A stretch of 64,000 bases of DNA from Chromatiales bacterium (GTDB taxonomy: Bacteria > Pseudomonadota > Gammaproteobacteria > Steroidobacterales > GCA-2729495). Shown piece after piece: positions 1-64,000 of the stretch. Both the position numbers and the translations under genes were made by a program. Positions within the stretch are counted from its first letter, which is position 1; every line of letters begins with the position of its first letter. The notes under the pieces were generated by a model. That model did no database searches and was not told the origin of the DNA. It was given only the letters and a program-made list of their open reading frames with translations. The DNA is taken from the NCBI GenBank assembly GCA_020351875.1, contig CP070671.1:3260834-3324833 (forward strand). The letters are read 5' to 3'.

Positions 1-1
1 C

Positions 2-811
2 AGCGAGTTCCGCGTTGCCACGCGCAACGGCGAGCTCGTGCCACTGGAAGCCATCGTGTCGGTCTCGGAAAGCGTGCAACCGCAGCGGTTGCAGCGCTTC
101 CAGCAGAGGAACTCCGCGAAGTTGTCGGCGGTGCCTGTGCCCGGCGTCTCCCTGGGCGACGCGCTGGCCTTCCTGGAAGGGCAAGCCGCGGAAATATTCC
201 CGCGCGGCTACAAGCTGGACTATGCAGGCGCATCGCGCCAGTACGTGCAGGAGCGCGGCACGCTGATCGTGACCTTTTTCTTTGCGCTGCTCGTGATCTA
301 CCTGGTGCTGGCCGCGCAGTTCGAATCTTTCCGCGACCCGTTGATCATGCTCGTGAGCGTCCCGATGTCCATCGCCGGGGCGCTGTTGTTCCTGACGCTG
401 GGCTTTGCGACCGTCAACATCTATACCCAGGTCGGGCTGATTACGCTGATCGGCCTGATCAGCAAACACGGTATCCTGATCGTGCAGTTTGCGAATCAAT
501 TGCAGGCTGAAGAAGGACTGGAAAAACGGGCCGCTGTGGAAAAAGCAGCGGGCATCAGGCTGCGGCCCATCCTGATGACCACCGCAGCGATGTCCCTGGG
601 TGTCGTGCCGTTACTGCTGGCAGCGGGGGCCGGCGCTGAGGCGCGCTTCGACATCGGCCTGGTGATCTTCACCGGCATGATCATCGGCACCCTGTTCACG
701 GTGTTCGTGGTGCCGGCCATGTACCTCGTGCTGGCGCGGGACCACTCGGCGCCAGCCGTCGTCACAGGCGCGGGCCCTACGCGACTGCCGGCAGACTCGC
801 CAACTGGCTAG
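2..811 (+). CDS. RND multidrug efflux permease, C-terminal part (5' truncated by window)
   Basis: The reading frame is open from base 2 and ends at 811, so only the last ~270 residues of a ~1,000-residue inner-membrane AcrB/MexF-type pump are present. Visible are the end of the second periplasmic porter domain, then hydrophobic segments with the family-typical stretches LVLAAQFESF, NIYTQVGLITLIGLISKHGILIV and RLRPILMTTAAM, and a last TM segment ending near VVPAMYLVL. Family knowledge: such proteins exchange protons for amphiphilic drugs and work with a membrane-fusion protein and an outer-membrane channel, which would lie upstream. The substrate cannot be inferred. Its 3' end overlaps a convergent small ORF by 35 nt. 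Confidence 0.93.
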   Translation, partial: SEFRVATRNGELVPLEAIVSVSESVQPQRLQRFQQRNSAKLSAVPVPGVSLGDALAFLEGQAAEIFPRGYKLDYAGASRQYVQERGTLIVTFFFALLVIYLVLAAQFESFRDPLIMLVSVPMSIAGALLFLTLGFATVNIYTQVGLITLIGLISKHGILIVQFANQLQAEEGLEKRAAVEKAAGIRLRPILMTTAAMSLGVVPLLLAAGAGAEARFDIGLVIFTGMIIGTLFTVFVVPAMYLVLARDHSAPAVVTGAGPTRLPADSPTG

Positions 812-971
812 AGAAACGCTCCGTGCGCTGATCGTCGCCCGACACCATGAAGCGGTGCCGGCTCAGGATCCGGTTCACGACGGCGATGGTTTCAACATCG
901 TTGCGTGAATAGTCACTGACCGTTTCCACCAGTGCCAGCAGTGTGGTCGTAGATTCCGTTGAACCGTTCAT
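777..971 (-). CDS. Small hypothetical protein (64 aa)
   Basis: A 64-codon ORF preceded by a near-perfect Shine-Dalgarno (gaacaggaggaaggt, directly before ATG), which is the main reason to believe it. The longer ORF reaching 1214 uses an upstream start with no ribosome site, so the internal ATG at 971 is chosen. The product is hydrophilic, begins MNGSTESTTTLLALVETVSD, has no signal peptide, TM segment or recognised domain, and looks helical in its middle. It lies divergent from the SOUL gene and convergent with the RND gene, overlapping the latter's last 35 nt. No function can be assigned. Confidence 0.55.
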   Translation of the reverse strand: MNGSTESTTTLLALVETVSDYSRNDVETIAVVNRILSRHRFMVSGDDQRTERFSSQLASLPAVA

Positions 972-1143
972 ACCTTCCTCCTGTTCCCGGCCAAGCCCGA
1001 TGCCGGCAAGTGATAAAGGTTTCGCATGATCCGGGCCTCCGGATGCAGCGATCCCGCTGCGACGCATCGAGCCATCGCGAATCCCTGCGGCCGGAACGGT
1101 CGAATATCTAGCTAATCCGCAAACAGAGTGCGCGAGGAATCTG

Positions 1144-1812
1144 ATGTTTAGAGCAATTGCGAGTCTGCTGCTGATCGCAGCATTGACCTTTATCGGAGGG
1201 CAGGTTATGGCCATCGAAAAACCAAATTACACCGTCATCGGCACCGTCGGCGACATCGAGTACCGACAGTACGCCCCGTACATCGTTGCCGAGACGCGCA
1301 TTCCCGGCGACTGGTCTGCCAACAGTGCCGGCAACGAGGGCTTTCGGCGCCTGGTGCAGTACATCAGTGGCAATAACGACGCGCGCGGCAAGATCGCGAT
1401 GACCGCCCCCGTGGCCCAGAGCCGTGGTGAGAAAATCGCGATGACGGCGCCGGTCAGCCAGGCGTCGACCGGTGCTGACTGGGCGGTCAGCTTCGTGATG
1501 CCGTCGGGCTACACGCTGGACACCCTGCCGGCGCCCCGGGACCCGCGCATCGAGCTGAAACTGATCCCGGCGCGCACGGTAGCCGTGCTGCGCTATTCCG
1601 GCGGCTGGAGCCAGCGGCGCTACCTGAAAGAAGAACAGCGCCTGCTGAGCGAGCTGGAAGCCACGGGTGTCCAGCCGCAGACGGCACCGGAGTTCGCGCG
1701 CTACAACGCGCCGTTCATGCCGAGCTTTTTCCGGCGCAACGAAATTATTGTAGACGTGGATAAAGTGCCGGAGGCATTGTCAGCGAACGAGCGGGTCGCC
1801 TTCGCGCGCTAG
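1144..1812 (+). CDS. SOUL family haem-binding protein, exported
   Basis: 222 residues. A signal peptide covers about residues 1-23 (MFRAIASLLLIAALTFIGG, cleavage probably after VMA). The mature part has the SOUL/HEBP fold signatures: Y-x-V-I-G near the start, IEYRQYAPYIVAET, GFRRLVQYISGNN, and a duplicated KIAMTAPV segment. Family members bind haem or other tetrapyrroles; an export signal suggests a periplasmic role, perhaps haem sequestration. A ribosome site (gaggaatctg) precedes the ATG. The last 4 nt overlap the convergent DUF2189 gene. Confidence 0.9.
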   Translation: MFRAIASLLLIAALTFIGGQVMAIEKPNYTVIGTVGDIEYRQYAPYIVAETRIPGDWSANSAGNEGFRRLVQYISGNNDARGKIAMTAPVAQSRGEKIAMTAPVSQASTGADWAVSFVMPSGYTLDTLPAPRDPRIELKLIPARTVAVLRYSGGWSQRRYLKEEQRLLSELEATGVQPQTAPEFARYNAPFMPSFFRRNEIIVDVDKVPEALSANERVAFAR

Positions 1813-2645
1813 ACGTCGAAATCCAGGCGGTCGGGCCGCGGCTTGGCTGTCACTCCCTCGGCGTGTCTGGGGAACTCGCTGGCATCGATGGTTTCCAGGT
1901 AACCGTGCCAGGTGGCGTAGCCCAGCAGCGGGATCACCACCACGAAGCCGATGAACGCGGTGGCCGCGCCGACCGCGAGCAGCCCGACGATGCACAGCAC
2001 CCAGACCAGCATCGCCGGCTTGTTGCGCAACACCGCATTAATGCTCGTTACGACCGCTGTAATTGCATCCACGTCCCGGTGCAGCAGCATCGGGAGCGAA
2101 AACGCACTCGCCGCAAAGGTGATTGCTGCGAATATAGCGCCCACGGCGGAACCGATCCCAAGGTAGGTGGCAAGATCCGACAGATCCGGATCAACCTCCA
2201 TCGGGAAGAACACGTGCACCATGGAACCGGCCCGCGCCCAGATCAGGAACACCACCAGCAGGAACAGTGCGAACACCATTTCGGTCCCCAGCCGGCGGAC
2301 GCCGGCCTCGCGCAGCGACACGAGCTGCTCGGGGCGCTGGCCGCGCTCGATCTGCGCGCTGATCGCATACAGGCCGAGGCACAGCACCGGCGCGATGAAT
2401 ACGAAACCGGACAGGGCCGCGTACAGCAGCCAGTAGCTGCCCCACTGGAAGGCCACGTAGCTCGCCAGCAGGCTGATGCCGGCGCAGAACAAACCGTAGG
2501 CAGCGCTCTGGAGCGGTGCCGCGCGCACGTCTGCCCAGCCCTGCCGAAGCCAGCCGAACGGGGCGGACGGGTCGAGCTGCCGGCAGGGCGCTACGAAGGG
2601 CATCTCGTCGCGGGCGCTCGCCTCGTCTTTGAGCATGTCTCCCAT
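1809..2645 (-). CDS. DUF2189 integral membrane protein
   Basis: 278 residues with about six hydrophobic segments (first at ~45-75, last pair near 205-250). The N-terminal cytoplasmic region, the 'PFGWLRQGWADVRAAP' entry and the 'PMLLHRDVDAITAVVTSINAV' block match the DUF2189 family of bacterial inner-membrane proteins. The biochemical role of the family is unknown. The gene lies 20 nt downstream of the exported-protein gene on the same strand, so the two are probably co-transcribed. Its 3' end overlaps the convergent SOUL gene. Confidence 0.85.
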   Translation of the reverse strand: MGDMLKDEASARDEMPFVAPCRQLDPSAPFGWLRQGWADVRAAPLQSAAYGLFCAGISLLASYVAFQWGSYWLLYAALSGFVFIAPVLCLGLYAISAQIERGQRPEQLVSLREAGVRRLGTEMVFALFLLVVFLIWARAGSMVHVFFPMEVDPDLSDLATYLGIGSAVGAIFAAITFAASAFSLPMLLHRDVDAITAVVTSINAVLRNKPAMLVWVLCIVGLLAVGAATAFIGFVVVIPLLGYATWHGYLETIDASEFPRHAEGVTAKPRPDRLDFDV

Positions 2646-2665
2646 CGGCGATCCCGGCCCGGACT

Positions 2666-3559
2666 CTAGCGGCCGAAGATCTTCCCGAAACCCTTGCTGA
2701 TGGACTCCCGGACCCCCCGCCGGGTTTCCTGGCGGGCGGAATCTTCGGCCGACTGCTTCGCCTCATCCACAACGACGCCGGCCAGACTGTCATCTTCTGC
2801 ACCACCGTCCGCGCTGCCCTCGGCGCTCGCTGGCGCAGGCGGCGGGGCGGCCGTGCCCGTCGGCGGGGACGCGGCCCCCGAAGGCGGCGCACCATAGCCG
2901 CCAGCGCTGCCCCCCTGCCCCATGCCCTGCATGCCGGCAAAGCCGCGCATGTCGAATTTCTGGTAGCCGGGCGGAATTTCAAACAGGGAATCTTCCTGCG
3001 GGCCGCGGTCCAGACTCGTGAACTCGAACTTGAACCTTTGCTTCTCGCCCTTGGTCTCATGGATCATGAAACCTTTCACAGCAATATTGTCGTCGGTGAA
3101 CCAGGTGAAGCCACCGAACTTGCCGTCCTTGGACTCGTAGACGGACTTGTACTTGATCGTTGCCATGCCGTTGACGATCTCCGGGCCGATCAGCTCCCGG
3201 GAAATCAAACGGTACTCGGGCGACTGTTGGCTGCCCTCGGCGGCTTCGTTCTCCATGTACATGCCCTGGCCCATGATCGTCCAGACCTTTTGCAGGTCGA
3301 AGCGCCGGATCGTGACCATTTGCTGGCCGCCCACGTCCATCTCGTCGCGCACCATGCCCGGCTGGTAGTAGATGCGCGTATTCGCCGTCATCTCTTCGGT
3401 CTCCAGGGTCGCATCGGCCGCGAACGACGTCTCGACGTCGCCCACTTCTTCGTTCATCTGCCCAAGACCTACTGCGATCCCGCCGACGAATGCCTGAGCA
3501 GTGTTGCCCGCAGCCAGGCAGAGGGCGAAGACGAATGCTTTGATGAGCTTGTTGTTCAC
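2666..3559 (-). CDS. Exported DUF4412-like protein with low-complexity C-terminus
   Basis: 297 residues. A signal peptide spans ~1-24 (ends NTAQA). Residues ~45-200 form a beta-rich domain with features of DUF4412/LolA-like proteins: a probe-like 'YYQPGMVRDEMDVGGQQMVTI' stretch, 'QKVWTIMGQGMYM', and a final 'FEIPPGYQKFDM'. After ~205 comes a Gly/Pro/Ala-rich linker, then a short basic amphipathic tail ending ISKGFGKIFGR. No catalytic motif is seen. It is divergent from the secreted coiled-coil gene at 3707, with a 147-nt shared promoter region. The DUF4412 assignment is by resemblance and moderately secure. Confidence 0.7.
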   Translation of the reverse strand: MNNKLIKAFVFALCLAAGNTAQAFVGGIAVGLGQMNEEVGDVETSFAADATLETEEMTANTRIYYQPGMVRDEMDVGGQQMVTIRRFDLQKVWTIMGQGMYMENEAAEGSQQSPEYRLISRELIGPEIVNGMATIKYKSVYESKDGKFGGFTWFTDDNIAVKGFMIHETKGEKQRFKFEFTSLDRGPQEDSLFEIPPGYQKFDMRGFAGMQGMGQGGSAGGYGAPPSGAASPPTGTAAPPPAPASAEGSADGGAEDDSLAGVVVDEAKQSAEDSARQETRRGVRESISKGFGKIFGR

Positions 3560-3706
3560 CGAATTCCCCCCACGTTTACAGCGGTTTACACAATAGCAGC
3601 CGGAGCGTATACAGACAATTCACACACCGACTGCTCACGCGGCAGGGCATGCTGAGAAAAACCCTGAAGCTCAACATTTTACAAAGCTATCTATCGGGGG
3701 AAGGTC

Positions 3707-4933
3707 ATGGGTAGAGCAAGCAATTTACGAGCACTTGCGGCGTCGGCCGTTGCGCTGAGCCTGTTCATCGGTGCCAAGGCGGATATCGATCCGGTGACGG
3801 GCCGCGCGATCGGTGGTGACGTGGGCCCGCGGAATTTCGCCGAATACTGCGCGGGCGAGCTGTCGGCGGATCGGAAAGAAAAATTCTATGCGGAAAGGGA
3901 CAAAGCTGAGCGCGCGATAGCGGCCGGCAACCCCGGCGACGCGGAGGCGGCCATGTACGAGGCTCTCGGTGCGGTCTACCGGGGCGGCAGCGAGGAGAGC
4001 GATGTCCCGGTCAAGTGCTTAGGCCAGCCGACCGCGCGCCGTTGGCTCGCCATGCGCCTCGACCTGTATCGTTTGCAGACCCAGCAGGCGAGCAACGAAC
4101 GCGCCAGGGCACCCCAATTGTTCACCGCGGCGGACCGCGGCGGCAGTGCGGCGGTCGTGAGCCTGGTGAGCGACCAGCGTGCCGGCGATTTCAGAAGCTC
4201 GTTGCGCGCGCTCGAGGGATTTATCGAACGGGTCACGAACGAGCGCGAATACGGCGCCTTTATCCTGGCTGAAGAAGACGCGATTGCCACGGCATTCCGC
4301 GACGCCAACGGCCCGCTTCTACAGTTCGCGAACCAGCAACATCGCGACGCCCTGAACGCAGAAGATCAGGCCTTCCATCGAGCGCCCACGGAGCAGGAGT
4401 TCGCTGCCGCCGGATCCGTCGGCTCGGCAGAGATGCTGGCCAAAGCCGTCGCCGGCGTTGAATTGGACACCGCGATGGAGAGAGAAGCCATCCTGACCGG
4501 TATCCGGGTCGGCGAATCCCAGCAATTTCTGGGCGACGCACGCGACTGGAATCTCGATCAATATTCCGACGTGTCTGCGTTGCCGTCGTCACAGCGCGCC
4601 CGCCAGCGAGGCGATACCATGCTTGCCAAAGCAAACGACACGACACAAGGCTTGGAGGTGCGCGATAACTACTACGAAGATGCGGAGTGGTATTACGAGT
4701 TCGGCGAATTCGACGACCTGGCGCGCACGGCCAAGTTGCAGCGCGCAGCGATCCAGCCCGCGTTGCAAGCCGAGCGGGAGCGACGCGAAGAACAGATGGA
4801 GCAGGCCGCAGCGGACATGGAGAAGAAGGCCGAGGCGGTTCAGCAGGCTGTCGACGACATGCAGAAGACCGAAGCCGAGAAAAAGAGCTTCAACGAAGAG
4901 GCCGACGCGCTGGAGGCCGAGCTGGGTTTCTGA
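3707..4933 (+). CDS. Exported protein of unknown function with C-terminal coiled coil
   Basis: 408 residues. The N-terminus has a probable signal peptide (hydrophobic run ~8-23, cleavage near GAKA), followed by a largely helical, acidic body. Residues ~345-405 are a strongly predicted coiled coil rich in Glu, Lys, Ala and Gln (EQMEQAAADMEKKAEAVQQA). A strong ribosome site (ggggaaggtc) precedes the ATG. Two cysteines in the N-terminal third (FAEYCAGEL; VKCLGQP) could form a disulfide. I do not recognise the family. It is divergent from the DUF4412-like exported gene, so the two may act together in the envelope, but that is inference. Confidence 0.75.
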   Translation: MGRASNLRALAASAVALSLFIGAKADIDPVTGRAIGGDVGPRNFAEYCAGELSADRKEKFYAERDKAERAIAAGNPGDAEAAMYEALGAVYRGGSEESDVPVKCLGQPTARRWLAMRLDLYRLQTQQASNERARAPQLFTAADRGGSAAVVSLVSDQRAGDFRSSLRALEGFIERVTNEREYGAFILAEEDAIATAFRDANGPLLQFANQQHRDALNAEDQAFHRAPTEQEFAAAGSVGSAEMLAKAVAGVELDTAMEREAILTGIRVGESQQFLGDARDWNLDQYSDVSALPSSQRARQRGDTMLAKANDTTQGLEVRDNYYEDAEWYYEFGEFDDLARTAKLQRAAIQPALQAERERREEQMEQAAADMEKKAEAVQQAVDDMQKTEAEKKSFNEEADALEAELGF

Positions 4934-5086
4934 CCGGGATACGAGCAACGCTGGCGGGTCGGCCAGCGCTTCCGGTCGCCGATGGGCGGGGTACTGGCGC
5001 GAACCTCAGCCACTGGCCGTGATTATGTAAGCTTAAGAGCCTGGTGGGGCTGATGGGCAGTATTCTGAAAACCAGAGGATCTGCCA

Positions 5087-5350
5087 ATGAATAACGATAA
5101 CCTGCAGCCATCAACTCCTGAGAAGAACAGCCACAAATTGCGGGGCATTGCCGGCGAACTCACCGAGGTCCACGAACTGCTGAGCGCGCTGTGTGTTGAA
5201 CTGGGTGGCGGCGGCATCGTGCAGGCCCGACACCTGGAACCCATGCTCGCCAGTGCCGTGCCGAAACTCGACCATGCCGTGCGTACGATGAACGAGTTGA
5301 CGGAAGACTCGGAAGACGACTCGGAACCGCCGAACCCGCGGCTGGTCTGA
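5087..5350 (+). CDS. Small conserved-looking hypothetical protein (87 aa)
   Basis: 87 residues, start supported by an 'agagga' ribosome site. Hydrophilic, with two probable amphipathic helices around residues 15-42 and 47-70 and a highly acidic tail (EDSEDDSEPP). No signal peptide or TM segment, and no catalytic motif. It ends 28 nt before the convergent ABC transporter gene. Function unknown. Confidence 0.6.
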   Translation: MNNDNLQPSTPEKNSHKLRGIAGELTEVHELLSALCVELGGGGIVQARHLEPMLASAVPKLDHAVRTMNELTEDSEDDSEPPNPRLV

Positions 5351-5378
5351 CCGGCAGCCGCCGCGAACGACGCGGCTG

Positions 5379-7193
5379 TTACGCGCCGGCCACCTGCGCC
5401 AGCGCGCCTTGCGGCTCGGCCTCGCCAAACTGCAGCTCCGCCAGCCGGGCGTAGAGGGGATCTTTGCGCACCAGTTCCTCGTGGCGTCCGGCGGCCACGA
5501 TCCGGCCCTGGTCCATCACGAGGATGCGGTCTGCCTTCAGCACGGTGGCCAGTCGGTGCGCGATTACCAGCGTGGTGCGATCTTTTTCCAGGTATTCCAG
5601 GGCTTCCTGCACCAGGCGTTCGCTCTGCGCGTCCAGCGAACTGGTGGCCTCGTCCAGCAGCAGGATCGGCGGATCCCTCAGGATCGCCCGGGCAATCGCG
5701 ATACGCTGTTTCTGCCCGCCCGACAGCCGGGTGCCGCGCTCGCCCAGGAAGGTGTCATAGCCCTCGGGCATCTCGGTGATGAACTCGTGGGCGGCAGCCG
5801 CCTTTGCCGCGGCTTCGATTTCTGCGTCCGTCGCGTCCGGCCGGCCAAAGCGGATGTTCTCCCGCGCAGTGGCACCGAAGATCACGGTTTCCTGCGGCAC
5901 GATGCCGATGCGTTCGCGCACCACCTGCGGATCGGCCTGCGCGATGTCCACGCCGTCGACCAGGATGCGCCCGGACTGGAGATTGTAAAAGCGCATCAAC
6001 AGCTGGAACGCGGTGCTCTTGCCGGCACCGGACGGGCCGACCAAGGCGACTTTCTCGCCGGGCGCGACCTCGAAGGACACGTCGTCCAGCGCCTGGGTCT
6101 CCGGCCGCGACGGGTAATGAAAACTCACCGAGTCGAAACGGATGCTGCCTTCGCGCACCGGCGGTAAGGCCACCGGCGCCTCCGGCGCCCGAATGTCGGG
6201 CTCGGTATCCAATAGTTCCAGGATGCGCTCCATCGCACCGGCGGCGCGCTGGAGCTCGCCCCAGACCTCGCTCAGCATCGCGGCAGACATCGCCACGAAC
6301 ATCGCGTACAGCACGAACTGGCCGAGTTCACCGCCGGTCAGCTCACCCGACAGCACCGAGCGCGCACCCACCCACAACACGACGATCAGCGCGCCGAACA
6401 ACGACGTGGTCGACACCGTCGAGAACAGCGCCCGGGCCCGGGCCCGGCGTATCGCCGTGACGAAACTCAGCTCCACGCTGTCGCCAAAGCGACGGCTCTC
6501 GGCCTCTTCGGCGGTGAAGGCCTGCACGGTTTGTGCCGCATTCAGGGTTTCACCAGCCATGCCGCTGGCATCCGCAATCCGGTCCTGGGACGCGCGCGAC
6601 AAGCGGCGCACCCAGCGGCCGATGGCGATGATCGGCACCAGCACCACCGGCAGCAGCACGACAATCAGTCCCATCAGTTTCAGGTTGGTTACCGCCAGCA
6701 GGATCAAGGCGCCGAAGAACTGGATCAGCGAGCGCAGGATGATGGACAGCCCGACGCCGGAGATGGACTGAATCAAGGTGGTATCGGCCGTCAGTCGCGA
6801 CAATACCTCGCCGGTTTTAGTCACCTCGAAAAACGCCGGGTCCTGGCGGATCACGTGGCGGTAGACCGCATCGCGGATGTCGGCCACCACGCGTTCGCCC
6901 AGCCAGTTCACCAGGTAGGCCCGGGCCGCGGCGAACAGCCCGAGCAACAGCGCAACACCGAAGAAATACAGGAAATAGCGGTCGATGGCCTCCGCGTCGG
7001 CGGCGGTAAAGCCATAGTCGATGACATACCGCACGGCCACCGGCACCGCGAGAAACGCGCCGGACGCGACGAGCAGGGCCCCGAGCGCCAGCCACAGCGT
7101 GGCGCTGTAGGGCCGGATGAAGGGCCACAGCGACCGCAGCGGTGTCAGCGAGCGGCTCTTCGGGCGGTCTATGTCTGGTCCGTGTGGAGGCAT
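5379..7193 (-). CDS. ABC exporter, fused permease and ATPase (MsbA/multidrug type)
   Basis: 604 residues, the normal length of a half-size homodimeric exporter. Residues ~20-310 hold six TM segments of the type-I exporter fold; ~345-590 is the nucleotide-binding domain with Walker A GPSGAGKST (~386-394), Q-loop IVPQET, signature LSGGQ (~490), Walker B ILLLDEA and H-loop IAHR. Family members flip lipids, peptides or drugs outward. The substrate is not evident; the divergent neighbour is a MarR-like regulator, a frequent partner of drug exporters. The start has only a weak ribosome site. Confidence 0.92.
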   Translation of the reverse strand: MPPHGPDIDRPKSRSLTPLRSLWPFIRPYSATLWLALGALLVASGAFLAVPVAVRYVIDYGFTAADAEAIDRYFLYFFGVALLLGLFAAARAYLVNWLGERVVADIRDAVYRHVIRQDPAFFEVTKTGEVLSRLTADTTLIQSISGVGLSIILRSLIQFFGALILLAVTNLKLMGLIVVLLPVVLVPIIAIGRWVRRLSRASQDRIADASGMAGETLNAAQTVQAFTAEEAESRRFGDSVELSFVTAIRRARARALFSTVSTTSLFGALIVVLWVGARSVLSGELTGGELGQFVLYAMFVAMSAAMLSEVWGELQRAAGAMERILELLDTEPDIRAPEAPVALPPVREGSIRFDSVSFHYPSRPETQALDDVSFEVAPGEKVALVGPSGAGKSTAFQLLMRFYNLQSGRILVDGVDIAQADPQVVRERIGIVPQETVIFGATARENIRFGRPDATDAEIEAAAKAAAAHEFITEMPEGYDTFLGERGTRLSGGQKQRIAIARAILRDPPILLLDEATSSLDAQSERLVQEALEYLEKDRTTLVIAHRLATVLKADRILVMDQGRIVAAGRHEELVRKDPLYARLAELQFGEAEPQGALAQVAGA

Positions 7194-7471
7194 AACGAGT
7201 AATGATCACATATTCGACGCCCGCCGCGCTGCGGCTTCATGCCCCGCCTGACCGGCCAGGGCTATCCACCATGCGGTCGCACGCGGAGTCGTGGGAGCAA
7301 CGCCCGTTGAGAAACTACAAACGCTCTTGGAACAGTTTTGGTATCATCTCATCCATTCGGGCGAGAAGAATCCGTTAGCGGTGGCACCGATGGCACCAAG
7401 GGGCCGGAATTGCCAAACCAAGCCCGACACAGCAAAGCGGAATCTAATCCAGTTGGGTAGGAGATGCACAG

Positions 7472-7996
7472 ATGCATAGTCGCGCAGCGAACCTGATCAG
7501 TGACAGTCTGGAAGGCTGGACGCCCAGTCCGGAAGCGCAGCAGATCATCGTCTGGCGAGTCATGCAGATGTTTCTGTCCCGTTACGGCAGCGTGCCGCTG
7601 GGCCAGATGCTGGTGTCGATGACCACGACTGTGCTGAACGAACTGGGCCGGGCGCCCACCGTCACGGAGCTCTGTGAAGCGACGGGCCTGCCGAAATCGT
7701 CCATCTCCCGTTACATCTCCGCGCAGATGGAGCAGGACCTGATCACGGAAACCATCGACCCCCAGGACCGCCGGCGGCGCATGCTGGGGCAAACCGATAC
7801 CGGCAAGGCGGAACGGCGCTGGCAGGTGCGCCAGATGCGCAAGATTCTCGAGAGCGTGTGCGACTGGGACCGCGCCCGGGCGGCCGGGGGCGAACTCAAC
7901 CCGGATGACGAGCTGGAAGCCATGAAGGCTGTGGCCCGCGGCGACGCGCCGGAAGCCTTCCACCCGAAACGCAAGAGCGGGCGCTCCGCCGCCTGA
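7472..7996 (+). CDS. MarR-like winged-helix transcriptional regulator
   Basis: 174 residues. A winged helix-turn-helix spans ~50-110: helices 'PTVTELCEATGLPKSSISRY' and a wing containing DPQDRRRR, the basic wing signature of MarR proteins. The C-terminal helices would form the dimer interface. Ribosome site taggag lies 7 nt before the ATG. It is divergent from the ABC exporter (278 nt apart) and upstream of the sulfite-reductase operon, so either could be its target; the sequence does not decide. Upstream bases 7194-7471 hold no gene and no promoter I would defend. Confidence 0.8.
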   Translation: MHSRAANLISDSLEGWTPSPEAQQIIVWRVMQMFLSRYGSVPLGQMLVSMTTTVLNELGRAPTVTELCEATGLPKSSISRYISAQMEQDLITETIDPQDRRRRMLGQTDTGKAERRWQVRQMRKILESVCDWDRARAAGGELNPDDELEAMKAVARGDAPEAFHPKRKSGRSAA

Positions 7997-8011
7997 TTCC
8001 CGGGCCTTTCC

Positions 8012-8033
8012 GCCGGGCATATAACCGCCCGGC
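8012..8033. other. 7-bp GC-rich hairpin in the leader of the sulfite-reductase operon
   Basis: GCCGGGC at 8012-8018 and GCCCGGC at 8027-8033 are exact inverted repeats around an 8-nt loop. A T-run follows only ~15 nt later (8051-8056), so it is not a textbook intrinsic terminator. It may end the MarR-like transcript or act in the leader of the operon. Confidence 0.35.
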
Positions 8034-8143
8034 ATGATCAATTAAGCAATCCGTTTTTTGGCCGGGCGCCGGAGCCCGTAACCTTCTGTTCCAGCGGGGG
8101 TCGACGGCCCCCGTTCTGCCCTGTGGCAAAACGGATGGTGCTC

Positions 8144-8422
8144 ATGACCCAAGTGCTGACAGCCAACCGCCTGGACGACGGTCGGGTGGTGTTCCTCACT
8201 CCCACCGGTGACTGGTCACCGGACCTGAACGATGCCTGCACCGTCAGCGATGACGATGCAGCCCAGGAGCTCAGCGCAGTGGGCGCCCTCGCCGAGGCCG
8301 CCTGCACCGTGATTGGCCCGTACCTGATCGAGGTCCTCGAGGACGAAGGCCAGCTCCAGGCCGCCGCCATTCGTGAAGCGATTCGCGCCGCGGGACCCAC
8401 CGTGCAGGCCGGCCAGTTCTGA
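8144..8422 (+). CDS. DUF2849 protein, sulfite-reductase-linked
   Basis: 92 residues from ATG 8144 (upstream in-frame GTG 8123 and ATG 8135 are possible but would add residues not typical of the family). The start VLTANRLDDGRVVFL and the later acidic segment match DUF2849 proteins, which are regularly encoded next to cysI in proteobacteria. The role is unknown; by context it assists sulfite reduction. It lies 7 nt upstream of cysI and is surely co-transcribed. Confidence 0.8.
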   Translation: MTQVLTANRLDDGRVVFLTPTGDWSPDLNDACTVSDDDAAQELSAVGALAEAACTVIGPYLIEVLEDEGQLQAAAIREAIRAAGPTVQAGQF

Positions 8423-8429
8423 GGTTGCC

Positions 8430-10106
8430 ATGTATCGTTACGACGAATTCGATCACCAGCTCGTCACCGAGCGTGTCGAGCAGTTCCGCAAGCAGGTAGA
8501 CCGGCGCCTGGCCGGCAAGCTGACGGAAGACCAGTTCAAACCGCTGCGGCTGATGAACGGCCTGTATCTGCAGCTGCACGCCTACATGCTGCGGGTCAAC
8601 GTGCCTTATGGCGTGCTGTCGGCCAGGCAGCTGCGCAAGCTGGCGGACATTGCGCGTCGCTATGACCGCGGCTACGGACACTTCACCACACGCCAGAACA
8701 TCCAGTACAACTGGGTCAGCCTGGCAGACACACCGGACATTCTTGCCGATCTCGCGACCGTCGAGATGAACGCGATGCAGTCGTCCGGCAACTGCGTGAG
8801 GAACATCACGGCGGATCCATTTGCCGGCCGCGCGCGCGACGAAATCGAAGACCCACGGGTCTGGTGCGAGTTGATTCGCCAGTACTCCATTCTGAACCCG
8901 GAGTTCGCGTACCTGCCACGCAAGTTCAAGATCGCGGTGACCGGCGCACCGAACGACCGCGCGGCAGTGGGCGTGCACGACATTGGCCTGCGCATGCATC
9001 ACGATGCGGACGGGCGCCCCGGCTTCGAAGTGCTGGTGGGCGGTGGCCAGGGTCGCACGCCGGTGATCGGCAAGACCATCCGCGACTGGATCGAGCCGGA
9101 AGAAATCCTGGCCTACATCGAGGCCATCCTGCGCGTGTACAACCTGCACGGGCGCCGGGACAACCTGTACAAGGCCCGCATCAAGATCCTGGTCAACGCG
9201 CTGGGCATCGACAAGTTCCGCGAGATGGTGGACGCAGAGTGGGAAGCCATCCGCGGGCAGGGCCTGACGGTGCCAGAGGCGGAGCAGGCGCGAATCGCGC
9301 AGTACTTCAGGCCGCCGGCCTGGGCTTCACTGCGGGACATCGACGCCGAGCTCGAGCTGCAGGCGACCGCCGACCCGGCCTTCGGTGCATGGCTGAACAG
9401 CAACGTCAGCGCGCACAAGGCACCCGGCTATGCGATCGTGAGCCTGTCGCTGAAGGCCCCCGGGCGCGAACCGGGCGACCTGTCGGCCGACAAGATGGAC
9501 GCGGTGGCGACGCTGGCCGACCTCTACAGCCTGGGTGAACTCCGGGTCACGCACCGGCAGAACCTGGTGCTGCCGGACGTGCGCCAGGCCGACCTCAAGG
9601 AACTCTTCCGCGAGCTGGTCAGCCTGGAACTGGCCACCCCGAACATCGGCCTGCTGACGGACATGATCGCGTGCCCCGGGCTGGACTACTGCGCACTGGC
9701 GAATGCCCGCTCGATCCCCGTGGCCCAGGACATCAGTCGCCATTTCACCGCTGTGGACAAGCTGCAGGAAATCGGTGCGCTGTCCATCAACATCTCCGGC
9801 TGCATGAACGCCTGCGGTCATCACCACGTGGGCAACATCGGCATTCTGGGCGTGGACAAGAAGGGCAAGGAGTTCTTCCAGATTACGCTCGGCGGTGCGT
9901 CGGACCAGAACGCCACGCTGGGCGACCGCCTCGGGCCGGGACTGCCGCAGGCCGAGGTGCCCGGCGCCATCGAAGCCATCGTCGATACCTACCTGGCGCA
10001 GCGCGAGAGCGAGCAGGAGACCTTCCTCGCCACCTACCGGCGCGTCGGCATCGACCCGTTCAAGACCGCGGTCTACGGCGAAGAACCGGTGAGGCGGGTG
10101 GCCTGA
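8430..10106 (+). CDS. cysI: Sulfite reductase, sirohaem [4Fe-4S] subunit
   Basis: 558 residues. Catalyses the six-electron reduction of sulfite to sulfide in cysteine synthesis. Two ferredoxin-like nitrite/sulfite reductase half-domains are present; the cluster/sirohaem ligands are C415 and C421 (CPGLDYC) and C458 and C462 (CMNAC), and a sirohaem-binding 'TTRQNIQYNW' segment lies near residue 90. The ATG at 8430 is chosen because the upstream extension runs through the preceding gene and ribosome site gaggttgcc precedes it. Overlaps the DUF934 gene by one base (TGATG). Electron donor is not encoded nearby. Confidence 0.93.
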   Translation: MYRYDEFDHQLVTERVEQFRKQVDRRLAGKLTEDQFKPLRLMNGLYLQLHAYMLRVNVPYGVLSARQLRKLADIARRYDRGYGHFTTRQNIQYNWVSLADTPDILADLATVEMNAMQSSGNCVRNITADPFAGRARDEIEDPRVWCELIRQYSILNPEFAYLPRKFKIAVTGAPNDRAAVGVHDIGLRMHHDADGRPGFEVLVGGGQGRTPVIGKTIRDWIEPEEILAYIEAILRVYNLHGRRDNLYKARIKILVNALGIDKFREMVDAEWEAIRGQGLTVPEAEQARIAQYFRPPAWASLRDIDAELELQATADPAFGAWLNSNVSAHKAPGYAIVSLSLKAPGREPGDLSADKMDAVATLADLYSLGELRVTHRQNLVLPDVRQADLKELFRELVSLELATPNIGLLTDMIACPGLDYCALANARSIPVAQDISRHFTAVDKLQEIGALSINISGCMNACGHHHVGNIGILGVDKKGKEFFQITLGGASDQNATLGDRLGPGLPQAEVPGAIEAIVDTYLAQRESEQETFLATYRRVGIDPFKTAVYGEEPVRRVA

Positions 10107-10594
10107 TGGCACTGATCAGGAACGGCTTTCTCGCCGCGGACGGGTACTCGCCGGTGCCTGCAGACGCGCCCCTCCCAGCAACTGGCCCGCTGCTGCTGAC
10201 GCTGCCGCAATGGCAGGCGTGGCGTACCGAACTGATCGAGCGGGGCACCCCGGTTGGCGTGCGCCTGGCGAGCGATGAGCACCCGGAGGCGCTGGCCGCC
10301 GATACGAACCACCTCAGCCTGATTGCACTGGAGTTTCCGAGCTTCCGGGACGGGCGTGCCTATTCCTATGCGCGGTTGCTGCGCGACCGTTTCGGCTACA
10401 CGGGTGAGCTGCGCGCGGTGGGCGACGTGCTGCCGGACCAGTTGCTGTACATGCAGCGGGTGGGCTTCGATGCATTCGAAATCGACAGCAATGATCCGGT
10501 TGCCGACTACGAAGATGCAATCGGTGGATTCAGCGTGGTGTACCAGCCTTCGGGCGACGAGCGCGTGCCCGCGCTGCGCCTACGCCACGGCTGA
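10106..10594 (+). CDS. DUF934 protein, sulfite-reduction accessory
   Basis: 162 residues. Central features 'FPSFRDGRAYSYARLLRDRFGYTGELRAVGDVLPDQ' are characteristic of DUF934, which is found directly after cysI in many proteobacteria and thought to take part in sulfite or APS/PAPS reduction. The start overlaps the cysI stop (TGATG), indicating translational coupling. Unlike the common arrangement, no cysH (PAPS reductase) gene lies in this cluster. The last 15 nt overlap the convergent MMPL transporter gene. Confidence 0.87.
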   Translation: MALIRNGFLAADGYSPVPADAPLPATGPLLLTLPQWQAWRTELIERGTPVGVRLASDEHPEALAADTNHLSLIALEFPSFRDGRAYSYARLLRDRFGYTGELRAVGDVLPDQLLYMQRVGFDAFEIDSNDPVADYEDAIGGFSVVYQPSGDERVPALRLRHG

Positions 10595-13192
10595 CGGCGC
10601 CACTTCCCTGCCTTTACCGAGCGGCTGCAGCCAGACCAGCAGCAACGGCAGCAGCGTCAGGTTGGCGACCATCGCGAACAACATCGCGAATCCGGTCAGC
10701 AACCCGAAATAGATCGTCGGGATGAAATTCGACAGCACCAGGATCGAGAAACCCGCCGCAATCACGATCGACGTGTAGTACATCGCCGAGCCGATCCCGG
10801 CGTGGGAGCGCTGCATCGCGTGGTGGTAGTTCCCGTGCTCGCGGAACTCGGCGATGAAGCGGTGCAGGTAGTGGATGGAATCGTCCACGCCGATACCCAC
10901 CGTAATCGCAGCAATGGTGATGGTCATGATGTCGAGCGGAATGCCGGCCAGCCCCATCAGGCCCAGCACGGCGCCGGCGGCCAGCAGGTTGGGGGTCAGA
11001 CCGATCAGCGCGATCTTCAGCGAACGGAACAGCAGCAGGAACATGCCCAGAATCGCCAGGAACACGAAGCCCAGGGTCAGGATCTGCGACTGGTACAGGC
11101 TCTGCAGCACGTTGTTGTACAGCACCAGCAGGCCCGTCAGGCGAACCTGCGCCGGCTTCAGACCCAGTTCTCCAGTCAGGTGCGTGTGAATGCGCTCCAG
11201 TAATTCCGCGCGCCGCAACTCGGGGTCGGATTCGAGAATCCGCGCCGACACGCGCACCTGGTTGCCATCGCGGGCCAGGTAGGGGTCGAACAGGGTGCTC
11301 TTCACCAGTGGCGGCACCCGATTGTAGAGCACCGACAGAAAGAACGTATCCAGCGGTTTGCCGTCGTTGGTGGCGGCGAACACGTCCAGAGTGGTGGCCA
11401 TGGACAGTACCTTGCCGACCTCCGGGAGACTCTCCAGGTAGTCGTGCACTTCTTCCACCTGGCCCAGCCGGAAGGTGTTGTACCAGTAGCTGGTGGAACC
11501 GAGATCGCTCCTGTCATCATCCCCCAGCCCGGCATCGAGTTCGTCCTCGAAGTCATCCTCGAAGTCATCGTCGAACTCATCGCTGAACTCATCGTCGAAC
11601 TCTTCCTCGAAGCTTTCCTCCCCGGCAACCGCCGCGTCTTCGGCTGGCGCGGCACCCTCCGCGCTGGCCCGGTCGAAGAATGCCGGATCCGCATCGATGA
11701 TCACGTCCAGCGGCATGGTGCCGCCGAGTTCCCGGTCGATGGCCACCAGGCCGCGGTAGATCTCGGTACTGTCCTTGAAGTTGTTGATGAAACGGTTTTC
11801 CACCTCCACACGGGTAAGACCGAAGAGACTGATTGCGGCGATGGCCAGGTAAAGTCCCACCACCAGGCTTGGTCTGCCGGTCACTACCCGCGCAAAGAAG
11901 TCGGTGATGGCCGCAGTAACACGTCGGCGGGCGAGCGGCGGCCCGGGTGATACCTGCATCAGGGCAGCCGGAAACAGGGCGAAGGCGATAACCATAATTG
12001 TCGCCATCCCGATCACCATCATCCAGCCGAAATCCATCACCGGGCGAATACCGCTGACGGTCAGCGACGCGAAGGCGACCATGGTCGTCAGTGCGTTAAA
12101 CAGGCAAGGGGTAAATTTGTCACGCAGGGTCCGGGACAACAGCATGCGCTGCGCCGCGTCCGGCTGCTCGCGGTGCAACTCCATGTATCGCACCGTCAGG
12201 TGCACGGTCAGCGATAGCGAAAAAATCAGCAACAACGCAACATAGTTGGCAGAGACCACGGTGATCGGCCAGTCCAGCATGCCGAGCGCCCCGGACACGA
12301 TGATCGCCGACACCAGGCAGCTCAGCATCGCCACGATCACCCAGCGCGGCCGGACGAAGATGAAGGTCAGTAACGCAACCAGGAATAACAGGATGCCGGT
12401 GCCGAAGACCACGACGTCGTTAATGATGAAATCCAGACTGTCCGCCACGATCATCGGCACGCCGCCGAGCAGCAGCTTCGCGTCATCACGGTAGTGATCC
12501 AGGATCGCCCGAATTTCGGCGATGCCCTCGCTCTGCTCCGCCACCACGCGCTGGCGCCAGACGCGGATATCCGCTTCAAGCCGGTCGAGCTCCACGCGCT
12601 CCTCGCGCGTGAGCCCGGCGCCAATCAGGCGCTCGCGCAGGGCGTCTCGCTCGCCGAGCAGGGCTTCATAGCCCGGATCCTGGCGCAGGGTCATCAACAA
12701 AGCGGTGGTCCGCCCGTCCGGGCTGACCAGCAATTCCCGGTAGAGCGCGCCGCCGATCAGTTCGGCGCGGGCCAGGGCCCGATCCGTGCCGTCGCTCAGC
12801 AACGTCGGCGCGCCCTTCTCGAGCTCCTCCAGCGGCAGCGGTGGGCTTGCCACCAGGGGCACGTCGAGAATAGTGGTGACCGAAGCCACGGTTGCCACCT
12901 GGGCCAGTTCATCGCGTAGCGCGCCGATCCGGGTCAGCGTCGTGTCGGCAAACAGGTCCGCGGCGGGTGTGTAGGTGAGGAGCAGGTAATCGTCGGAACC
13001 GTAACGGGCCCGGATGCCCCGGTAGTACTGCAGGTCCGGGTCCTGCTCCAACAGCAGGGAGTCACCGGACGCGTCCAGGTGGAGCCGCAGCGCGAAGCCG
13101 CCGACACCGACGCAAAGCGCGAGCACGACGAGCAGCAGCAGGCGCGAGCGGTCCAGCGCGAATCGCTCCAGGGCGGCGGCGACGAGGTTCAT
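10580..13192 (-). CDS. MMPL/RND-family transporter (HAE3-like)
   Basis: 870 residues with the RND plan: TM1 (~13-33), large periplasmic loop, five TMs (~225-405), TM7 (~440-458), second loop, and five TMs (~690-860). Motifs include ENRFINNFKDSTEIYRGL after TM7 and VGIGVDDSIHYLHRF in the last bundle, typical of the hydrophobe/amphiphile efflux-3 group that moves lipids or hopanoid-like compounds. An unusual acidic tetrapeptide array sits in the second periplasmic loop (see separate entry). Follows the beta-propeller gene by 67 nt on the same strand. Confidence 0.88.
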   Translation of the reverse strand: MNLVAAALERFALDRSRLLLLVVLALCVGVGGFALRLHLDASGDSLLLEQDPDLQYYRGIRARYGSDDYLLLTYTPAADLFADTTLTRIGALRDELAQVATVASVTTILDVPLVASPPLPLEELEKGAPTLLSDGTDRALARAELIGGALYRELLVSPDGRTTALLMTLRQDPGYEALLGERDALRERLIGAGLTREERVELDRLEADIRVWRQRVVAEQSEGIAEIRAILDHYRDDAKLLLGGVPMIVADSLDFIINDVVVFGTGILLFLVALLTFIFVRPRWVIVAMLSCLVSAIIVSGALGMLDWPITVVSANYVALLLIFSLSLTVHLTVRYMELHREQPDAAQRMLLSRTLRDKFTPCLFNALTTMVAFASLTVSGIRPVMDFGWMMVIGMATIMVIAFALFPAALMQVSPGPPLARRRVTAAITDFFARVVTGRPSLVVGLYLAIAAISLFGLTRVEVENRFINNFKDSTEIYRGLVAIDRELGGTMPLDVIIDADPAFFDRASAEGAAPAEDAAVAGEESFEEEFDDEFSDEFDDDFEDDFEDELDAGLGDDDRSDLGSTSYWYNTFRLGQVEEVHDYLESLPEVGKVLSMATTLDVFAATNDGKPLDTFFLSVLYNRVPPLVKSTLFDPYLARDGNQVRVSARILESDPELRRAELLERIHTHLTGELGLKPAQVRLTGLLVLYNNVLQSLYQSQILTLGFVFLAILGMFLLLFRSLKIALIGLTPNLLAAGAVLGLMGLAGIPLDIMTITIAAITVGIGVDDSIHYLHRFIAEFREHGNYHHAMQRSHAGIGSAMYYTSIVIAAGFSILVLSNFIPTIYFGLLTGFAMLFAMVANLTLLPLLLVWLQPLGKGREVAPSAVA
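11540..11611 (-). repeat. Six 12-nt repeats encoding Phe-acidic-acidic-acidic tetrapeptides
   Basis: On the coding strand Phe codons occur exactly every 12 nt (complement of gaa at 11549, 11561, 11573, 11585, 11597 and 11609). The encoded units are FEEE, FDDE, FSDE, FDDD, FEDD and FEDE. The array lies around residues 528-551 of the MMPL transporter, in the second periplasmic loop, and is in frame. Confidence 0.9.
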
Positions 13193-13259
13193 GGTGTCAT
13201 TGTCACCCGTTGCCGCGACCTGGCCAACCGCTCCGTGCCGATCGGCTGCCGGGCAGCGT

Positions 13260-14177
13260 TCAGCCCGGATACTGCGCCACGCCGGCCAGGCTGCGGCAGG
13301 GCTTGGCCATACCGGTGTCGATCTGCCCGGTAATAGCGCCGCTGGCGAGATCGACGCGGGACATCACACCGGTGAAGATGTTCGTGGCGAGTACAGTGGC
13401 TTCATCCGGCGCGACGGTAATCATCGCGTAGCCGTATTCATCGAGTGGTATCTGGCGCGTCTTGTTGCTGTCGCCGTCGATGCAGTCGATCCGGCTGCCC
13501 CGCAACAGCAACAGCGTGCCGTCGCTCAGGTAATCCACGCCGGTAGTCCACAGTCGCTGGGCCAGTTCGTCTTCGGGTACCTGCAACAGATCCGCCAGCT
13601 GCTCCCCCGCGTGGACGTCGAAACGCATCACGCGGGCACCCAGGTCCGTCATGTAGGCCAGCGTGCGACCGTCCGGGTGCATCGCACAGTGAGTCACGCC
13701 GTGGAAACCAGTGCGCGACGGCGACAGGTCGTTGTCGAATTCACCGACTTTGCGCCCATCGGCCGCGAACTTCGCCAGCCGGCCGTAACCAACGACTTCA
13801 GTGCCCGGCAAGCGGCGCATCATTCCGCCCTGGTAAGGCTGGTCACCGCACAGGTACTCGCAGAGTACGAACGATCCGTCACCGGAGAATGCGACGCTGC
13901 CCCAGGCGCGGTCATCAAAGTCACCCGGGGGCAGCTGCACGCCCTCCGGCCCCACCCGCACCACCGTGCGCGCGAAGGGGTCGAAGGCCCACAGTGTCCC
14001 ATCCGGGCCGAATCGCAGGTTCACGACCAGGTGGGTCGTGCCTTCGGTGTACAGCGTGCCCTTCGGCACCAGGTCACGGCTGAACTGGAGGATTCGTCCG
14101 TCGCCGGCATGATCGTCGTCCGGATCACAGAGATAGGTGCAACCGAGGAAGATGTCCCCGGGCGCAAATGGCTTCAT
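13260..14177 (-). CDS. Beta-propeller (SMP-30/YncE-like) protein
   Basis: 305 residues from ATG 14177; an in-frame extension to 14357 exists but has no ribosome site and looks non-coding. The sequence is a series of ~45-residue beta repeats with the recurring patterns 'RFGPDGTLWAFD', 'AFSGDGSFVLCE', 'AMHPDGRTLAYM', 'VAPDEATVLATN', as in six-bladed SMP-30/gluconolactonase or YncE-like propellers. No signal peptide is visible and no metal ligands can be assigned with confidence. Possibly co-transcribed with the MMPL transporter 67 nt downstream. Confidence 0.72.
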   Translation of the reverse strand: MKPFAPGDIFLGCTYLCDPDDDHAGDGRILQFSRDLVPKGTLYTEGTTHLVVNLRFGPDGTLWAFDPFARTVVRVGPEGVQLPPGDFDDRAWGSVAFSGDGSFVLCEYLCGDQPYQGGMMRRLPGTEVVGYGRLAKFAADGRKVGEFDNDLSPSRTGFHGVTHCAMHPDGRTLAYMTDLGARVMRFDVHAGEQLADLLQVPEDELAQRLWTTGVDYLSDGTLLLLRGSRIDCIDGDSNKTRQIPLDEYGYAMITVAPDEATVLATNIFTGVMSRVDLASGAITGQIDTGMAKPCRSLAGVAQYPG

Positions 14178-14413
14178 CGTCGAGACTTTGGTCACGGTGG
14201 CTCCAACGGTGGGCTGGCCGCCATCCTGGGGCTCGGGCGCCCTTCGAACCATCGCGGATTTCCACAGCGGCCCCGCCGATTTTCCATAATGCGGAGCCAC
14301 GCGTCGTGCCGTGGTGCAGCGGGTCCGTGACCCGTTACACATAGTCTGCCGGCCCAAATCTATAGAGTGTTTGGTCCGAAAGGTTCCGACGAGGGCCTGG
14401 CCGCCGCCCGTCC

Positions 14414-16825
14414 ATGCGCAAGATCCGTACGAAAATCCAGATCCTGGCCACCTTGATGGTGGCGTTCACGGTGACGTTGACCGTGGCACCGGTGTTCGTC
14501 TGGGCACTGCGGGACAGCGACGCGCGCATCGAGAAGTCGCTGACGGTGAGGCGTGGGGTCTTCGACGAGCTGATGCGGGCCCGCGCGCAGCAGATGCAGC
14601 AGACCGTCCGGCTGGCGAGCCAGGACCCGGCGTTCGCGGCGGCGGTGGGCAACGCCGATCTCGACGCACTGCCCGCGCTCCTTGCCGAACGCGGCGAAGC
14701 CGCCACTGGTGACCTGGCCTTGCTGCTGGACCTGGACGGCAAGGTGCTGGCTGCGAGTGAGCCACTGGACCCGCCCCGCCTGACGCTGCCCGGCATCGTG
14801 AGCCGGGCCGGCGAGCTCGGGTTGTCGCGATCGCCACTCACGGCCAACGGGCAGACCTTCGAAATGGTCACCGTGCCCGTGCGCGCGCCGCTGCCCGTCG
14901 GCTGGCTGGCCGTGGGGTATGTGATCGACGAAGAGCTCGCGCAGACCATTCAGTCCCTGACCGGGCTATACACGACGGTCTACCGCACGGACGGGTCTGC
15001 CGACGCGATCCTCGGTTCGACCCTGGACGCCGAGACGCTCGGTCCGCTGATGCAAGGTCTCCGGTCCGGTCGCTTCGTCGATAATGACATCCTGAAGCTG
15101 GATCTGCCGAACAGCCACTTGATGGCCGTGCAGCGCAACTTCCTGCCCCAGTCGTCGGCAGTGACGATCATGTTGAAAGAATCGGTGCGCGACATCGCCG
15201 CGCCCTATCGACAATTGCGGTTGCACGCGGTGGCCGTCGCCGCCCTTGCCGCCATGCTGGCCTTGCTCGGCGCGGCCTTTCTCGCCCGTCGCATCGGCGA
15301 GCCGATGTACGAGCTGGTCAGCGCCGCGCGACGAATTCGTGAAGGCGACTACTCGACGCCGGTGACCGTGACCAGCGAGGACGAACTGGCCGAACTCGCG
15401 GTGAGTTTCAATGCCATGCAGGAAGGCATCGCCGACCGCGAGGAGCGCATCACTTACCAGGCGCAATACGACGAGCTCACGGGCCTGCCGAACCGTTTCC
15501 TGGGCCTCGAACGGCTGGCGGCTGCTATCGACAGCGCTGCGCAGACGAACGAGTCGGTCAGCGTGCTGATGATAGACCTGAACAGCTTGACCGACATCGG
15601 TTCGTCCCTCGGCCAGGAAATAGGTGACGCATTACTGGGCCAGGCCGCCGAGCGGTTGCGTGCGAGCCTCGACTCGCGCTTTGTGCTGGCACGCCTGGAG
15701 GTCGATGCATTCCTGGCCGTATTGCCGGGCGTCGATCACAGCGGCGCCGTGGTTTACGCGGAGGAGCTTCGGCGGCTACTGAGCGCCGGCCTGGCCGTTC
15801 GGGACCTGAACGTCAGCCTGGACGCCAGTGTTGGCATCAGCTGTTTCCCGGACCACGGCGACAACGAAGAAAAACTGCTGCTCCGGGCCACCGTCGCGAA
15901 AAACGACGCCAAGGATGCGCAGACCAACATCGGCGTCTACGAGGACGGACGCGAAGACTTGCACGTTCGCCACGTAGCAATCCTGGGCGACCTGGCCCGT
16001 GCCGTGCGCGAGGACGAGCTCAAAGTATTCATGCAGCCGAAAGTCAACCTGGCCGACGGCCGCATTTGCGGCGCCGAGGCTCTGGTGCGCTGGGATCATC
16101 CCACGCTGGGCTTCCTGCCACCGAACGAATTCATTCCACTGGCCGAGCAGTCCGGCAACATCTCGATAATTTCACGCTGGGCGTTGACGGCGGCGATTCG
16201 CGAATGCCGCCTGTGGCAGGAGGACGGGCTGGAGCTGAACGTGTCCGTGAACCTGTCCGGCCGGGACCTGCAGAACACCGACCTGCCCTGCGCGGTTTCC
16301 GAATTGCTCCGGGATCACGATCTCGACGCCCGCAAACTGGTGCTGGAAATTACCGAACAGGCCCTGGTGCGGGACATCGACGATGCGCGGCGCGTGCTGG
16401 AATGCCTGCGTGATCTTGGCGCGAAAATTGCGATCGATGATTTCGGCACCGGCTATTCGTCGCTGGTGCAGATCAAGAACCTGCCCGTGGACGAGGTGAA
16501 GATCGACCGGGCCTTCGTGACGGACCTGCCCGGCAACCGGGCCGACGTCGCCATCGTGCGCGCGGCCATCGAACTCGCCCACAGCCTCGGGCTGGACGTG
16601 CTGGCCGAAGGCGTCGAAAGCCGCGCCACGATGCGCTGGCTGGCGGCCCATGGCTGCGAGCGTGCCCAGGGCTTCCTGATTGCCCGGCCGATGCCAGCGG
16701 AGCAGTTCCCGGACTGGCTCGCCGAATACAACGAGCAACTGGAGGCGCGTGTAGAATCCGGGCATGCGGAAGTGGATCATGGTTTTGCTGCCGGTGCTGG
16801 TCGCCGGCTGCGAACCGCCGGCTGA
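14414..16825 (+). CDS. Membrane HAMP-GGDEF(degenerate)-EAL protein, probable c-di-GMP phosphodiesterase
   Basis: 803 residues: TM1 ~8-30, periplasmic sensor region ~31-268, TM2 ~272-292, HAMP ~293-345, GGDEF ~355-520, EAL ~535-780. The GGDEF signature is replaced by EVDAF within RLEVDAFLAVLPG, so cyclase activity is very unlikely. The EAL domain keeps its catalytic set: EALVRW, N in SVNLSG, E in LEITEQ, DDFGTGYSSL, K in EVKIDRAF, and EGVE. The expected role is signal-controlled hydrolysis of cyclic di-GMP. Its last 62 nt overlap the TlpA-like lipoprotein gene in another frame. Confidence 0.92.
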   Translation: MRKIRTKIQILATLMVAFTVTLTVAPVFVWALRDSDARIEKSLTVRRGVFDELMRARAQQMQQTVRLASQDPAFAAAVGNADLDALPALLAERGEAATGDLALLLDLDGKVLAASEPLDPPRLTLPGIVSRAGELGLSRSPLTANGQTFEMVTVPVRAPLPVGWLAVGYVIDEELAQTIQSLTGLYTTVYRTDGSADAILGSTLDAETLGPLMQGLRSGRFVDNDILKLDLPNSHLMAVQRNFLPQSSAVTIMLKESVRDIAAPYRQLRLHAVAVAALAAMLALLGAAFLARRIGEPMYELVSAARRIREGDYSTPVTVTSEDELAELAVSFNAMQEGIADREERITYQAQYDELTGLPNRFLGLERLAAAIDSAAQTNESVSVLMIDLNSLTDIGSSLGQEIGDALLGQAAERLRASLDSRFVLARLEVDAFLAVLPGVDHSGAVVYAEELRRLLSAGLAVRDLNVSLDASVGISCFPDHGDNEEKLLLRATVAKNDAKDAQTNIGVYEDGREDLHVRHVAILGDLARAVREDELKVFMQPKVNLADGRICGAEALVRWDHPTLGFLPPNEFIPLAEQSGNISIISRWALTAAIRECRLWQEDGLELNVSVNLSGRDLQNTDLPCAVSELLRDHDLDARKLVLEITEQALVRDIDDARRVLECLRDLGAKIAIDDFGTGYSSLVQIKNLPVDEVKIDRAFVTDLPGNRADVAIVRAAIELAHSLGLDVLAEGVESRATMRWLAAHGCERAQGFLIARPMPAEQFPDWLAEYNEQLEARVESGHAEVDHGFAAGAGRRLRTAG

Positions 16826-18017
16826 CTCGCCCGTCGCCGACTCTGAGCCCGCGATCGCCGTGGGTCCGTGGCGCGCTGAAGTGGAACACTTCGGTCGCAC
16901 CCTCCCGTTCAACTTCGAACTCGTTGCCGGCCCAGACGGTCTGCAGGCCTTCTACCTGAACGGGCCTGAAAGAATGCCCGTGGAACAGGTACTGACGGAC
17001 GGCGCCGGTGGCCTGACACTGAACTTTCCGTCTTACGCGTCCGGGCTCAGCGCCCGGGTCGACGGTGAACAAATGCGCGGCGAAATCAGCCTGAAGCGCC
17101 GCGACGAAATCAACCGGCTGCCCTTTCGCGCGACACGGGGCGAGACCTGGCGTTTCTTTCCCGAACCGGCCACCACCTATGCGGATTTCAGCGGGCGCTG
17201 GGAGGTGGAAATCTATGTACCGGCCTTCGATTTCAGGCAACCGGCGATCGCGTCGTTCACGCAGGACGGGCCCTACGTCGGTGGCACCGTGTGGACCCAG
17301 GTGGGGGATTACCGCTACCTGTACGGTGAGGCACGGGACAACGCGCTGTACCTGTCCACCTTTGACGGCAGCGGCACTCAGCTGTGGCTCGCGGAACTCG
17401 ATGCCGACGGCCAGCTCAGTGGCAGTTTCGATTCCGTGACCTACAAGCGGGCGGAGTGGACCGCGCAGCGCAACCCGGACTTCCAGCTGGAAGATCCGAC
17501 TGCGCTGACCTATCTGCAAGACGGTTACGACGAGGTGCGCTTCACGTTTCCCGATCTCGACGGCGCGCCAGTGACGCTGCCCGGCCCACGCTTCGACAAC
17601 AAAGTCGTGCTCGTGATACTCGGCGGTTCGTGGTGCTCCACCTGCCACGATGAGGCGCAGTTCCTGGTGCCGTTCCTGGCATCACGGCGCGACCGGGGAC
17701 TGGAGGCGCTGTACCTGATGTTCGAATACTCGCCGGACTTTGCGGATTCCAGGGCGCAGCTGCTGGCCTACCGCGACCGTTATGCAATCGAACACCCGAT
17801 ACTGTTCGTGGGGGATTCCAGCCGCGAGACCCGCGCCGAGAAGCTGCCGATGCTGAACGACGTGATCGCCTTTCCAACCACGATCTTCATCGATCGCCGC
17901 GGCAAGGTCCGGCGCATCCACACCGCGTTCCCCGGCCCGGCTACCGGCCAGGAGCACGAGAACTACAAGCGGGAATTCACCGCGTTCGTGGACCTGCTGC
18001 TCGACGAGCGCGCCTGA
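16764..18017 (+). CDS. TlpA-like thioredoxin-fold lipoprotein
   Basis: 417 residues. A lipobox (LLPVLVAGC) gives lipidation at Cys16. Residues ~25-240 are a beta-rich domain without a recognised match. From ~265 a thioredoxin fold follows with the redox motif W290-C291-S-T-C294 and the cis-proline region 'IAFPTTIFIDRRGKVRRIHTAFPGP'. Such proteins act in the periplasm as thiol-disulfide reductases or in peroxide/haem-cofactor handling. The start lies inside the preceding c-di-GMP gene (62-nt overlap), suggesting translational coupling. Confidence 0.87.
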   Translation: MRKWIMVLLPVLVAGCEPPADSPVADSEPAIAVGPWRAEVEHFGRTLPFNFELVAGPDGLQAFYLNGPERMPVEQVLTDGAGGLTLNFPSYASGLSARVDGEQMRGEISLKRRDEINRLPFRATRGETWRFFPEPATTYADFSGRWEVEIYVPAFDFRQPAIASFTQDGPYVGGTVWTQVGDYRYLYGEARDNALYLSTFDGSGTQLWLAELDADGQLSGSFDSVTYKRAEWTAQRNPDFQLEDPTALTYLQDGYDEVRFTFPDLDGAPVTLPGPRFDNKVVLVILGGSWCSTCHDEAQFLVPFLASRRDRGLEALYLMFEYSPDFADSRAQLLAYRDRYAIEHPILFVGDSSRETRAEKLPMLNDVIAFPTTIFIDRRGKVRRIHTAFPGPATGQEHENYKREFTAFVDLLLDERA

Positions 18018-18021
18018 GCCG

Positions 18022-18576
18022 TCAGGCGTCCTCCGGCAGCTCGAGTTCGGCCGGCGTGGTGGCCTGCACTTTCTCGAACAGCGCCACCTCCCGGGCCATG
18101 GCCTCGTCCGTAATGCCGGCCATGAACTCCCAGTCAGCCGGTTTGAACAGCTTGCCGGCCAGGTCCGTCGTCCCGCCATGATGGCCCATGTTACGCACGA
18201 TGAAGTCCGTGAATTCGCGTGCAGCAGTCTCGAATTTCTCGATCGCTGCCGCACCCTGCGCCTTCAGCGCATCCCGGGCCCCGAGCAACTCGTCGAGGCG
18301 CTGTTGATTCCCCGCCAGCCGCTCGTCGAGTTCGTCCAGCGCCTGCTGCACCTTGTCATCGACGCGCTCGACTTTCTCGCGAATCATGTTGCCCATCTTC
18401 ACGTCCTGCGCGTGCAGGCGTGCCATCGACGCTTCCATGTAATCGCCCACCGCTGCATAGAACGGCGCCCAGTCGGGATTGCCCTGGGCGGTCTGGGCGA
18501 CGGCCGCCGACAGTTTCTGGCGCACCGTGCGCAAGCGGCGCCGCTCGCCGGCGATGCGTTCCTGCAAGGTACTCAC
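18022..18576 (-). CDS. Helical/coiled-coil protein of unknown function
   Basis: 184 residues, almost entirely predicted alpha-helix, with charged heptad-like stretches at ~1-30 and ~65-125 (KVERVDDKVQQALDELDERL). No signal peptide or TM segment. A conserved-looking 'FIVRNMGHHGG' segment lies near residue 130. The distribution of His and Glu could recall a four-helix bundle, but no metal-site motif is convincing. Ends 4 nt from the convergent TlpA-like gene. I do not recognise it. Confidence 0.7.
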   Translation of the reverse strand: MSTLQERIAGERRRLRTVRQKLSAAVAQTAQGNPDWAPFYAAVGDYMEASMARLHAQDVKMGNMIREKVERVDDKVQQALDELDERLAGNQQRLDELLGARDALKAQGAAAIEKFETAAREFTDFIVRNMGHHGGTTDLAGKLFKPADWEFMAGITDEAMAREVALFEKVQATTPAELELPEDA

Positions 18577-18611
18577 GATCTGTGCTCCCGGATGACCATG
18601 GGACAGCCAGT

Positions 18612-19112
18612 CTACAGCGCAACGGTGTCGTCGCGCTTGCTACTGCGCGGCCCGGGCCGCAACGGCACGATGCCGCGATCGTCAACGGGGACTCGCCCCA
18701 GCCCGAGGCCGATCATGTCCACGTAGCCGGTGACCCGGTAGTCCAGCGTCGCGTCACCGGACATCAGCCAGGACAGGAACTGGGGTGCCTGGCTCACCAG
18801 GTCCGTCTCGATGCGCACCGTGGCCGTACCCTGTTCGCCAGCGGGCAACGAAAACCCGTCCACCAGTTCGCCAGTGCCGGCACTCAGATCCTCGAGATCC
18901 AGGCGCAGGCGCGCAGCGGCCACGCGTAACGGCACGTCGTTGGGATTGACCAAAGACAGGCGCAGCAGGAACACCTGCTGATTGATCCCGATGCTCTCGG
19001 GATCGATGGCCGCCACGCGTATATCCGGAACTTTGGTCGGCGCCCGGGGCGCGGTGCAGGCGGCCAGGAGCAGGATGAAAACAGCGGGCCAGGCCCAGGC
19101 CAGTCTAGACAT
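18612..19112 (-). CDS. LEA14-like (LEA type 2) lipoprotein
   Basis: 166 residues. Lipobox LLLAAC gives lipidation at Cys19. The mature domain shows the LEA-2/WHy pattern: 'FLLRLSLVNPNDVPLRV', 'DGFSLPAGEQGTATVRIE' and 'YRVTGYVDM'. Members are small beta-sandwich envelope proteins linked to desiccation or stress tolerance in some organisms, with no known enzymatic activity. The start overlaps the end of the aldo/keto reductase gene by 8 nt, so the two are co-transcribed. Confidence 0.85.
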   Translation of the reverse strand: MSRLAWAWPAVFILLLAACTAPRAPTKVPDIRVAAIDPESIGINQQVFLLRLSLVNPNDVPLRVAAARLRLDLEDLSAGTGELVDGFSLPAGEQGTATVRIETDLVSQAPQFLSWLMSGDATLDYRVTGYVDMIGLGLGRVPVDDRGIVPLRPGPRSSKRDDTVAL

Positions 19113-20088
19113 TCACCGTCTGCATCATGCTTTCGGGATAGCGGTCCCCGTAGACCAGGTTCTCCGGCAGCGCATTGGCAATGAAATCCAGGTCGACGGC
19201 CGACATGTCCAGCTCCAGCGCTCCGAGATTCTCCTCGAGATGCTCGCGCGTCTTCATGCCCGGAATCGGCAACACGCCACGCCACTGGGCCAGCACCCAG
19301 GCCAGGGCCAGCTGGGCCGGCGTGCAGTCGAATCGCTGCGCCAGCACCTCCACGCGCTCGGCCACCGGCAGGTTGCGGCGCAGGTTGTCATCGTCAAAGC
19401 GCGGAAACAGGCGCCGGGTGTCGTCGGCCGTCAGGTCGTCGCGGCTGCGAATCGCGCCCGTCAGGAAACCGCGCCCCAGCGGGCTGTAGGCCACGAAAGC
19501 CACGCCCAGTTCGCGGCACGCATCCAGGGCCGGCTGCGCCGCTTGGCGGGTCCACAGGGACAACTCGCTTTGCAGGGCTGCCACCGGATAGATCTCGTGG
19601 GCCCGGCGCAGCGTGTCGACGCTGGCTTCAGACAGGCCGACGAAACGCACCTTGCCGGCCGCCACCAGGTCAGCCATCGTGCCGACAGACTCTTCCAGCC
19701 GCACCGTCGGGTCGATGCGATGCAGGTAGAACAGGTCAATCCGTTCTACGCCCAGGCGCTTCAGGCTCGCATCACAGGATTCGCGAATGGTCTCGGGCCG
19801 ATTGTCCGACACGAGCTTGCCTTCCGGGCTGCGCTCCACGCCGCACTTGGTCGCGAGAAAGACTTTGTCAAGCTGACCGCGGAGGCAGTCGCCGACGAAA
19901 CTCTCGTTGGCCCCGTCCTGGTACACGGCAGCGGTATCGAAGTGTGTGACGCCAAGGGATAAGGCCCGCTCGATGGTCGCCCGCGCCTCGCGATCGTCGC
20001 GTTCGCCGTACCAGCCCACCAGTCCCATGCAGCCCAGGCCGAGTGCTGACACGCTAATACCCGTGTTATTCAGTTCGCGCTGCTCCAC
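19105..20088 (-). CDS. Aldo/keto reductase
   Basis: 327 residues, one complete (beta/alpha)8 barrel. The catalytic tetrad is visible: D51 (FDTA), Y56 (VYQDGANE), K81 (ATKCG) and H123 (YLHRIDP). NADPH-binding signature 'PIPGMKTREHLEENLGAL' is near the C-terminus. Sequence is closest in style to the AKR13-type general stress/aldehyde reductases. Substrate unknown. First gene of a short operon with the LEA14-like lipoprotein; divergent from the DUF423 gene with 65 nt between. Confidence 0.92.
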   Translation of the reverse strand: MEQRELNNTGISVSALGLGCMGLVGWYGERDDREARATIERALSLGVTHFDTAAVYQDGANESFVGDCLRGQLDKVFLATKCGVERSPEGKLVSDNRPETIRESCDASLKRLGVERIDLFYLHRIDPTVRLEESVGTMADLVAAGKVRFVGLSEASVDTLRRAHEIYPVAALQSELSLWTRQAAQPALDACRELGVAFVAYSPLGRGFLTGAIRSRDDLTADDTRRLFPRFDDDNLRRNLPVAERVEVLAQRFDCTPAQLALAWVLAQWRGVLPIPGMKTREHLEENLGALELDMSAVDLDFIANALPENLVYGDRYPESMMQTVNV

Positions 20089-20153
20089 AGCGATCCCCCT
20101 GCTCCGAATGGCGCCTAGAATAGCACCCGGCTCACAATGGGGAGGATTCGGTC

Positions 20154-20558
20154 ATGCAGACCGTCGAGCGCGTCATTATCGTCACCGGCTGCATATTGCT
20201 GACGGCAGCTGGTGCGCTCAGTGCGTATGGCTTTCACGGCCTCGCGGACTCGATCAGCCCCGCCAAGCAGGAATCGTGGCACTGGGCCGTCGACATGCAG
20301 TTCTACCACGCCCTCGGGATGGTGCTGGTCGGGTTGCTGGGCGGGCGTATCGGGCCGTCCTGGCCGCTGCGGCTGGCGGGTGCCGCCATGCTGGCCGGCA
20401 TCCTGATCTTTTCGGGGCTGATCTACGCGGAAACGCTCGGCGCGCCGGAATCCATTGGCGAGATCGTGCCGACCGGCGGCACACTGTTCATGCTGTCCTG
20501 GCTGCTGGTCGCGATTGGCGTGTGGCGTGCCCCGAGCAAAGCTTCATTGCTATCCTAG
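20154..20558 (+). CDS. DUF423 small integral membrane protein
   Basis: 134 residues with four hydrophobic segments (~7-27, ~48-66, ~72-92, ~105-122). The N-terminal 'LLTAAGALSAYGFHGL' and 'WHWAVDMQFYHALGMVLVGLL' are the hallmark of DUF423 (YgdD-type) inner-membrane proteins, whose function is not established. Ribosome site ggggagg precedes the ATG by 8 nt. Followed 30 nt later by the exported NmrA-like gene. Confidence 0.9.
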   Translation: MQTVERVIIVTGCILLTAAGALSAYGFHGLADSISPAKQESWHWAVDMQFYHALGMVLVGLLGGRIGPSWPLRLAGAAMLAGILIFSGLIYAETLGAPESIGEIVPTGGTLFMLSWLLVAIGVWRAPSKASLLS

Positions 20559-20588
20559 CGGCCGGCCCGAACCCGAATGGAGAAGCCC

Positions 20589-21353
20589 ATGAACCTGAGT
20601 CGTCGACTCTTTCCCGCGCTGCTGGCGAGCCTGTGTTGCACCATTAGCTGGGCCGGCAGCCACTCGAACGGCGGCACGGTACTGGTCATCGGCGCCACGG
20701 GCGAGACCGGCAAGCTGGTCGTCGCCAGGCTGGTGGACGAGGGCTATACGGTAAAAGCCTTCGTGCGGGACGCGGTGAAGGGCCGTAAGACACTGGGCAA
20801 GAAAGTGTCGCTGGTGACCGGCGATGTCACGATTCCGGCCACCATCGAACCTGCCTTCAACGGCATCGACTACGTGATTTCTGCGGTCGGTGCCACCGCT
20901 GCGTCGGGCAACAACCGGCCGGAGAAGGTCGACTACGAAGGCGTCAAGCACCTTGCCGACGCCGCGGCCGCGGCCGGCGTGAAGCATTTCGTCCTGGTCT
21001 CTTCGATGGGCGTCACTCACGAGGACCACCAGCTGAACCGGTTTTTCGGCAAGGTGCTGATCTGGAAAGCGCAAGGTGAACAGGCCCTGCGCGACAGCGG
21101 CGTGCCCTACACGATCGTCAGGCCCGGCGGCCTGATCAACGAACCCGGCGGTAATCTGCGGGTGGTGGCGATCCAGGGCGACCCGCTAATGGACAACGCG
21201 AGGATCCCCCGCGCCGACGTCGCCCAGGTCTGCATAGAAGCCCTGAAGTCGCCGGCTGCACAAAACAAGACGCTGGAGGTTTTCACCGAAGAAGGCGAAT
21301 CCGTCAGCGATTGGAATGGCTTCTTCGCGGCGCTGGAGCCTGACGGCACCTGA
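20589..21353 (+). CDS. Exported NAD(P)-binding SDR/NmrA-like protein
   Basis: 254 residues from ATG 20589, chosen because ggagaag lies just upstream; the in-frame ATG at 20577 lacks one. A signal peptide (RRLFPALLASLCCTISWAG) precedes an atypical short-chain dehydrogenase with the Rossmann motif GATGETG, VRD after beta-2, and 'VLVSSMGVTHEDHQLNRF'. The usual catalytic YxxxK is not evident, as in NmrA/SDR_a5 sensor or isomerase types. Export of a Rossmann protein is unusual. It is followed by a repeat-rich intergenic region. Confidence 0.83.
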   Translation: MNLSRRLFPALLASLCCTISWAGSHSNGGTVLVIGATGETGKLVVARLVDEGYTVKAFVRDAVKGRKTLGKKVSLVTGDVTIPATIEPAFNGIDYVISAVGATAASGNNRPEKVDYEGVKHLADAAAAAGVKHFVLVSSMGVTHEDHQLNRFFGKVLIWKAQGEQALRDSGVPYTIVRPGGLINEPGGNLRVVAIQGDPLMDNARIPRADVAQVCIEALKSPAAQNKTLEVFTEEGESVSDWNGFFAALEPDGT

Positions 21354-21368
21354 AGGCCGGTGGTCGCC

Positions 21369-21515
21369 CGGCGGGTCCGGGCAGGACACTCTGCCAGGCT
21401 AAACCTCCTTCGGACATCCCTGTCCTCAGTCGGATCGGCCCTCCGTCGCTCCCGCCATCCATGGCTCCACTCCGCCGGGACGACGCCTCGCAGAGTGTCC
21501 TGCCCGGACCCGCCG
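21369..21515. repeat. Dispersed stem-loop repeat, copy A
   Basis: A perfect 26-bp inverted repeat (21369-21394 with 21490-21515) encloses a 95-nt loop. Loop bases 21397-21487 align without gaps to 49039-49129 in copy B with 80 of 91 identical, whereas the arms of the two copies are different sequences. A sub-hairpin GGACA-TCCC-TGTCC lies in the loop. The element begins 16 nt after the exported SDR gene, between convergent genes. No ORF here is convincing. Confidence 0.85.
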
Positions 21516-21605
21516 CACGTGAATGCGCAACGGGTAACCAGGCCGGAAGAACGCCGCAGGCGTAACGGAAAGGCAGGTACCGTCCGATGGCCCGCGGTTC
21601 ATCGT

Positions 21606-21645
21606 TCGCGACAGCGCCACGCCAATCGATGACCCGCCATCGCCC
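21606..21645. repeat. Second shared block of the dispersed repeat (copy A)
   Basis: Forty bases beginning tcgcgacagcgccacgccaa align without gaps to 49275-49314 with 33 of 40 identical. It lies ~90 nt beyond copy A of the stem-loop; the corresponding distance in copy B is ~125 nt. The rest of 21516-21738 shows no gene and no clear match to copy B. Confidence 0.7.
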
Positions 21646-21738
21646 CCTCCCCGAGGGCGAGGCGCGTCACCAAACCACGAACGCTCAACGACACAGGAAG
21701 CGTCAACACCGACAAAGGGAACCCGGCACAACGCGGAG

Positions 21739-21810
21739 GGGTCGCGCGGGGGAAATCTTACCGAGCGAATTCTTCACTCTGAGCGAGGGAAGAATTCCCC
21801 CGCGCGGCCC
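21739..21810. repeat. Nested inverted repeats before the amine oxidase 3' end
   Basis: Outer arms 21739-21754 and 21795-21810 pair over 16 positions with one G-T. Inner arms GAATTCTTC (21767-21775) and GAAGAATTC (21789-21797) are exact. The two structures share bases 21795-21797, so they compete. No T-run follows on either strand, so a standard terminator is not indicated. Confidence 0.7.
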
Positions 21811-21849
21811 TGCCACCAGCGCGGGAATCAACCTTCCTGAACAGACGCA

Positions 21850-23277
21850 CTAAATCCGATTGAGGATTTCTAAAGCCGCCCGCTCCCCCGACTCCATTGC
21901 CCCTTCCAGCCCAACGTTCAGCACCGCCGTGTAGTCACCCGCAAAGTGCACCCGCCCGTGCGGCGCCGCCAGCACGTTGCCGAACTTCGTGATGTCGCCG
22001 GGCGCGCGGAACGGGATGTGGCCCTGCTGGAACGGCTGGCGATACCAGTTCATCACCGCGGTGATCTCCACGCGGCCTGCCGTGCTTGGCCGCGCGGCCA
22101 CCAGTTCCGCCATCGCGCGCTCGCGGATCTCTGCGTTGCCGAGGTTGCGGAACTCGCGGTTCGCGGCGCCGCTCTTGTTCATCCACAGGTAGTAGCCGTC
22201 TGCGCCGCTGTACTTCATCACGCGGCCCATCGTCGTCGTCGACCACACGGCACCCGGCAACCCGTCCTGCTCCCAGTAGGGCTCCTTCACGTGGAAGTAC
22301 ACGCTGGTGTTGTCGCCCGGCGGGATGCGGCTCACGGCTGCCGCGTGCAGGCCTGGCAGGGCCGGGTTGAAGCTGATCTTGCCGAGGACGCCGAGCGGCG
22401 CGCTGCACACGCAGAAGCGCGCCCGGTAGCTGCGGCCGGCGGCATCCTGAACCGTCACGCCGGTGTCGGTCGTGTCGACGCCTGCCACCTGGATGCCGAA
22501 GCGCACTTCACGCTTCAGCATCGCGGCCATGCCTTCCGGCAGGCGGCTGGAACCGTCGCTGAGCCGCACCAAACCGTCCAGACCGCCCATCTCTTGCTGA
22601 AAGCGGGCCAGGCGCATTTGCCACAGTGCCGATACGCCGTCGAGGCTGTCGGCCGGCACCTGCGTCGCGATCAGCCGGCGCGCCTCTTCGCTCGCGCCGA
22701 TTTCGCGCAGGTAGTCGCCGTAGGCGATGTCGAACTGTTGGGCGTCGGGCGCAAGCCACGAGTCGAGTTCCGACAACGGTGACGGGCGCGGCGCGTAGAT
22801 CATCGGCAGCGCGAAGGGTCCGAACGGCCCGGTGTTGCGTTCCTTGCCGACCAGCTTGTTCAACTCCGATTCGGGCCAGCCGCTGATCGGCATCGTCGTG
22901 CCATCCACGTTCAGCGCAAAATTCAGGTCGGCGGACTCCAGCCAGTTGCCGGTTTGCAGGCCCAGGCGCGTGATCATGTCGCGCACGCGGGCGTAACCCT
23001 TCGCGATTTCTGTGCCGCCGGCCTCGGGGCGGCCCGGCACGCCGTCCAGCGTCCAGATGCGCCCGCCGAGCCGATCGTCGGCCTCGAGCACCAGCACGTC
23101 GAGCCCGGCGTCCTGCAGTAACAGCGCAGCTTCGAGGCCGGACAGGCCCGCGCCGATGACGATCACGTCGGCGTCGGGTGCACGCGCGCAGCCGGTCAAG
23201 CGCAGAACGGACGGTGCCGCAGCCGAAACGGCTGCGGCACCCAGGACTCTTAGCAGTTGCCGGCGACTACTCGCCAC
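21850..23277 (-). CDS. Flavin monoamine oxidase family protein, exported
   Basis: 475 residues with a GTG start at 23277. N-terminus SRRQLLRVLGAAAVSAAAP resembles a twin-arginine signal, which would fit export of a folded flavoprotein; a Cys follows in LTGCARAP. The FAD-binding Rossmann motif is VIVIGAGLSGLEAA with LEADDRLGGRIWT downstream, and the C-terminal FAD motif is 'GRVHFAGDYTAVLNVGLEGAMESGERAA'. The family oxidises amines with release of aldehyde, ammonia and H2O2. Its start overlaps the end of a TonB-receptor remnant, suggesting an ancestral uptake-and-oxidation pair. Confidence 0.9.
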   Translation of the reverse strand: MASSRRQLLRVLGAAAVSAAAPSVLRLTGCARAPDADVIVIGAGLSGLEAALLLQDAGLDVLVLEADDRLGGRIWTLDGVPGRPEAGGTEIAKGYARVRDMITRLGLQTGNWLESADLNFALNVDGTTMPISGWPESELNKLVGKERNTGPFGPFALPMIYAPRPSPLSELDSWLAPDAQQFDIAYGDYLREIGASEEARRLIATQVPADSLDGVSALWQMRLARFQQEMGGLDGLVRLSDGSSRLPEGMAAMLKREVRFGIQVAGVDTTDTGVTVQDAAGRSYRARFCVCSAPLGVLGKISFNPALPGLHAAAVSRIPPGDNTSVYFHVKEPYWEQDGLPGAVWSTTTMGRVMKYSGADGYYLWMNKSGAANREFRNLGNAEIRERAMAELVAARPSTAGRVEITAVMNWYRQPFQQGHIPFRAPGDITKFGNVLAAPHGRVHFAGDYTAVLNVGLEGAMESGERAALEILNRI

Positions 23278-23401
23278 GGAAGCGGTAGTTCACGCGCACG
23301 CCCCACTGCCGTTCGTCGGGCAGCATCGGGGCCTGGGTCAGCGGCAGCACGCAAGTGTTCAACGGTGGATCAAAAATGAAGTTGATGCCTTGTGGCGGTG
23401 C
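23267..23401 (-). pseudogene. C-terminal remnant of a TonB-dependent receptor
   Basis: On the minus strand a 44-codon open stretch ends at TAG (23267-23269) and carries NTCVLPLTQAPMLPDERQWG followed by VRVNYRFRGE. The ending aromatic beta-strand (G-V-R-V-N-Y-R-F) is the last strand of outer-membrane TonB receptors. An in-frame TGA at 23402-23404 closes it upstream, and there is no start codon or barrel, so nearly all of the receptor is gone. It overlaps the GTG start of the amine oxidase by 11 nt. The bases 23405-23492 upstream show no further receptor sequence I can recognise. Confidence 0.75.
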
Positions 23402-23492
23402 TCAACATACTTTGTTGCGTCTGCACAAATCAAGGATGGTCGCGGAAGTTGCGCCGCTCACGCGAATGATTCGCGACTGCCGGAACGACGAA

Positions 23493-24443
23493 TCAGGGAT
23501 TGACGAGTGGCTGGCCGGTGCGCGGCGTCACCACCCCGCCGCGTCCGTTGCTGAAGCGCACCGGGATCGACACGCTTTTCAGTCCTTCATTACGCAACAC
23601 CACGAAGTGCAGGTGCGGCCCGGTGGTGAAGCCGGTGTTGCCCGACGCCGCGATACGCTCGCCGCGCGCGACCCGCTGGCCCGGGCGTACGCGAATGGAG
23701 TCCCAGGCCAGGTGCGCGTAAACCGCGAAAGTGCCGTCGTCGTGCAGGATACGCACCTGGTTCGCCTTACTCACGAATTTGGCGGCATCCACGCCGCCGA
23801 GAAAGTTCGCGTACGCCACGGCCACGACCGTGCCTTCGCGGGCCGCGAACACGCCGCTGCCTTCCGGCATCGCAATATCGATTGCATGCTGGCTGTCGGG
23901 CGTGACATGCGTGATGCGGTCCGGTGCAGCCTGGGTCACCAGGAACTCCGATGCCGGGCCAATGGGCGGCAGGTAAGGGACATCCGGACGGTGTTCAGCC
24001 GCGGGATCCCCCAGTATGAAACCATGCTGCAATTCGAAGGCCATCGGCGCGCCGGTCTGCCGTGCGCGCAGCACCATGACCGTTTGTTCCGCGCCGGGCG
24101 GCAGGACGGCCAGCGCACGCTGCGCCGCCAGTTCGCCCTGCAGGTTGTCGGCGGCCGTGAGCCAGACCGCCACCTGCGCCGGGCACAAGCACTCGTTGCG
24201 CGCGATGATCTGGGCACCACCCGGCACCGGGTCGCGACGCACCTCCACCACCGGCATGTCCGCACCACGGCTGTCCAGCTCAACCCGCTCGTGGGCCTGT
24301 TCGGCGGGTGGCGCGCGATCGGTAAAGACCCAGTTGCCCTGCTTGTCCTGGTAGCGGAAGACGTCCGCCAGGACCGGCCCGGCAGCCAGGCCGAGGGCCA
24401 CGGTGGCAAAAAGAGCCGTCAGGGTGCGTCGAGGCGCCGCCAT
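23493..24443 (-). CDS. M23 family metallopeptidase with N-terminal DUF4124-like domain
   Basis: 316 residues. A signal peptide (~1-26, ending VLA) is followed by 'DVFRYQDKQGNWVFTDRAP', the DUF4124 pattern. The LytM/M23 domain covers ~180-300: zinc ligands in HAIDIAMPEGS and GPHLHFVVL, with VYAHLAWDSIRV between. Expected role: cutting peptidoglycan peptide cross-links or activating amidases in the periplasm. The start overlaps the end of the Nma111-like protease by 25 nt, making it the last gene of the glycine-riboswitch strand. Confidence 0.9.
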   Translation of the reverse strand: MAAPRRTLTALFATVALGLAAGPVLADVFRYQDKQGNWVFTDRAPPAEQAHERVELDSRGADMPVVEVRRDPVPGGAQIIARNECLCPAQVAVWLTAADNLQGELAAQRALAVLPPGAEQTVMVLRARQTGAPMAFELQHGFILGDPAAEHRPDVPYLPPIGPASEFLVTQAAPDRITHVTPDSQHAIDIAMPEGSGVFAAREGTVVAVAYANFLGGVDAAKFVSKANQVRILHDDGTFAVYAHLAWDSIRVRPGQRVARGERIAASGNTGFTTGPHLHFVVLRNEGLKSVSIPVRFSNGRGGVVTPRTGQPLVNP

Positions 24444-27226
24444 TCGCCGTCCTGGTAGCGAATTTCGTAGGCCGGCCAGTAGGTCTGGTCGAGTTTCAGC
24501 GTCAGCACTTCGCGGGTGTCATTCCAGCTCACCGTCGTGAGCCGGACCGCATCGCGATCCTGCCGTTGGGCCACCTGGCCGAGAAATGCATCCAGGTCTG
24601 GCGTGGCTTCGCCGTCCACCGCAACGATACGCCGGCCAGCATACAAACCGTAACGTGACGCCGGTGACCCGTAGGCGAAATAGGCGACGTAGACACCCTC
24701 CGGTGATACGCCGCGCTGGGCGGCCATGTCGCGGTAGGGCGCCTGCAGCAAGGCCCCGGCCCAAAGCACCGCGCGCCTGACACCGGTACCGTCGAGCAGG
24801 ACCGTGTCGATGTCAAAACTCGTGAGTTCACCGTTGCGCAGTATTTCGAGCGTGACCTGCGTTTGTTGCACTGCCCTTTCTACTTCGCGGAAGCGGGTCA
24901 CCGCTGTGCCGTTCACCGTGAGCAGAATATCCCCGGGTTGCAGCAGCCGGTCGGCGGGCGTGCCGGCCACAGTGCGCACCACCGCCAGTGCCTGCCGACG
25001 CGCCGGATCGTGGTCGGCAAGACGGCGCACCTGTTCGTCGGTCATGCCGAACTTGCGCGCCGCCGATAGCGGCATCTGCCGCCATTCGACTTCCAGCGAA
25101 TAGAGCCCGAGGTCGTCGCGTGCCAGGCTCAGCAATTCGAGCACCAGCTCCGCCGGCACGCCCTTGTTCTCCTGGCTGAGCTCGCCGCCGCCCTGGTACG
25201 CAAAACTCGACCACAGGGACACGACGCGACCCTTGCGGTCGACGATCACACCATCGACATCCGTCGGCCCGTTGACCAGCGACAGGGTTTCGAGGTTCGT
25301 GTCGCGAAAGCGCATCGTGCGCGACAGGGGCAGCGCGATCGGATCCACGGCCGCCACCTCCGTGGTCTGGTAGACCAGCTTGCTGTCGCCCCGCAGCCCC
25401 ACCACGCACAGTTCTTCACCAGGCGCCGGCACACGCGGCTCCAGGCGCACGGCGCGCACCGGCGTGTCGCCGATCAGTGCAGGATCGTACTGGAGCATGG
25501 TCAGGTTATGCGTCGGGTGCACGTAGGCCACACGCGCCGGAATCTCCAGTTCACCGCCGAACGTCAGGTATACGTTACCCATGGCTTCCGGCACGGTGTT
25601 GCGGTCGACGACCACGTAACCGCCTTCTGCATCCACGATCGCCCCGGTGCCGTAATAGTGGCGGTCCGAGACGCCGGACACGGTATAGGGCATGTCGAAG
25701 GTTGCCAGCACCAGGCCTTTCTCCACCGCACGCACCTGCGCATCCTTGCTGCGGAACAGCCGCGCGGAACCGCCTTCCGGTTGGGCCGGCGGCGGCCCGT
25801 CAACAAGCGGCCTGCAGGGCCACAGGCCCGTCACATCGTTGCGCTGGCACCGCTGGGCGGGAAACCAGCGACGGTCCATGCGCATGACCCGGAGTTTGCT
25901 CGCGGACGGGTCTTCGAACGTAAAAAACCGCACCGAGGTCCGCTCGCCGTCCGCCAGGCCGGCGAGCACCGCCTCGAATTCGTCGAGGTTGGCCACCGGT
26001 TGCTCATCGATTGCCACGATGACGCTGCCGCGGGGAATGGCCGCCGATCCCAGCGCATAGCCGGGATTCGCCACGTAAACCCCGGCAATTTCGCGATTCA
26101 GATGCCGAGCCTGCTGGTACGACAAATCGTGAACCAGCGCGTCGGCAAACTGCAGGTATTCGCCCGGGGTCACGCGGTGCAGATCGCTCACCTCGAGCGC
26201 CTCGAGCACCAGCACACCGTTGCGCTGCAGTTCCACCGTGACGCGTTGCCCGACCTGTTTGTCCAGGACGCTGGCCAGCGGCACAAAATCGTTAATCAAT
26301 TTGCCGTTCACCCGCACCAGAATGTCGCCCACCTGCAGGCGGCCTTCCGCGGGACTGCCGGGAATCACCTGGTCTACCACGAGCATGCCGGTCTGGTCCG
26401 GGATCGCGCCGCGCACCTCGGCTTCTATCGCCTCGTCCAGGCCAAGCCGACGCAGTTCGTCGAAGGCCTTGTGCACGAATACCGTGGTCAGGGTGCCACG
26501 ACTGACCGGCACGCCCTGCTGCAGCAGTTCCAGGGTGCGTTGCACCCGGTCCAGGGGCAGGAAGAAACTCGACGCGGCCTTGGATGCCCCGCCGGCATTC
26601 AGGGCGACGACTTCGCCGCGAATATCGATCACCGGCGACCCGGACGAACCACCGGAAGTGCCCGATGCAGCCTGCAGGTAGAACGTGTTGAAGTCGTTGT
26701 ACTTGCCGGCACCGTATTCCGGCGCCTGTCGGCGCAACCTGGCAATCGTGCCCGACAGGATCGACAGCTGTTCGCCGGCATCGTTGCCGACCACCCGTAT
26801 TTCGCGGCCGACCTCGGCGCCGGCCGGGTTCAGCTGCAGTTCGGCGGGTTGTATGTAGCGCAGCTTGGCCGGGTCGTAGCGAAAGAAACCGAAGTCGTGC
26901 ACCGGGTCACGGTAGACCGGCGTCAGTTCCACTTCTTCCTGGTTCAGGAACAGGGCTTCGGCTCGCACCGGACCGGAAGTCACCACGTGCCGGTTGGTCA
27001 GGATCAGTCCGCGCTCAGCGTCGACGACAAAACCCGTTGCCTGCCCGGACTGGTTCCACTCGGTGTCGAAGGCCCGCGTGCTGTCGACCTTGATGGACAC
27101 CACGCCGGTGGAAATCCGTTCCAGCGTGTCGCGCCACTTGCCCGACGGCGCCTGCGCGCCGGCGAGCAGCGGTAACCACAGGATCAGCAGGCCACAGAGC
27201 GACCGAATTCTAGAGCTCCACTGCAT
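24419..27226 (-). CDS. Nma111-like serine protease: active trypsin domain, degenerate trypsin domain, several PDZ domains
   Basis: 935 residues from ATG 27226, which places a signal peptide (LCGLLILWLPLLAGAQA) at the N-terminus; an upstream ATG at 27313 is within the kinase gene. Trypsin domain 1 holds H80 (LTNRHVV), D111 (DPVHDFGFF) and Ser in SGGSSGSPV (~195). PDZ-like domains follow at ~265-340 and ~375-450. A second trypsin fold at ~560-720 has lost its residues: DRNTV for His, HNLTM for Asp, TDVDGV for Ser. Two more PDZ-like domains lie at ~740-810 and ~835-900. This order and motifs such as EIRVVGNDAGE and FFLPLDRV strongly recall yeast Nma111. Overlaps the kinase gene by 17 nt. Confidence 0.88.
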   Translation of the reverse strand: MQWSSRIRSLCGLLILWLPLLAGAQAPSGKWRDTLERISTGVVSIKVDSTRAFDTEWNQSGQATGFVVDAERGLILTNRHVVTSGPVRAEALFLNQEEVELTPVYRDPVHDFGFFRYDPAKLRYIQPAELQLNPAGAEVGREIRVVGNDAGEQLSILSGTIARLRRQAPEYGAGKYNDFNTFYLQAASGTSGGSSGSPVIDIRGEVVALNAGGASKAASSFFLPLDRVQRTLELLQQGVPVSRGTLTTVFVHKAFDELRRLGLDEAIEAEVRGAIPDQTGMLVVDQVIPGSPAEGRLQVGDILVRVNGKLINDFVPLASVLDKQVGQRVTVELQRNGVLVLEALEVSDLHRVTPGEYLQFADALVHDLSYQQARHLNREIAGVYVANPGYALGSAAIPRGSVIVAIDEQPVANLDEFEAVLAGLADGERTSVRFFTFEDPSASKLRVMRMDRRWFPAQRCQRNDVTGLWPCRPLVDGPPPAQPEGGSARLFRSKDAQVRAVEKGLVLATFDMPYTVSGVSDRHYYGTGAIVDAEGGYVVVDRNTVPEAMGNVYLTFGGELEIPARVAYVHPTHNLTMLQYDPALIGDTPVRAVRLEPRVPAPGEELCVVGLRGDSKLVYQTTEVAAVDPIALPLSRTMRFRDTNLETLSLVNGPTDVDGVIVDRKGRVVSLWSSFAYQGGGELSQENKGVPAELVLELLSLARDDLGLYSLEVEWRQMPLSAARKFGMTDEQVRRLADHDPARRQALAVVRTVAGTPADRLLQPGDILLTVNGTAVTRFREVERAVQQTQVTLEILRNGELTSFDIDTVLLDGTGVRRAVLWAGALLQAPYRDMAAQRGVSPEGVYVAYFAYGSPASRYGLYAGRRIVAVDGEATPDLDAFLGQVAQRQDRDAVRLTTVSWNDTREVLTLKLDQTYWPAYEIRYQDGEWRRLDAP

Positions 27227-28148
27227 AACCGAAAGCTTGGACAAATTCCTGGGCCAGGGATTCCCGGGAAAATCGATGGTTCTGCGTACCCTGGTGTTCG
27301 ATCTTGCGCGCACCGATCAACGCGGCGAGGCGACCCGTGTCGGCCCACGGCCAGCTGCGACTCAGACCGTATAGCAGCCCGGCGCGGTAGGCATCGCCAC
27401 AACCGGTGGGGTCGCTGATGCGTCTTGCTTCGACCGCCGGTATTTCCAGCCGGTCACCGTCGGCATAGATGACCGAACCTTCGCCGCCGCGAGTCACCAC
27501 CAGCGCCGAAACGCGCCCGGCCAGTTCGTCGAAGTCCAGGCCGGTGCGGTCCTTCAGCATCTGGCCTTCATAGTCGTTCACTGCGATCCAGGTGGCCTGG
27601 TCGACGAATTGCGTCAGCTCCTCGCCGTCGAACATCGGCAGGCCCTGGCCGGGATCGAATATGAAGGGAATGCCGGCCGCGGCAAACTGGGCCGCGTGAT
27701 CGAGCATGCCCTGGCGGCCATCCGGCGAGACCATCCCGATCCGGATGCCGGCGTCACGGGGCACCTCGTTCAGGTGGGCGTGATCCATGGCACCGGGATG
27801 GAAAGCCGTGAGCTGGTTGTCGTCCAGATCCGTCGTGATATAGGCCTGGGCCGTCCGCGTTTCGTCGACCTGCTGGATGTACCGGCGCTCGAGCCCCTGC
27901 CGTTCGAGCCACGTGCGGTACGCATCGAAGTCACGTCCCACCGTGGCCATGATCAGCGGATCTTCTTCCAGCAGGCGGAGGTTATACGCAACGTTGCCGG
28001 CGCACCCGCCGAATTCCTGGCGCATCTCGGGCACCAGGAAAGCCACGTTCAGAATGTGAATCTGGTCCGGCAGGATCTGGTCCTGGAACCGCCCGGGAAA
28101 CACCATGATGTTGTCGTAGGCCATGGACCCGCAGATCAGTATCGACAT
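27210..28148 (-). CDS. PfkB-family carbohydrate/nucleoside kinase (adenosine kinase-like)
   Basis: 312 residues from ATG 28148. Features: N-terminal 'ILICGSMAYDNIMVFPGRF', substrate-binding GGCAGNVAYNLRLL, and the C-terminal anion hole with catalytic Asp in DPTGCGDAYRAGLLYGL. The N-terminal GSMAYD is the form seen in bacterial proteins annotated as adenosine kinases, but sugar kinases of the ribokinase family share it, so the substrate is uncertain. Starts 10 nt after gcvPB and overlaps the protease gene by 17 nt; it should be read from the gcv transcript. Confidence 0.85.
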   Translation of the reverse strand: MSILICGSMAYDNIMVFPGRFQDQILPDQIHILNVAFLVPEMRQEFGGCAGNVAYNLRLLEEDPLIMATVGRDFDAYRTWLERQGLERRYIQQVDETRTAQAYITTDLDDNQLTAFHPGAMDHAHLNEVPRDAGIRIGMVSPDGRQGMLDHAAQFAAAGIPFIFDPGQGLPMFDGEELTQFVDQATWIAVNDYEGQMLKDRTGLDFDELAGRVSALVVTRGGEGSVIYADGDRLEIPAVEARRISDPTGCGDAYRAGLLYGLSRSWPWADTGRLAALIGARKIEHQGTQNHRFSRESLAQEFVQAFGYAVEL

Positions 28149-28158
28149 TGCAGGGTCC

Positions 28159-29616
28159 TCAATCTGCCGGCCGCCAGGCCAGGTCGAGCTGTTTGGCCGC
28201 GCGCACATCGTCCAGGCGCCGTACCGGCATCGTCAGCGGCGCCGCCTTCACGCTGTCGGGATCACGACGCGCTTCGTCGCGCAGCGCGATCAGCGCATCG
28301 GCGAAAGCATCCAGGTCTTCACGGGCTTCGGTCTCGGTGGGTTCGATCAGCAGGCACTCCGGCACGAGCAACGGGAAATAGGTTGTCGGCGCATGGAAGC
28401 CACGATCCAGCAACCCCTTTGCGATGTCCATGGCCGTGACTCCCGTGGCCTTCGTGAGATCTTTCAGCGAGACGATGAACTCATGGCTCGCCCGCCGTTC
28501 AGGGTAGGCCAGCCTGAAACCGGCAGCGGCCAGCCGGGCCATCAGGTAATTCGCATTCAACGTGGCGTAGTCGGCGACCCGCCGCATGCCTTCGGGACCG
28601 AGTAACCGCATGTAGACGTAGGCCCGCAACAGGATGCCCGCATTGCCCATAAACGCCGACAACCGGCCGATACTCTGCGGGCAGTCGGCTTCCGTCAGCC
28701 ACCGGTAGCCGTCTTCGCCCCGGCCGACCATGGGCACTGGCAGGAAGGGCGCCAGTCGCGCGTTCGCACCCACCGCACCGGAACCCGGGCCGCCACCGCC
28801 GTGGGGCGTGGAAAAAGTCTTGTGCAGGTTGATGTGCATCACGTCGAAGCCCATTGCCGCCGGCAGGGCCCGGCCGAGAACGGCGTTCAGGTTCGCGCCG
28901 TCGTAGTACAGCAGGCCGCCGGCCTCATGCACGATGGCCGCCACCTCCGGTATCTGCCGTTCGAAGACACCGAGCGTGGATGGATTGGTCAGCATGATGC
29001 CCGCGGTTTGCGGGCCGACGGCGTTGCGTAACGCATCGAGATCCACATCGCCGTCCGCCCCGGTGGGGATTTCGCGCACGGTGCAGCCACACATGTTCGC
29101 AGTGGCCGGGTTCGTGCCGTGGGCCGCATCGGGCACGATAATTTCCCGTCGTTCAGCATCTCCGCGCGACTGGTGATAAGCCATGATCATCGCGACACCC
29201 GCGAACTCGCCCTGGGCACCCGCCATTGGTGTCAGCGAGAAGGTCTGCATGCCGGTGGCCCCCTTCAGCATCTCCTGCAGTTCGTGCATGCACTCGAGGA
29301 AACCCTGCCCGTGCGACTCCGGTGCATGGGGATGCCGGTCGGCAAAGCCCGGCAACATGGCCAGCGCGTTACAGACCTTCGGGTTGTACTTCATCGTGCA
29401 AGAGCCGAGGGGATAAAAATGCGTGTCGATGGAAAAATTCTGCTGCGACAGGCGCGTGTAGTGGCGCACCACCTGCAGCTCCGACACCTCCGGCAGGCGG
29501 GGCGTGGCATCGCGCAACCGGTCGGCCGGCAAGCCGGATGGCGGCGGGTCGACTGGCGCGAGCCCCGGGGAACCACGGCCCGGCCGGGCGCGTTCGAATA
29601 TCAGGCCATCCATCAT
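28159..29616 (-). CDS. gcvPB: Glycine dehydrogenase (decarboxylating) subunit 2, P-protein
   Basis: 485 residues. With GcvPA it forms the pyridoxal-phosphate P-protein that decarboxylates glycine and passes the aminomethyl group to lipoylated GcvH. The PLP lysine is K266 in [18 protein letters not shown]; also conserved are [20 protein letters not shown] and AHGTNPATA. Start ATG 29616 has ribosome site aaggagagc; a second ATG follows immediately. Preceded by gcvPA with an 8-nt gap. Split P-protein (PA/PB) rather than the fused GcvP of E. coli. Confidence 0.96.
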
Positions 29617-29624
29617 GCTCTCCT

Positions 29625-30989
29625 TCAGGCGGCGCGGCTGCCAGCCAGGGCGTCCCTGAGACTGCGCACGTAATTGTCGATGTCGGCGGGCGTGCGCTGT
29701 TCCGTCGCACAAACCAGCAGCGCGTGACCGAGTTCCGGGTAATCGGCACTCAGGTCGTACCCGCCGAGCACGCCCTGCCGCGTGAGCGCGGCCAGGACGG
29801 GAGCCACGGGACGATCCAGTACGATGACGGCTTCGTGGAAATAGTCGGCGAAGGCCACGCTGACGCCGTCCAGCGCGATGAGACCATCGACCAGCACCCG
29901 CGTATTGGCATGACTCTGCAGCGCGACGCGGCGCAGGCCGTCGCCACCCAGCAAAGCCATGTAGATCGTTGCCGCGGTGACCATCAGGCCCTGGTTCGTG
30001 CAAATGTTTGACGTGGCCTTCGCGCGGCGTATGTGTTGTTCGCGTGCCTGCAAGGTCAGCGTGAAACCGGGCTTGCCGTCCAGGTCTACCGTGCGACCCG
30101 CAATGCGGCCGGGCATCTGCCGCACGAGGGATTGACGACAGACCATGTAACCGAAGTAAGGCCCGCCTGAGGACAGCGGAATGCCCAGCGGCTGACCTTC
30201 ACCGCAGGCGATATCTGCCCCGGTCTCACCCCACTGACCGGGAGGCTTCAGCAAGGCGAGGCTCGTGATATTGCAAACGCCGATCACCAGCATGTTGTTT
30301 GCATGTGCGAAGTCAGTGAGCGCGTCTGCCGCCTCCAGCGTGCCGAGAAAACCTGGCTGCTGAATAGCCAGTGCTGCAAAGTCCTGGTCGGCCAGCCATT
30401 CCATGGCCTGCAGATCCGTTACCCCGTTCGACAGCGGCAACTCGACGAGCTCCAGGCCCTGCCCGCGCAACAGCGCCTTGGCCGCGGCTCGATACGCGGG
30501 ACTCATGCCGCGGGTGGTCAGGATCCGGTTGGACTTGCTCTTGCGATTGGCCCGCACGGCCATCAGGCAGGCCTCGGCAAAGGCCGTCGCGCCGTCATAC
30601 AGGCTCGCATTCGACACGTCGAGTCCGGTCAGCTCAGCCATCATGGACTGGTACTCGTAGATGACCTGCAGCGTGCCCTGGCTCGCCTCGGCCTGGTAAG
30701 GCGTGTACGCGCTGTAGAACTCGCCTCGACTGGCCACGGCCCACACCGCGGCGGGCACGTAATGATCGTAGGCGCCGGCCCCGATGAAACAGACGCTGCC
30801 GGTGTCGGCGGCGGCACGCGTGGTCATGAGTCGCTTGACCCCTGCTTCGTTTATGGCGGGCAACATGCCATCCAGGCCGTCAATGCGCAGGGCGGCGGGT
30901 ATTTCGTCGAACAACTCGTCGATGCTGCCCGCGCCAATCACGCCGAGCATGTCGCGAACTTCATCATCTGTGTGCGGGATAAAAGGCAT
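29625..30989 (-). CDS. gcvPA: Glycine dehydrogenase (decarboxylating) subunit 1, P-protein
   Basis: 454 residues from ATG 30989 (ribosome site ggagccacc); the upstream extension to 31121 reads through gcvH. Conserved segments: [44 protein letters not shown] and [12 protein letters not shown]. It is the non-PLP partner of GcvPB and completes the active site of the split glycine decarboxylase. Spacing of 13 nt from gcvH and 8 nt to gcvPB supports one transcript. Confidence 0.96.
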
Positions 30990-31002
30990 GGTGGCTCCGG
31001 TG

Positions 31003-31398
31003 TCAGTCCTCGGATTCGGCCAAGAAACGCGTGTAGGCGTCGGCGTCCATGAGTTCTTCCAGGGTTTGTGGATCGGCAGGCCGCAGCTGCAGCAGCCAGC
31101 CATCCGCATACGGGCTGTCATTCACCAGCTCCGGCGTATCCGCCAGTGCGTCGTTGGCCGCGGCGACCACACCCGCCAGCGGGCTGTAGACGTCGGACGC
31201 AGCCTTCACGGACTCGACCACCGCGCAGGCTTCCCCTGGCTCGAGTTCGCGATCGGCCTCGGGCAATTCCACGTACACCAGTTCGCCGAGGGCCTGCTGG
31301 GCGTGTTCGGTGATGCCGAGCGTCACCGTGCCGTCGTCTTCCAACCGCAGCCACTCGTGGTCGGACGTGTATTTGAGATTTTCTGGCACTTCAGTCAT
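31003..31398 (-). CDS. gcvH: Glycine cleavage system H protein
   Basis: 131 residues from ATG 31398, preceded by a strong ribosome site (ggaggagcctcg). The lipoyl-attachment lysine is K65 in [14 protein letters not shown]. It carries the aminomethyl group between P-, T- and L-proteins. N-terminal [13 protein letters not shown] is the family signature. Lies 22 nt after gcvT. The lipoamide dehydrogenase (L-protein) is not in this window. Confidence 0.97.
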
Positions 31399-31420
31399 CG
31401 AGGCTCCTCCAGGGTCTCGG

Positions 31421-32521
31421 TCAACCATCGCCGAGGTCCACCAGGACCTCGCCGTTACGAACGAAAGCGGGCGGCACGAGGCGGGCGCGCCGCGCCGCAT
31501 TACGAATCTGCACAGTGCAGTCACCTTGCGCGCCCGCCGGCACCCTGGCCAGTGCAATGGAACGACCGAGGGTGGGCGAGAAACTGCCGCTGGTCACGAC
31601 GCCGTCGCCCTGCGCGGTGGATACCGGCTGGCCGTGCCGCATGATGCCGCGGTCTTCCAGCAACAGGCCTGTCAGCTTCTCTGTCGGTCCCTGGCGACGT
31701 TGTTCTTCCAGGGCGGCCCGGCCGACAAAGTGGCGCTCGGCGGGCTCCCAGGCCACGGTCCAGTCCAGGCCGCTGACCAGGGGGCTATGGGCTTCGTCGA
31801 GATCCTGGCCATACAGGCACAGGCCCGCTTCCAGGCGCAGCGTGTCACGCGCACCCAGCCCGCATGGTTTGCAACCGGCAACGTTTAGTGCATCCCAAAG
31901 GTCAAGGGCAACCCGCGAATCATCGATGATCAGTTCCAGGCCGGATTCGCCGGTATAACCGGTGCGCGCAACGAACCACCCACCGGACGCGACGCATTGA
32001 AAATTTCGCAGCCCCTCAACAGATGACCGTAACTCAGCAGGCAATAGCGGGACGCACATCGCGATAGCTTCCGGCCCCTGCACCGCCAGCATCACGGCCG
32101 AGTCCCGTTCCGTCACGCTCAGCTCACGTCCATTCGCGCGGGCGGTGATCCAGGCCAGATCCTTGTCGCGGGTCGCGGCGTTCACCACCAGCCGATAGTC
32201 GTCGGCCCCTGTCCGGTAAACGATCAGGTCGTCTATCACGCCGCCGCTTTCCTGCAGCATGCAGCCGTACAGGCCGCGACCCGGTGCTTTTAACTTCGCA
32301 ACATCGTTAGCCAGCAAGTTGCGCAGGAACGCCCGGGCGTCGGCACCGTGCACGTCGACTACGGTCATGTGCGACACATCGAAGATGCCGGCCCTGTTGC
32401 GCACCGCGTGGTGCTCGTCGAGCTGGGATCCATAGTGCAGGGGCATTTGCCAACCGCCGAAGTCGACCAGCTTGGCGCCAGCGTCCTGGTGCCTGGTGTA
32501 AAGCGGGGTTGTCTTGCTCAT
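31421..32521 (-). CDS. gcvT: Aminomethyltransferase, glycine cleavage T protein
   Basis: 366 residues from ATG 32521, first gene after the glycine riboswitch. Transfers the C1 unit from aminomethyl-GcvH to tetrahydrofolate, giving methylene-THF and ammonia. Conserved segments: FGGWQMPLHYGSQLDEHHAVR, GIFDVSHM, FVARTGYTGESGLEL and GARDTLRLEAGLCLYGQDL. The ribosome site upstream (agagagcg) is weak, which suits regulation by leader folding. The N-terminal extension seen in the longer ORF lies inside the riboswitch and is rejected. Confidence 0.96.
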   Translation of the reverse strand: MSKTTPLYTRHQDAGAKLVDFGGWQMPLHYGSQLDEHHAVRNRAGIFDVSHMTVVDVHGADARAFLRNLLANDVAKLKAPGRGLYGCMLQESGGVIDDLIVYRTGADDYRLVVNAATRDKDLAWITARANGRELSVTERDSAVMLAVQGPEAIAMCVPLLPAELRSSVEGLRNFQCVASGGWFVARTGYTGESGLELIIDDSRVALDLWDALNVAGCKPCGLGARDTLRLEAGLCLYGQDLDEAHSPLVSGLDWTVAWEPAERHFVGRAALEEQRRQGPTEKLTGLLLEDRGIMRHGQPVSTAQGDGVVTSGSFSPTLGRSIALARVPAGAQGDCTVQIRNAARRARLVPPAFVRNGEVLVDLGDG

Positions 32522-32570
32522 CGCTCTCTGTCTATCAGTCACATGGCAACGGCAGGCCCTGGCCTGCCGC

Positions 32571-32748
32571 CCCTCTGTCCTGAAACCTGAGAGATCGGGC
32601 AACGCAGAACGCGCTACCGCACCCCTTCGGTGGGCCCTGAACGGGGCCGCTCTCCAGAGTCAATCCGGGTCTGCCGTCCGTTTGCCTGAGCGTTTCCGGG
32701 CGAGTTGCGCCTTCGGCGGCCGCCGGTGTGGCGACTCTCTCCCGCGGA
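32571..32748 (-). ncRNA. Glycine riboswitch, tandem aptamers, controlling gcvT operon
   Basis: Reading the minus strand, aptamer 1 starts with gcgggagagagtc and contains the CCGCCGAAGGCGCAA core and the closing CTCAGGCAAACGGAC. A short linker leads to aptamer 2: ctctggagagcgg, then CACCGAAGGGGTG and CTCTCAGGTTTCAGGACAGAGG. These paired 'GGAGAG...CCGAAGG...CTCAGG' blocks are diagnostic. Downstream, a perfect palindrome at 32551-32568 (GGCAGGCC/GGCCTGCC) lies ~30 nt before the gcvT ATG and is a candidate expression platform. A TAGGAT at 32769-32774 is a possible -10 element. In this family glycine binding usually turns expression on. Confidence 0.95.
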
Positions 32749-32797
32749 CCCGTTTGATTGAAGTGATGATCCTAGCGGATCGCCACCGCGACCGCCA

Positions 32798-33748
32798 TCA
32801 ACTTTCGTTAAATGCAGCCCTGACCCAGGTGAGACGATCTGCGACGGATGCACTCGCCGGCTTTGCTTCAATGCGGCGCAAGCGCTCCGCCAACCCGATC
32901 CGGTTCGCGATCTGGATCGCGAGGCCGGGGCGGGCATTCAGCTCCAGTATCAGCGGCCCGTGATAGCGATCGAGCACAATGTCGACACCCAGATAGCCGA
33001 GACCCGTGAGTTCATAGCAGCGGGCAGCGAGTTCCAGCAGCTTGGCCCAGTTCGGCACCTGGATCCCGGCGATGAGTTCGCCGGTGTCGGGATGTTCATC
33101 CGTTGCGGCGCTGCTCAGGACCCCGTGGACCGTTTGCCCTGTTATCAGGTCTATGCCGACACCCACCGCGCCCTGGTGCAGGTTCGCCTTGCCGTGAGAT
33201 GCGCGGGTCGGCAGACGCACCATCGCCGCGGCGGGATAACCGCGGAAGACCAGCACCCGTATGTCCGGGATCCCCCGATAACTGACGTGTTCGAAAACCG
33301 GGTCGGCGCGCACGCAGTATTCGAGCATCGCGCAGTCGCGGTTGCCGCCCAGGCTATAGCGGCCACTGATGATGTTGGTGGCATGAAAGCGGATCTCCGC
33401 TTCGGTCATGAAGCTGCCGTCGATCAGCCGGTACTGGCCCCGCCGCCGCGCGCTGCGCCCGGTGAACACCAGGATCCCGTCACCACCCGATCCGTGGGCG
33501 GGTTTCAGCACGAACTCGTCGTGGGATGCGACCAGCTCCGCAAAATGCTTGGTCTCACCGGGCGTGACCATGGTGCCGTACAGGGCCGGGACCGCGATGC
33601 CGGCATCCAGCGCCAGGCGCTTGGTCTGCAGCTTGTCGTCCACCAGCGGATAGAGGTGTCGCGAGTTGTACAGCTGGACGTAGTCGGTGTTGCGGGCGTT
33701 GATGCCGAGCACTCCGCGAGCGCGCAACTGTCGGGGCAGGGCCAGCAT
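32798..33748 (-). CDS. Alpha-L-glutamate ligase-like ATP-grasp protein
   Basis: 316 residues. An ATP-grasp fold related to RimK: KPAHGSGGDGI (ATP-binding loop), 'SYRGIPDIRVLVFRGYPAAAMVRLP', 'KANLHQGAVGVGIDL' and the metal-binding 'GPLILELNARPGLAIQIANR'. Family members ligate amino acids such as glutamate to a peptide or small molecule; the substrate of this subgroup is not established. Start ATG overlaps the stop of the transglutaminase-like/7TM gene (TGATG). These two genes are regular partners in other proteobacteria. Confidence 0.88.
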   Translation of the reverse strand: MLALPRQLRARGVLGINARNTDYVQLYNSRHLYPLVDDKLQTKRLALDAGIAVPALYGTMVTPGETKHFAELVASHDEFVLKPAHGSGGDGILVFTGRSARRRGQYRLIDGSFMTEAEIRFHATNIISGRYSLGGNRDCAMLEYCVRADPVFEHVSYRGIPDIRVLVFRGYPAAAMVRLPTRASHGKANLHQGAVGVGIDLITGQTVHGVLSSAATDEHPDTGELIAGIQVPNWAKLLELAARCYELTGLGYLGVDIVLDRYHGPLILELNARPGLAIQIANRIGLAERLRRIEAKPASASVADRLTWVRAAFNES

Positions 33749-35289
33749 CAGTCACCACCCTCCTGCTTCACGAATTCACGAAAGCGGCGCAGCTCCGTGA
33801 GCCTGTAACCCGTGTAGCGTCCAATCAGGAACATCAGGGCGAGAACGATCAGGAGTGTCTCCGGGAACACGAGCACCAGGTGCCGCACGACCTGCAGGTC
33901 CATGACGGCATAACAAACCGCCGCGACCGCCAGGGAACCCAGGCCCTGCTGCACGGCATCACCTGCCCCGCGCTCCTCCCACACGGTAGACATTCTTTCA
34001 ATGGTCATCGCGAGGATCACCATCGGAAACAGCGCGACGGACAAACCCGACTCCAGTTCCAGCTGGTTGCCGACGACGCTGACGCCCAGCATCAGCAGGA
34101 CCACGATTGTGAGCACGGCGCCGAGGCGTGCGATGGCGAGCAGCCGCAGGCGCTCGAGATAGAAGCGGAAAGCCAGGCCGAGGGCAACGAGCGTGGAGAA
34201 CAGCGCGATGCCCCACAGCAGTTGCGTCTCGCGGAACGCGAGCGCGATCAGCACCGGCATGAACGTGCCGAAGGTCTGCACGCCGACGAAGTTGCGCAGT
34301 ATGGCCACCACCAGCGCCCCGATGGGCACCAGCAGCAGGATCGCGTAGACCGCCTGCGTCTGTATCGGCAACGCGAGCAACGACAGTTCGGCGATCGGCC
34401 CTTCGCGCACTTCCGACCGGCGCCGCGCGAGGTTCACCGGGTCGACCACATTACTGCTGACGGCGATGCGCACGTCGACGTCGCGCCCGCCGTCTACGCT
34501 GGCGAGGTCGTCCGTGCCGCTCCACCACAGCAGGAAATCATCGGGCAGGCCCTGTTCGCCGGTGGCGGGGTCGAAGTACAGCCAGGTGGTGCCGTCATGA
34601 ACCATCAACCGCGGCGCGACGGCCGAACGCCGGGACTGGTCCTGCAGGTAAATGCCGCGCACCATCCGTGACGGAATCAGGGCCGCCGCAAGCAGCGACG
34701 TTGCGGTCTCGGCGATCGCCACCGGCTCTGTCTCACCGTCGAGCAGCAGGTCTACGTTCTGGTCCGCTTCGGGTGTGGCCAGCCGGCGGAGCAACTCTCC
34801 GGTAAAGCTGCCAGGGTCGGCGGACTTGCGGCCGACATCTTCCACGATCATCTGGGCGGCGGTGTTGAACGGCTCCGCGAGCAGAGGCGAAGACGGCAAC
34901 GGCGGCGTCGTGTCTTCGCCGCGCCGGCCCGGGTCTTCGTAAACGACTGCCCGGTAATACAGCGCCTGGGGGCCTTCAGCACGCCGCCTGGCCCACTGCA
35001 CTTCCCGCCCGCCGGTGACGTAGCGGGGTGTGGCGCCAAAGCCGCGGGAGACGAAATTCTCATCCAGGATTGCATAACCAGGGGTCAGGCCCGGAATAAA
35101 CATGCGCGCCTTGATCGGGCCCTGCCCGGCTTCGAAGTTCAGCGTCGCCTCCACGGTCCAGACCTCGGCGTCGCTGTCGGGAAACAGTGGAAAACCAAGG
35201 GTCTTGTGCTTGTAATAAGTAAGCGATACGCCAGCGACGATCAGCAGCAGTGCCACTAACCAGACCTGGAGTTCACGGCGCTGCATCAC
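33748..35289 (-). CDS. Inactive-transglutaminase domain fused to seven TM helices
   Basis: 513 residues. TM1 ~8-27, then a periplasmic region ~30-300 whose 'AETATSLLAAALIPSRMVRGIYL' and 'WLYFDPATGEQGLPDDFLLWWSG' match the catalytically inactive transglutaminase-like fold (the Cys nucleophile is absent). From ~318 seven hydrophobic segments follow, with FVGVQTFGTFMPVLIALAFR between the first two. Such proteins are encoded with an alpha-L-glutamate ligase-like enzyme and often an aspartyl/ATP-dependent zinc protease; the last is not seen here. Overlaps ubiI by 4 nt and the ligase gene by 1 nt. Confidence 0.88.
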   Translation of the reverse strand: MMQRRELQVWLVALLLIVAGVSLTYYKHKTLGFPLFPDSDAEVWTVEATLNFEAGQGPIKARMFIPGLTPGYAILDENFVSRGFGATPRYVTGGREVQWARRRAEGPQALYYRAVVYEDPGRRGEDTTPPLPSSPLLAEPFNTAAQMIVEDVGRKSADPGSFTGELLRRLATPEADQNVDLLLDGETEPVAIAETATSLLAAALIPSRMVRGIYLQDQSRRSAVAPRLMVHDGTTWLYFDPATGEQGLPDDFLLWWSGTDDLASVDGGRDVDVRIAVSSNVVDPVNLARRRSEVREGPIAELSLLALPIQTQAVYAILLLVPIGALVVAILRNFVGVQTFGTFMPVLIALAFRETQLLWGIALFSTLVALGLAFRFYLERLRLLAIARLGAVLTIVVLLMLGVSVVGNQLELESGLSVALFPMVILAMTIERMSTVWEERGAGDAVQQGLGSLAVAAVCYAVMDLQVVRHLVLVFPETLLIVLALMFLIGRYTGYRLTELRRFREFVKQEGGD

Positions 35290-36497
35290 GTCCGGTCCGT
35301 GCCGCCCGATGCGTAGGCGGCGAAGGCCCGCTTCAGGGGCGTCACACGGTTCACCAGGCCCAGCCCGCCACCGGCGAGGGCGGCAAGGGCCGGGTGGCCG
35401 CCGCTGAAGGCGCGGTTCATCAGGTCCATCGTCATCAGGGTGGCCAGGTTGTCGGTCTTGCGCGCCCGCTCGTAACGCCGCAGCACGCGCCGGTCACCGG
35501 GATCGGCTGCCGGGCGGTCCAGGAACTCACCGATCACCTGCGCCAGCTCGGCCGCATCTTTCAAACCCAGGTTGGCGCCCTGCCCCGCCAGCGGGTGCAC
35601 CTGGTGAGCGGCATCGCCGATCAGGACCACTCGGTCGCCCGTGTAGGTGCTGGCGTGAGCCGCGACCAGCGGGAACGCGCGGGCCGGGAGCGTCGGCTGC
35701 AACTGTCCAAGCACCCCTTCCGAGGCCGTGGTCAGGGCATCACCCAATGCCGCCTGGCCGCCGCCAATCAGTTCTGCGGCGCGTTCGTCCGGACACGACC
35801 AGACAACAGACACGCGACCGTCGGCCAGCGGCAGCAACGCGAGTGGCCCTCGCGGCAGAAAGCGCTGCCAGGCCGTGGCCTGGTGGGGCAACTCGGGTTG
35901 CGCGTGAGTGACCACGCCCTGCTGCCGGTACAACCACTGCCGCCGCGCCAACCCGCCTGTCTGCCGGACCCAGGACGCCGCGCCGTCCGCGCCCACCAGC
36001 AGTCTCGCGCTCAACTCCAGCCCATCGTCCAGGGCCAGCTGCACGCCGTCGCGCGACCGTTCCAGCGTCACCGGTGCGGCCCCGGTCAGCAGGCGCACGC
36101 CGGCTGCCTCGGCCCGATCCCACAGCAACCGGCACACGAGATCGTTCTCGACGATGTGGCCGAGCGCGGCGATACCCTGTTCGGCCGCATCGAACTCAAT
36201 CGTGTCGTTGCCACCCGGGCCCCCGTTTCGCCACACGACCATGCGACGGTAAGGACCACAGCGCTCGGCGGGGAGCCCCTGCCACACACCGCAGGCGCTG
36301 AGGATGTTCGTGGAGCGCGGCGACAGCGCGGAGACCCGGAGGCCGACCTCACTCTGCCAGTCGGGCGGCGGAGTGCGTTCTATAACGACCACGTCGGTCG
36401 CTCGTTTCGGCCAGCGTGTCGCCAGCAGGTTGACGAAGCTCAGGCCCACCATGCCGCCGCCGACGACGATGATCTCGGCTGTGTCGGCTCGCTTCAC
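35286..36497 (-). CDS. ubiI: FAD-dependent monooxygenase of ubiquinone synthesis (UbiI/VisC group)
   Basis: 403 residues. FAD-binding motifs: VVGGGMVGLSFVNLLA, the DG segment VGADGAASWVRQ, and GDRVVLIGDAAHQVHPLAGQGANLGLKDA, the signature of the UbiH/UbiF/UbiI/COQ6 family. UbiI adds the C5 hydroxyl on the ubiquinone ring precursor. The assignment to UbiI rather than another ring hydroxylase rests on the gene order ygfB-pepP-ubiH-ubiI. Overlaps ubiH by 4 nt and the transglutaminase-like gene by 4 nt. Confidence 0.83.
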   Translation of the reverse strand: MKRADTAEIIVVGGGMVGLSFVNLLATRWPKRATDVVVIERTPPPDWQSEVGLRVSALSPRSTNILSACGVWQGLPAERCGPYRRMVVWRNGGPGGNDTIEFDAAEQGIAALGHIVENDLVCRLLWDRAEAAGVRLLTGAAPVTLERSRDGVQLALDDGLELSARLLVGADGAASWVRQTGGLARRQWLYRQQGVVTHAQPELPHQATAWQRFLPRGPLALLPLADGRVSVVWSCPDERAAELIGGGQAALGDALTTASEGVLGQLQPTLPARAFPLVAAHASTYTGDRVVLIGDAAHQVHPLAGQGANLGLKDAAELAQVIGEFLDRPAADPGDRRVLRRYERARKTDNLATLMTMDLMNRAFSGGHPALAALAGGGLGLVNRVTPLKRAFAAYASGGTDRT

Positions 36498-37720
36498 AAC
36501 GGCAGGCCCCGGGCCAGGCGCGTGAGACGGCCACCGAGGCCCATCGTCGTTCGCGCCAGCGCGCTCTTTGCGCCGGGCACCATGTCGAAGGCAGCCAACC
36601 CGAGTCCGCGCAGACCGCCCAGCGCACCCGCCGGCAAGTCGAACAGCCGGATCAGTCCATCGGTAAAGGCAACAACGTTGCGCTGATCCCGGTGCCGCCA
36701 GTCGACGTAGGCCTGCAGCAGCGCGGGTGCGCCCGGGTCGCCGGCACCGTCGCGCAAATCGTCGGCAATCAATTCCGCGAGCGTGGCTGCATCCCGCAAC
36801 CCAAGGTTATAGCCCTGCCCGGCCACCGGGTGCAGCCCGTGGGCCGCATTGCCGACGATTGCCGCGCGCTGTGCGGTCAGCTCGCGCGACTGCGTGAGTG
36901 CCAGCGGATAGGCAACCCGCTGCCCGACACGCTGGAACCTGCCGAGACGGTGGCCGAAGCGTCGTTGCAGCAGCTCACAGAATGCCTGGTCGTCCAGTGC
37001 GAGGGTCTCGTCGACGGCCGCGTCGGCCTGGGTCAGCACGAACACGTAACGCCCGTCACCGGCGGGCAGCACCGCCATCGGGCCATCGGGCGTAAAGCGT
37101 TCGTAGGCCGTCTCGCCATCACTGGCCTTCGTGACCTCCGTGGTGCCGATGATGGCGGTCTGACCGTAAGGACGGGTATCGGCGGCGATACCGAGGACCG
37201 CACGCAGTTGCGACCGGGCGCCATCTGCCACGACCAGCAGGCGCGCTGCGAGTTCCTGGTCGCCGCCGTCGGCAGCCACGTGAACCGCAATGTGATCTGC
37301 CGCAGGAGTTGCGTCGTCGATGCCCGCGGGCGCCAGCAGCTGCACATTGTCTGCGGCTGCCAGACGTTCCCACAGCACCTTGCCGAGACGACGATTCTCG
37401 AGCACGTAGCCCAGTGCGGGCAGGCCTTCACGGGCTGCCTCGATGACCGTGGTGCCGAAGCGCCCCCGTTCGGACACATGAATCCGGCGTATCGGGGCGG
37501 CGCAATCGGCAACGTCGCCCCAGATGCCCAGCGAATCGAGGATGCACTGGCTCGTGCGCGACAGCGCCGTGGTGCGCAGATCGAAACTCGGCTGTGCGTC
37601 ATTGTCGAACGGGACCCGCTCGACAACGGCCACGCGCAGCGGCAACTGGGCCAGCGCACAGGCGAGGCTGGCACCCACCATGCCGCCGCCCGCGATCGCA
37701 ATGTCGACAGTTGGTGTCAT
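36494..37720 (-). CDS. ubiH: 2-octaprenyl-6-methoxyphenol hydroxylase
   Basis: 408 residues from ATG 37720, preceded by ggggagtcg; an in-frame ATG at 37747 would overlap pepP. FAD motifs are IAIAGGGMVGASLACALA, LLVVADGARSQLRAVLGI and RAAIVGNAAHGLHPVAGQGYNLGLRDA. The NAAH/LHPVAGQG variant is typical of UbiH. It hydroxylates the C1 position in aerobic ubiquinone synthesis. Follows pepP by 13 nt. Confidence 0.92.
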   Translation of the reverse strand: MTPTVDIAIAGGGMVGASLACALAQLPLRVAVVERVPFDNDAQPSFDLRTTALSRTSQCILDSLGIWGDVADCAAPIRRIHVSERGRFGTTVIEAAREGLPALGYVLENRRLGKVLWERLAAADNVQLLAPAGIDDATPAADHIAVHVAADGGDQELAARLLVVADGARSQLRAVLGIAADTRPYGQTAIIGTTEVTKASDGETAYERFTPDGPMAVLPAGDGRYVFVLTQADAAVDETLALDDQAFCELLQRRFGHRLGRFQRVGQRVAYPLALTQSRELTAQRAAIVGNAAHGLHPVAGQGYNLGLRDAATLAELIADDLRDGAGDPGAPALLQAYVDWRHRDQRNVVAFTDGLIRLFDLPAGALGGLRGLGLAAFDMVPGAKSALARTTMGLGGRLTRLARGLPL

Positions 37721-37733
37721 CGACTCCCCGCCC

Positions 37734-39041
37734 TCAGTGTGCGGCACTGCCGACCACAGCCTCGACTTCGCTGGCCGTGCGCGGCAAGCCGCGCGTCAAC
37801 AGTTCGTGGCCATCGCGGGTCACTGCGACATCGTCTTCGATACGCACGCCGATGCCCCACCAGCGCTTCGGCACCTTGCGCGTGCCCGGCGCGATGTAGA
37901 TGCCGGGTTCGACGGTCAGGACCATGCCAGGCTCCAGCAGTCGCCAGTGGTCCGACACTTTGTAGTCGCCGACGTCGTGCACGTCCATCCCCAGCCAGTG
38001 ACCGGTTCGATGCATGAAGAACGGGCGGTAGGCGCGCTCCCGGATCAGCGTGCGCAAATTGCCCTTCAGCAGGCCGGCATCCCGCAGGCCGCGCGTGATG
38101 GCGCGAACCGCGGCGACATGGGGATCGTTCCAGTGTTTGCCGGGCGCGATCTGGGCCAGCGCGGCCTCCTGCGCCTCGAGCACGATGTCATAAATTATCC
38201 GTTGCTCGGCCGTGAAGCGGCCGTTGACCGGATAGGTGCGCGTGATATCCGACGCGTAGTAGTCGTACTCGCAACCCGCGTCTACCAGCAACAAGTCACC
38301 ATCTTCCAGCTGCCGATTGTTGGCGTGGTAGTGCAAGGTGCAACTGTTGGGCCCCGATCCGACAATGGGGAGGTAAGAGAGCCGGGCGCCGCGGCTGCGG
38401 AACTCGTGCACGAACTCCGCCTCGATCTCGTATTCGTGCATACCGGGCCGGCATAGCGCCATGCCGCGCCTGTGCGCCCCTACCGCGATGCGCGCAGCCC
38501 GGCGCAACGCGGTCAGCTCGGCCCGGCTCTTGTAGAGCCGCAAGTCGTGCAGCTGGTGGTCCAGGGCAATGAACTCGTCCGGCGTGTGCGCGCCCCCTCT
38601 TTCGCGCAGCGCGTTCACCCAGCCGATCAGACGCTGATCGAATTCCGGGTGCATGCCGAGGTTGTAGTAGACCTTCTCACACTGCTCGATGATGCCGGGC
38701 AGGATGTCATCCATGTCCGAAATCGGAAATGCATCGTCGGCGTCATAGTCGGCAACGGCGCCGTCCGGTCCAGCACGAGCACCGTCCCAGGTTTCCCGCT
38801 CCGGGTCACGGTCACGGCAGAACAACAGGTACTCACCCGCCCCGCGTCCGGGGACCAGCGCCATTACCGCCTCCGGCTCCGCGAAACCGCTGAGATAAAA
38901 GAAGTCGCTGTCCTGCCGGTAGTAGTACTCGACATCACGATTACGAATCTTGGCCGGCGCCGCGGGCAACAGCGCAACACTGCCCTTGCCCAGAATGCGC
39001 ATGAGCTGACGACGACGCCTGGCAAACTCTTTTGGGCTCAT
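37734..39041 (-). CDS. pepP: Xaa-Pro aminopeptidase P
   Basis: 435 residues from ATG 39041. Cytosolic dinuclear-metal 'pita-bread' peptidase that removes an N-terminal residue before proline. N-terminal domain: FARRRRQLMRILG, YYYRQDSDFFYLSGFAEPEAV. Metal ligands: Asp in LLVDAGCEYDYYASDITRTYP, His in MHRTGHWLGMDVHD, Glu in LTVEPGIYI and RIEDDV. Sits 7 nt after ygfB. The upstream extension of the frame would run into ygfB's poly-Gly tract and is rejected. Confidence 0.96.
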   Translation of the reverse strand: MSPKEFARRRRQLMRILGKGSVALLPAAPAKIRNRDVEYYYRQDSDFFYLSGFAEPEAVMALVPGRGAGEYLLFCRDRDPERETWDGARAGPDGAVADYDADDAFPISDMDDILPGIIEQCEKVYYNLGMHPEFDQRLIGWVNALRERGGAHTPDEFIALDHQLHDLRLYKSRAELTALRRAARIAVGAHRRGMALCRPGMHEYEIEAEFVHEFRSRGARLSYLPIVGSGPNSCTLHYHANNRQLEDGDLLLVDAGCEYDYYASDITRTYPVNGRFTAEQRIIYDIVLEAQEAALAQIAPGKHWNDPHVAAVRAITRGLRDAGLLKGNLRTLIRERAYRPFFMHRTGHWLGMDVHDVGDYKVSDHWRLLEPGMVLTVEPGIYIAPGTRKVPKRWWGIGVRIEDDVAVTRDGHELLTRGLPRTASEVEAVVGSAAH

Positions 39042-39048
39042 GGTCGGC

Positions 39049-39621
39049 TCAGTGCTCTGGCTCGCCGCCGCCGCCGCCGCCGCCGCGGCGCTGGGCATGC
39101 AGCTCTTCGAACACAAGCTGCGCGCTGACGCGAACGAATTCCACCAGTTCAGCGTAGGCCTCCTCGGCCTCTGTCAGGGTTTCTTCCGCGCCCAGGGTCG
39201 CGCGACTGATCTCGCTGAAGTCGCGAATAATTTCGCCGGTAACGCCCGTTTCCAGGGATTCGGGTGTTGCCGCGCCCTGGCTCAGCCCGTGCATGAATCC
39301 CTGGCACCACAAGCCCAGTGCACTGGCGCGCGAGTCTACCGGCGTCTCGTCATCCGGCAGCAGCAGGGCCAGACTCATGTCACCCAGGTCGAGAGCCTCC
39401 AGCGTGCTGGCGGCAACGGCCGCCAGGGTCTGTGCCGCAGTTTCGCGGGCCGCCGCGTCACCGTGGCAATCCTGCAGGGATTCCGCCACCCACGGCGGGC
39501 CGGCCTCGACGCCCAACAGGCAGGCGAGACCGCACAGCTGGCCGTGCAGCTCGGCGGCCTCCCCGAGGGCTCCGGCATGGCTCAGCGCCTCGGTCATGGC
39601 TAGATAATGGCTTGCTGGCAT
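39049..39621 (-). CDS. ygfB: UPF0149 family protein (YgfB-like) with C-terminal poly-Gly tail
   Basis: 190 residues. All-helical UPF0149/YgfB fold with 'ELHGQLCGLACLLG', 'DDETPVDSRASALGLWCQGFMHGL' and 'YAELVEFVRVSAQLVFEEL' as family marks. YgfB homologues are small cytosolic proteins; in Pseudomonas one is linked to beta-lactam resistance regulation. Near the stop, a GCC trinucleotide run (39064 onward, plus strand) encodes seven glycines. First gene of the ygfB-pepP-ubi operon; divergent from the ZapB-like gene. Confidence 0.92.
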   Translation of the reverse strand: MPASHYLAMTEALSHAGALGEAAELHGQLCGLACLLGVEAGPPWVAESLQDCHGDAAARETAAQTLAAVAASTLEALDLGDMSLALLLPDDETPVDSRASALGLWCQGFMHGLSQGAATPESLETGVTGEIIRDFSEISRATLGAEETLTEAEEAYAELVEFVRVSAQLVFEELHAQRRGGGGGGGEPEH

Positions 39622-39699
39622 GGTGGGGCGGCTATGCTAGCACCGCGGTGCCTGGGCCGTTAAATTGACCGGGGAGCCCTGCACACCTATATTTTTGAT

Positions 39700-39930
39700 A
39701 TGGCAGATACACCAGAACAAAATTTCCTCAAAGAGCTGCAGAGGCTCGAACGCCGTCTCGACGAGCTGGTGGTCATTACCAACCAGCTCAAGGATGAGAA
39801 TCGGTCCCTGAAACAGCGCCAGGACAACCTGATTGCCGAGCGCGCCAACCTGCTGCAGAAGAATGAGCAGGTGCGGGCGCGGGTCGAGGCCATGATCGTT
39901 CGCCTGAAAGCCATGGAGCACAGCTCATGA
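39700..39930 (+). CDS. ZapB-like coiled-coil protein (TIGR02449 family)
   Basis: 76 residues, a single continuous coiled coil (NFLKELQRLERRLDELVVIT, then NQLKDENRSLKQRQDNLIAE). This short family is encoded directly before zapA in many gammaproteobacteria and is thought to take part in Z-ring organisation. No clear ribosome site: tatttttgat precedes the ATG, so the start may be weakly translated or leaderless. Overlaps zapA by 4 nt (ATGA). Confidence 0.88.
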   Translation: MADTPEQNFLKELQRLERRLDELVVITNQLKDENRSLKQRQDNLIAERANLLQKNEQVRARVEAMIVRLKAMEHSS

Positions 39931-40241
39931 CGGAGATGTACGCCCACGTGAACGTGAAGATCCTGGAGAAGGAATACCAGTTCTCGTGCCCCGCAGATGA
40001 ACGCAAGTCACTGCTGGAATCAGCGGAAATCCTGAACGCCAAAATGCGCGAGATCCGGGATGGCGGCAAGGTCGTGGGGCTGGATCGCATCGCGGTGATG
40101 GCGGCCCTGAACATGGCTCACGACCTGCTGGCCGCGCACAGCCGGGGCGAGGTCATCGAGTCCGGTGCGAAGGGCAAGATCATCGAGATGCGCGAACGGG
40201 TGGAGTCAGCCCTGCAGCAAGGCCGCCAGCTCGAGCTCTGA
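39927..40241 (+). CDS. zapA: Cell division protein ZapA
   Basis: 104 residues, typical length. N-terminal 'VNVKILEKEYQFSCPADERKSL' forms the globular domain, 'LNAKMREIRDGGKVVGLDRIAVMAALNMAHDLL' the dimer helix, followed by a coiled-coil tail. ZapA bundles FtsZ protofilaments at midcell. Translationally coupled to the preceding ZapB-like gene and directly upstream of the 6S RNA gene, as in E. coli. Confidence 0.94.
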   Translation: MTEMYAHVNVKILEKEYQFSCPADERKSLLESAEILNAKMREIRDGGKVVGLDRIAVMAALNMAHDLLAAHSRGEVIESGAKGKIIEMRERVESALQQGRQLEL

Positions 40242-40299
40242 TAGACCCGGCGTTTCCCGGACGAGACGCAGTCGGAATCCGACTGCTCCCCGGAGACGA

Positions 40300-40305
40300 T
40301 ATAAT
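40300..40305 (+). promoter_or_regulatory. -10 element of the 6S RNA promoter
   Basis: A perfect TATAAT lies 8 nt before the predicted 5' end of 6S RNA. No good -35 hexamer is seen at 16-18 nt spacing. Confidence 0.6.
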
Positions 40306-40312
40306 CCCTACA

Positions 40313-40498
40313 GGTTCCTCCTGCAGTGTTCGAGGCGGGTCTAAGTCTTTCGACCCTAAATCATGACCTTGGGGTCGTCGTCTGTAGACAGTTTTGTGCA
40401 GATCCGCCGCGAGCGGAAAGCCTGCGCTGTCACGGCTGACCCCACCTATCGCTCTGGTTCGAGAGCGATGATTCGTCACGGCACAGGCGGGAGGAACC
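40313..40498 (+). ncRNA. ssrS: 6S RNA
   Basis: About 186 nt. The ends pair: GGTTCCTCCTGC (40313-40324) with GCGGGAGGAACC (40487-40498), one position being G-U. Downstream of the 5' arm come tgttcgaggcggg and, at the 3' side, ccacctatcgctctggttcg, as expected for the long rod with a central bubble that mimics an open promoter and sequesters sigma70-RNA polymerase. Position between zapA and the cyclo-ligase gene is the classic gammaproteobacterial location. Exact ends are inferred from pairing. Confidence 0.92.
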
Positions 40499-40526
40499 GC
40501 CTCCCCCCCAGCCCAGGAACCGGCAC

Positions 40527-41102
40527 ATGAACCGGCGGGAATTGCGCCAGCAACTGGTTGCCGCGCGCAAAGGCATTGCACCAGGCGCGGCCCACCGGGC
40601 AGGTCTGCAAGCGTCACAACAAGCCTGGAAGCTGCAGATTTTGCAGCGTGCAACGCGCATTGCAGCGTACTTCCCCATGGGTGGCGAACTCGACTGTCGC
40701 GCGTTGATCGAACAAGCCTGGGCCCGCGGACGCGACGTGTACCTGCCGATACTGCACGGCAATCGCTTGCGATTCCGGCCCTATACTGCCGCAACTCGAG
40801 TGGCGCCGAATCGCTTTCGAATTCCCGAGCCGGTTAGCGGCGCAGAACTGCCAGCGACCGCGATGGATGTCGCAATTACACCACTTGTGGGCTTCGATTC
40901 CGCAGGTAACCGCCTGGGCATGGGCGGTGGCTTCTACGACCGGAGCTTCCACTTCCTCCTGCAAAGAACACGCTGGCGTCACCCGCGCCTCGTTGGCCTC
41001 GCATACGACCTGCAACGCTTAACCAAAATAGACAGGCAACCCTGGGACGTGCCACTCGACGCCGTGGTGACGGAGTCCGCGAACTACATTTTTGCCGTTT
41101 GA
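40527..41102 (+). CDS. fau: 5-formyltetrahydrofolate cyclo-ligase
   Basis: 191 residues. Converts 5-formyl-THF to 5,10-methenyl-THF with ATP, recycling a side product of the serine/glycine C1 cycle. Signatures: IAAYFPMGGELDCRALI, the ATP/folate loop 'ITPLVGFDSAGNRLGMGGGFYDR' and 'LVGLAYDLQRL', 'PWDVPLDAVVTE'. Follows 6S RNA by 28 nt and is probably processed from the same transcript as in E. coli (ygfA). Confidence 0.95.
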   Translation: MNRRELRQQLVAARKGIAPGAAHRAGLQASQQAWKLQILQRATRIAAYFPMGGELDCRALIEQAWARGRDVYLPILHGNRLRFRPYTAATRVAPNRFRIPEPVSGAELPATAMDVAITPLVGFDSAGNRLGMGGGFYDRSFHFLLQRTRWRHPRLVGLAYDLQRLTKIDRQPWDVPLDAVVTESANYIFAV

Positions 41103-41158
41103 AGGGCTGATTCAGCCGATTCTTGATGGACGGAAGCGATAACGGCGTCACCCTTGAT

Positions 41159-41190
41159 TTGCTGGTATTTTTAACCACTTTATATATACT
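41159..41190 (+). promoter_or_regulatory. Candidate sigma70 promoter of the histone H1-like gene
   Basis: TTGCTG (41159-41164) and TATATA (41183-41188, overlapping TATACT at 41185-41190) are separated by 18 nt in an unusually A+T-rich stretch. The start codon follows ~33 nt after the -10. Confidence 0.45.
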
Positions 41191-41222
41191 CGGCGACGGT
41201 TATCCCCGACACGGAGACTGAA

Positions 41223-41645
41223 ATGGCTGTTAGGAAGAAGACGACGCGCAAGAAGGCTTCCCGTAAAAAGGTAGCCAAGCGCAAGACTGCTAAGCGGAAG
41301 ACGACTAAGCGGAAGACCGCTAAGCGTAAAACCGCTAAGCGGAAGACGACCAAGCGTAAGACCAAGAAAAAGGCCAAGCGCAAGACGAAGCGCAAGGTAG
41401 CCAAGCGTAAGACGAAGCGTAAGACCAAGAAGAAAGCCAAGCGCAAGACGAAGCGCAAGGTAGCCAAGCGTAAGACGAAGCGTAAGACGAAGCGTAAGAC
41501 CAAGAAGAAAGCCAAGCGCAAGACGAAGCGCAAGGTAGCCAAGCGTAAGACGAAGCGTAAGACCAAGAAGAAAGCCAAGCGCAAGACGAAGCGCAAGGTA
41601 GCCAAGCGCAAGACCAGCAGGCGCAAGGTGTCCAAGAAGAGGTAG
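41223..41645 (+). CDS. Histone H1-like Lys/Arg-repeat protein (AlgP/Hc1-type)
   Basis: 140 residues composed almost only of Lys, Arg, Thr, Ala and Val; no acidic residue is present. The core is built from a 21-residue unit KRKTKRKVAKRKTKRKTKKK plus A. Such tails bind DNA non-specifically and compact the nucleoid; related repeats occur in Pseudomonas AlgP and chlamydial Hc proteins. A complete intrinsic terminator follows at 41692. The opposite strand is also open across the whole repeat, but that is a consequence of codon composition. Target genes cannot be inferred. Confidence 0.9.
   Translation: MAVRKKTTRKKASRKKVAKRKTAKRKTTKRKTAKRKTAKRKTTKRKTKKKAKRKTKRKVAKRKTKRKTKKKAKRKTKRKVAKRKTKRKTKRKTKKKAKRKTKRKVAKRKTKRKTKKKAKRKTKRKVAKRKTSRRKVSKKR
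41364..41615 (+). repeat. Near-identical 63-nt tandem repeats within the H1-like gene
   Basis: Copies begin at aagaa(a/g)aa(a/g)gcc at 41364, 41427, 41502 and 41565; spacings are 63, 75 and 63 nt, the second copy holding one extra 12-nt KRKT unit. The last copy diverges after about 50 nt. All changes keep the reading frame. Confidence 0.95.
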
Positions 41646-41691
41646 ACCGTGAGCGCCGGGCCTCGAAATGCGGGGCCCGGCACTCCCAGGA

Positions 41692-41720
41692 AAATGCCCG
41701 CCACTGGCGGGCATTTTTTT
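41692..41720 (+). terminator. Intrinsic terminator of the H1-like gene
   Basis: Perfect 11-bp stem AAATGCCCGCC / GGCGGGCATTT around a 3-nt loop, followed by further Ts (TTTTTTT in all). Confidence 0.92.
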
Positions 41721-41757
41721 ATGGGACGCCGGCACGGGGACCCAGGCCGCAGGCCGG

Positions 41758-41763
41758 TATAAT
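41758..41763 (+). promoter_or_regulatory. -10 element upstream of rpiA
   Basis: A perfect TATAAT 40 nt before the rpiA start codon. No convincing -35 at standard spacing. Confidence 0.5.
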
Positions 41764-41802
41764 CGGCGCCGCCCGGGCAGGGGGCATGACGCGGGGCAGC
41801 AA

Positions 41803-42465
41803 ATGGACCAGAACGAGAAGAAGCGCTTGGCCGCGGAGGCGGCGCTGGAGTTCATCGGCCCCGGGACCCGCCTGGGGGTCGGCACCGGATCCACCGTCAA
41901 TTTCCTGATCGACGCGCTACCCCGGGTAGCGAAGGATATCGAGGTCTTCGTCGCCAGCTCAGTGGCCACCGAAAGGCGGTTGCGGGCTGCCGGATTCGAG
42001 GTAGCGGAACTGTCGGAAGCCGGTGAGCTCGATCTCTATATAGACGGCGCCGACGAGGTGAACAAGCAGTTCCACCTGATCAAGGGCGGCGGCGGCGCCC
42101 TGACCCGTGAGAAGGTCCTGGCCAGTGCCGCCCGGCGCTTCGTTTGCATTGTCGACGAGTCGAAGCGCGTGGGGGTCCTGGGCGGCTTTCCACTGCCCGT
42201 CGAGGTGATACCGATGGCCCAGGCCTATGTGGCCCGACAATTCGTCAAGGTGCGTGGCCAACCCATCCTGCGGAAAGATTTCGTCACGGATAACGGCAAC
42301 GCGATTATCGATGTCCACGATCTCAACATCACCAACCCGCCGGAGATGGAACAGCGCTTCAACCAGGTACCGGGCATCGTGACCGTGGGCATCTTTGCGC
42401 AGCGGCCGGCGGACATACTGCTGATCGCCGGGGACAGCGGGGTCGACAGGCGCGATCGAGGTTAG
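41803..42465 (+). CDS. rpiA: Ribose-5-phosphate isomerase A
   Basis: 220 residues from ATG 41803; the longer frame runs back through the preceding terminator and is rejected. Interconverts ribose-5-phosphate and ribulose-5-phosphate. Signatures: LGVGTGSTVNFLIDAL (phosphate loop), DLYIDGADEVNKQFHLIKGGGGALTREK with catalytic Asp, Lys and Glu, and VDESKRVGVLG. Neighbouring rpe, 2.5 kb away, acts on the same pathway. A bidirectional terminator follows. Confidence 0.96.
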   Translation: MDQNEKKRLAAEAALEFIGPGTRLGVGTGSTVNFLIDALPRVAKDIEVFVASSVATERRLRAAGFEVAELSEAGELDLYIDGADEVNKQFHLIKGGGGALTREKVLASAARRFVCIVDESKRVGVLGGFPLPVEVIPMAQAYVARQFVKVRGQPILRKDFVTDNGNAIIDVHDLNITNPPEMEQRFNQVPGIVTVGIFAQRPADILLIAGDSGVDRRDRG

Positions 42466-42503
42466 TGGAATAAAGCTCCAACAAGGTTTCTTGCAGCCCA
42501 AAA

Positions 42504-42526
42504 AAAACCCGCCATTGGCGGGTTTT
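42504..42526. terminator. Bidirectional terminator between rpiA and tRNA-Gln
   Basis: Stem AAAACCCGCC / GGCGGGTTTT with ATT loop. On the plus strand it is followed by TTTTC; on the minus strand it is followed by a run of eight Ts, so it serves convergent rpiA and tRNA-Gln. Confidence 0.9.
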
Positions 42527-42534
42527 CTTATGGG

Positions 42535-42608
42535 TGGCTGGGGGACCAGGATTCGAACCTGGATTGACGGAGTCAGAGTCCGTAGTCCTACCATTAGACG
42601 ATCCCCCA
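42535..42608 (-). tRNA. tRNA-Gln (anticodon CTG)
   Basis: 74 nt including an encoded CCA end. Acceptor arms TGGGGGA and TCCCCCA pair, the D-arm has AATGGT, the anticodon loop is CTCTGAC flanked by ACGGA/TCCGT, giving anticodon CTG (reads CAG), and the T-loop is GTTCGAATC. Close to E. coli tRNA-Gln. Terminator lies immediately downstream at 42504-42526. Confidence 0.97.
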
Positions 42609-42625
42609 GGGGATCGTGTCGCGGC

Positions 42626-43018
42626 TCAGCGCTTGGAGTACTGGGTGGCTCGACGGGCTTTGCGCAGGCCCACTTTCTTGCGTTCCACTTCACGCGCATC
42701 GCGCGTCACGTAGCCGGCCTTCCGCAGCGGGGAGCGCAGACTCTCGTCGTAGGCGATCAGCGCACGAGTCAGGCCGTGCCGGATCGCGCCTGCCTGGCCG
42801 GTCATGCCACCACCCTCGACGTTCACCTGCACGTCGAACTTGCCGACGTTATCCGTCAGTTCGAGAGGTTGGCGGACGATCATCCGGGCCGTCTTCCGAC
42901 CAAAGAAGCGATCCAGCTCCTTGTCGTTGACCGTGATCTGGCCAGTGCCGGGGCGCACAAATACCCGGGCGGTGGAGGTCTTCCTGCGGCCGGTGCCGTA
43001 ATAAAATTCTGTAGACAT
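42626..43018 (-). CDS. rpsI: 30S ribosomal protein S9
   Basis: 130 residues from ATG 43018, normal length. Family marks: [62 protein letters not shown] and the invariant C-terminus [10 protein letters not shown], whose last Arg contacts P-site tRNA. Second gene of the rplM-rpsI operon, 17 nt after rplM. Confidence 0.98.
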
Positions 43019-43035
43019 GCCTGTCTGGGCCTCGA

Positions 43036-43464
43036 TCAAATTTCCAGGGGTTGTGGCTGCTGGGCCGTGTGCTGATGCTCGGCGCCCGGATAGACCTTGA
43101 GCTTCTTCAGCATCGCCGCACCGAGTTTGTTTTTCGGCAACATGCCCTTCACCGCATTGATCAGCACCCGCTCCGGGTGCTCTTCCAGCATCGTGCCCAG
43201 GCTTATCGACTTCAGGTTGCCGATATAGCCGGTGTGATGATGGTAGATCTTGTCGTTCAGCTTGTTGCCGGTGACGCGAATCTGCTTTGCATTCACCACG
43301 ACAATATAGTCACCCGTGTCCACGTGCGGCGTGTACTCGGGCTTGTGCTTGCCCCGCAGACGGGTGGCAATTGCGGTTGCCAGCCGGCCGAGCGTGCGGC
43401 CGTTGGCGTCCACGACATACCAGTCGCGGCGTACCTCGTGGGGCTTTGCCGAAAACGTAGCCAT
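43036..43464 (-). CDS. rplM: 50S ribosomal protein L13
   Basis: 142 residues from ATG 43464, the family length. Marks: [61 protein letters not shown] and [21 protein letters not shown]. Early-assembling large-subunit protein. In E. coli L13 represses its own operon; the 137-nt upstream region here is shared divergently with coq7. Confidence 0.98.
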
Positions 43465-43589
43465 ATTCAAATATGAACCTGAGGGGGCCGGATGGGCCCG
43501 CGACGAAAGGGGCGCGATTTTACGGGCCGAACCCGCCTTTTTCAATGGATCTGGCTGCCCGCGGTGGCCTGAAACCGGCCCGTGACCCC

Positions 43590-43595
43590 TATAAT
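43590..43595 (+). promoter_or_regulatory. -10 element immediately before coq7 (possible leaderless transcript)
   Basis: TATAAT ends 6 nt before the coq7 ATG, so a transcript started at the usual distance would begin at or next to the start codon. No ribosome site is present. Confidence 0.45.
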
Positions 43596-43601
43596 CCGCC
43601 C

Positions 43602-44243
43602 ATGGCCACCCCGGGATCTGACCTGCTGGACCGCCTGATTGGCGAACTGGACACCGCCCTGCGCGTGGTCAGTGGCCCGGCCCGGGGCGCCACGCCGAAC
43701 CCGGCGGAAGGGATGCCGGAGCCCGAACTGAGCCCCGCGGAGCGGCGCCGGTCAGCGGCCCTGATGCGCGTGAACCACGCCGGGGAGATTGCCGCGCAGG
43801 CCCTGTACCGGGGCCAGGCGGCTGTCGCGCGGGACCCGGCGCAGCGTGATGCGCTGCTGCACGCCGGCCAGGAGGAATATGAACACCTGGCCTGGTGCGA
43901 GACGCGGGTCCACCAGCTCGGCGAGCGCACCAGCGTGCTGGCCCCGGTGTGGTACGCGGGCTCCTTCGCGATCGGTGCCCTTGCCGGCCTGGCCGGCGAC
44001 CGGCTCAGTCTCGGTTTTCTCGCGGAAACCGAACGGCAGGTGACCGATCACCTGGGCAGCCATCTGCAGCGTCTGCCCGCGGCGGATGCGCCCAGCCGCC
44101 GGATCGTCGCCGCGATGCAGGAAGAAGAAATCGCCCATGGCGAAGAGGCCCGGGCGCGGGGAGGGACCGATTTGCCGGCGCCCATGCGCGGCCTGATGCG
44201 CGCAACAGCCAGGATCATGACCACCCTCGCCCACCGGATCTGA
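43602..44243 (+). CDS. coq7: Coq7-type demethoxyubiquinone monooxygenase
   Basis: 213 residues from ATG 43602. Di-iron carboxylate hydroxylase acting at ring C6 in ubiquinone synthesis. Iron ligands lie in [30 protein letters not shown] and [26 protein letters not shown] is the membrane-associating segment. Replaces UbiF, which is absent here, and complements UbiH and UbiI encoded 6 kb away. Upstream extension of the frame covers the rplM promoter side and is rejected. Confidence 0.94.
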
Positions 44244-44292
44244 TCCCTGCAGGCTTTCTTTGGGACTTGTGTCACAAAACCGGCACAACGCA

Positions 44293-44321
44293 TTGAATCT
44301 TATGTTGAACGCAGGTTAAAT
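44293..44321 (+). promoter_or_regulatory. Candidate sigma70 promoter of crp
   Basis: TTGAAT (44293-44298), 17-nt spacer, TTAAAT (44316-44321). The start codon follows 29 nt later. A TTGTG-T-CACAA palindrome lies upstream at 44268-44278 but has not the CRP spacing. Confidence 0.5.
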
Positions 44322-44349
44322 CGGCTCCGGGTTATTGGGGAGAGACTTC

Positions 44350-45027
44350 ATGAACACCAACGGCAAGGCGTTGAGTGACATACCGGCCATCAACCGGTTT
44401 CTGACCTACTGTCGCGTGCGCACCGTACCGGCGAAGACCGTGATGATTCATGCTGGGGATACGCCCGACAGCCTGTACTACATCATCAGCGGCTCCGTCG
44501 AGGTAATGATCGAGGACGAGGACGGCAACGAAATGGTGCTGTCCTACCTGAACAAGGGACAGTTCTTCGGGGAGATGGGCCTGTTTCACGAACAGCCCGC
44601 CCGCAGCGCCTGGGTCCGTACCCGGGTCGGGTCGGAAATCGCCGAGATGACTTACACCCGGTTCCGGCAGATTGCCAGCGAAAGCCCGGGGCTCGTGTTC
44701 GAGCTCGCGACGCAGCTGGCGACCCGGCTGGATCGCACGAACCGCAAGCTCGGTGACCTGGCCTTCGTGGACGTCACCGGCCGTGTGGCCCACGCGATCA
44801 TGGATCTGTGCAACGAACCGGATGCGATGACGCACCCGGACGGCATGCAGATCAAGGTCAGCCGCCAGGAACTGAGCCGCCTGGTCGGCTGTTCTCGGGA
44901 AATGGCGGGACGGGTGCTGAAGGTCCTGGAAGAACAGGGCCTGGTGTCGGCCAGCGGCAAGACCATCGTGGTCTATAACGCCCGGCCGGAGCGCACCGTC
45001 AGCGCCACTGCAACCGTGGCAAGCTAG
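44350..45027 (+). CDS. crp: Cyclic-AMP receptor protein (Crp/Vfr-type regulator)
   Basis: 225 residues from ATG 44350 (ribosome site ggggagagac). cAMP-binding domain: LYYIISGSVEVMIEDEDGNEM, FFGEMGLFHEQPARSAWVRT with the phosphate-binding Glu and Arg-Ser. Then the long C-helix 'LATRLDRTNRKLGDLAFVDV' and a helix-turn-helix 'VSRQELSRLVGCSREMAGRVLKVLEEQGLV' with the DNA-reading Arg-Glu-x-x-x-Arg pattern of CRP. Global regulator of carbon use in enterics and of virulence/twitching in pseudomonads. Ends 6 nt from convergent rpe. Confidence 0.95.
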   Translation: MNTNGKALSDIPAINRFLTYCRVRTVPAKTVMIHAGDTPDSLYYIISGSVEVMIEDEDGNEMVLSYLNKGQFFGEMGLFHEQPARSAWVRTRVGSEIAEMTYTRFRQIASESPGLVFELATQLATRLDRTNRKLGDLAFVDVTGRVAHAIMDLCNEPDAMTHPDGMQIKVSRQELSRLVGCSREMAGRVLKVLEEQGLVSASGKTIVVYNARPERTVSATATVAS

Positions 45028-45033
45028 CGTCCG

Positions 45034-45732
45034 TTAAGACAGGCCGGCGACCGCAGCGGACGGCGCTGCGGCCGCCAGTTCTTTGCGCATGCTGGCAATC
45101 GTGGCCGCGTAATCGGCGCTGCCGAAAATTGCCGAACCCGCCACGAAAGTATCCGCACCGGCAGCAGCCACGGCGCCGATGTTGGTCGGCTTGATACCGC
45201 CGTCGACCTCCAGCCGAATGGCGCGGCCACTTGCCGTAATTCGCTCCCGCACCGCCCGCAACTTGTCCAGGCTGGACGGGATAAACGCCTGGCCGCCGAA
45301 GCCCGGGTTCACGGACATCACCAGCACCAGGTCCAGGTCGTCCAGGACGTGATCGAGGCAGGACAGAGGCGTCGCCGGATTGAGCACCAGCCCGGGCCGG
45401 CAGCCCACTTCCCGGATCAGGGAAATGGTCCGGTGCGCATGCTCGGAAGCCTCCGGGTGAAAGCTGATCCAGCTGGCCCCGGCCGCCGCAAATTCCTCGA
45501 CCAGCCGGTCCACCGGCTTGACCATCAAGTGCACGTCGATGGGCGCCTGCACCCCGTACCTGCGCAGCGCATCACAGACCAGCGGGCCAACCGTGAGGTT
45601 CGGCACATAGTGATTGTCCATCACATCGAAGTGCACGACATCCGCACCCGCATCCAGCACCGCATCCACCTCGGCGCCGAGGCGCGCGAAGTCGGCAGAC
45701 AAAACGGAGGGTGCGATCAGGAAATCGGCCAC
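45034..45732 (-). CDS. rpe: Ribulose-phosphate 3-epimerase
   Basis: 232 residues, TIM barrel. Interconverts ribulose-5-phosphate and xylulose-5-phosphate. Signatures: [37 protein letters not shown] (metal His and catalytic Asp), [37 protein letters not shown] and FVAGSAIFG. Preceded by djlA on the same strand with a 31-nt gap. Confidence 0.97.
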
Positions 45733-45763
45733 GTTGAGATCCTCGTTGCGGACAGAAATGCTA

Positions 45764-46564
45764 TCACTTCAAGCCGCGCCGGGCCTTGATCACGTCGTAG
45801 GCCTTGCCGATCTCGCTGGTGCGCTCCTTCGCGACCTCGAGCATCGCATCGGGCAGGCCGCGGGCTGCGAGCTTGTCGGGATGATGCTGATTCATGAGCC
45901 GCCGGTATGCCAGCTTGACATCGCGATCCGTGGCATTGGGCTCCAGGCCCAGGGCCTTGTAAGCCTGGACCAGCTCGTTTTCACCCCCGGGACGCCTGAC
46001 ACGGCCGCGGAAGCTGCGCTGTGCGTGCAACACCGCCTCGAGTTGCGCGAGCTCCACGCGGCTCACGCCCAGGCCGCCGGCGACACGCCACAGCAACTCG
46101 CGCTCGCGTGGCTTGATGGCCCCCTTGCTCAGCCCGAGTTCCAGCTGAATCTCCAGGAATGCCCGGACCAGGTCCGGCTGATGTCCGCAGGCTCGCCGTA
46201 ACGCCCGCACCTGCTCGTCGACGTCGAAGCCGCTCTGCTTGCCGCGCGTGAACAGCGCAATGGCCTGGCGCACGGCCTCCGGGGTCAGGTGCATGCGGTG
46301 CATGACCGCCCGCGCTGCCTGGATTTCCTCCTCCGAAACCCGGCCGTCGGCCTTGGCGAGGCGCCCCATTACCAGGAAGGTGGTTTCGAAGAACACCCGA
46401 CGGCGTTCTTCCCCATGCATCCCGCCACCGGCGTCCCGCAGGCGCTGCCCCGCCAGACCCCGGTCGAACTGGTGGCCCAGCAGGGCACCGACGAAGGCGC
46501 CGACGTAGCCGCCGGCCATGAAACCGAGCAGCCCGCCCCCGATTTTGCCCAGCCAGCCGTTCAA
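45764..46564 (-). CDS. djlA: DnaJ-like co-chaperone DjlA
   Basis: 266 residues assuming TTG start at 46564 (gives [11 protein letters not shown]..., like known DjlA N-termini); GTG 46585 is an alternative. One TM segment with Gly-rich [23 protein letters not shown] anchors it in the inner membrane; a TerB-like helical domain (~45-160: [24 protein letters not shown]) follows, and a C-terminal J domain (~200-266) has the HPD motif in [14 protein letters not shown]. It stimulates DnaK at the membrane. Divergent from purC with the two starts 81 nt apart. Confidence 0.9.
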
Positions 46565-46645
46565 CGAGGGCAATCCCCGTCGCACGGCCAGCGGACAGCA
46601 GCTAAGATGGCGGTTTTTTTCACGGGACCAGCGAGCAAATTCACC

Positions 46646-47536
46646 ATGGCGCAGGCATTGTACGAGTCGAGAGTGACCGGGCTGTCGCGAATCAGTCAAG
46701 GCAAGGTCCGGGATATCTACGCGGTGGACGACGAGCACCTGCTGATCGTCACGACAGACCGGCTGTCGGCCTTCGACGTCGTGCTGCCGGATCCGATCCC
46801 GGGCAAGGGCGAGGTGCTGACGCGCCTGTCCGAATTCTGGTTCGGCCGCACGGCCGGGATCGTGCGCAACCACATGGCGGCGCTAAAACTGGAAGAGGTA
46901 GTAACCGACGCGGCCGAGCGGGAAGAGCTGGGCGGTCGCGCAATGGTTTGCCGGCGCCTCAAGCCGCTGCCGATCGAAGCCGTGGTGCGGGGATACCTGA
47001 TCGGCTCCGGCTGGAAAGACTATCGGGCGACGGGGCAGGTCTGTGGCATTGCATTGCCACCGCGTCTGGAACAGGCCCAGCAACTGCCGGAACCGATCTT
47101 CACACCGGCCACGAAAGCCGCCGTCGGCGACCACGACGAGAACATCAGCTTCGACCAGGCCGCCGAGCTGGTGGGCCAGGAACTCGCAGCGCGCGTGCGC
47201 GAACTGAGCATCCGCATCTACCTCGAAGGTGCCGCCTATGCCGCCGAGCGGGGCATCATCATCGCCGACACCAAGTTCGAGTTCGGCCTCGATGATTCGG
47301 GCGAGCTGTACCTGATAGACGAAGTCCTGACGCCGGACTCCTCCCGCTTCTGGCCGGCCGCCGAGTACGCCACCGGCATCAGCCCGCCAAGCTTTGACAA
47401 GCAGTACGTGCGCGACTACCTGGAGACCCTGGACTGGGACAAGAAAGCACCCGGCCCGCATTTGCCCGCACAAGTCATCAAGGTCACGAGCGAAAAGTAC
47501 CGGCAGGCGCTGGAGCTGTTAACCAGTTCAGCCTGA
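46646..47536 (+). CDS. purC: SAICAR synthetase (phosphoribosylaminoimidazole-succinocarboxamide synthase)
   Basis: 296 residues from ATG 46646. Adds aspartate to CAIR with ATP in purine synthesis. Signatures: [72 protein letters not shown] and [15 protein letters not shown]. The length is that of the longer, yeast-like PurC form. TAAGAT at 46603-46608 is a possible -10. purE lies 3.4 kb downstream. No ribosome site stands out. Confidence 0.96.
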
Positions 47537-47553
47537 CCGCCGATACCGCGGGG

Positions 47554-47559
47554 TAGAAT
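47554..47559 (+). promoter_or_regulatory. Possible -10 element upstream of yihY
   Basis: TAGAAT overlaps the most upstream in-frame ATG of the YihY gene (47558). If it is used, translation must begin further downstream, supporting the TTG start at 47612. No clear -35. Confidence 0.3.
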
Positions 47560-47611
47560 GCGGCGCTGGGGCCCACCCTGCCGGCCCGGGAAACACACAG
47601 CCATCGCCACG

Positions 47612-48922
47612 TTGACGGACAAGGTAGAGGCCCTGCTATGGGCACCCAGGGTCGACGAGCTGCCCGGTGTGGCCCGCATGGCCATCAGGCTGGTGCGCTT
47701 CACCTACGCCGTGCTGCGCGACGCGGTGGTCGGCAACCTGCCGATGCGGGCCATGGGGCTCGTGTACATCACGATCCTGTCCATCGTGCCATTGCTGGCC
47801 ATCAGTTTTTCCGTGCTGCGCGGCTTTGGCTTCCACAAGCAGATGGAGCCTTTGCTCTATGAGTTCCTGGCGCCCCTGGGCGAGAAGGGCGTGGAATTAA
47901 CGAACCAGGTCGTCGGCTTTGTCGACAACGTGCAGGGCTACGTCGGGGCGGCCGTCGGGGCGCTGGTGCTGTTGATCTACACCACGCTGTCCATGGCGGA
48001 GAAAGTGGAAGACAGCATGAACTTCGTGTGGCGCGTGGAACGCTCACGCAACATTGCCCGGCGCCTCAGCGAGTTCCTCAGCGTGATCCTGCTGGGCCCG
48101 GTCGTCATGGTCACCACGATCAGCCTGATCGCAGCGGCCGAGAGCACCACTGTGGTCCAGGAACTTCAGGGCATCGAGGCCATCGGCCAGACACTGCTGT
48201 TCGCAGGAAAACTGGTGCCCTACCTGATTGTCATCGCCGGCTTCAGCTTCGTGTACTGGTTCCTGCCCAACACGCGGGTGCACCTGAGCGCGGCGCTCGT
48301 GGGCGGCCTGGCAGGCGGGATGCTGTGGGCCGCGTCCGGCTCGCTGTTCGCGATATTTGTCGTGAATTCCGTCCGTACGCTCAGCATCTATGCAACCTTT
48401 GCCGTCGTGATCATTGCGCTGATCTGGCTCTATCTCTGCTGGCTGATCCTGCTGGTCGGCGCACAGGTCGCGTTCTACGTGCAACATCCCGAACACATCC
48501 GGCTCGGTTTCCGGCGGGTTACGCTCGGCGGGCGCCGGCGTGAAGAAATCGCGCTGAGCCTGATGAGCCTGATCGCGCAGCGTTTCCGCGACGGTGCCCA
48601 GCGTCTGCAGATGCAGGACGTCGCGGAACAACTGGCATTGCCCAGCCTGGTGATCGGTGCCGTCGGCCAGCGGCTGGAATCGGCGGGCCTGCTCACCCGC
48701 ACCCAGAAAGACGAGCTGCTGCCCGGCCGCGACCCGGGCCAGATTCGCCTCAGCGAGATCCTCGATGCAGTTCGCGAACCGCAGATGATGGACATGTTCC
48801 CGGAAGGCAACTGGCCCCAGGGTGTGAAACGCGTCGCCAGTCAAGTCCGCGGCGCAATCGACCAAAGCCTCGGCGCCCAGTCCCTGTACGACATCATCGA
48901 CACCTCCCGCGCCGAGACCTAG
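47612..48922 (+). CDS. yihY: YihY/UPF0761 family inner-membrane protein
   Basis: 436 residues from a TTG start at 47612 (TDKVEALLWAPRVDELPGVA follows, matching the beginning of relatives); ATG 47558 is in frame but overlaps a possible -10. Six TM segments in the first ~300 residues with RAMGLVYITILSIVPLLAISFSVL, YTTLSMAEKVEDSMNFVWRV and FLPNTRVHLSAALVGGLAGG. The C-terminal ~130 residues are a cytoplasmic winged-helix-like region. Once called RNase BN, which is not correct; function unknown, possibly envelope transport. Confidence 0.88.
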   Translation: MTDKVEALLWAPRVDELPGVARMAIRLVRFTYAVLRDAVVGNLPMRAMGLVYITILSIVPLLAISFSVLRGFGFHKQMEPLLYEFLAPLGEKGVELTNQVVGFVDNVQGYVGAAVGALVLLIYTTLSMAEKVEDSMNFVWRVERSRNIARRLSEFLSVILLGPVVMVTTISLIAAAESTTVVQELQGIEAIGQTLLFAGKLVPYLIVIAGFSFVYWFLPNTRVHLSAALVGGLAGGMLWAASGSLFAIFVVNSVRTLSIYATFAVVIIALIWLYLCWLILLVGAQVAFYVQHPEHIRLGFRRVTLGGRRREEIALSLMSLIAQRFRDGAQRLQMQDVAEQLALPSLVIGAVGQRLESAGLLTRTQKDELLPGRDPGQIRLSEILDAVREPQMMDMFPEGNWPQGVKRVASQVRGAIDQSLGAQSLYDIIDTSRAET

Positions 48923-49017
48923 AAGAACCCCGTCGTCTCGCCTTCGACTTCGCTGGCGGGTCCGGGTGTCCGGCCGTCACGCTGGCTTACCCTGCGGATG
49001 TGGTGGACTGCCGCCGC

Positions 49018-49150
49018 CGCGGGGCACGCGCTCTTCCTGGCTTAACCTCACCCGGACATCCCTGTCCGGGTTCGGATCGGCCCTCCGTCGCTCCCGCCAT
49101 CCCTGGCTCCGCTCCTCCGGGACGACGCCCGGAAGAGCGCGCGCCCCGCG
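49018..49150. repeat. Dispersed stem-loop repeat, copy B
   Basis: Arms 49018-49037 and 49131-49150 pair at 19 of 20 positions around a 93-nt loop. Loop bases 49039-49129 match copy A (21397-21487) at 80 of 91 positions without gaps. Within the loop, ACCCGGACA-TCCC-TGTCCGGGT is a perfect 9-bp hairpin; in copy A it is shortened to 5 bp. Located ~95 nt after yihY, between convergent genes. Confidence 0.85.
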
Positions 49151-49274
49151 ACGTCGGCGTGACAGTGCGGTGGGGGGGCCGAGCCGGCCGCTAATGCTGA
49201 TGGTGAATTCAGGCGTGATAAGAAAACCTTGGCAACCTGGTGAGATTGTCATCAGGGACGACACTGAGGCCAGG

Positions 49275-49314
49275 TCGCGACAGCGGCACGCCAATCAGGA
49301 AGCCACCATCGCCC
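49275..49314. repeat. Second shared block of the dispersed repeat (copy B)
   Basis: Forty bases matching 21606-21645 at 33 positions. The interval 49151-49274 and the bases 49315-49421 show no gene; short ORFs there are not conserved in frame between the two copies. Confidence 0.7.
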
Positions 49315-49421
49315 TCCTCCCAATGACGGGGGCGAGATAATCGGCACGACGCCGTCAGAGAAAGTGCTTGAAAAGGCGGCACCCGATTGATGGTCCGCCA
49401 AGCTGCAAGGCCGTGCAGGGG

Positions 49422-49466
49422 AAAGCTTTTTCAGGCGACTACAAAACTGGAGCCAGAAAAAGCTTT
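49422..49466. repeat. A+T-rich 11-bp inverted repeat near the pmbA 3' end
   Basis: AAAGCTTTTTC (49422-49432) and GAAAAAGCTTT (49456-49466) are exact inverted repeats with a 23-nt loop. It lies ~65 nt beyond the pmbA stop, so it may act as that gene's terminator, although the stem is not G+C-rich. Confidence 0.6.
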
Positions 49467-49530
49467 GCGCTGCGCGGCTGGCACCAACGTAACACCATCT
49501 TCACAACCACAACATCAAGCCAACCAGCCA

Positions 49531-50868
49531 TCAGTTCCCCGCAATCGTCATCCCCCCAACCAACACTGACCCCGTCCGAATCCCGCCCCGCAGATCGACG
49601 TCCGTCCCGACTGCTTCGATCTGCTTGTACATGTCGGCCAGGTTGCCGGCGACCGTGATCTCGTTGACGGGATAACAGAGTTCGCCATGCTCCACCCAGA
49701 AGCCGGCCGCGCCGCGTGAATAGTCGCCGGTCACCGTGTTCACGCCCTGCCCCATCAGCTCCGTCAGCAGCAGGCCGCGGTCCATCCCGGCCAGCAGATC
49801 GTCGTAACTCTCACCGGTACTGTCGACGACCAGGTTGTGGATGCCACCGGCGTTGCCCGTGGTTTCGAGGCCCAGCTTGCGCGCGTAGTAGCTGCCCAGC
49901 ACGTAGCCGCGTAACACGCCGGCGTCTATCAACGGACGGTCGGCGGTGGCGACGCCTTCGGCGTCGAAAGGTGCGCTCGCCAGCCCGCCGGGAATATGGG
50001 ATTGCTCGGCCACGTTGACCCGGTCTGCAAACACCGTCTGGTTCAGCGCGTCGGCGAGGAAGGTGGATTTGCGATACAGGTTGCCACCGCTGATCGCCCC
50101 CACGAAGTGCCCGAACAGGCTGCGCGCAAGGCGCGCAGGATAGAGCACCGGGACTGTCGCCGTGTCGAGTTTGCGGGCACCCAGCCGGCGAACCGCGCGC
50201 ACGGCGGCTTCGCGGCCGATGGCCCCGGCGCTTTCCAGTAATTCAGGTGAACGGGACACAGAATAGTCGAAGTCGCGTTCCATTGCGCCGTTCTCGCTCG
50301 CGAGCACCGCGCATGACAGGCTGTGCTGACTGCTCGGATACCCGGCCAGGAAGCCGTGGGTATTGCCATACACGCGAGCACCCGAATGCGTCGACAGGGT
50401 GGCACCCTCGGAATTGGTGATCCGGGCGTCTGCGGCCAGGCCGGCGGCCTCGCACTCGGTGGCCAGTTCGATCGCCGCCGCGGGCTCCAGGTCCCACGGG
50501 TGATAGAGATCGAGATCCGGAATGTCGCGCGCCATTCGCTCGGCCGCGGCAAGACCGGCGAACTCATCTTCGGCCGCGTACTGGGCCAGCGAGCAGGCTT
50601 TCTGCACCGCCTCCGCGACCGCGTCCGGATCCAGGTCTGAGGTGCTGGCACTACCCTTGCGATGCTCGAAAAACACGGTCACCGCGAGGCCCTGGTCGCG
50701 GTGGTATTCGAGCGTCTCCACCTCGCGCATACGCACGGTGGCCGACAAGCCGGCGCCGCGGCTGGCGCTGGCCTCGGCCTGGCTCGCCCCGAGATCCCGG
50801 GCCGTCGCCAGCGCCGCGCTCACGCGCTCGCTCAGGGTGGCAATATCGCTTTGCGTCGTGTTATTCAT
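49531..50868 (-). CDS. pmbA: Metalloprotease-like subunit PmbA/TldE
   Basis: 445 residues from ATG 50868. Homologue of TldD lacking the HExxxH zinc site; the pair forms a heterodimeric protease that degrades unfolded peptides and matures microcins and modified peptides. Marks: SASRGAGLSATVRMREVETL, RLARSLFGHFVGAISGGNLYRKSTFLAD, GGIHNLVVDSTGESYDDLLAGM, GQGVNTVTGDYSRGAAGFWVE and the TSVLVGGMTI-like ending. Divergent from purE (83 nt between). TldD is encoded separately at 51689-53146. Confidence 0.95.
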   Translation of the reverse strand: MNNTTQSDIATLSERVSAALATARDLGASQAEASASRGAGLSATVRMREVETLEYHRDQGLAVTVFFEHRKGSASTSDLDPDAVAEAVQKACSLAQYAAEDEFAGLAAAERMARDIPDLDLYHPWDLEPAAAIELATECEAAGLAADARITNSEGATLSTHSGARVYGNTHGFLAGYPSSQHSLSCAVLASENGAMERDFDYSVSRSPELLESAGAIGREAAVRAVRRLGARKLDTATVPVLYPARLARSLFGHFVGAISGGNLYRKSTFLADALNQTVFADRVNVAEQSHIPGGLASAPFDAEGVATADRPLIDAGVLRGYVLGSYYARKLGLETTGNAGGIHNLVVDSTGESYDDLLAGMDRGLLLTELMGQGVNTVTGDYSRGAAGFWVEHGELCYPVNEITVAGNLADMYKQIEAVGTDVDLRGGIRTGSVLVGGMTIAGN

Positions 50869-50951
50869 GGCTCGTGTAATCGTGGCCTGCAGCGGGTAGT
50901 CTACCCCGCACATTTTGGCCTGTTACCTGCAGAAACGGATAGGCTTCAATC

Positions 50952-51443
50952 ATGAGCAAACTGGTCGGCATCCTGATGGGTTCCCCGAATGACTGGGAGA
51001 TCATCACCCACACATCGGCCGCCCTCGACGGCTTTGGTATCGAACACGAGGTCAACGTGATCTCCGCGCACCGCAGCCCCCACCGGCTGACGGAGTATTG
51101 CGAGAGCGCGAAAGACCGGGGCCTGGAGGTCCTGATCTGCGGTGCGGGTCTCGCCGCCGCGCTGCCCGGGGCCGTAGCGGCCCTGACACCGCTGCCCGTG
51201 CTCGGTGTGCCCCTTTACTCGAAGGCGACCGGCGGCATGGACGCGCTGCTGGCAATGTCGCAAATGCCGGGCGGCGTGCCGGTCGGCACGCTGGCAATCG
51301 GCAAACCGGGGGCGGTAAACGCCGCGGTGCTGGCCGCGTCGATCCTGGCCCTGTCGCACCCGGCAATCGCCGACGCGCTCGATGCTTACCGGGCTCGCCA
51401 GACGCAGGCGGTGCTGGACCTGGGCGATCCCCGCGACGGCTGA
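50952..51443 (+). CDS. purE: N5-carboxyaminoimidazole ribonucleotide mutase, variant
   Basis: 163 residues. Shifts the carboxylate of N5-CAIR to C4 in purine synthesis. The general acid/base His is kept in VISAHRSPHRL, and LGVPLYSKATGGMDALLAMSQMPGGVPVGTLAIGKPGAVNAA follows the family. Two departures are seen: GSPNDW where GSxSDW is usual, and AGLAAALPG where AGAAHLPG or GAAHLPG is usual, so one normally conserved His is Ala. purK, its usual partner, is not adjacent; it sits alone between convergent/divergent genes. Confidence 0.9.
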   Translation: MSKLVGILMGSPNDWEIITHTSAALDGFGIEHEVNVISAHRSPHRLTEYCESAKDRGLEVLICGAGLAAALPGAVAALTPLPVLGVPLYSKATGGMDALLAMSQMPGGVPVGTLAIGKPGAVNAAVLAASILALSHPAIADALDAYRARQTQAVLDLGDPRDG

Positions 51444-51451
51444 GGCGGGGC

Positions 51452-51676
51452 CTAGTCCAGGTCTTCGATGCCGGGCGGGCGACGGTTCTGGCGGAAATCC
51501 CGGCGTTTCAGCCAGATCACCAGCCCGGCCATGATCAGCGTGATACCCGCCACGAGGCAGATGGTCGGCCAGTGCCAGTAATTCAGGTACATGGATGCAC
51601 CAAGCGACGCGAGCCCGGCCACCAGGTAGAAATAAGGCAGCAACTCGTAGACGGGTTTTGACAGCCAGATGTGCAT
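51452..51676 (-). CDS. Small two-TM membrane protein of unknown function
   Basis: 74 residues with two hydrophobic helices (~10-32 and ~36-56) and a basic, then acidic tail (KRRDFRQNRRPPGIEDLD). No family recognised. It begins 12 nt after the tldD stop on the same strand and ends 8 nt from the convergent purE stop, so it is probably the last gene of the tldD operon. Confidence 0.7.
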   Translation of the reverse strand: MHIWLSKPVYELLPYFYLVAGLASLGASMYLNYWHWPTICLVAGITLIMAGLVIWLKRRDFRQNRRPPGIEDLD

Positions 51677-51688
51677 ATCGCGCTGGGG

Positions 51689-53146
51689 TCAACCGCCGCC
51701 CGTCCCGCCGACGGTCAGCCCGTCCACGCGCAACGTAGGCTGGCCGACTCCCACCGGGACCGACTGGCCTTCCTTGCCGCAAACCCCGACGCCCTCGTCG
51801 AGCTTTAGGTTGTTGCCCACCATGGAGACCTTCTGCAGGACGGAAGGCCCGTCGCCGATCAATGTCGCATCGCGTATCGGCGAACCGAGCTTGCCACCTT
51901 CTATCAGGTAGGCCTCGCTCGCGGAAAACACGAACTTTCCGGACGTGATATCGACCTGGCCGCCGCCGAAGTTGTGCGCGTAAATGCCGCGATCGACCGA
52001 CGCAATGATTTCGTCGTGTTCGTGCGGGCCCGGCAACATGTAGGTGTTCGTCATTCGCGGCAGGGGCAGGTGGGCGAAAGATTCACGACGCCCATTGCCC
52101 GTCGGCTCGGCGCCCATCAGCCGCGCATTCAGCCGGTCCTGCATGTAGCCGACGAGCCGGCCATTTTCGATCAGGGTCGTACGCCGGGTCGGCGTCCCCT
52201 CGTCGTCCATGTTCAGTGAACCGCGGCGTTCCGGCAGCGTGCCGTCGTCCACCACGGTGCAAAGTTCCGATGCCACGCGTTCGCCCATGCGGCCCGCGAA
52301 GGCCGACGTACCCTTGCGATTGAAGTCACCTTCCAAGCCGTGGCCGATCGCCTCGTGCAACAACACGCCGGGCCAGCCAGGGCCCAGCACGACCACTGTC
52401 TCGCCCGCCGGCGCGGGCACCGCCTCGAGGTTGACCAGCGCCTGGCGCACCGCTTCGCGGCCGTAACCAATGGCCCGCTCGGCATCCAGGAAATAGTCGT
52501 AGGCAACACGACCGCCGCCACCCGTGTATCCCTGCTCCCGACGCCCGCCGTCCTCGACGATCACTGCAACGTTGAGTCGCACCAGCGGCCGCACGTCAGC
52601 GGAGTACACGCCGTCACTGGAACACACCAGCACGATCTCCTGCACGCCGGCGATGCTCGCCATGACCTGTTTCACCCGCGGGTCGATGGCCCGCGTGGCC
52701 CGGTCGACTTCCTGTAACAGCGCAACCTTGTCGCTGTCGGGCAGGGAGGCGGTCGGGTCGAAGGCCGCATACAGCCGTTGTTCGCCCGCGGGTGACCACG
52801 ACTGCACGGCGCCCTGCTGACCGTGGCGGACGATGGCACTCGCTGCCTGGGACGCCGACATCAGCGCCGGCGCGATGATTTCGTCCGAGTAGGCAAAACC
52901 CGTCTTTTCACCGGCTACCGCGCGCACACCGACTCCGCGTTCGACGCTGTGCGAGCCCTCCTTCACGATACCGTCTTCCAGCGACCAGGATTCGTGACGG
53001 GCCACCTGGAAGTACAGTTCGGCCGTATCCACCCCGCCGCGCAACAGCGCATTGAGCGCGTCGTCCAGGTGCTTGTCCTTGAGCTCTGCCGGGGCGAGGA
53101 GGCGTTCTTCGGCCAGCTGCAGCGGGTTGGCTGTGTTATTGCTCAC
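51689..53146 (-). CDS. tldD: Metalloprotease TldD
   Basis: 485 residues. The zinc site HEAIGH is at residues 264-269 in [24 protein letters not shown]; other marks are [49 protein letters not shown]-like segment (~300) and the C-terminal VGGTGGG. Catalytic subunit of the TldD/TldE protease; PmbA is 0.8 kb beyond on the same strand. Overlaps the upstream nitrilase gene by 4 nt. Confidence 0.96.
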
Positions 53147-54006
53147 CTGTCCTCGTCTCCACTGTCAGTCGGCATATCGATGCGTGCCCGCCGGTGCTCC
53201 AGGACCGGGAAACTGTCGCGCAGGTGCGCAGGCCTGGCCAGGTCCACGCCAACCAGATGCACCCCCGGCCGTTCGCCGGCATCCAGCAACACTTCCCCCC
53301 AGGGCCCCGCGAGCATGGAATGGCCCCAGGTCTGGCGCCCTCCCGGGTGCGCACCGGTCTGCGCGGCAGCTGCCACGTAGCCCAGCATATCGATCGCCCG
53401 AGCCCTGATCAGCACTTCCCAGTGCGCGCTGCCGGTAGGTCGCGTAAACGCAGCCGGTACTGCGACTATTTCGGCCCCTTCGTGGGCCAGGCGACTGAAC
53501 AGTTCGGGGAACCGAAGATCGTAGCACACGGCCACCCCGAGCCGGCCCCACGGCAGGTCGACCGTCAGCGTCCGGCGGCCGGGCGCGGTATTCGCGGATT
53601 CCCGATAGGCTTCGTCGGCGTCCGGGATCTGCACGTCGAACAGGTGCATCTTGTCGTAACGCCCCCGCCGCGCACCGTGGTCGTCGTAGACCAGACACGC
53701 CGCAGCCGGTAGCGATTCACCGGCATCTGCGATCGGCACCGTCCCGCCCACGAGCCACAGCCCGTGGCGCCGTGCCATGTCCGCCAGTGTGTCCTGAATG
53801 GGCCCGTTGCCGTCCGGCTCGGCGATCCCGCGACGCCAGGTTTCGGCCGCCGCCATGCCGGCAAAGTTCTCCGGCAGCACTGCCAGGGAGGCGCCGCCGT
53901 CTGCGGCTTCCCGCAGCCAGTCATCGGCCGCGGCCAGGTTTGCACCGACATCATCGCCGCTTTCCATCTGCACCAGGGCCAGCACCAGCTGCCGCGAACC
54001 GCTCAC
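53143..54006 (-). CDS. Nitrilase-superfamily carbon-nitrogen hydrolase
   Basis: 287 residues. The catalytic triad is visible: E46 (AVLPENFAG), K119 ([10 protein letters not shown]) and C161 ([13 protein letters not shown]). The '[24 protein letters not shown]' segment is typical of the Nit1/deaminated-glutathione amidase branch, so a repair function on deaminated glutathione is likely but not proven. Overlaps yhdP and tldD by 4 nt each, in the standard gammaproteobacterial order. Confidence 0.92.
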
Positions 54007-57000
54007 GTGGAATCGCCTCCCTCTGTGTCGGGCACCGGCTCCGGCTGAACCGGCTGGGTTTCCGGCAGTGGCACCAACACGACTTCAGGCAACACTTCCG
54101 GCAGCAACGCCTCGCAGTTACTAAAACGCGTCGTGTCCACGTCGATGCGCTGAGTCTTGCTGATATTCGGCTGCTCCCAACTGCCCTGGATCTCGTAGTA
54201 AGACTCGCCGATCTGACTCAACGGCTTGCGAAATATTCTCGAGATCAACAGCATGGCCGCACCCACACCGGGACCACCCACCACCGCACCGCCGAGTGCA
54301 AGCACATTCGATACATGGGGACGCACCACCGCGAGCTGGTCATAGGTCTCTTCGCTCATGCTGGTGCGCCCGACGATACCGACATCGGCCACCCCACCTT
54401 CCAGGCCGAGGTTGCAGGTGTAGGCTTCACCGGACTCCAGCGTGAAATTCCCTTCCAACACGTTAAAGCTCAGGCCCTCGTCGAAAACGTCGCGGAAATC
54501 CAGCGCCAGGCGCCGCGGCAACGCCGCGACACTCAGCATGCCAAGCACACGGCCCCCGCCCGGCTCCACGTCCAGCAGCGCGCCTTCCTCGATGCGGATT
54601 TGCACCTGCCCGGAAGCCGCGGCAAGAAAGTCTGCCGCCGGTGGCCCGGGCCAGCTCACGTCGGCGGTAACCCGTCCGGACTTGCTCTGGATCAGCGGTT
54701 GATAGGCCAGGCTCACCAGCGTTTGCTTCACATCGTCCGTGCGCAACTCCCCACGCAGCCGGGTGCGCTGCCGGGCCACGTCACCGTCCAGCACCAGCCA
54801 CGCCGCGTCACCGGCAATCTCGAAACTGTTCGCGGCGGTCTGTATCGGGCTCGCAACGAGGCCGTCCGCATTACTGTCTACCCGCGCGTTCAGGGTGCCG
54901 AAGTTCAGCTCACCCAGGCGGAAGTCGCCCACCTGGACCGCCATGGGCGGTGCCGTGCGCGGATCGGTGGGTTCGCCGTCACCCGTCTCGGCTTCGCGCA
55001 GCCACAGCCGCTCCATGTCCACCCGCAGGGGTCGTTGCGGGGCAGGCACGTCCGGCACGATGACGGTGCCCAGCGCCCACGGCGCGTCGAGCGCGATTCG
55101 CCAGGCCCCGGGCTGGCGCGTGGCGAAAACCTCGGCGTCGCGGAAATGCTGACCGAAGACCACCAGGTCTTCCACGGAAAACGCCACTTCACGGTACAGC
55201 TCGAGCCAGCGTTGGGTTGCATCGCCATCCGCCAGCGCGATCCAGTCCGCGAGCCGCAGCGTATCCAGGTTTCCCGACAACTCGATCCCCGGGAGCATGG
55301 GCAACAGGGCCGGGCCATACCCGGAATGCAGTGCGCCCCGTTCTATGGCCCAGCCACTCTCGCCCCGCTCCATCCGGAACACCCACGCCAGGTTGTCGCG
55401 CAGCCGGCCGTCCACGGCCAGCACTTCGTCCTGAAAATCGAGCCGCAGCGCGAGCGGTGCCGGCTGTCCCGGTTGTTGCGCGAAGGGGGGAGGCAGCCGA
55501 CTTTCTACCGCGGTCAAATCGGCCTGCACGGCGAGCTGCAGCGTACCGCTGTCGGGACCACCGCGCGGCAGCGCAACCATGGCGCGCCAGTCGGCAGCCC
55601 CCGAAAACTTGTCTGGCTGCGGGAGTTCCAGCGTCTCCATCCACCGCCGCAACGGCGTGCGGCTCGTCAGCAGCGCAAAATGGCTGTGGCGCCGATTGCC
55701 ATCACCGGCCGGCCGCAGCGTGACCTGTACTGGCTCGCCGAGCAGGGTCGCGTCCAGGCGATCCGCCGACAGGCGCGTATTCTCGAGTTCGAAGATGCCG
55801 CGGATGCCGTCCAGCTGAAAAGCCAGGCCCTGGAAGCCAAGATCGCAGGTGCGTGCGTCGAAGATGGCATTCAGCCGATAGTCGCTCGGGCTCATGACCG
55901 GCAATCTCAGGGTCATGCGCGCGTCGATGTCGCCCTGGCCGTTCATGCGTGTCAGGACCGCACCCAGCGAATCGGCGATCGGCATCGCGAGCAGCAACTC
56001 GCGCAGTTCGTTCACCGCGGTGGGTTGCACGATATCGAGCGCTAGCAGACCCTTGCGCAGGTCCTCGAAACCGACGACCTGGTCTTCGATTTCCACGTTG
56101 GCGAAACGGCCTCGATTGCGCGTCGTCGACATGCCCACGCCGTCGAAGATCACGGTGGCCGTCAACGACTGCAGCGGCGGCCAGCGGTCGGCGAAATCCA
56201 GTTCGGCGTCTGCCAGGGCCAGCTCGGCCCGGAACACACCTTCACCGTGGTCGTAGGGAAAGGCGCGCAGCGGTCCGCGCCAGCGAATGCTGCTGTCCTC
56301 GACGCGACCGGCCAGGATGGCCCGTCGCAGCCACTCACCGACTTTCGGCGGGAAGCGCCGCAGCGGCAAATAGTCCAGCAGCGCGACGGCGGTCGACGAG
56401 CGCACTTGCGCGTCGAGATCCATGAACGGGCTGCGTCCGTCGGCGGGCACCAGCAACTCGAAACGCGAAGTGCCAGACAGCTCCCCGGCCTGAACCTGAA
56501 CGCTGTCGCTGAGCACGCGCAGGCCATCGTCGGTGACACGCCAGACCATCAGTGCAGACAGCGTGTCCAGTTGCAGGGGGGCCGCGAACAGTTCCGGCCA
56601 TTGCCACTCGGTCGCCTCACTGGCGAGCTCGAGCCGACCACCGGCCTGGTCGGCCACCAGCTCCCCCGCAAGTCCCGCGGCGGTGACATCGCCGGGCAGA
56701 TTAACCAGGCCCAGGTCGGCGAACTTCAGGCTGAGCTGAAAGCGCGGCGCCAGCTCGGCGGGCTGGCGAAGGGCCAGGCGAATGTCGCTGACCTCGCCGC
56801 GCAGGTCTTCCGGCAGCAGCTGGTTTCGCGCGTCGCGACTCGCGATGCCCCGGAACACGGCGTACAGATCTTCCAGCCGCAGAAAATCTGCGCTGGCGTC
56901 GCAGGCCCGCCCGCGACCATCAGACCCGTGGCTGCAACTGAGCGTTGCCTCGGTGCGGGGCCAGATGCGGCCCTCGCGGCCGATGCGCAGATCGGAGGCC

Positions 57001-57947
57001 GCGAATAACCAGCCGGGGTCCCTTTGTTCCCACTCGAAGCGCCCGGCCAGCAGGTCGATGCGCTCGACCAGGTCGCCGTCATGACGAAACTCCATGCCGC
57101 GCAAATCGAGGTCGGCGTAAGCCGCCAGTGGTTGGCGCCCAACAAAACGTGCCACCAGGGTGATCTCACCCGTTGCCGCCGTCAGCGGCGTCGGCATGCC
57201 GGCGACCAACTGGGCCAGCGGCGGCAGATCGATATCTTCGGCAGTCAGCGAGACCCGCCACTCAGCCGCCACGGGATCGGCATCCGGGCCCAGCAGCCGG
57301 CCAGTAGCATCGGCGGATATCTCGATCCGGCCGCTCTGCCCGCCACTGACATCCGCCCTGCCTTCGGCCACCAGCTGATCTTCACGCAGCTCGAGTTCCA
57401 GCGCCTTCAGCTGCGCGAGGAACGGTTCGCCGGACGCCAGCGAATCGCTGTAGCTGATGTCGATGTCGTTGAGCCGTACGTTGAGCTTTTCCAGCGCCGG
57501 CCGGTCTTCATCCTCGGGCGGCAACCACTCGTCCAGCGGCAGGCCCTGCAGCCTGACCACACCATCCGCCGTGCGTTCCACGGCCAGCCGTGTGCCCGAC
57601 AGGCCGAAGGACGCCGGCACCACCCGCCGGTCCACCAGCAGGGTCACCACGTCGATGCCGACCGACACCTCGTCGGCCCGCGCGATGATGTCAGCCGTAC
57701 CCGGGTCGAGGATCCGGACGTCGTACAGGACCAGCTCCGGACCCCGCAGCGGCCAACTGGCGCTGAGCCGGTCGAACTGCACCTCGAACCCGGTGGCCGC
57801 AGCAGCGGCCGCGCGAACTTCCTGTTGATACTGGGTCAGCTGCGGCAACAGCAACCGTATGAGTCCCACCAGCAGCGCCAGCGCAATCACGACAGAGGCC
57901 GCCGTGTAGACCAGCCCGCGCAGCAGTTTGCCCATGACCCCGACCAT
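54003..57947 (-). CDS. yhdP: YhdP family envelope protein (AsmA-like, DUF3971)
   Basis: 1,314 residues with one N-terminal TM segment (~9-32) and a long periplasmic chain of beta-rich repeats; C-terminal 'GQVQIRIEEGALLDVEPGGGRVLGMLSVAALPRRL' and 'NISKTQRIDVDTTRFSNCEALLPE' are AsmA-like signatures. In E. coli YhdP, TamB and YdbH are tube-like proteins that carry phospholipids to the outer membrane. Ribosome site gaaaggcc precedes the ATG. Follows rng by 11 nt. Confidence 0.93.
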   Translation of the reverse strand: MVGVMGKLLRGLVYTAASVVIALALLVGLIRLLLPQLTQYQQEVRAAAAAATGFEVQFDRLSASWPLRGPELVLYDVRILDPGTADIIARADEVSVGIDVVTLLVDRRVVPASFGLSGTRLAVERTADGVVRLQGLPLDEWLPPEDEDRPALEKLNVRLNDIDISYSDSLASGEPFLAQLKALELELREDQLVAEGRADVSGGQSGRIEISADATGRLLGPDADPVAAEWRVSLTAEDIDLPPLAQLVAGMPTPLTAATGEITLVARFVGRQPLAAYADLDLRGMEFRHDGDLVERIDLLAGRFEWEQRDPGWLFAASDLRIGREGRIWPRTEATLSCSHGSDGRGRACDASADFLRLEDLYAVFRGIASRDARNQLLPEDLRGEVSDIRLALRQPAELAPRFQLSLKFADLGLVNLPGDVTAAGLAGELVADQAGGRLELASEATEWQWPELFAAPLQLDTLSALMVWRVTDDGLRVLSDSVQVQAGELSGTSRFELLVPADGRSPFMDLDAQVRSSTAVALLDYLPLRRFPPKVGEWLRRAILAGRVEDSSIRWRGPLRAFPYDHGEGVFRAELALADAELDFADRWPPLQSLTATVIFDGVGMSTTRNRGRFANVEIEDQVVGFEDLRKGLLALDIVQPTAVNELRELLLAMPIADSLGAVLTRMNGQGDIDARMTLRLPVMSPSDYRLNAIFDARTCDLGFQGLAFQLDGIRGIFELENTRLSADRLDATLLGEPVQVTLRPAGDGNRRHSHFALLTSRTPLRRWMETLELPQPDKFSGAADWRAMVALPRGGPDSGTLQLAVQADLTAVESRLPPPFAQQPGQPAPLALRLDFQDEVLAVDGRLRDNLAWVFRMERGESGWAIERGALHSGYGPALLPMLPGIELSGNLDTLRLADWIALADGDATQRWLELYREVAFSVEDLVVFGQHFRDAEVFATRQPGAWRIALDAPWALGTVIVPDVPAPQRPLRVDMERLWLREAETGDGEPTDPRTAPPMAVQVGDFRLGELNFGTLNARVDSNADGLVASPIQTAANSFEIAGDAAWLVLDGDVARQRTRLRGELRTDDVKQTLVSLAYQPLIQSKSGRVTADVSWPGPPAADFLAAASGQVQIRIEEGALLDVEPGGGRVLGMLSVAALPRRLALDFRDVFDEGLSFNVLEGNFTLESGEAYTCNLGLEGGVADVGIVGRTSMSEETYDQLAVVRPHVSNVLALGGAVVGGPGVGAAMLLISRIFRKPLSQIGESYYEIQGSWEQPNISKTQRIDVDTTRFSNCEALLPEVLPEVVLVPLPETQPVQPEPVPDTEGGDST

Positions 57948-57958
57948 GGCCTTTCGTC

Positions 57959-59431
57959 TCAGACCAGCACGACGTCGAAGCGGTCCTGGGTATACATGGA
58001 CTCGCTCTGCAGTCGGATGGGTTTGCCGGTGAACTCTTCCAGTTCTGCCAGGCTCGCGGATTCCTCGTCGAGCAGCATTTCCACGACATCCTGGTGGGCC
58101 AGGACAATCAGTTCCTTGAAACTGAACTGGCGATGCTGGCGCAGCACCTCGCGAAAGATCTCATAGCAGACGGTCTGCGCGGTCTTCACGTAACCGGTGT
58201 TGTGGCAAGTCTGGCAAGGTTCGCAAAGGATATGTTCGAGGCTCTCGCGCGTGCGCTTGCGGGTCATCTCCACCAGACCCAGCGGCGAAACCTGGGTCAC
58301 CTGGGTGCGCGCGTGATCGCCCGCCAGCGCGTTGTCCAGCGCTTCCAGGACCTGCTCCCGGTGCGAGTCTTCTTCCATGTCGATGAAATCGATAATGATG
58401 ATGCCACCCAGGTTGCGCAGGCGCAGCTGCCGGGCAATCGCCACGGCCGCCTCGAGATTGGTGCGAAAGATGGTCTCCTCCAGGTTGCGGTGCCCAACGT
58501 AGGCGCCCGTGTTCACATCCACCGTCGTCATGGCTTCGGTCTGATCGATCACGATGTGCCCGCCGGACTTCAGCGGCACGGAGCGTTCCAGCGCGCGCTG
58601 AATCTCGTCCTCGATGCCATACATGTCGAGAATCGGCCGCCGACCCGCGTAGAGCTCGACAGACTCAGCAATATCCGGCATGAAACTCCTGGTGAAGCCC
58701 CGGATGCGTGCATAGGCTTTTTCCGAGTCCACGCGCACGCGCTGAATGCCGGAACTGACCAGGTCACGCACGACGCGGAGCTCCAGGGGCAGGTCTTCGT
58801 GGACGAGCTGGCCGGGCGTTGCCTGTTCTGACTGCTGGTGCACCGAATCCCACAGCCGGCCGAGAAACAGCATGTCCGCACGCAATGCCTCCAGCGCCGC
58901 ACCTTCGGCAGCGGTGCGAACGATATACCCGTGGTTCGCATCCTGAGGCATTTGCATCTCGACCGCTTCCCTCAGGCGCGTGCGTTCCGCTTCGTCCTCG
59001 ATGCGTGCCGACACACCGACACCCTCACTACCGGGCAACAACACGAGATAGCGGGACGGAATGGTCACCTGGGTGGTGAGCCGCGCGCCCTTCGTGCCGA
59101 TGGGGTCTTTCAGCACCTGCACGAGCACGTGGTCCCCTTCGCGCAGCAGCTCGCGAATGGCCGGCTCCCGTTCCTGGTCGCCGTTGCGCCGCCCCGTCGC
59201 CCGAATATCCGACACGTGCAAAAAGCCCGTCCGCTCCAGGCCCATGTCGATGAATGCGGCCTGCATACCCGGCAGCGCGCGCGACACATGACCCTTGTAA
59301 ATATTGCCGGCCAGGCCCCGGCGTGACGCCCGTTCGACCAGGAGTTCCTGCAGCACGCCGTTCTCCACCACGGCGGCCCGCACTTCCCTGGGAGTCACGT
59401 TGATCAGGACTTCTTCGCCCATCGTATTCAT
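57959..59431 (-). CDS. rng: Ribonuclease G
   Basis: 490 residues. Endonuclease for 16S rRNA 5' maturation and mRNA decay. Marks: S1 domain GNIYKGHVSRALPGMQAAFIDMGLERTGFLHVSD (as a region ~40-75), catalytic Asp in TTVDVNTGAYVG and IIIIDFIDMEED, and the zinc-link CEPCQTCHNTG (~405). No E-type long C-terminal scaffold, fitting RNase G rather than RNase E. Overlaps maf by 4 nt. Confidence 0.96.
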   Translation of the reverse strand: MNTMGEEVLINVTPREVRAAVVENGVLQELLVERASRRGLAGNIYKGHVSRALPGMQAAFIDMGLERTGFLHVSDIRATGRRNGDQEREPAIRELLREGDHVLVQVLKDPIGTKGARLTTQVTIPSRYLVLLPGSEGVGVSARIEDEAERTRLREAVEMQMPQDANHGYIVRTAAEGAALEALRADMLFLGRLWDSVHQQSEQATPGQLVHEDLPLELRVVRDLVSSGIQRVRVDSEKAYARIRGFTRSFMPDIAESVELYAGRRPILDMYGIEDEIQRALERSVPLKSGGHIVIDQTEAMTTVDVNTGAYVGHRNLEETIFRTNLEAAVAIARQLRLRNLGGIIIIDFIDMEEDSHREQVLEALDNALAGDHARTQVTQVSPLGLVEMTRKRTRESLEHILCEPCQTCHNTGYVKTAQTVCYEIFREVLRQHRQFSFKELIVLAHQDVVEMLLDEESASLAELEEFTGKPIRLQSESMYTQDRFDVVLV

Positions 59432-60018
59432 GTTTCGTTGCCGAGCAAACGATACCCGAAAGACTCGAGCAACCGCGCCGTATCGAACAACGGCAGGCCC
59501 ATCACACCGGAGTAGCTGCCCTGAAGTGCCTCGACAAACATCGCACCCAGGCCCTGGATGGCATAAGCGCCAGCCTTGTCGGCCGGCTCACCCGTATGCC
59601 AGTAGGCCCCCGCTTCGCCCGGACTGATCGCACGAAATCGCACTGCGGAGCGACTTACCGCATGTCGGCAGTCTGTCCCGCTGACGACGGCCACCCCGGA
59701 AAAGACCTCGTGTGTTGCACCGCTGAGGGCCGCCAGCATCTGTAGCGCGTCCGCGCGGTCGGTGGGCTTGCCGAAAATCTTGCCGTCTTGCACCACTGCG
59801 GTATCCGCTGCCAGCACCAGGGCGGCCGGCTCCGCAACCGATGCTGCCACGGCTTGCGCCTTGTCGACGGCCACGCGGCGCACATATTCTTCAGGCCGTT
59901 CCCCGCGCCGGCTCGATTCGTCCACGTCGGCCGGACAGACGACGCAGGCGACACCCAGCTGCTGCAGGAGCTCGCGGCGGCGCGGCGATGCCGATGCCAG
60001 GTATACCGGGGGCTGCAT
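59428..60018 (-). CDS. maf: Maf-like nucleotide pyrophosphatase
   Basis: 196 residues from ATG 60018. Motifs: YLASASPRRRELLQQLG, RVAVDKAQAV, VLAADTAVVQDGKIFGKP with the catalytic Asp, and GAYAIQGLGAMFVEALQGSYSGVMGLPL. Hydrolyses non-canonical or canonical dTTP/UTP-type nucleotides (YhdE group). Start overlaps the rlmH stop by 1 nt and its end overlaps rng by 4 nt. Confidence 0.95.
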   Translation of the reverse strand: MQPPVYLASASPRRRELLQQLGVACVVCPADVDESSRRGERPEEYVRRVAVDKAQAVAASVAEPAALVLAADTAVVQDGKIFGKPTDRADALQMLAALSGATHEVFSGVAVVSGTDCRHAVSRSAVRFRAISPGEAGAYWHTGEPADKAGAYAIQGLGAMFVEALQGSYSGVMGLPLFDTARLLESFGYRLLGNET

Positions 60019-60488
60019 CACGCGCGATGGTAAGGGTGGCCTGCGAGCAGGCTCCAGGCGCGGTACAGCTGCTCGGCCACCACCACCCGCACCATGCCGT
60101 GGGGCAGCGTGAGGCGGGACAGCGACCAGAGCCGTTGCGCCCGTTTGCGACAGGCCTGGTCCAGGCCGTCGGCACCGCCGACGGCCAGCGCGACGCGGGG
60201 ATACTCGGCCATCCACCTTTCCAGTTCACTGGCCAGTTCCATGGTGCTCCACTCGCGGCCGCGTTCGTCCAGCGCGATCAACAAGTCACTGTCATCGACC
60301 CGGCGCAGGATTCGCTCGGCCTCCTCGGCCCGCGCGCTGCTCACGCGATCGCGACCGCTGCGCGCGCCACTGGGAATCTCCTGTAATTCAAGCTGAATAT
60401 GCCCGGGCAAGCGTTTTCGATAGGTCTCGAAACCGTCGCCGATCCACGCGGGCAACCGGGTGCCCACCGCGAGCAAAGAGATACGCAT
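60018..60488 (-). CDS. rlmH: 23S rRNA (pseudouridine-1915-N3)-methyltransferase
   Basis: 156 residues, the usual length. SPOUT-fold enzyme; the knot region carries LLIALDERGREWSTMELA, VALAVGGADGLDQACRKRA and the C-terminal LSRLTLPHGMVRVVVAEQLYRAWSLLAGHPYHR. Methylates a pseudouridine in helix 69 of 23S rRNA. Follows rsfS by 21 nt. Confidence 0.97.
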   Translation of the reverse strand: MRISLLAVGTRLPAWIGDGFETYRKRLPGHIQLELQEIPSGARSGRDRVSSARAEEAERILRRVDDSDLLIALDERGREWSTMELASELERWMAEYPRVALAVGGADGLDQACRKRAQRLWSLSRLTLPHGMVRVVVAEQLYRAWSLLAGHPYHRA

Positions 60489-60509
60489 GCCGAAAGCCGG
60501 GCGCGCTGG

Positions 60510-60878
60510 TCAGGCGCCCGCCCCTGCCGTGGAGCCAGTGGAGTCTCCGCCCAGCTCCCAGAGTTTTTCCAGCTTGTAGAAATCCCTGACTTGCGTCTGC
60601 ATCACGTGCACGACCACGTCCTGCAGGTCCACCAGGACCCATTCGGCGGCATCGGTGCCCTCCACGCCGATCGGCGGGTGACCGTCCGCTTTCGCGCGCT
60701 CGACAAGCCGCTCGGCGATGGACTTTACGTGCCGGCGAGATGTCCCGCTGGCAATCACCATGTAGTCCGTTATGGGCGTCATGCCCGACACGTCCAGCAC
60801 GCGAATGTCTCGCGCTTTCATATCATCGAGCACCTGCTGTGCCATCGCTACCAGTGCACTGCTGTCAGTCACTCGCAT
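60510..60878 (-). CDS. rsfS: Ribosomal silencing factor RsfS
   Basis: 122 residues. Binds L14 and blocks subunit joining under starvation. Marks: MKARDIRVLDVSGMTPITDYMVIASGTSRRHVKSIAE, GVEGTDAAEWVLVDLQDVVVHVM and RDFYKLEKLW. Follows nadD by 43 nt. The C-terminal tail (GGDSTGSTAGAGA) is not conserved in the family. Confidence 0.96.
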   Translation of the reverse strand: MRVTDSSALVAMAQQVLDDMKARDIRVLDVSGMTPITDYMVIASGTSRRHVKSIAERLVERAKADGHPPIGVEGTDAAEWVLVDLQDVVVHVMQTQVRDFYKLEKLWELGGDSTGSTAGAGA

Positions 60879-60921
60879 CTCCTGCTCGTCAGGTCATGTT
60901 TCATCGTTTGGCTTCACTCCG

Positions 60922-61575
60922 TCATGCATAACATTGGGTCTGCTCCAGAATGGCTCGCACCGATTCCGGCACCAGGAAACGGGGGTCGCCACCGCGGGCC
61001 ACGAGTTCGCGGATGGCTGTGGAGGAAATATCCAGCGCGGTGACCGGGTGCACGTAAACGCGCCCTGCGCCGGCCCTCAGGTCACCCGGCTCGTCCGTCC
61101 GGCGGGCCGCCAGCCAGTCGCCGAGCAAACCGGTCGTGGGTGGCTCCCACCCGGGCCGGTGGGCCACCATGAAATGCGTGTAATCCGGCAGTTCCTCGGA
61201 CCGGTGCCAGTCGGGAAGCCCCAGGAACGCATCCATGCCGAGGATCAGCACGAAGCTCTGGCCGGGCAGCTCCTCGCGCAGGGACCGCAGCGTGTCGATG
61301 GTGTAGGAGGCACCGCCGCGACGCAGTTCGCGATCATCGACACTGAACAAACTCACGTCACCGATAGCCGCCTCCAGCATCTGCACCCGCAGGTTGGAAG
61401 CGGCGCGCGGCGCCTCGCGATGGGGGGGCAGGTGCGAGGGCAAAAAGCGCAAGCCAGCAAGATCCAGGAGTTCGCAGGCTTCCAGTGCTGTGCGCAAGTG
61501 GCCAAGATGAACCGGATCGAAGCTGCCCCCGTACAGACCGACCGGCCCACTCGCGGCATCCGTCGCTGCGCTCAC
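60922..61575 (-). CDS. nadD: Nicotinate-nucleotide adenylyltransferase
   Basis: 217 residues. Makes deamido-NAD from nicotinate mononucleotide and ATP. Marks: GLYGGSFDPVHLGHLRTAL (nucleotide-binding HxGH), FLPSHLPPHR, SFVLILGMDAFLGLPDWH and the C-terminal ISSTAIRELVARGGDPRFLVPESV (ISST). Overlaps holA by 4 nt. Standard neighbour of rsfS and rlmH. Confidence 0.96.
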   Translation of the reverse strand: MSAATDAASGPVGLYGGSFDPVHLGHLRTALEACELLDLAGLRFLPSHLPPHREAPRAASNLRVQMLEAAIGDVSLFSVDDRELRRGGASYTIDTLRSLREELPGQSFVLILGMDAFLGLPDWHRSEELPDYTHFMVAHRPGWEPPTTGLLGDWLAARRTDEPGDLRAGAGRVYVHPVTALDISSTAIRELVARGGDPRFLVPESVRAILEQTQCYA

Positions 61576-62600
61576 GCAGTCTCCGCCTGCAGGGTCGCGC
61601 CACCCGCCAGCGCCAGCGTCAGTTCCAGTAACGCATTCCAGGGCTGACCTTTGCGCGCCCCCTTCACGACGCGGTCCGCGGCCGCCGCCTGGCGTAACAG
61701 GCGCCGGGCACCTGCCACACCGACGCGCCGCGCTGCGCTCCCGACGAGCGATTCGCGCGAACTCCAGACACCGGCCGCCGACAGGGCGCGCGACAGCGGT
61801 GCGCCTTGTCCGGCGTGGTGGGTTACCGTGCGCAACGTGGTGAGCTCCCGTACGAGGCTCCAGAGCACCAGCGTCGGTGCCACACCTTCCTGTTCCAGGT
61901 GCCTGAGTACGCGCGTGGCGCGTTCGCTGTCGCCGGCCAGCGCAGCATCAGCGAACTGAAAAACATCGTAACGGGCACCATCGGCGACGGCGGCGCGAAC
62001 GGCATCCACATCCACGCATTTCCCGCCGGCAAGCAGCACGAGCTTGTCGATCTCCTGCTTCGCCGCCAGCAGGTTACCTTCCACTCGCGCGGCGAGCAGC
62101 TCCACCGCCGGCGGGTCGCATTCCAGCCCGGCCGCCCGCAAGCGTGCCGCGAGCCAACCGGGCAGTTCACCTGCGTCCGGCGGGCGGAGTGGCACCCACA
62201 TGCCGGCCTCTGCCAGGCATTTCACCCACTTGGCTTTCGCTGCTCTGCTGCTCAGCGCCGGCGTCATGATCACGACCACCTTGTCCGGCGGCGGATCGGC
62301 CGCCAGCGCAACGAGACGCCGTGCACCGACATCACCCGGCTTGCCCGTGGGCAGGCGCAATTCCACCAGCTGTGATTCAGCGAACAGGGACAGGTTGTCG
62401 AGATTGCGCTGCAACACGTCCCAGTCGAAACCACGCTCGGCGACGTAGCGCTCGCGGCCGCCAAAACCGGCTTTCCTGGCCGCGGCGCGAATCGCATCGA
62501 GGGCCTCTTCCACCAGCAACGGCTCGTCACCCGACAACAGGTAAATCGGGGCCAGACCGGCGCGAAGCTTGGCGGGTAATTGACGGAGGGTTAGCCGCAC
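61572..62600 (-). CDS. holA: DNA polymerase III delta subunit
   Basis: 342 residues from GTG 62600, chosen because VRLTLRQLPAKLRAGLAPIY aligns to the start of E. coli HolA and the upstream ORF start is within the Trm112 gene. Clamp-loader subunit that opens the beta clamp. Marks: YLLSGDEPLLVEEALDAIR, VEGNLLAAKQEIDKLVLL, ADGARYDVFQFADAALAGD. lptE, which usually precedes holA, is not present here; Trm112 lies 4 nt upstream. Confidence 0.93.
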   Translation of the reverse strand: MRLTLRQLPAKLRAGLAPIYLLSGDEPLLVEEALDAIRAAARKAGFGGRERYVAERGFDWDVLQRNLDNLSLFAESQLVELRLPTGKPGDVGARRLVALAADPPPDKVVVIMTPALSSRAAKAKWVKCLAEAGMWVPLRPPDAGELPGWLAARLRAAGLECDPPAVELLAARVEGNLLAAKQEIDKLVLLAGGKCVDVDAVRAAVADGARYDVFQFADAALAGDSERATRVLRHLEQEGVAPTLVLWSLVRELTTLRTVTHHAGQGAPLSRALSAAGVWSSRESLVGSAARRVGVAGARRLLRQAAAADRVVKGARKGQPWNALLELTLALAGGATLQAETA

Positions 62601-62604
62601 GCGA

Positions 62605-62862
62605 TCAGCCGGCCACCTGGCTCCACTGAATGCTTTCCTCGGCCAGCAGGATCGGAATACCGTCGCGAACCGGGTAGACCAGGCGGCCGTCACGGCTGAT
62701 CAGGGCTTCGCCAAAGTCTTCCTCGACCGCTTCGTCCGACGCATTCTTGACCGCACCGTTGCGGATGGCTGCGTTGAGAGTATCGAGACGCGCAGCATCC
62801 AGTATCTCGAGGGGGAGACGGGTAACGGGGCAGCAGATGATGTCCAGCAGATTCTTATCCAT
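62605..62862 (-). CDS. Trm112 family protein
   Basis: 85 residues from ATG 62862 (alternative ATG 62889). [17 protein letters not shown] at the start and [20 protein letters not shown] at the end are the Trm112/YcaR signatures, of a small zinc-ribbon-like fold that in eukaryotes activates methyltransferases; the bacterial form has few cysteines. It precedes holA by 4 nt. Confidence 0.92.
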
Positions 62863-62904
62863 CAGCGTGGCAGCGACACTCGAAATCAATATAGCACAAG
62901 GCCT

Positions 62905-63138
62905 TCAGGGCCCCTTCCGCCGCGATGCGGCAGGCCGCTCGGGGACCGGATCGTACCCACCGGGGGCAAAGGGATGGCAACGGGCGAGCCGGCGCAGGCT
63001 CAGCCAGCCGCCGCGCACCAGCCCGAAGCGGTCGATGGCCTCGCGGGCGTAGGCCGAGCAGGTGGGCTGAAAACGACACCGTGACCCGAGCAGCGGCGAG
63101 ACGTAGCGCTGGTAAACGCCGATCAGCCACCCGGCCAC
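62905..63138 (-). CDS. yidD: Membrane protein insertion efficiency factor YidD
   Basis: 77 residues. Marks: [30 protein letters not shown] and '[14 protein letters not shown]', the HAH/YidD signature with conserved Cys. Inner-membrane-associated factor that assists YidC-dependent insertion. Here it is not with rnpA-yidC, its usual place, but between Trm112 and sufE. Bases 63139-63181 separate it from sufE. Confidence 0.94.
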
Positions 63139-63181
63139 CGCCGCGGCACGTCCCGATGGCTGCGCACCGCCGCGCAGCGGT

Positions 63182-63625
63182 TTAGCCGGCTCCGGCAGCG
63201 GCCACCTCCTCCGCGGCGGCCTTGATCGCCTGGACCATCGCGTTCAGTCCGTTGCTGCGCGTCGGGCTCAGGTGTGCGTCCAGGCCGATCTCGGCAATGA
63301 AACCCGGTGGCGTCGTGACGATTTCGCGGGCATTTCTGCCGTTATACACCCGCATCAGGATCGCGATCAGGCCGGACACGATGGCCGAATCGCTGATCGC
63401 CTGGAAATTGAGTCGCCCGTCACTGGGCTCTGTGTGCAGCCAGACCCGCGACTGGCAGCCCTTCAGCAGCTTGTCTTCCGTGCGCCAGTCGGCCGGGAAT
63501 TCCGGCAGTTTGCGTCCCATGTCGATGATGTACTGGTATCGATCGACCCAGTTGTCGAAGAAACTGAATTCGTCAATCAGTTCCCGCTGTGCCTGCTCGA
63601 TGTCGCCCACGCCGTAATCACTCAC
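63182..63625 (-). CDS. sufE: SufE family cysteine desulfuration protein
   Basis: 147 residues. Accepts persulfide sulfur from SufS on C57 in [14 protein letters not shown]. Other marks: [20 protein letters not shown] and [33 protein letters not shown]. The start overlaps the cysS stop by 8 nt, coupling cysteine activation and sulfur transfer genes. Confidence 0.95.
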
Positions 63626-64000
63626 CCGCTGCAGCCCGGCGCCAGCGCGCCCCGTCCGGACCGTCTTCGATCAGTATCCCGCGCCCGGTCAGCTCGTCAC
63701 GAATCCGGTCGGCTTCCGCGAAGTCGCGCTGCTCGCGCGCTGCCTGGCGGGCAGCGACCAGCGCCTCGATTTCCGCATCTTCACCGGCCGATTCGGCGCC
63801 GCCGCGGCACCAGGCCTCCGGGTCCGCCGACAACAGCCCCAGCAGTTCGGCGCTGGCCCGCAGCCGCGCGGCAATGTCGGCCCGCCGCTCCGGGTCGTCG
63901 CAGCGATTCAGGTCACGGGCGAGATCGAACAGCGCCGCCAGGGCCCGCGGCGTGTTCAGGTCGTCTTCCAGCGCGTCCAGGAAAGCGTCGTCGGGCGCGG
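63618..64000 (-). CDS. cysS: Cysteinyl-tRNA synthetase, C-terminal part (cut by window end)
   Basis: The frame runs off the window at 64000; about 127 codons of a ~460-residue enzyme are visible. They carry FLDALEDDLNTPRALAALFD and 'AREQRDFAEADRIRDELTGRGILIEDGPDGARW', the DALR-like helical region and the AxRDELxxxGIxLEDxxxGTxW ending typical of CysRS. Overlaps sufE by 8 nt. Confidence 0.93.
   Translation of the reverse strand, partial: APDDAFLDALEDDLNTPRALAALFDLARDLNRCDDPERRADIAARLRASAELLGLLSADPEAWCRGGAESAGEDAEIEALVAARQAAREQRDFAEADRIRDELTGRGILIEDGPDGARWRRAAAGE

Follow-up and report, generated by a model that had tools for sequence, protein, structure and literature searches.

A dispersed repeat with a conserved core and variable, self-complementary arms in a Chromatiales genome: a candidate CsrA-binding structured RNA

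Why do the two arms of an intergenic hairpin remain complementary when their sequence differs from copy to copy? This question is raised by copies A and B of a long stem-loop in a 64,000-nucleotide stretch of a Chromatiales bacterium genome, which is called the window throughout this text. An earlier note on this DNA had described both copies as sharing a conserved loop between differing yet internally paired arms, and our measurements bear this out: the cores are identical at 80 of 91 ungapped positions (88%), and the inverted repeats are 97% complementary in copy A (21369-21399/21485-21515) and 88% in copy B (49010-49041/49127-49158). None of 200 dinucleotide shuffles folded as well as either copy (z scores on the plus and minus strands of -8.3 and -9.3 for copy A, and of -6.0 and -6.0 for copy B). 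Both are flanked by convergent genes, whose names were assigned by eye from their sequences: an SDR-like (20577-21353, +) and an FAD amine oxidase-like gene (21850-23199, -) for copy A, and a YihY-like (47669-48922, +) and a PmbA/TldE-like gene (49531-50913, -) for copy B.

Table 1. Positions of the two window copies and their parts; arms and hairpins are named in RNA orientation.
Feature	Window position	Strand	Remarks
Copy A, whole element	21369..21515	- (proposed RNA strand)	Basis: sequence, fold, inverted repeat
Copy A, variable closing stem, 5' arm	21488..21515	-	
Copy A, variable closing stem, 3' arm	21369..21396	-	
Copy A, 91-nt conserved core (three-way junction)	21397..21487	-	
Copy A, hairpin 1	21454..21465	-	GCCAUGGAUGGC; loop AUGGAU at 21457-21462
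Copy A, hairpin 2	21412..21425	-	GGACAGGGAUGUCC; loop AGGGAU at 21416-21421
Copy B, whole element	49010..49158	- (proposed RNA strand)	Basis: sequence, fold, inverted repeat
Copy B, 91-nt conserved core	49039..49129	-	
Copy B, hairpin 1	49096..49107	-	GCCAGGGAUGGC; loop AGGGAU at 49099-49104
Copy B, hairpin 2	49050..49071	-	ACCCGGACAGGGAUGUCCGGGU; loop AGGGAU at 49058-49063
Copy B, host intergenic region (608 nt)	48923..49530	none	Between YihY-like and PmbA/TldE-like genes

Dispersed copies and the pairing of their arms

The two copies are real, but they are not the only ones: the 3.49-Mb genome contains at least 21 dispersed copies (19 by sequence search, 21 by covariance model), where the note had counted two. 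A core of about 91 nt is common to all copies, and the arms differ between copies and mostly pair within a copy. Over the 14 middle arm positions of 17 copies, a copy's own arms paired at 12.0 positions on average, compared with 7.1 when the arms were swapped, and none of 20,000 permutations of the arms among these copies equalled the observed pairing total. The note had conceded that its reading would fall if other copies had unpaired arms, or if the two copies were unique and their pairing no better than in shuffled sequences. The copies are not unique; a few of them are poorly paired in their arms (L003, L005 and L017, with 7-8 of 14 middle pairs), most copies having 11-14 of 14. In two pairs of copies the 91-nt cores are identical, although the arms differ at 5-9 of 30 positions per side. 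Besides, the left arm of L004, whose right arm was masked, is the exact reverse complement of the right arm of L003. The two arms of L003 do not match each other, a pattern like that expected from recombination of two copies within the core.

Minus-strand fold and GGA loops

What the earlier note called a loop is conserved as stated, but it folds into a three-way junction that bears two hairpins. The consensus fold energy is -106 kcal/mol on the minus strand versus -80 kcal/mol on the plus strand, and the plus strand described earlier is likely the complement of the functional strand. Read on the minus strand, the core consists of a closing helix, GCGUCGU, hairpin 1, CGAUUCGAG, hairpin 2 and GAGAUUAAGC, in this order, and its three-way junction fold includes tandem-GA motifs and a G.U pair that is invariant in 34 of 34 aligned sequences. 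Strand-specific wobbles (GU versus AC) favour the minus strand, with 34:17 in the arms and 57:2 in the core; the cells are non-independent, and the core ratio comes mostly from this single invariant G.U pair. In the closing helix, GA stands opposite GA in 12 sequences and Watson-Crick pairs are found in many others; relatives often have GA facing GA beside the junction.

The alignment of 34 elements, drawn from gammaproteobacteria and from MAGs named Rhodospirillaceae, Methylomirabilis and Nitrospira, contained 240 two-sided covariation cells compared with 75.6 (sd 7.7) in shuffles, and its paired fraction was 90.6% compared with 35-46% when the partners were slid. This strong covariation, together with the identical cores that carry differing arms, supports the earlier note's suggestion of a stem under selection as in a structured RNA. 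We consider it very probable that the element is a structured RNA.

Both hairpin loops mostly read A(N)GGA followed by a pyrimidine, N being free (A, C, G or U) or missing, and such loops match the CsrA/RsmA-binding consensus. As loci L069-L098 were retrieved by a pattern containing the hairpin-2 loop, this loop is not independent there and only hairpin 1 counts; loci found by covariance model R1 are less biased for the loops, as this genome was the only source of R1. GNRA loops were considered as the cause of the GGGA sequences and rejected, since the first position of the NGGA part can also be U, C or A. ANGGAY hairpins show no general enrichment in the rest of the window. CsrA is a global post-transcriptional regulator. 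The protein is dimeric and binds hairpins of this kind two at a time (PMC4333381). The genome encodes a single canonical CsrA gene with the VHREEIY motif, and csrA is present in 21 of the 28 genomes tested, the Rhodospirillaceae and Nitrospira MAGs among them; it was not found in the copy-carrying MAGs G019 (96% complete) and G051 (94% complete), nor in five further MAGs that are less complete or unrated.

Relation to known families and occurrence in other genomes

Scanned against Rfam, with gathering as well as permissive thresholds, the element gave no match at cut-off. Elsewhere in the window the Rfam matches are ordinary, namely a 6S RNA (40315-40497, +), a tRNA (42538-42608, -) and a glycine riboswitch (32664-32754, -). 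The earlier note knew of no named class with this form; the closest family is TwoAYGGAY (RF01731, clan CL00106), which likewise combines two ANGGAY hairpins with an external stem of poor conservation. RF01731 was the best Rfam family by bits for locus L071 (22.2 bits), with the match on the RNA strand and across the full model, and relatives scored 22-38.5 bits (the highest being L099, full length, with 38.5) relative to a gathering score of 43 bits; the copies of this genome gave no RF01731 match at E<=1. As all copies stay under the gathering score, we do not file the element as RF01731. TwoAYGGAY was listed in 2010 as probably RNA, from human gut, gammaproteobacteria and Clostridiales (PMC2864571), and a later motif study that describes its two tandem GAs and poorly conserved external stem predicts that it binds CsrA (PMC4333381). 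The papers searched contained no functional experiment on this family.

Like TwoAYGGAY, the element has two ANGGAY-loop hairpins enclosed in one long external stem that is poorly conserved in sequence, as well as tandem GA in the stem; at hairpin 2, CGA stands across from CGAG in the majority of 46 sequences. Its loops follow ANGGAY rather than strict AYGGAY, some being A-GGA-Y. The conserved junction strings GCGUCGU, CGAUUCGAG and GAGAUUAAGC are absent from the RF01731 consensus shown, and unlike the family, the element occurs here as many dispersed copies. We regard it as a divergent, multicopy relative of TwoAYGGAY that probably works like it. Shorter forms, with two ANGGAY hairpins in a perfect stem of 25-30 bp, were also observed (L051, L061 (G048) and L141-L148); they do not have the full three-way junction and are nearer to TwoAYGGAY.

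Other known systems resemble the element in part. The sponge sRNAs CsrB/CsrC and RsmX/Y/Z come from dedicated genes, one to a few in number, and their GGA sites are often more numerous. The element shares with them GGA-loop hairpins expected to titrate CsrA, but has two GGA sites in each of about 20 elements. As with REP/REPIN and BIME sequences, the copies are dispersed, palindromic, located after stop codons and often arranged in inverted pairs; however, REP arms are short and conserved in sequence, whereas the arms here span 25-30 bp, are sequence-free and enclose the conserved part. Terminal inverted repeats conserved among copies, as in MITEs and REPINs, are not seen, the arms being different, while absence at the orthologous site was found for copy B. 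With integron attC sites the element has in common a structure more conserved than its sequence and a location near stop codons, but it lacks R'/R'' core end sites, no cassette arrays were seen, and its sequence-conserved part is internal; identity with attC was rejected because the end motifs are missing. A literature search for this repeat found no description.

Among 60 related genomes searched with model R1, 15 contained copies, 1 to 23 apiece, and the copy number within the genus ranges from 0 to 21. Scanning GTDB species genomes for a pattern of the element identified further gammaproteobacterial MAGs (Pseudohongiella, Chromatiales, Pseudomonadales and Muproteobacteria), in addition to single outlying MAGs named Rhodospirillaceae, Methylomirabilis and Nitrospira, which may be binning errors. 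A phylum-wide survey with a second model, R2, gave 4 of 398, which is no estimate of prevalence, as R2 had poor recall and scored just 9 of the 21 copies of this genome.

Gene context, origin of the copies and competing explanations

The mechanism that we find most likely, giving it about an even chance, is that of a dispersed structured RNA that binds and sequesters CsrA. The element would be an RNA of about 150 nt transcribed from the minus strand, in which the long, sequence-free closing stem opens into the three-way junction and presents two short A(N)GGAY hairpins, one for each RNA-binding face of the CsrA/RsmA dimer. Transcription of a copy might come from read-through or from a promoter that escaped recognition, and the resulting RNA would bind CsrA and serve as a dispersed sponge or tether. 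In the long stem pairing alone would matter, so that its sequence could drift, with the loops and the junction staying fixed.

Against this mechanism stand the copy-carrying MAGs in which csrA was not found, and a scan for sigma-70 promoters at copies A and B that recognised none; in adjacent inverted pairs, moreover, the RNA 5' ends lie together, with no space for a promoter. The median gap between element and gene is 220 nt at the 5' side and 41 nt at the 3' side. According to an approximate gene caller, on which the neighbour counts rest, 40 of 48 close neighbours (<=60 nt) are stop-proximal, and 30 of these 40 genes are antisense to the RNA strand at its 3' side, 10 being placed otherwise. 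This antisense position (30 versus 10) fits poorly with a sponge cut from the adjoining gene's own 3' UTR. The convergent setting noted earlier applies to copies A and B but is not universal, being found in 12 of 20 copies of this genome. A role of the variable arms as target guides was rejected: a genome search with the concatenated arms returned the elements, one further 29-nt match of 90%, and chance-level matches.

The same neighbourhood suits an explanation that we judge unlikely, namely a REP/BIME-like element at the 3' ends of plus-strand mRNAs, whose hairpin would block 3' exonucleases or halt transcription of the preceding gene, the core being just a hairpin cap. Stop-proximal neighbours predominate, three quarters of them (30 of 40) read the plus strand, and convergent genes each have a copy of their own, in the same orientation. 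However, an intrinsic terminator scan revealed neither a U-tract nor a terminator-like site at A or B, and the conserved junction, the GGA loops and the G.U pair are sensible on the minus strand only. The scan also gives no support to the terminator option of the earlier note, though it would be compatible with a terminator lacking a U-tract.

How the copies arose can be approached at the site of copy B. Most of the relatives examined have YihY and PmbA side by side in convergent orientation, and the spacing between the matches is 10-65 nt in 17 relatives, reaches 108, 163 and 239 nt in another three and about 824 nt in G007, compared with 608 nt here. The short junction in relatives indicates that copy B was most likely acquired, within a larger insertion. 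The transposition substrate suggested by the earlier note may fit this apparent insertion. Next to SDR orthologues no equivalent of copy A is present, which is suggestive only, as gene order on the other flank of copy A is not kept.

The copy-B region also contains pieces of two other repeat families, in each of which a conserved interior is likewise enclosed by arms that vary but are complementary. One of them (window 49410-49478 and L133-L139, seven genomic places) has a conserved loop, CGACTACAAAACTGGAG, and arms of 10-25 bp that are wholly different between copies yet complementary, a design like that of the element with an unrelated loop. The other, whose CATCCCTG-type hairpins belong to a unit of about 160 nt, lies upstream (in RNA orientation) of L003, L007, L012 and L013 and has left remnants at window 48955-49010; the middle 8-9 bp of its outer stem, GGGCCGG-variable-CCCGTCAC, are copy-specific yet paired. 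L001, L002 and L011 are elements apparently nested in pieces of this family. In a relative, G016, the PmbA/YihY junction that is occupied by copy B here contains a different long hairpin (L110), with arms of about 27 bp and GCCGCAGGAGCGGC in its loop.

The probable gain of copy B, the range of 0 to 21 copies within a genus, the REPIN-like inverted pairs and the presence in distant phyla would also be in line with a non-autonomous mobile element that functions as folded single-stranded DNA, recognised by its structure and moved by some enzyme, with no role for RNA. We consider this rather improbable, as there is no conserved terminal sequence and no associated recombinase was recognised, the loop variation tracks the CsrA consensus, and viral contigs, searched for phage carriage, gave zero matches to the element pattern. 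Template-switch (quasi-palindrome) mutation, which would keep the arms of inert debris complementary in place of selection, is very improbable: it could produce the near-perfect, mostly Watson-Crick arm pairs (473 of 558 cells), the identical cores with different arms and the two further families of similar build, but leaves unexplained the core covariation, the loop consensus, the GU bias and the core conservation across distant genomes.

Returning to the CsrA-binding RNA, we tentatively speculate, with considerable doubt, that the element could be a self-spreading RNA element that brings CsrA-binding hairpins to 3' intergenic regions across phyla and thereby forms a distributed CsrA buffer, the complementary, sequence-free stem letting each copy fold on itself and not on its siblings.

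Known CsrA sponges are usually one to few dedicated sRNAs. The 34-sequence alignment with its strong covariation is a possible basis for a new Rfam entry. If the proposed CsrA binding is true, a function would be supplied for the TwoAYGGAY group, and the pool of free CsrA would depend on the copy number of a repeat.
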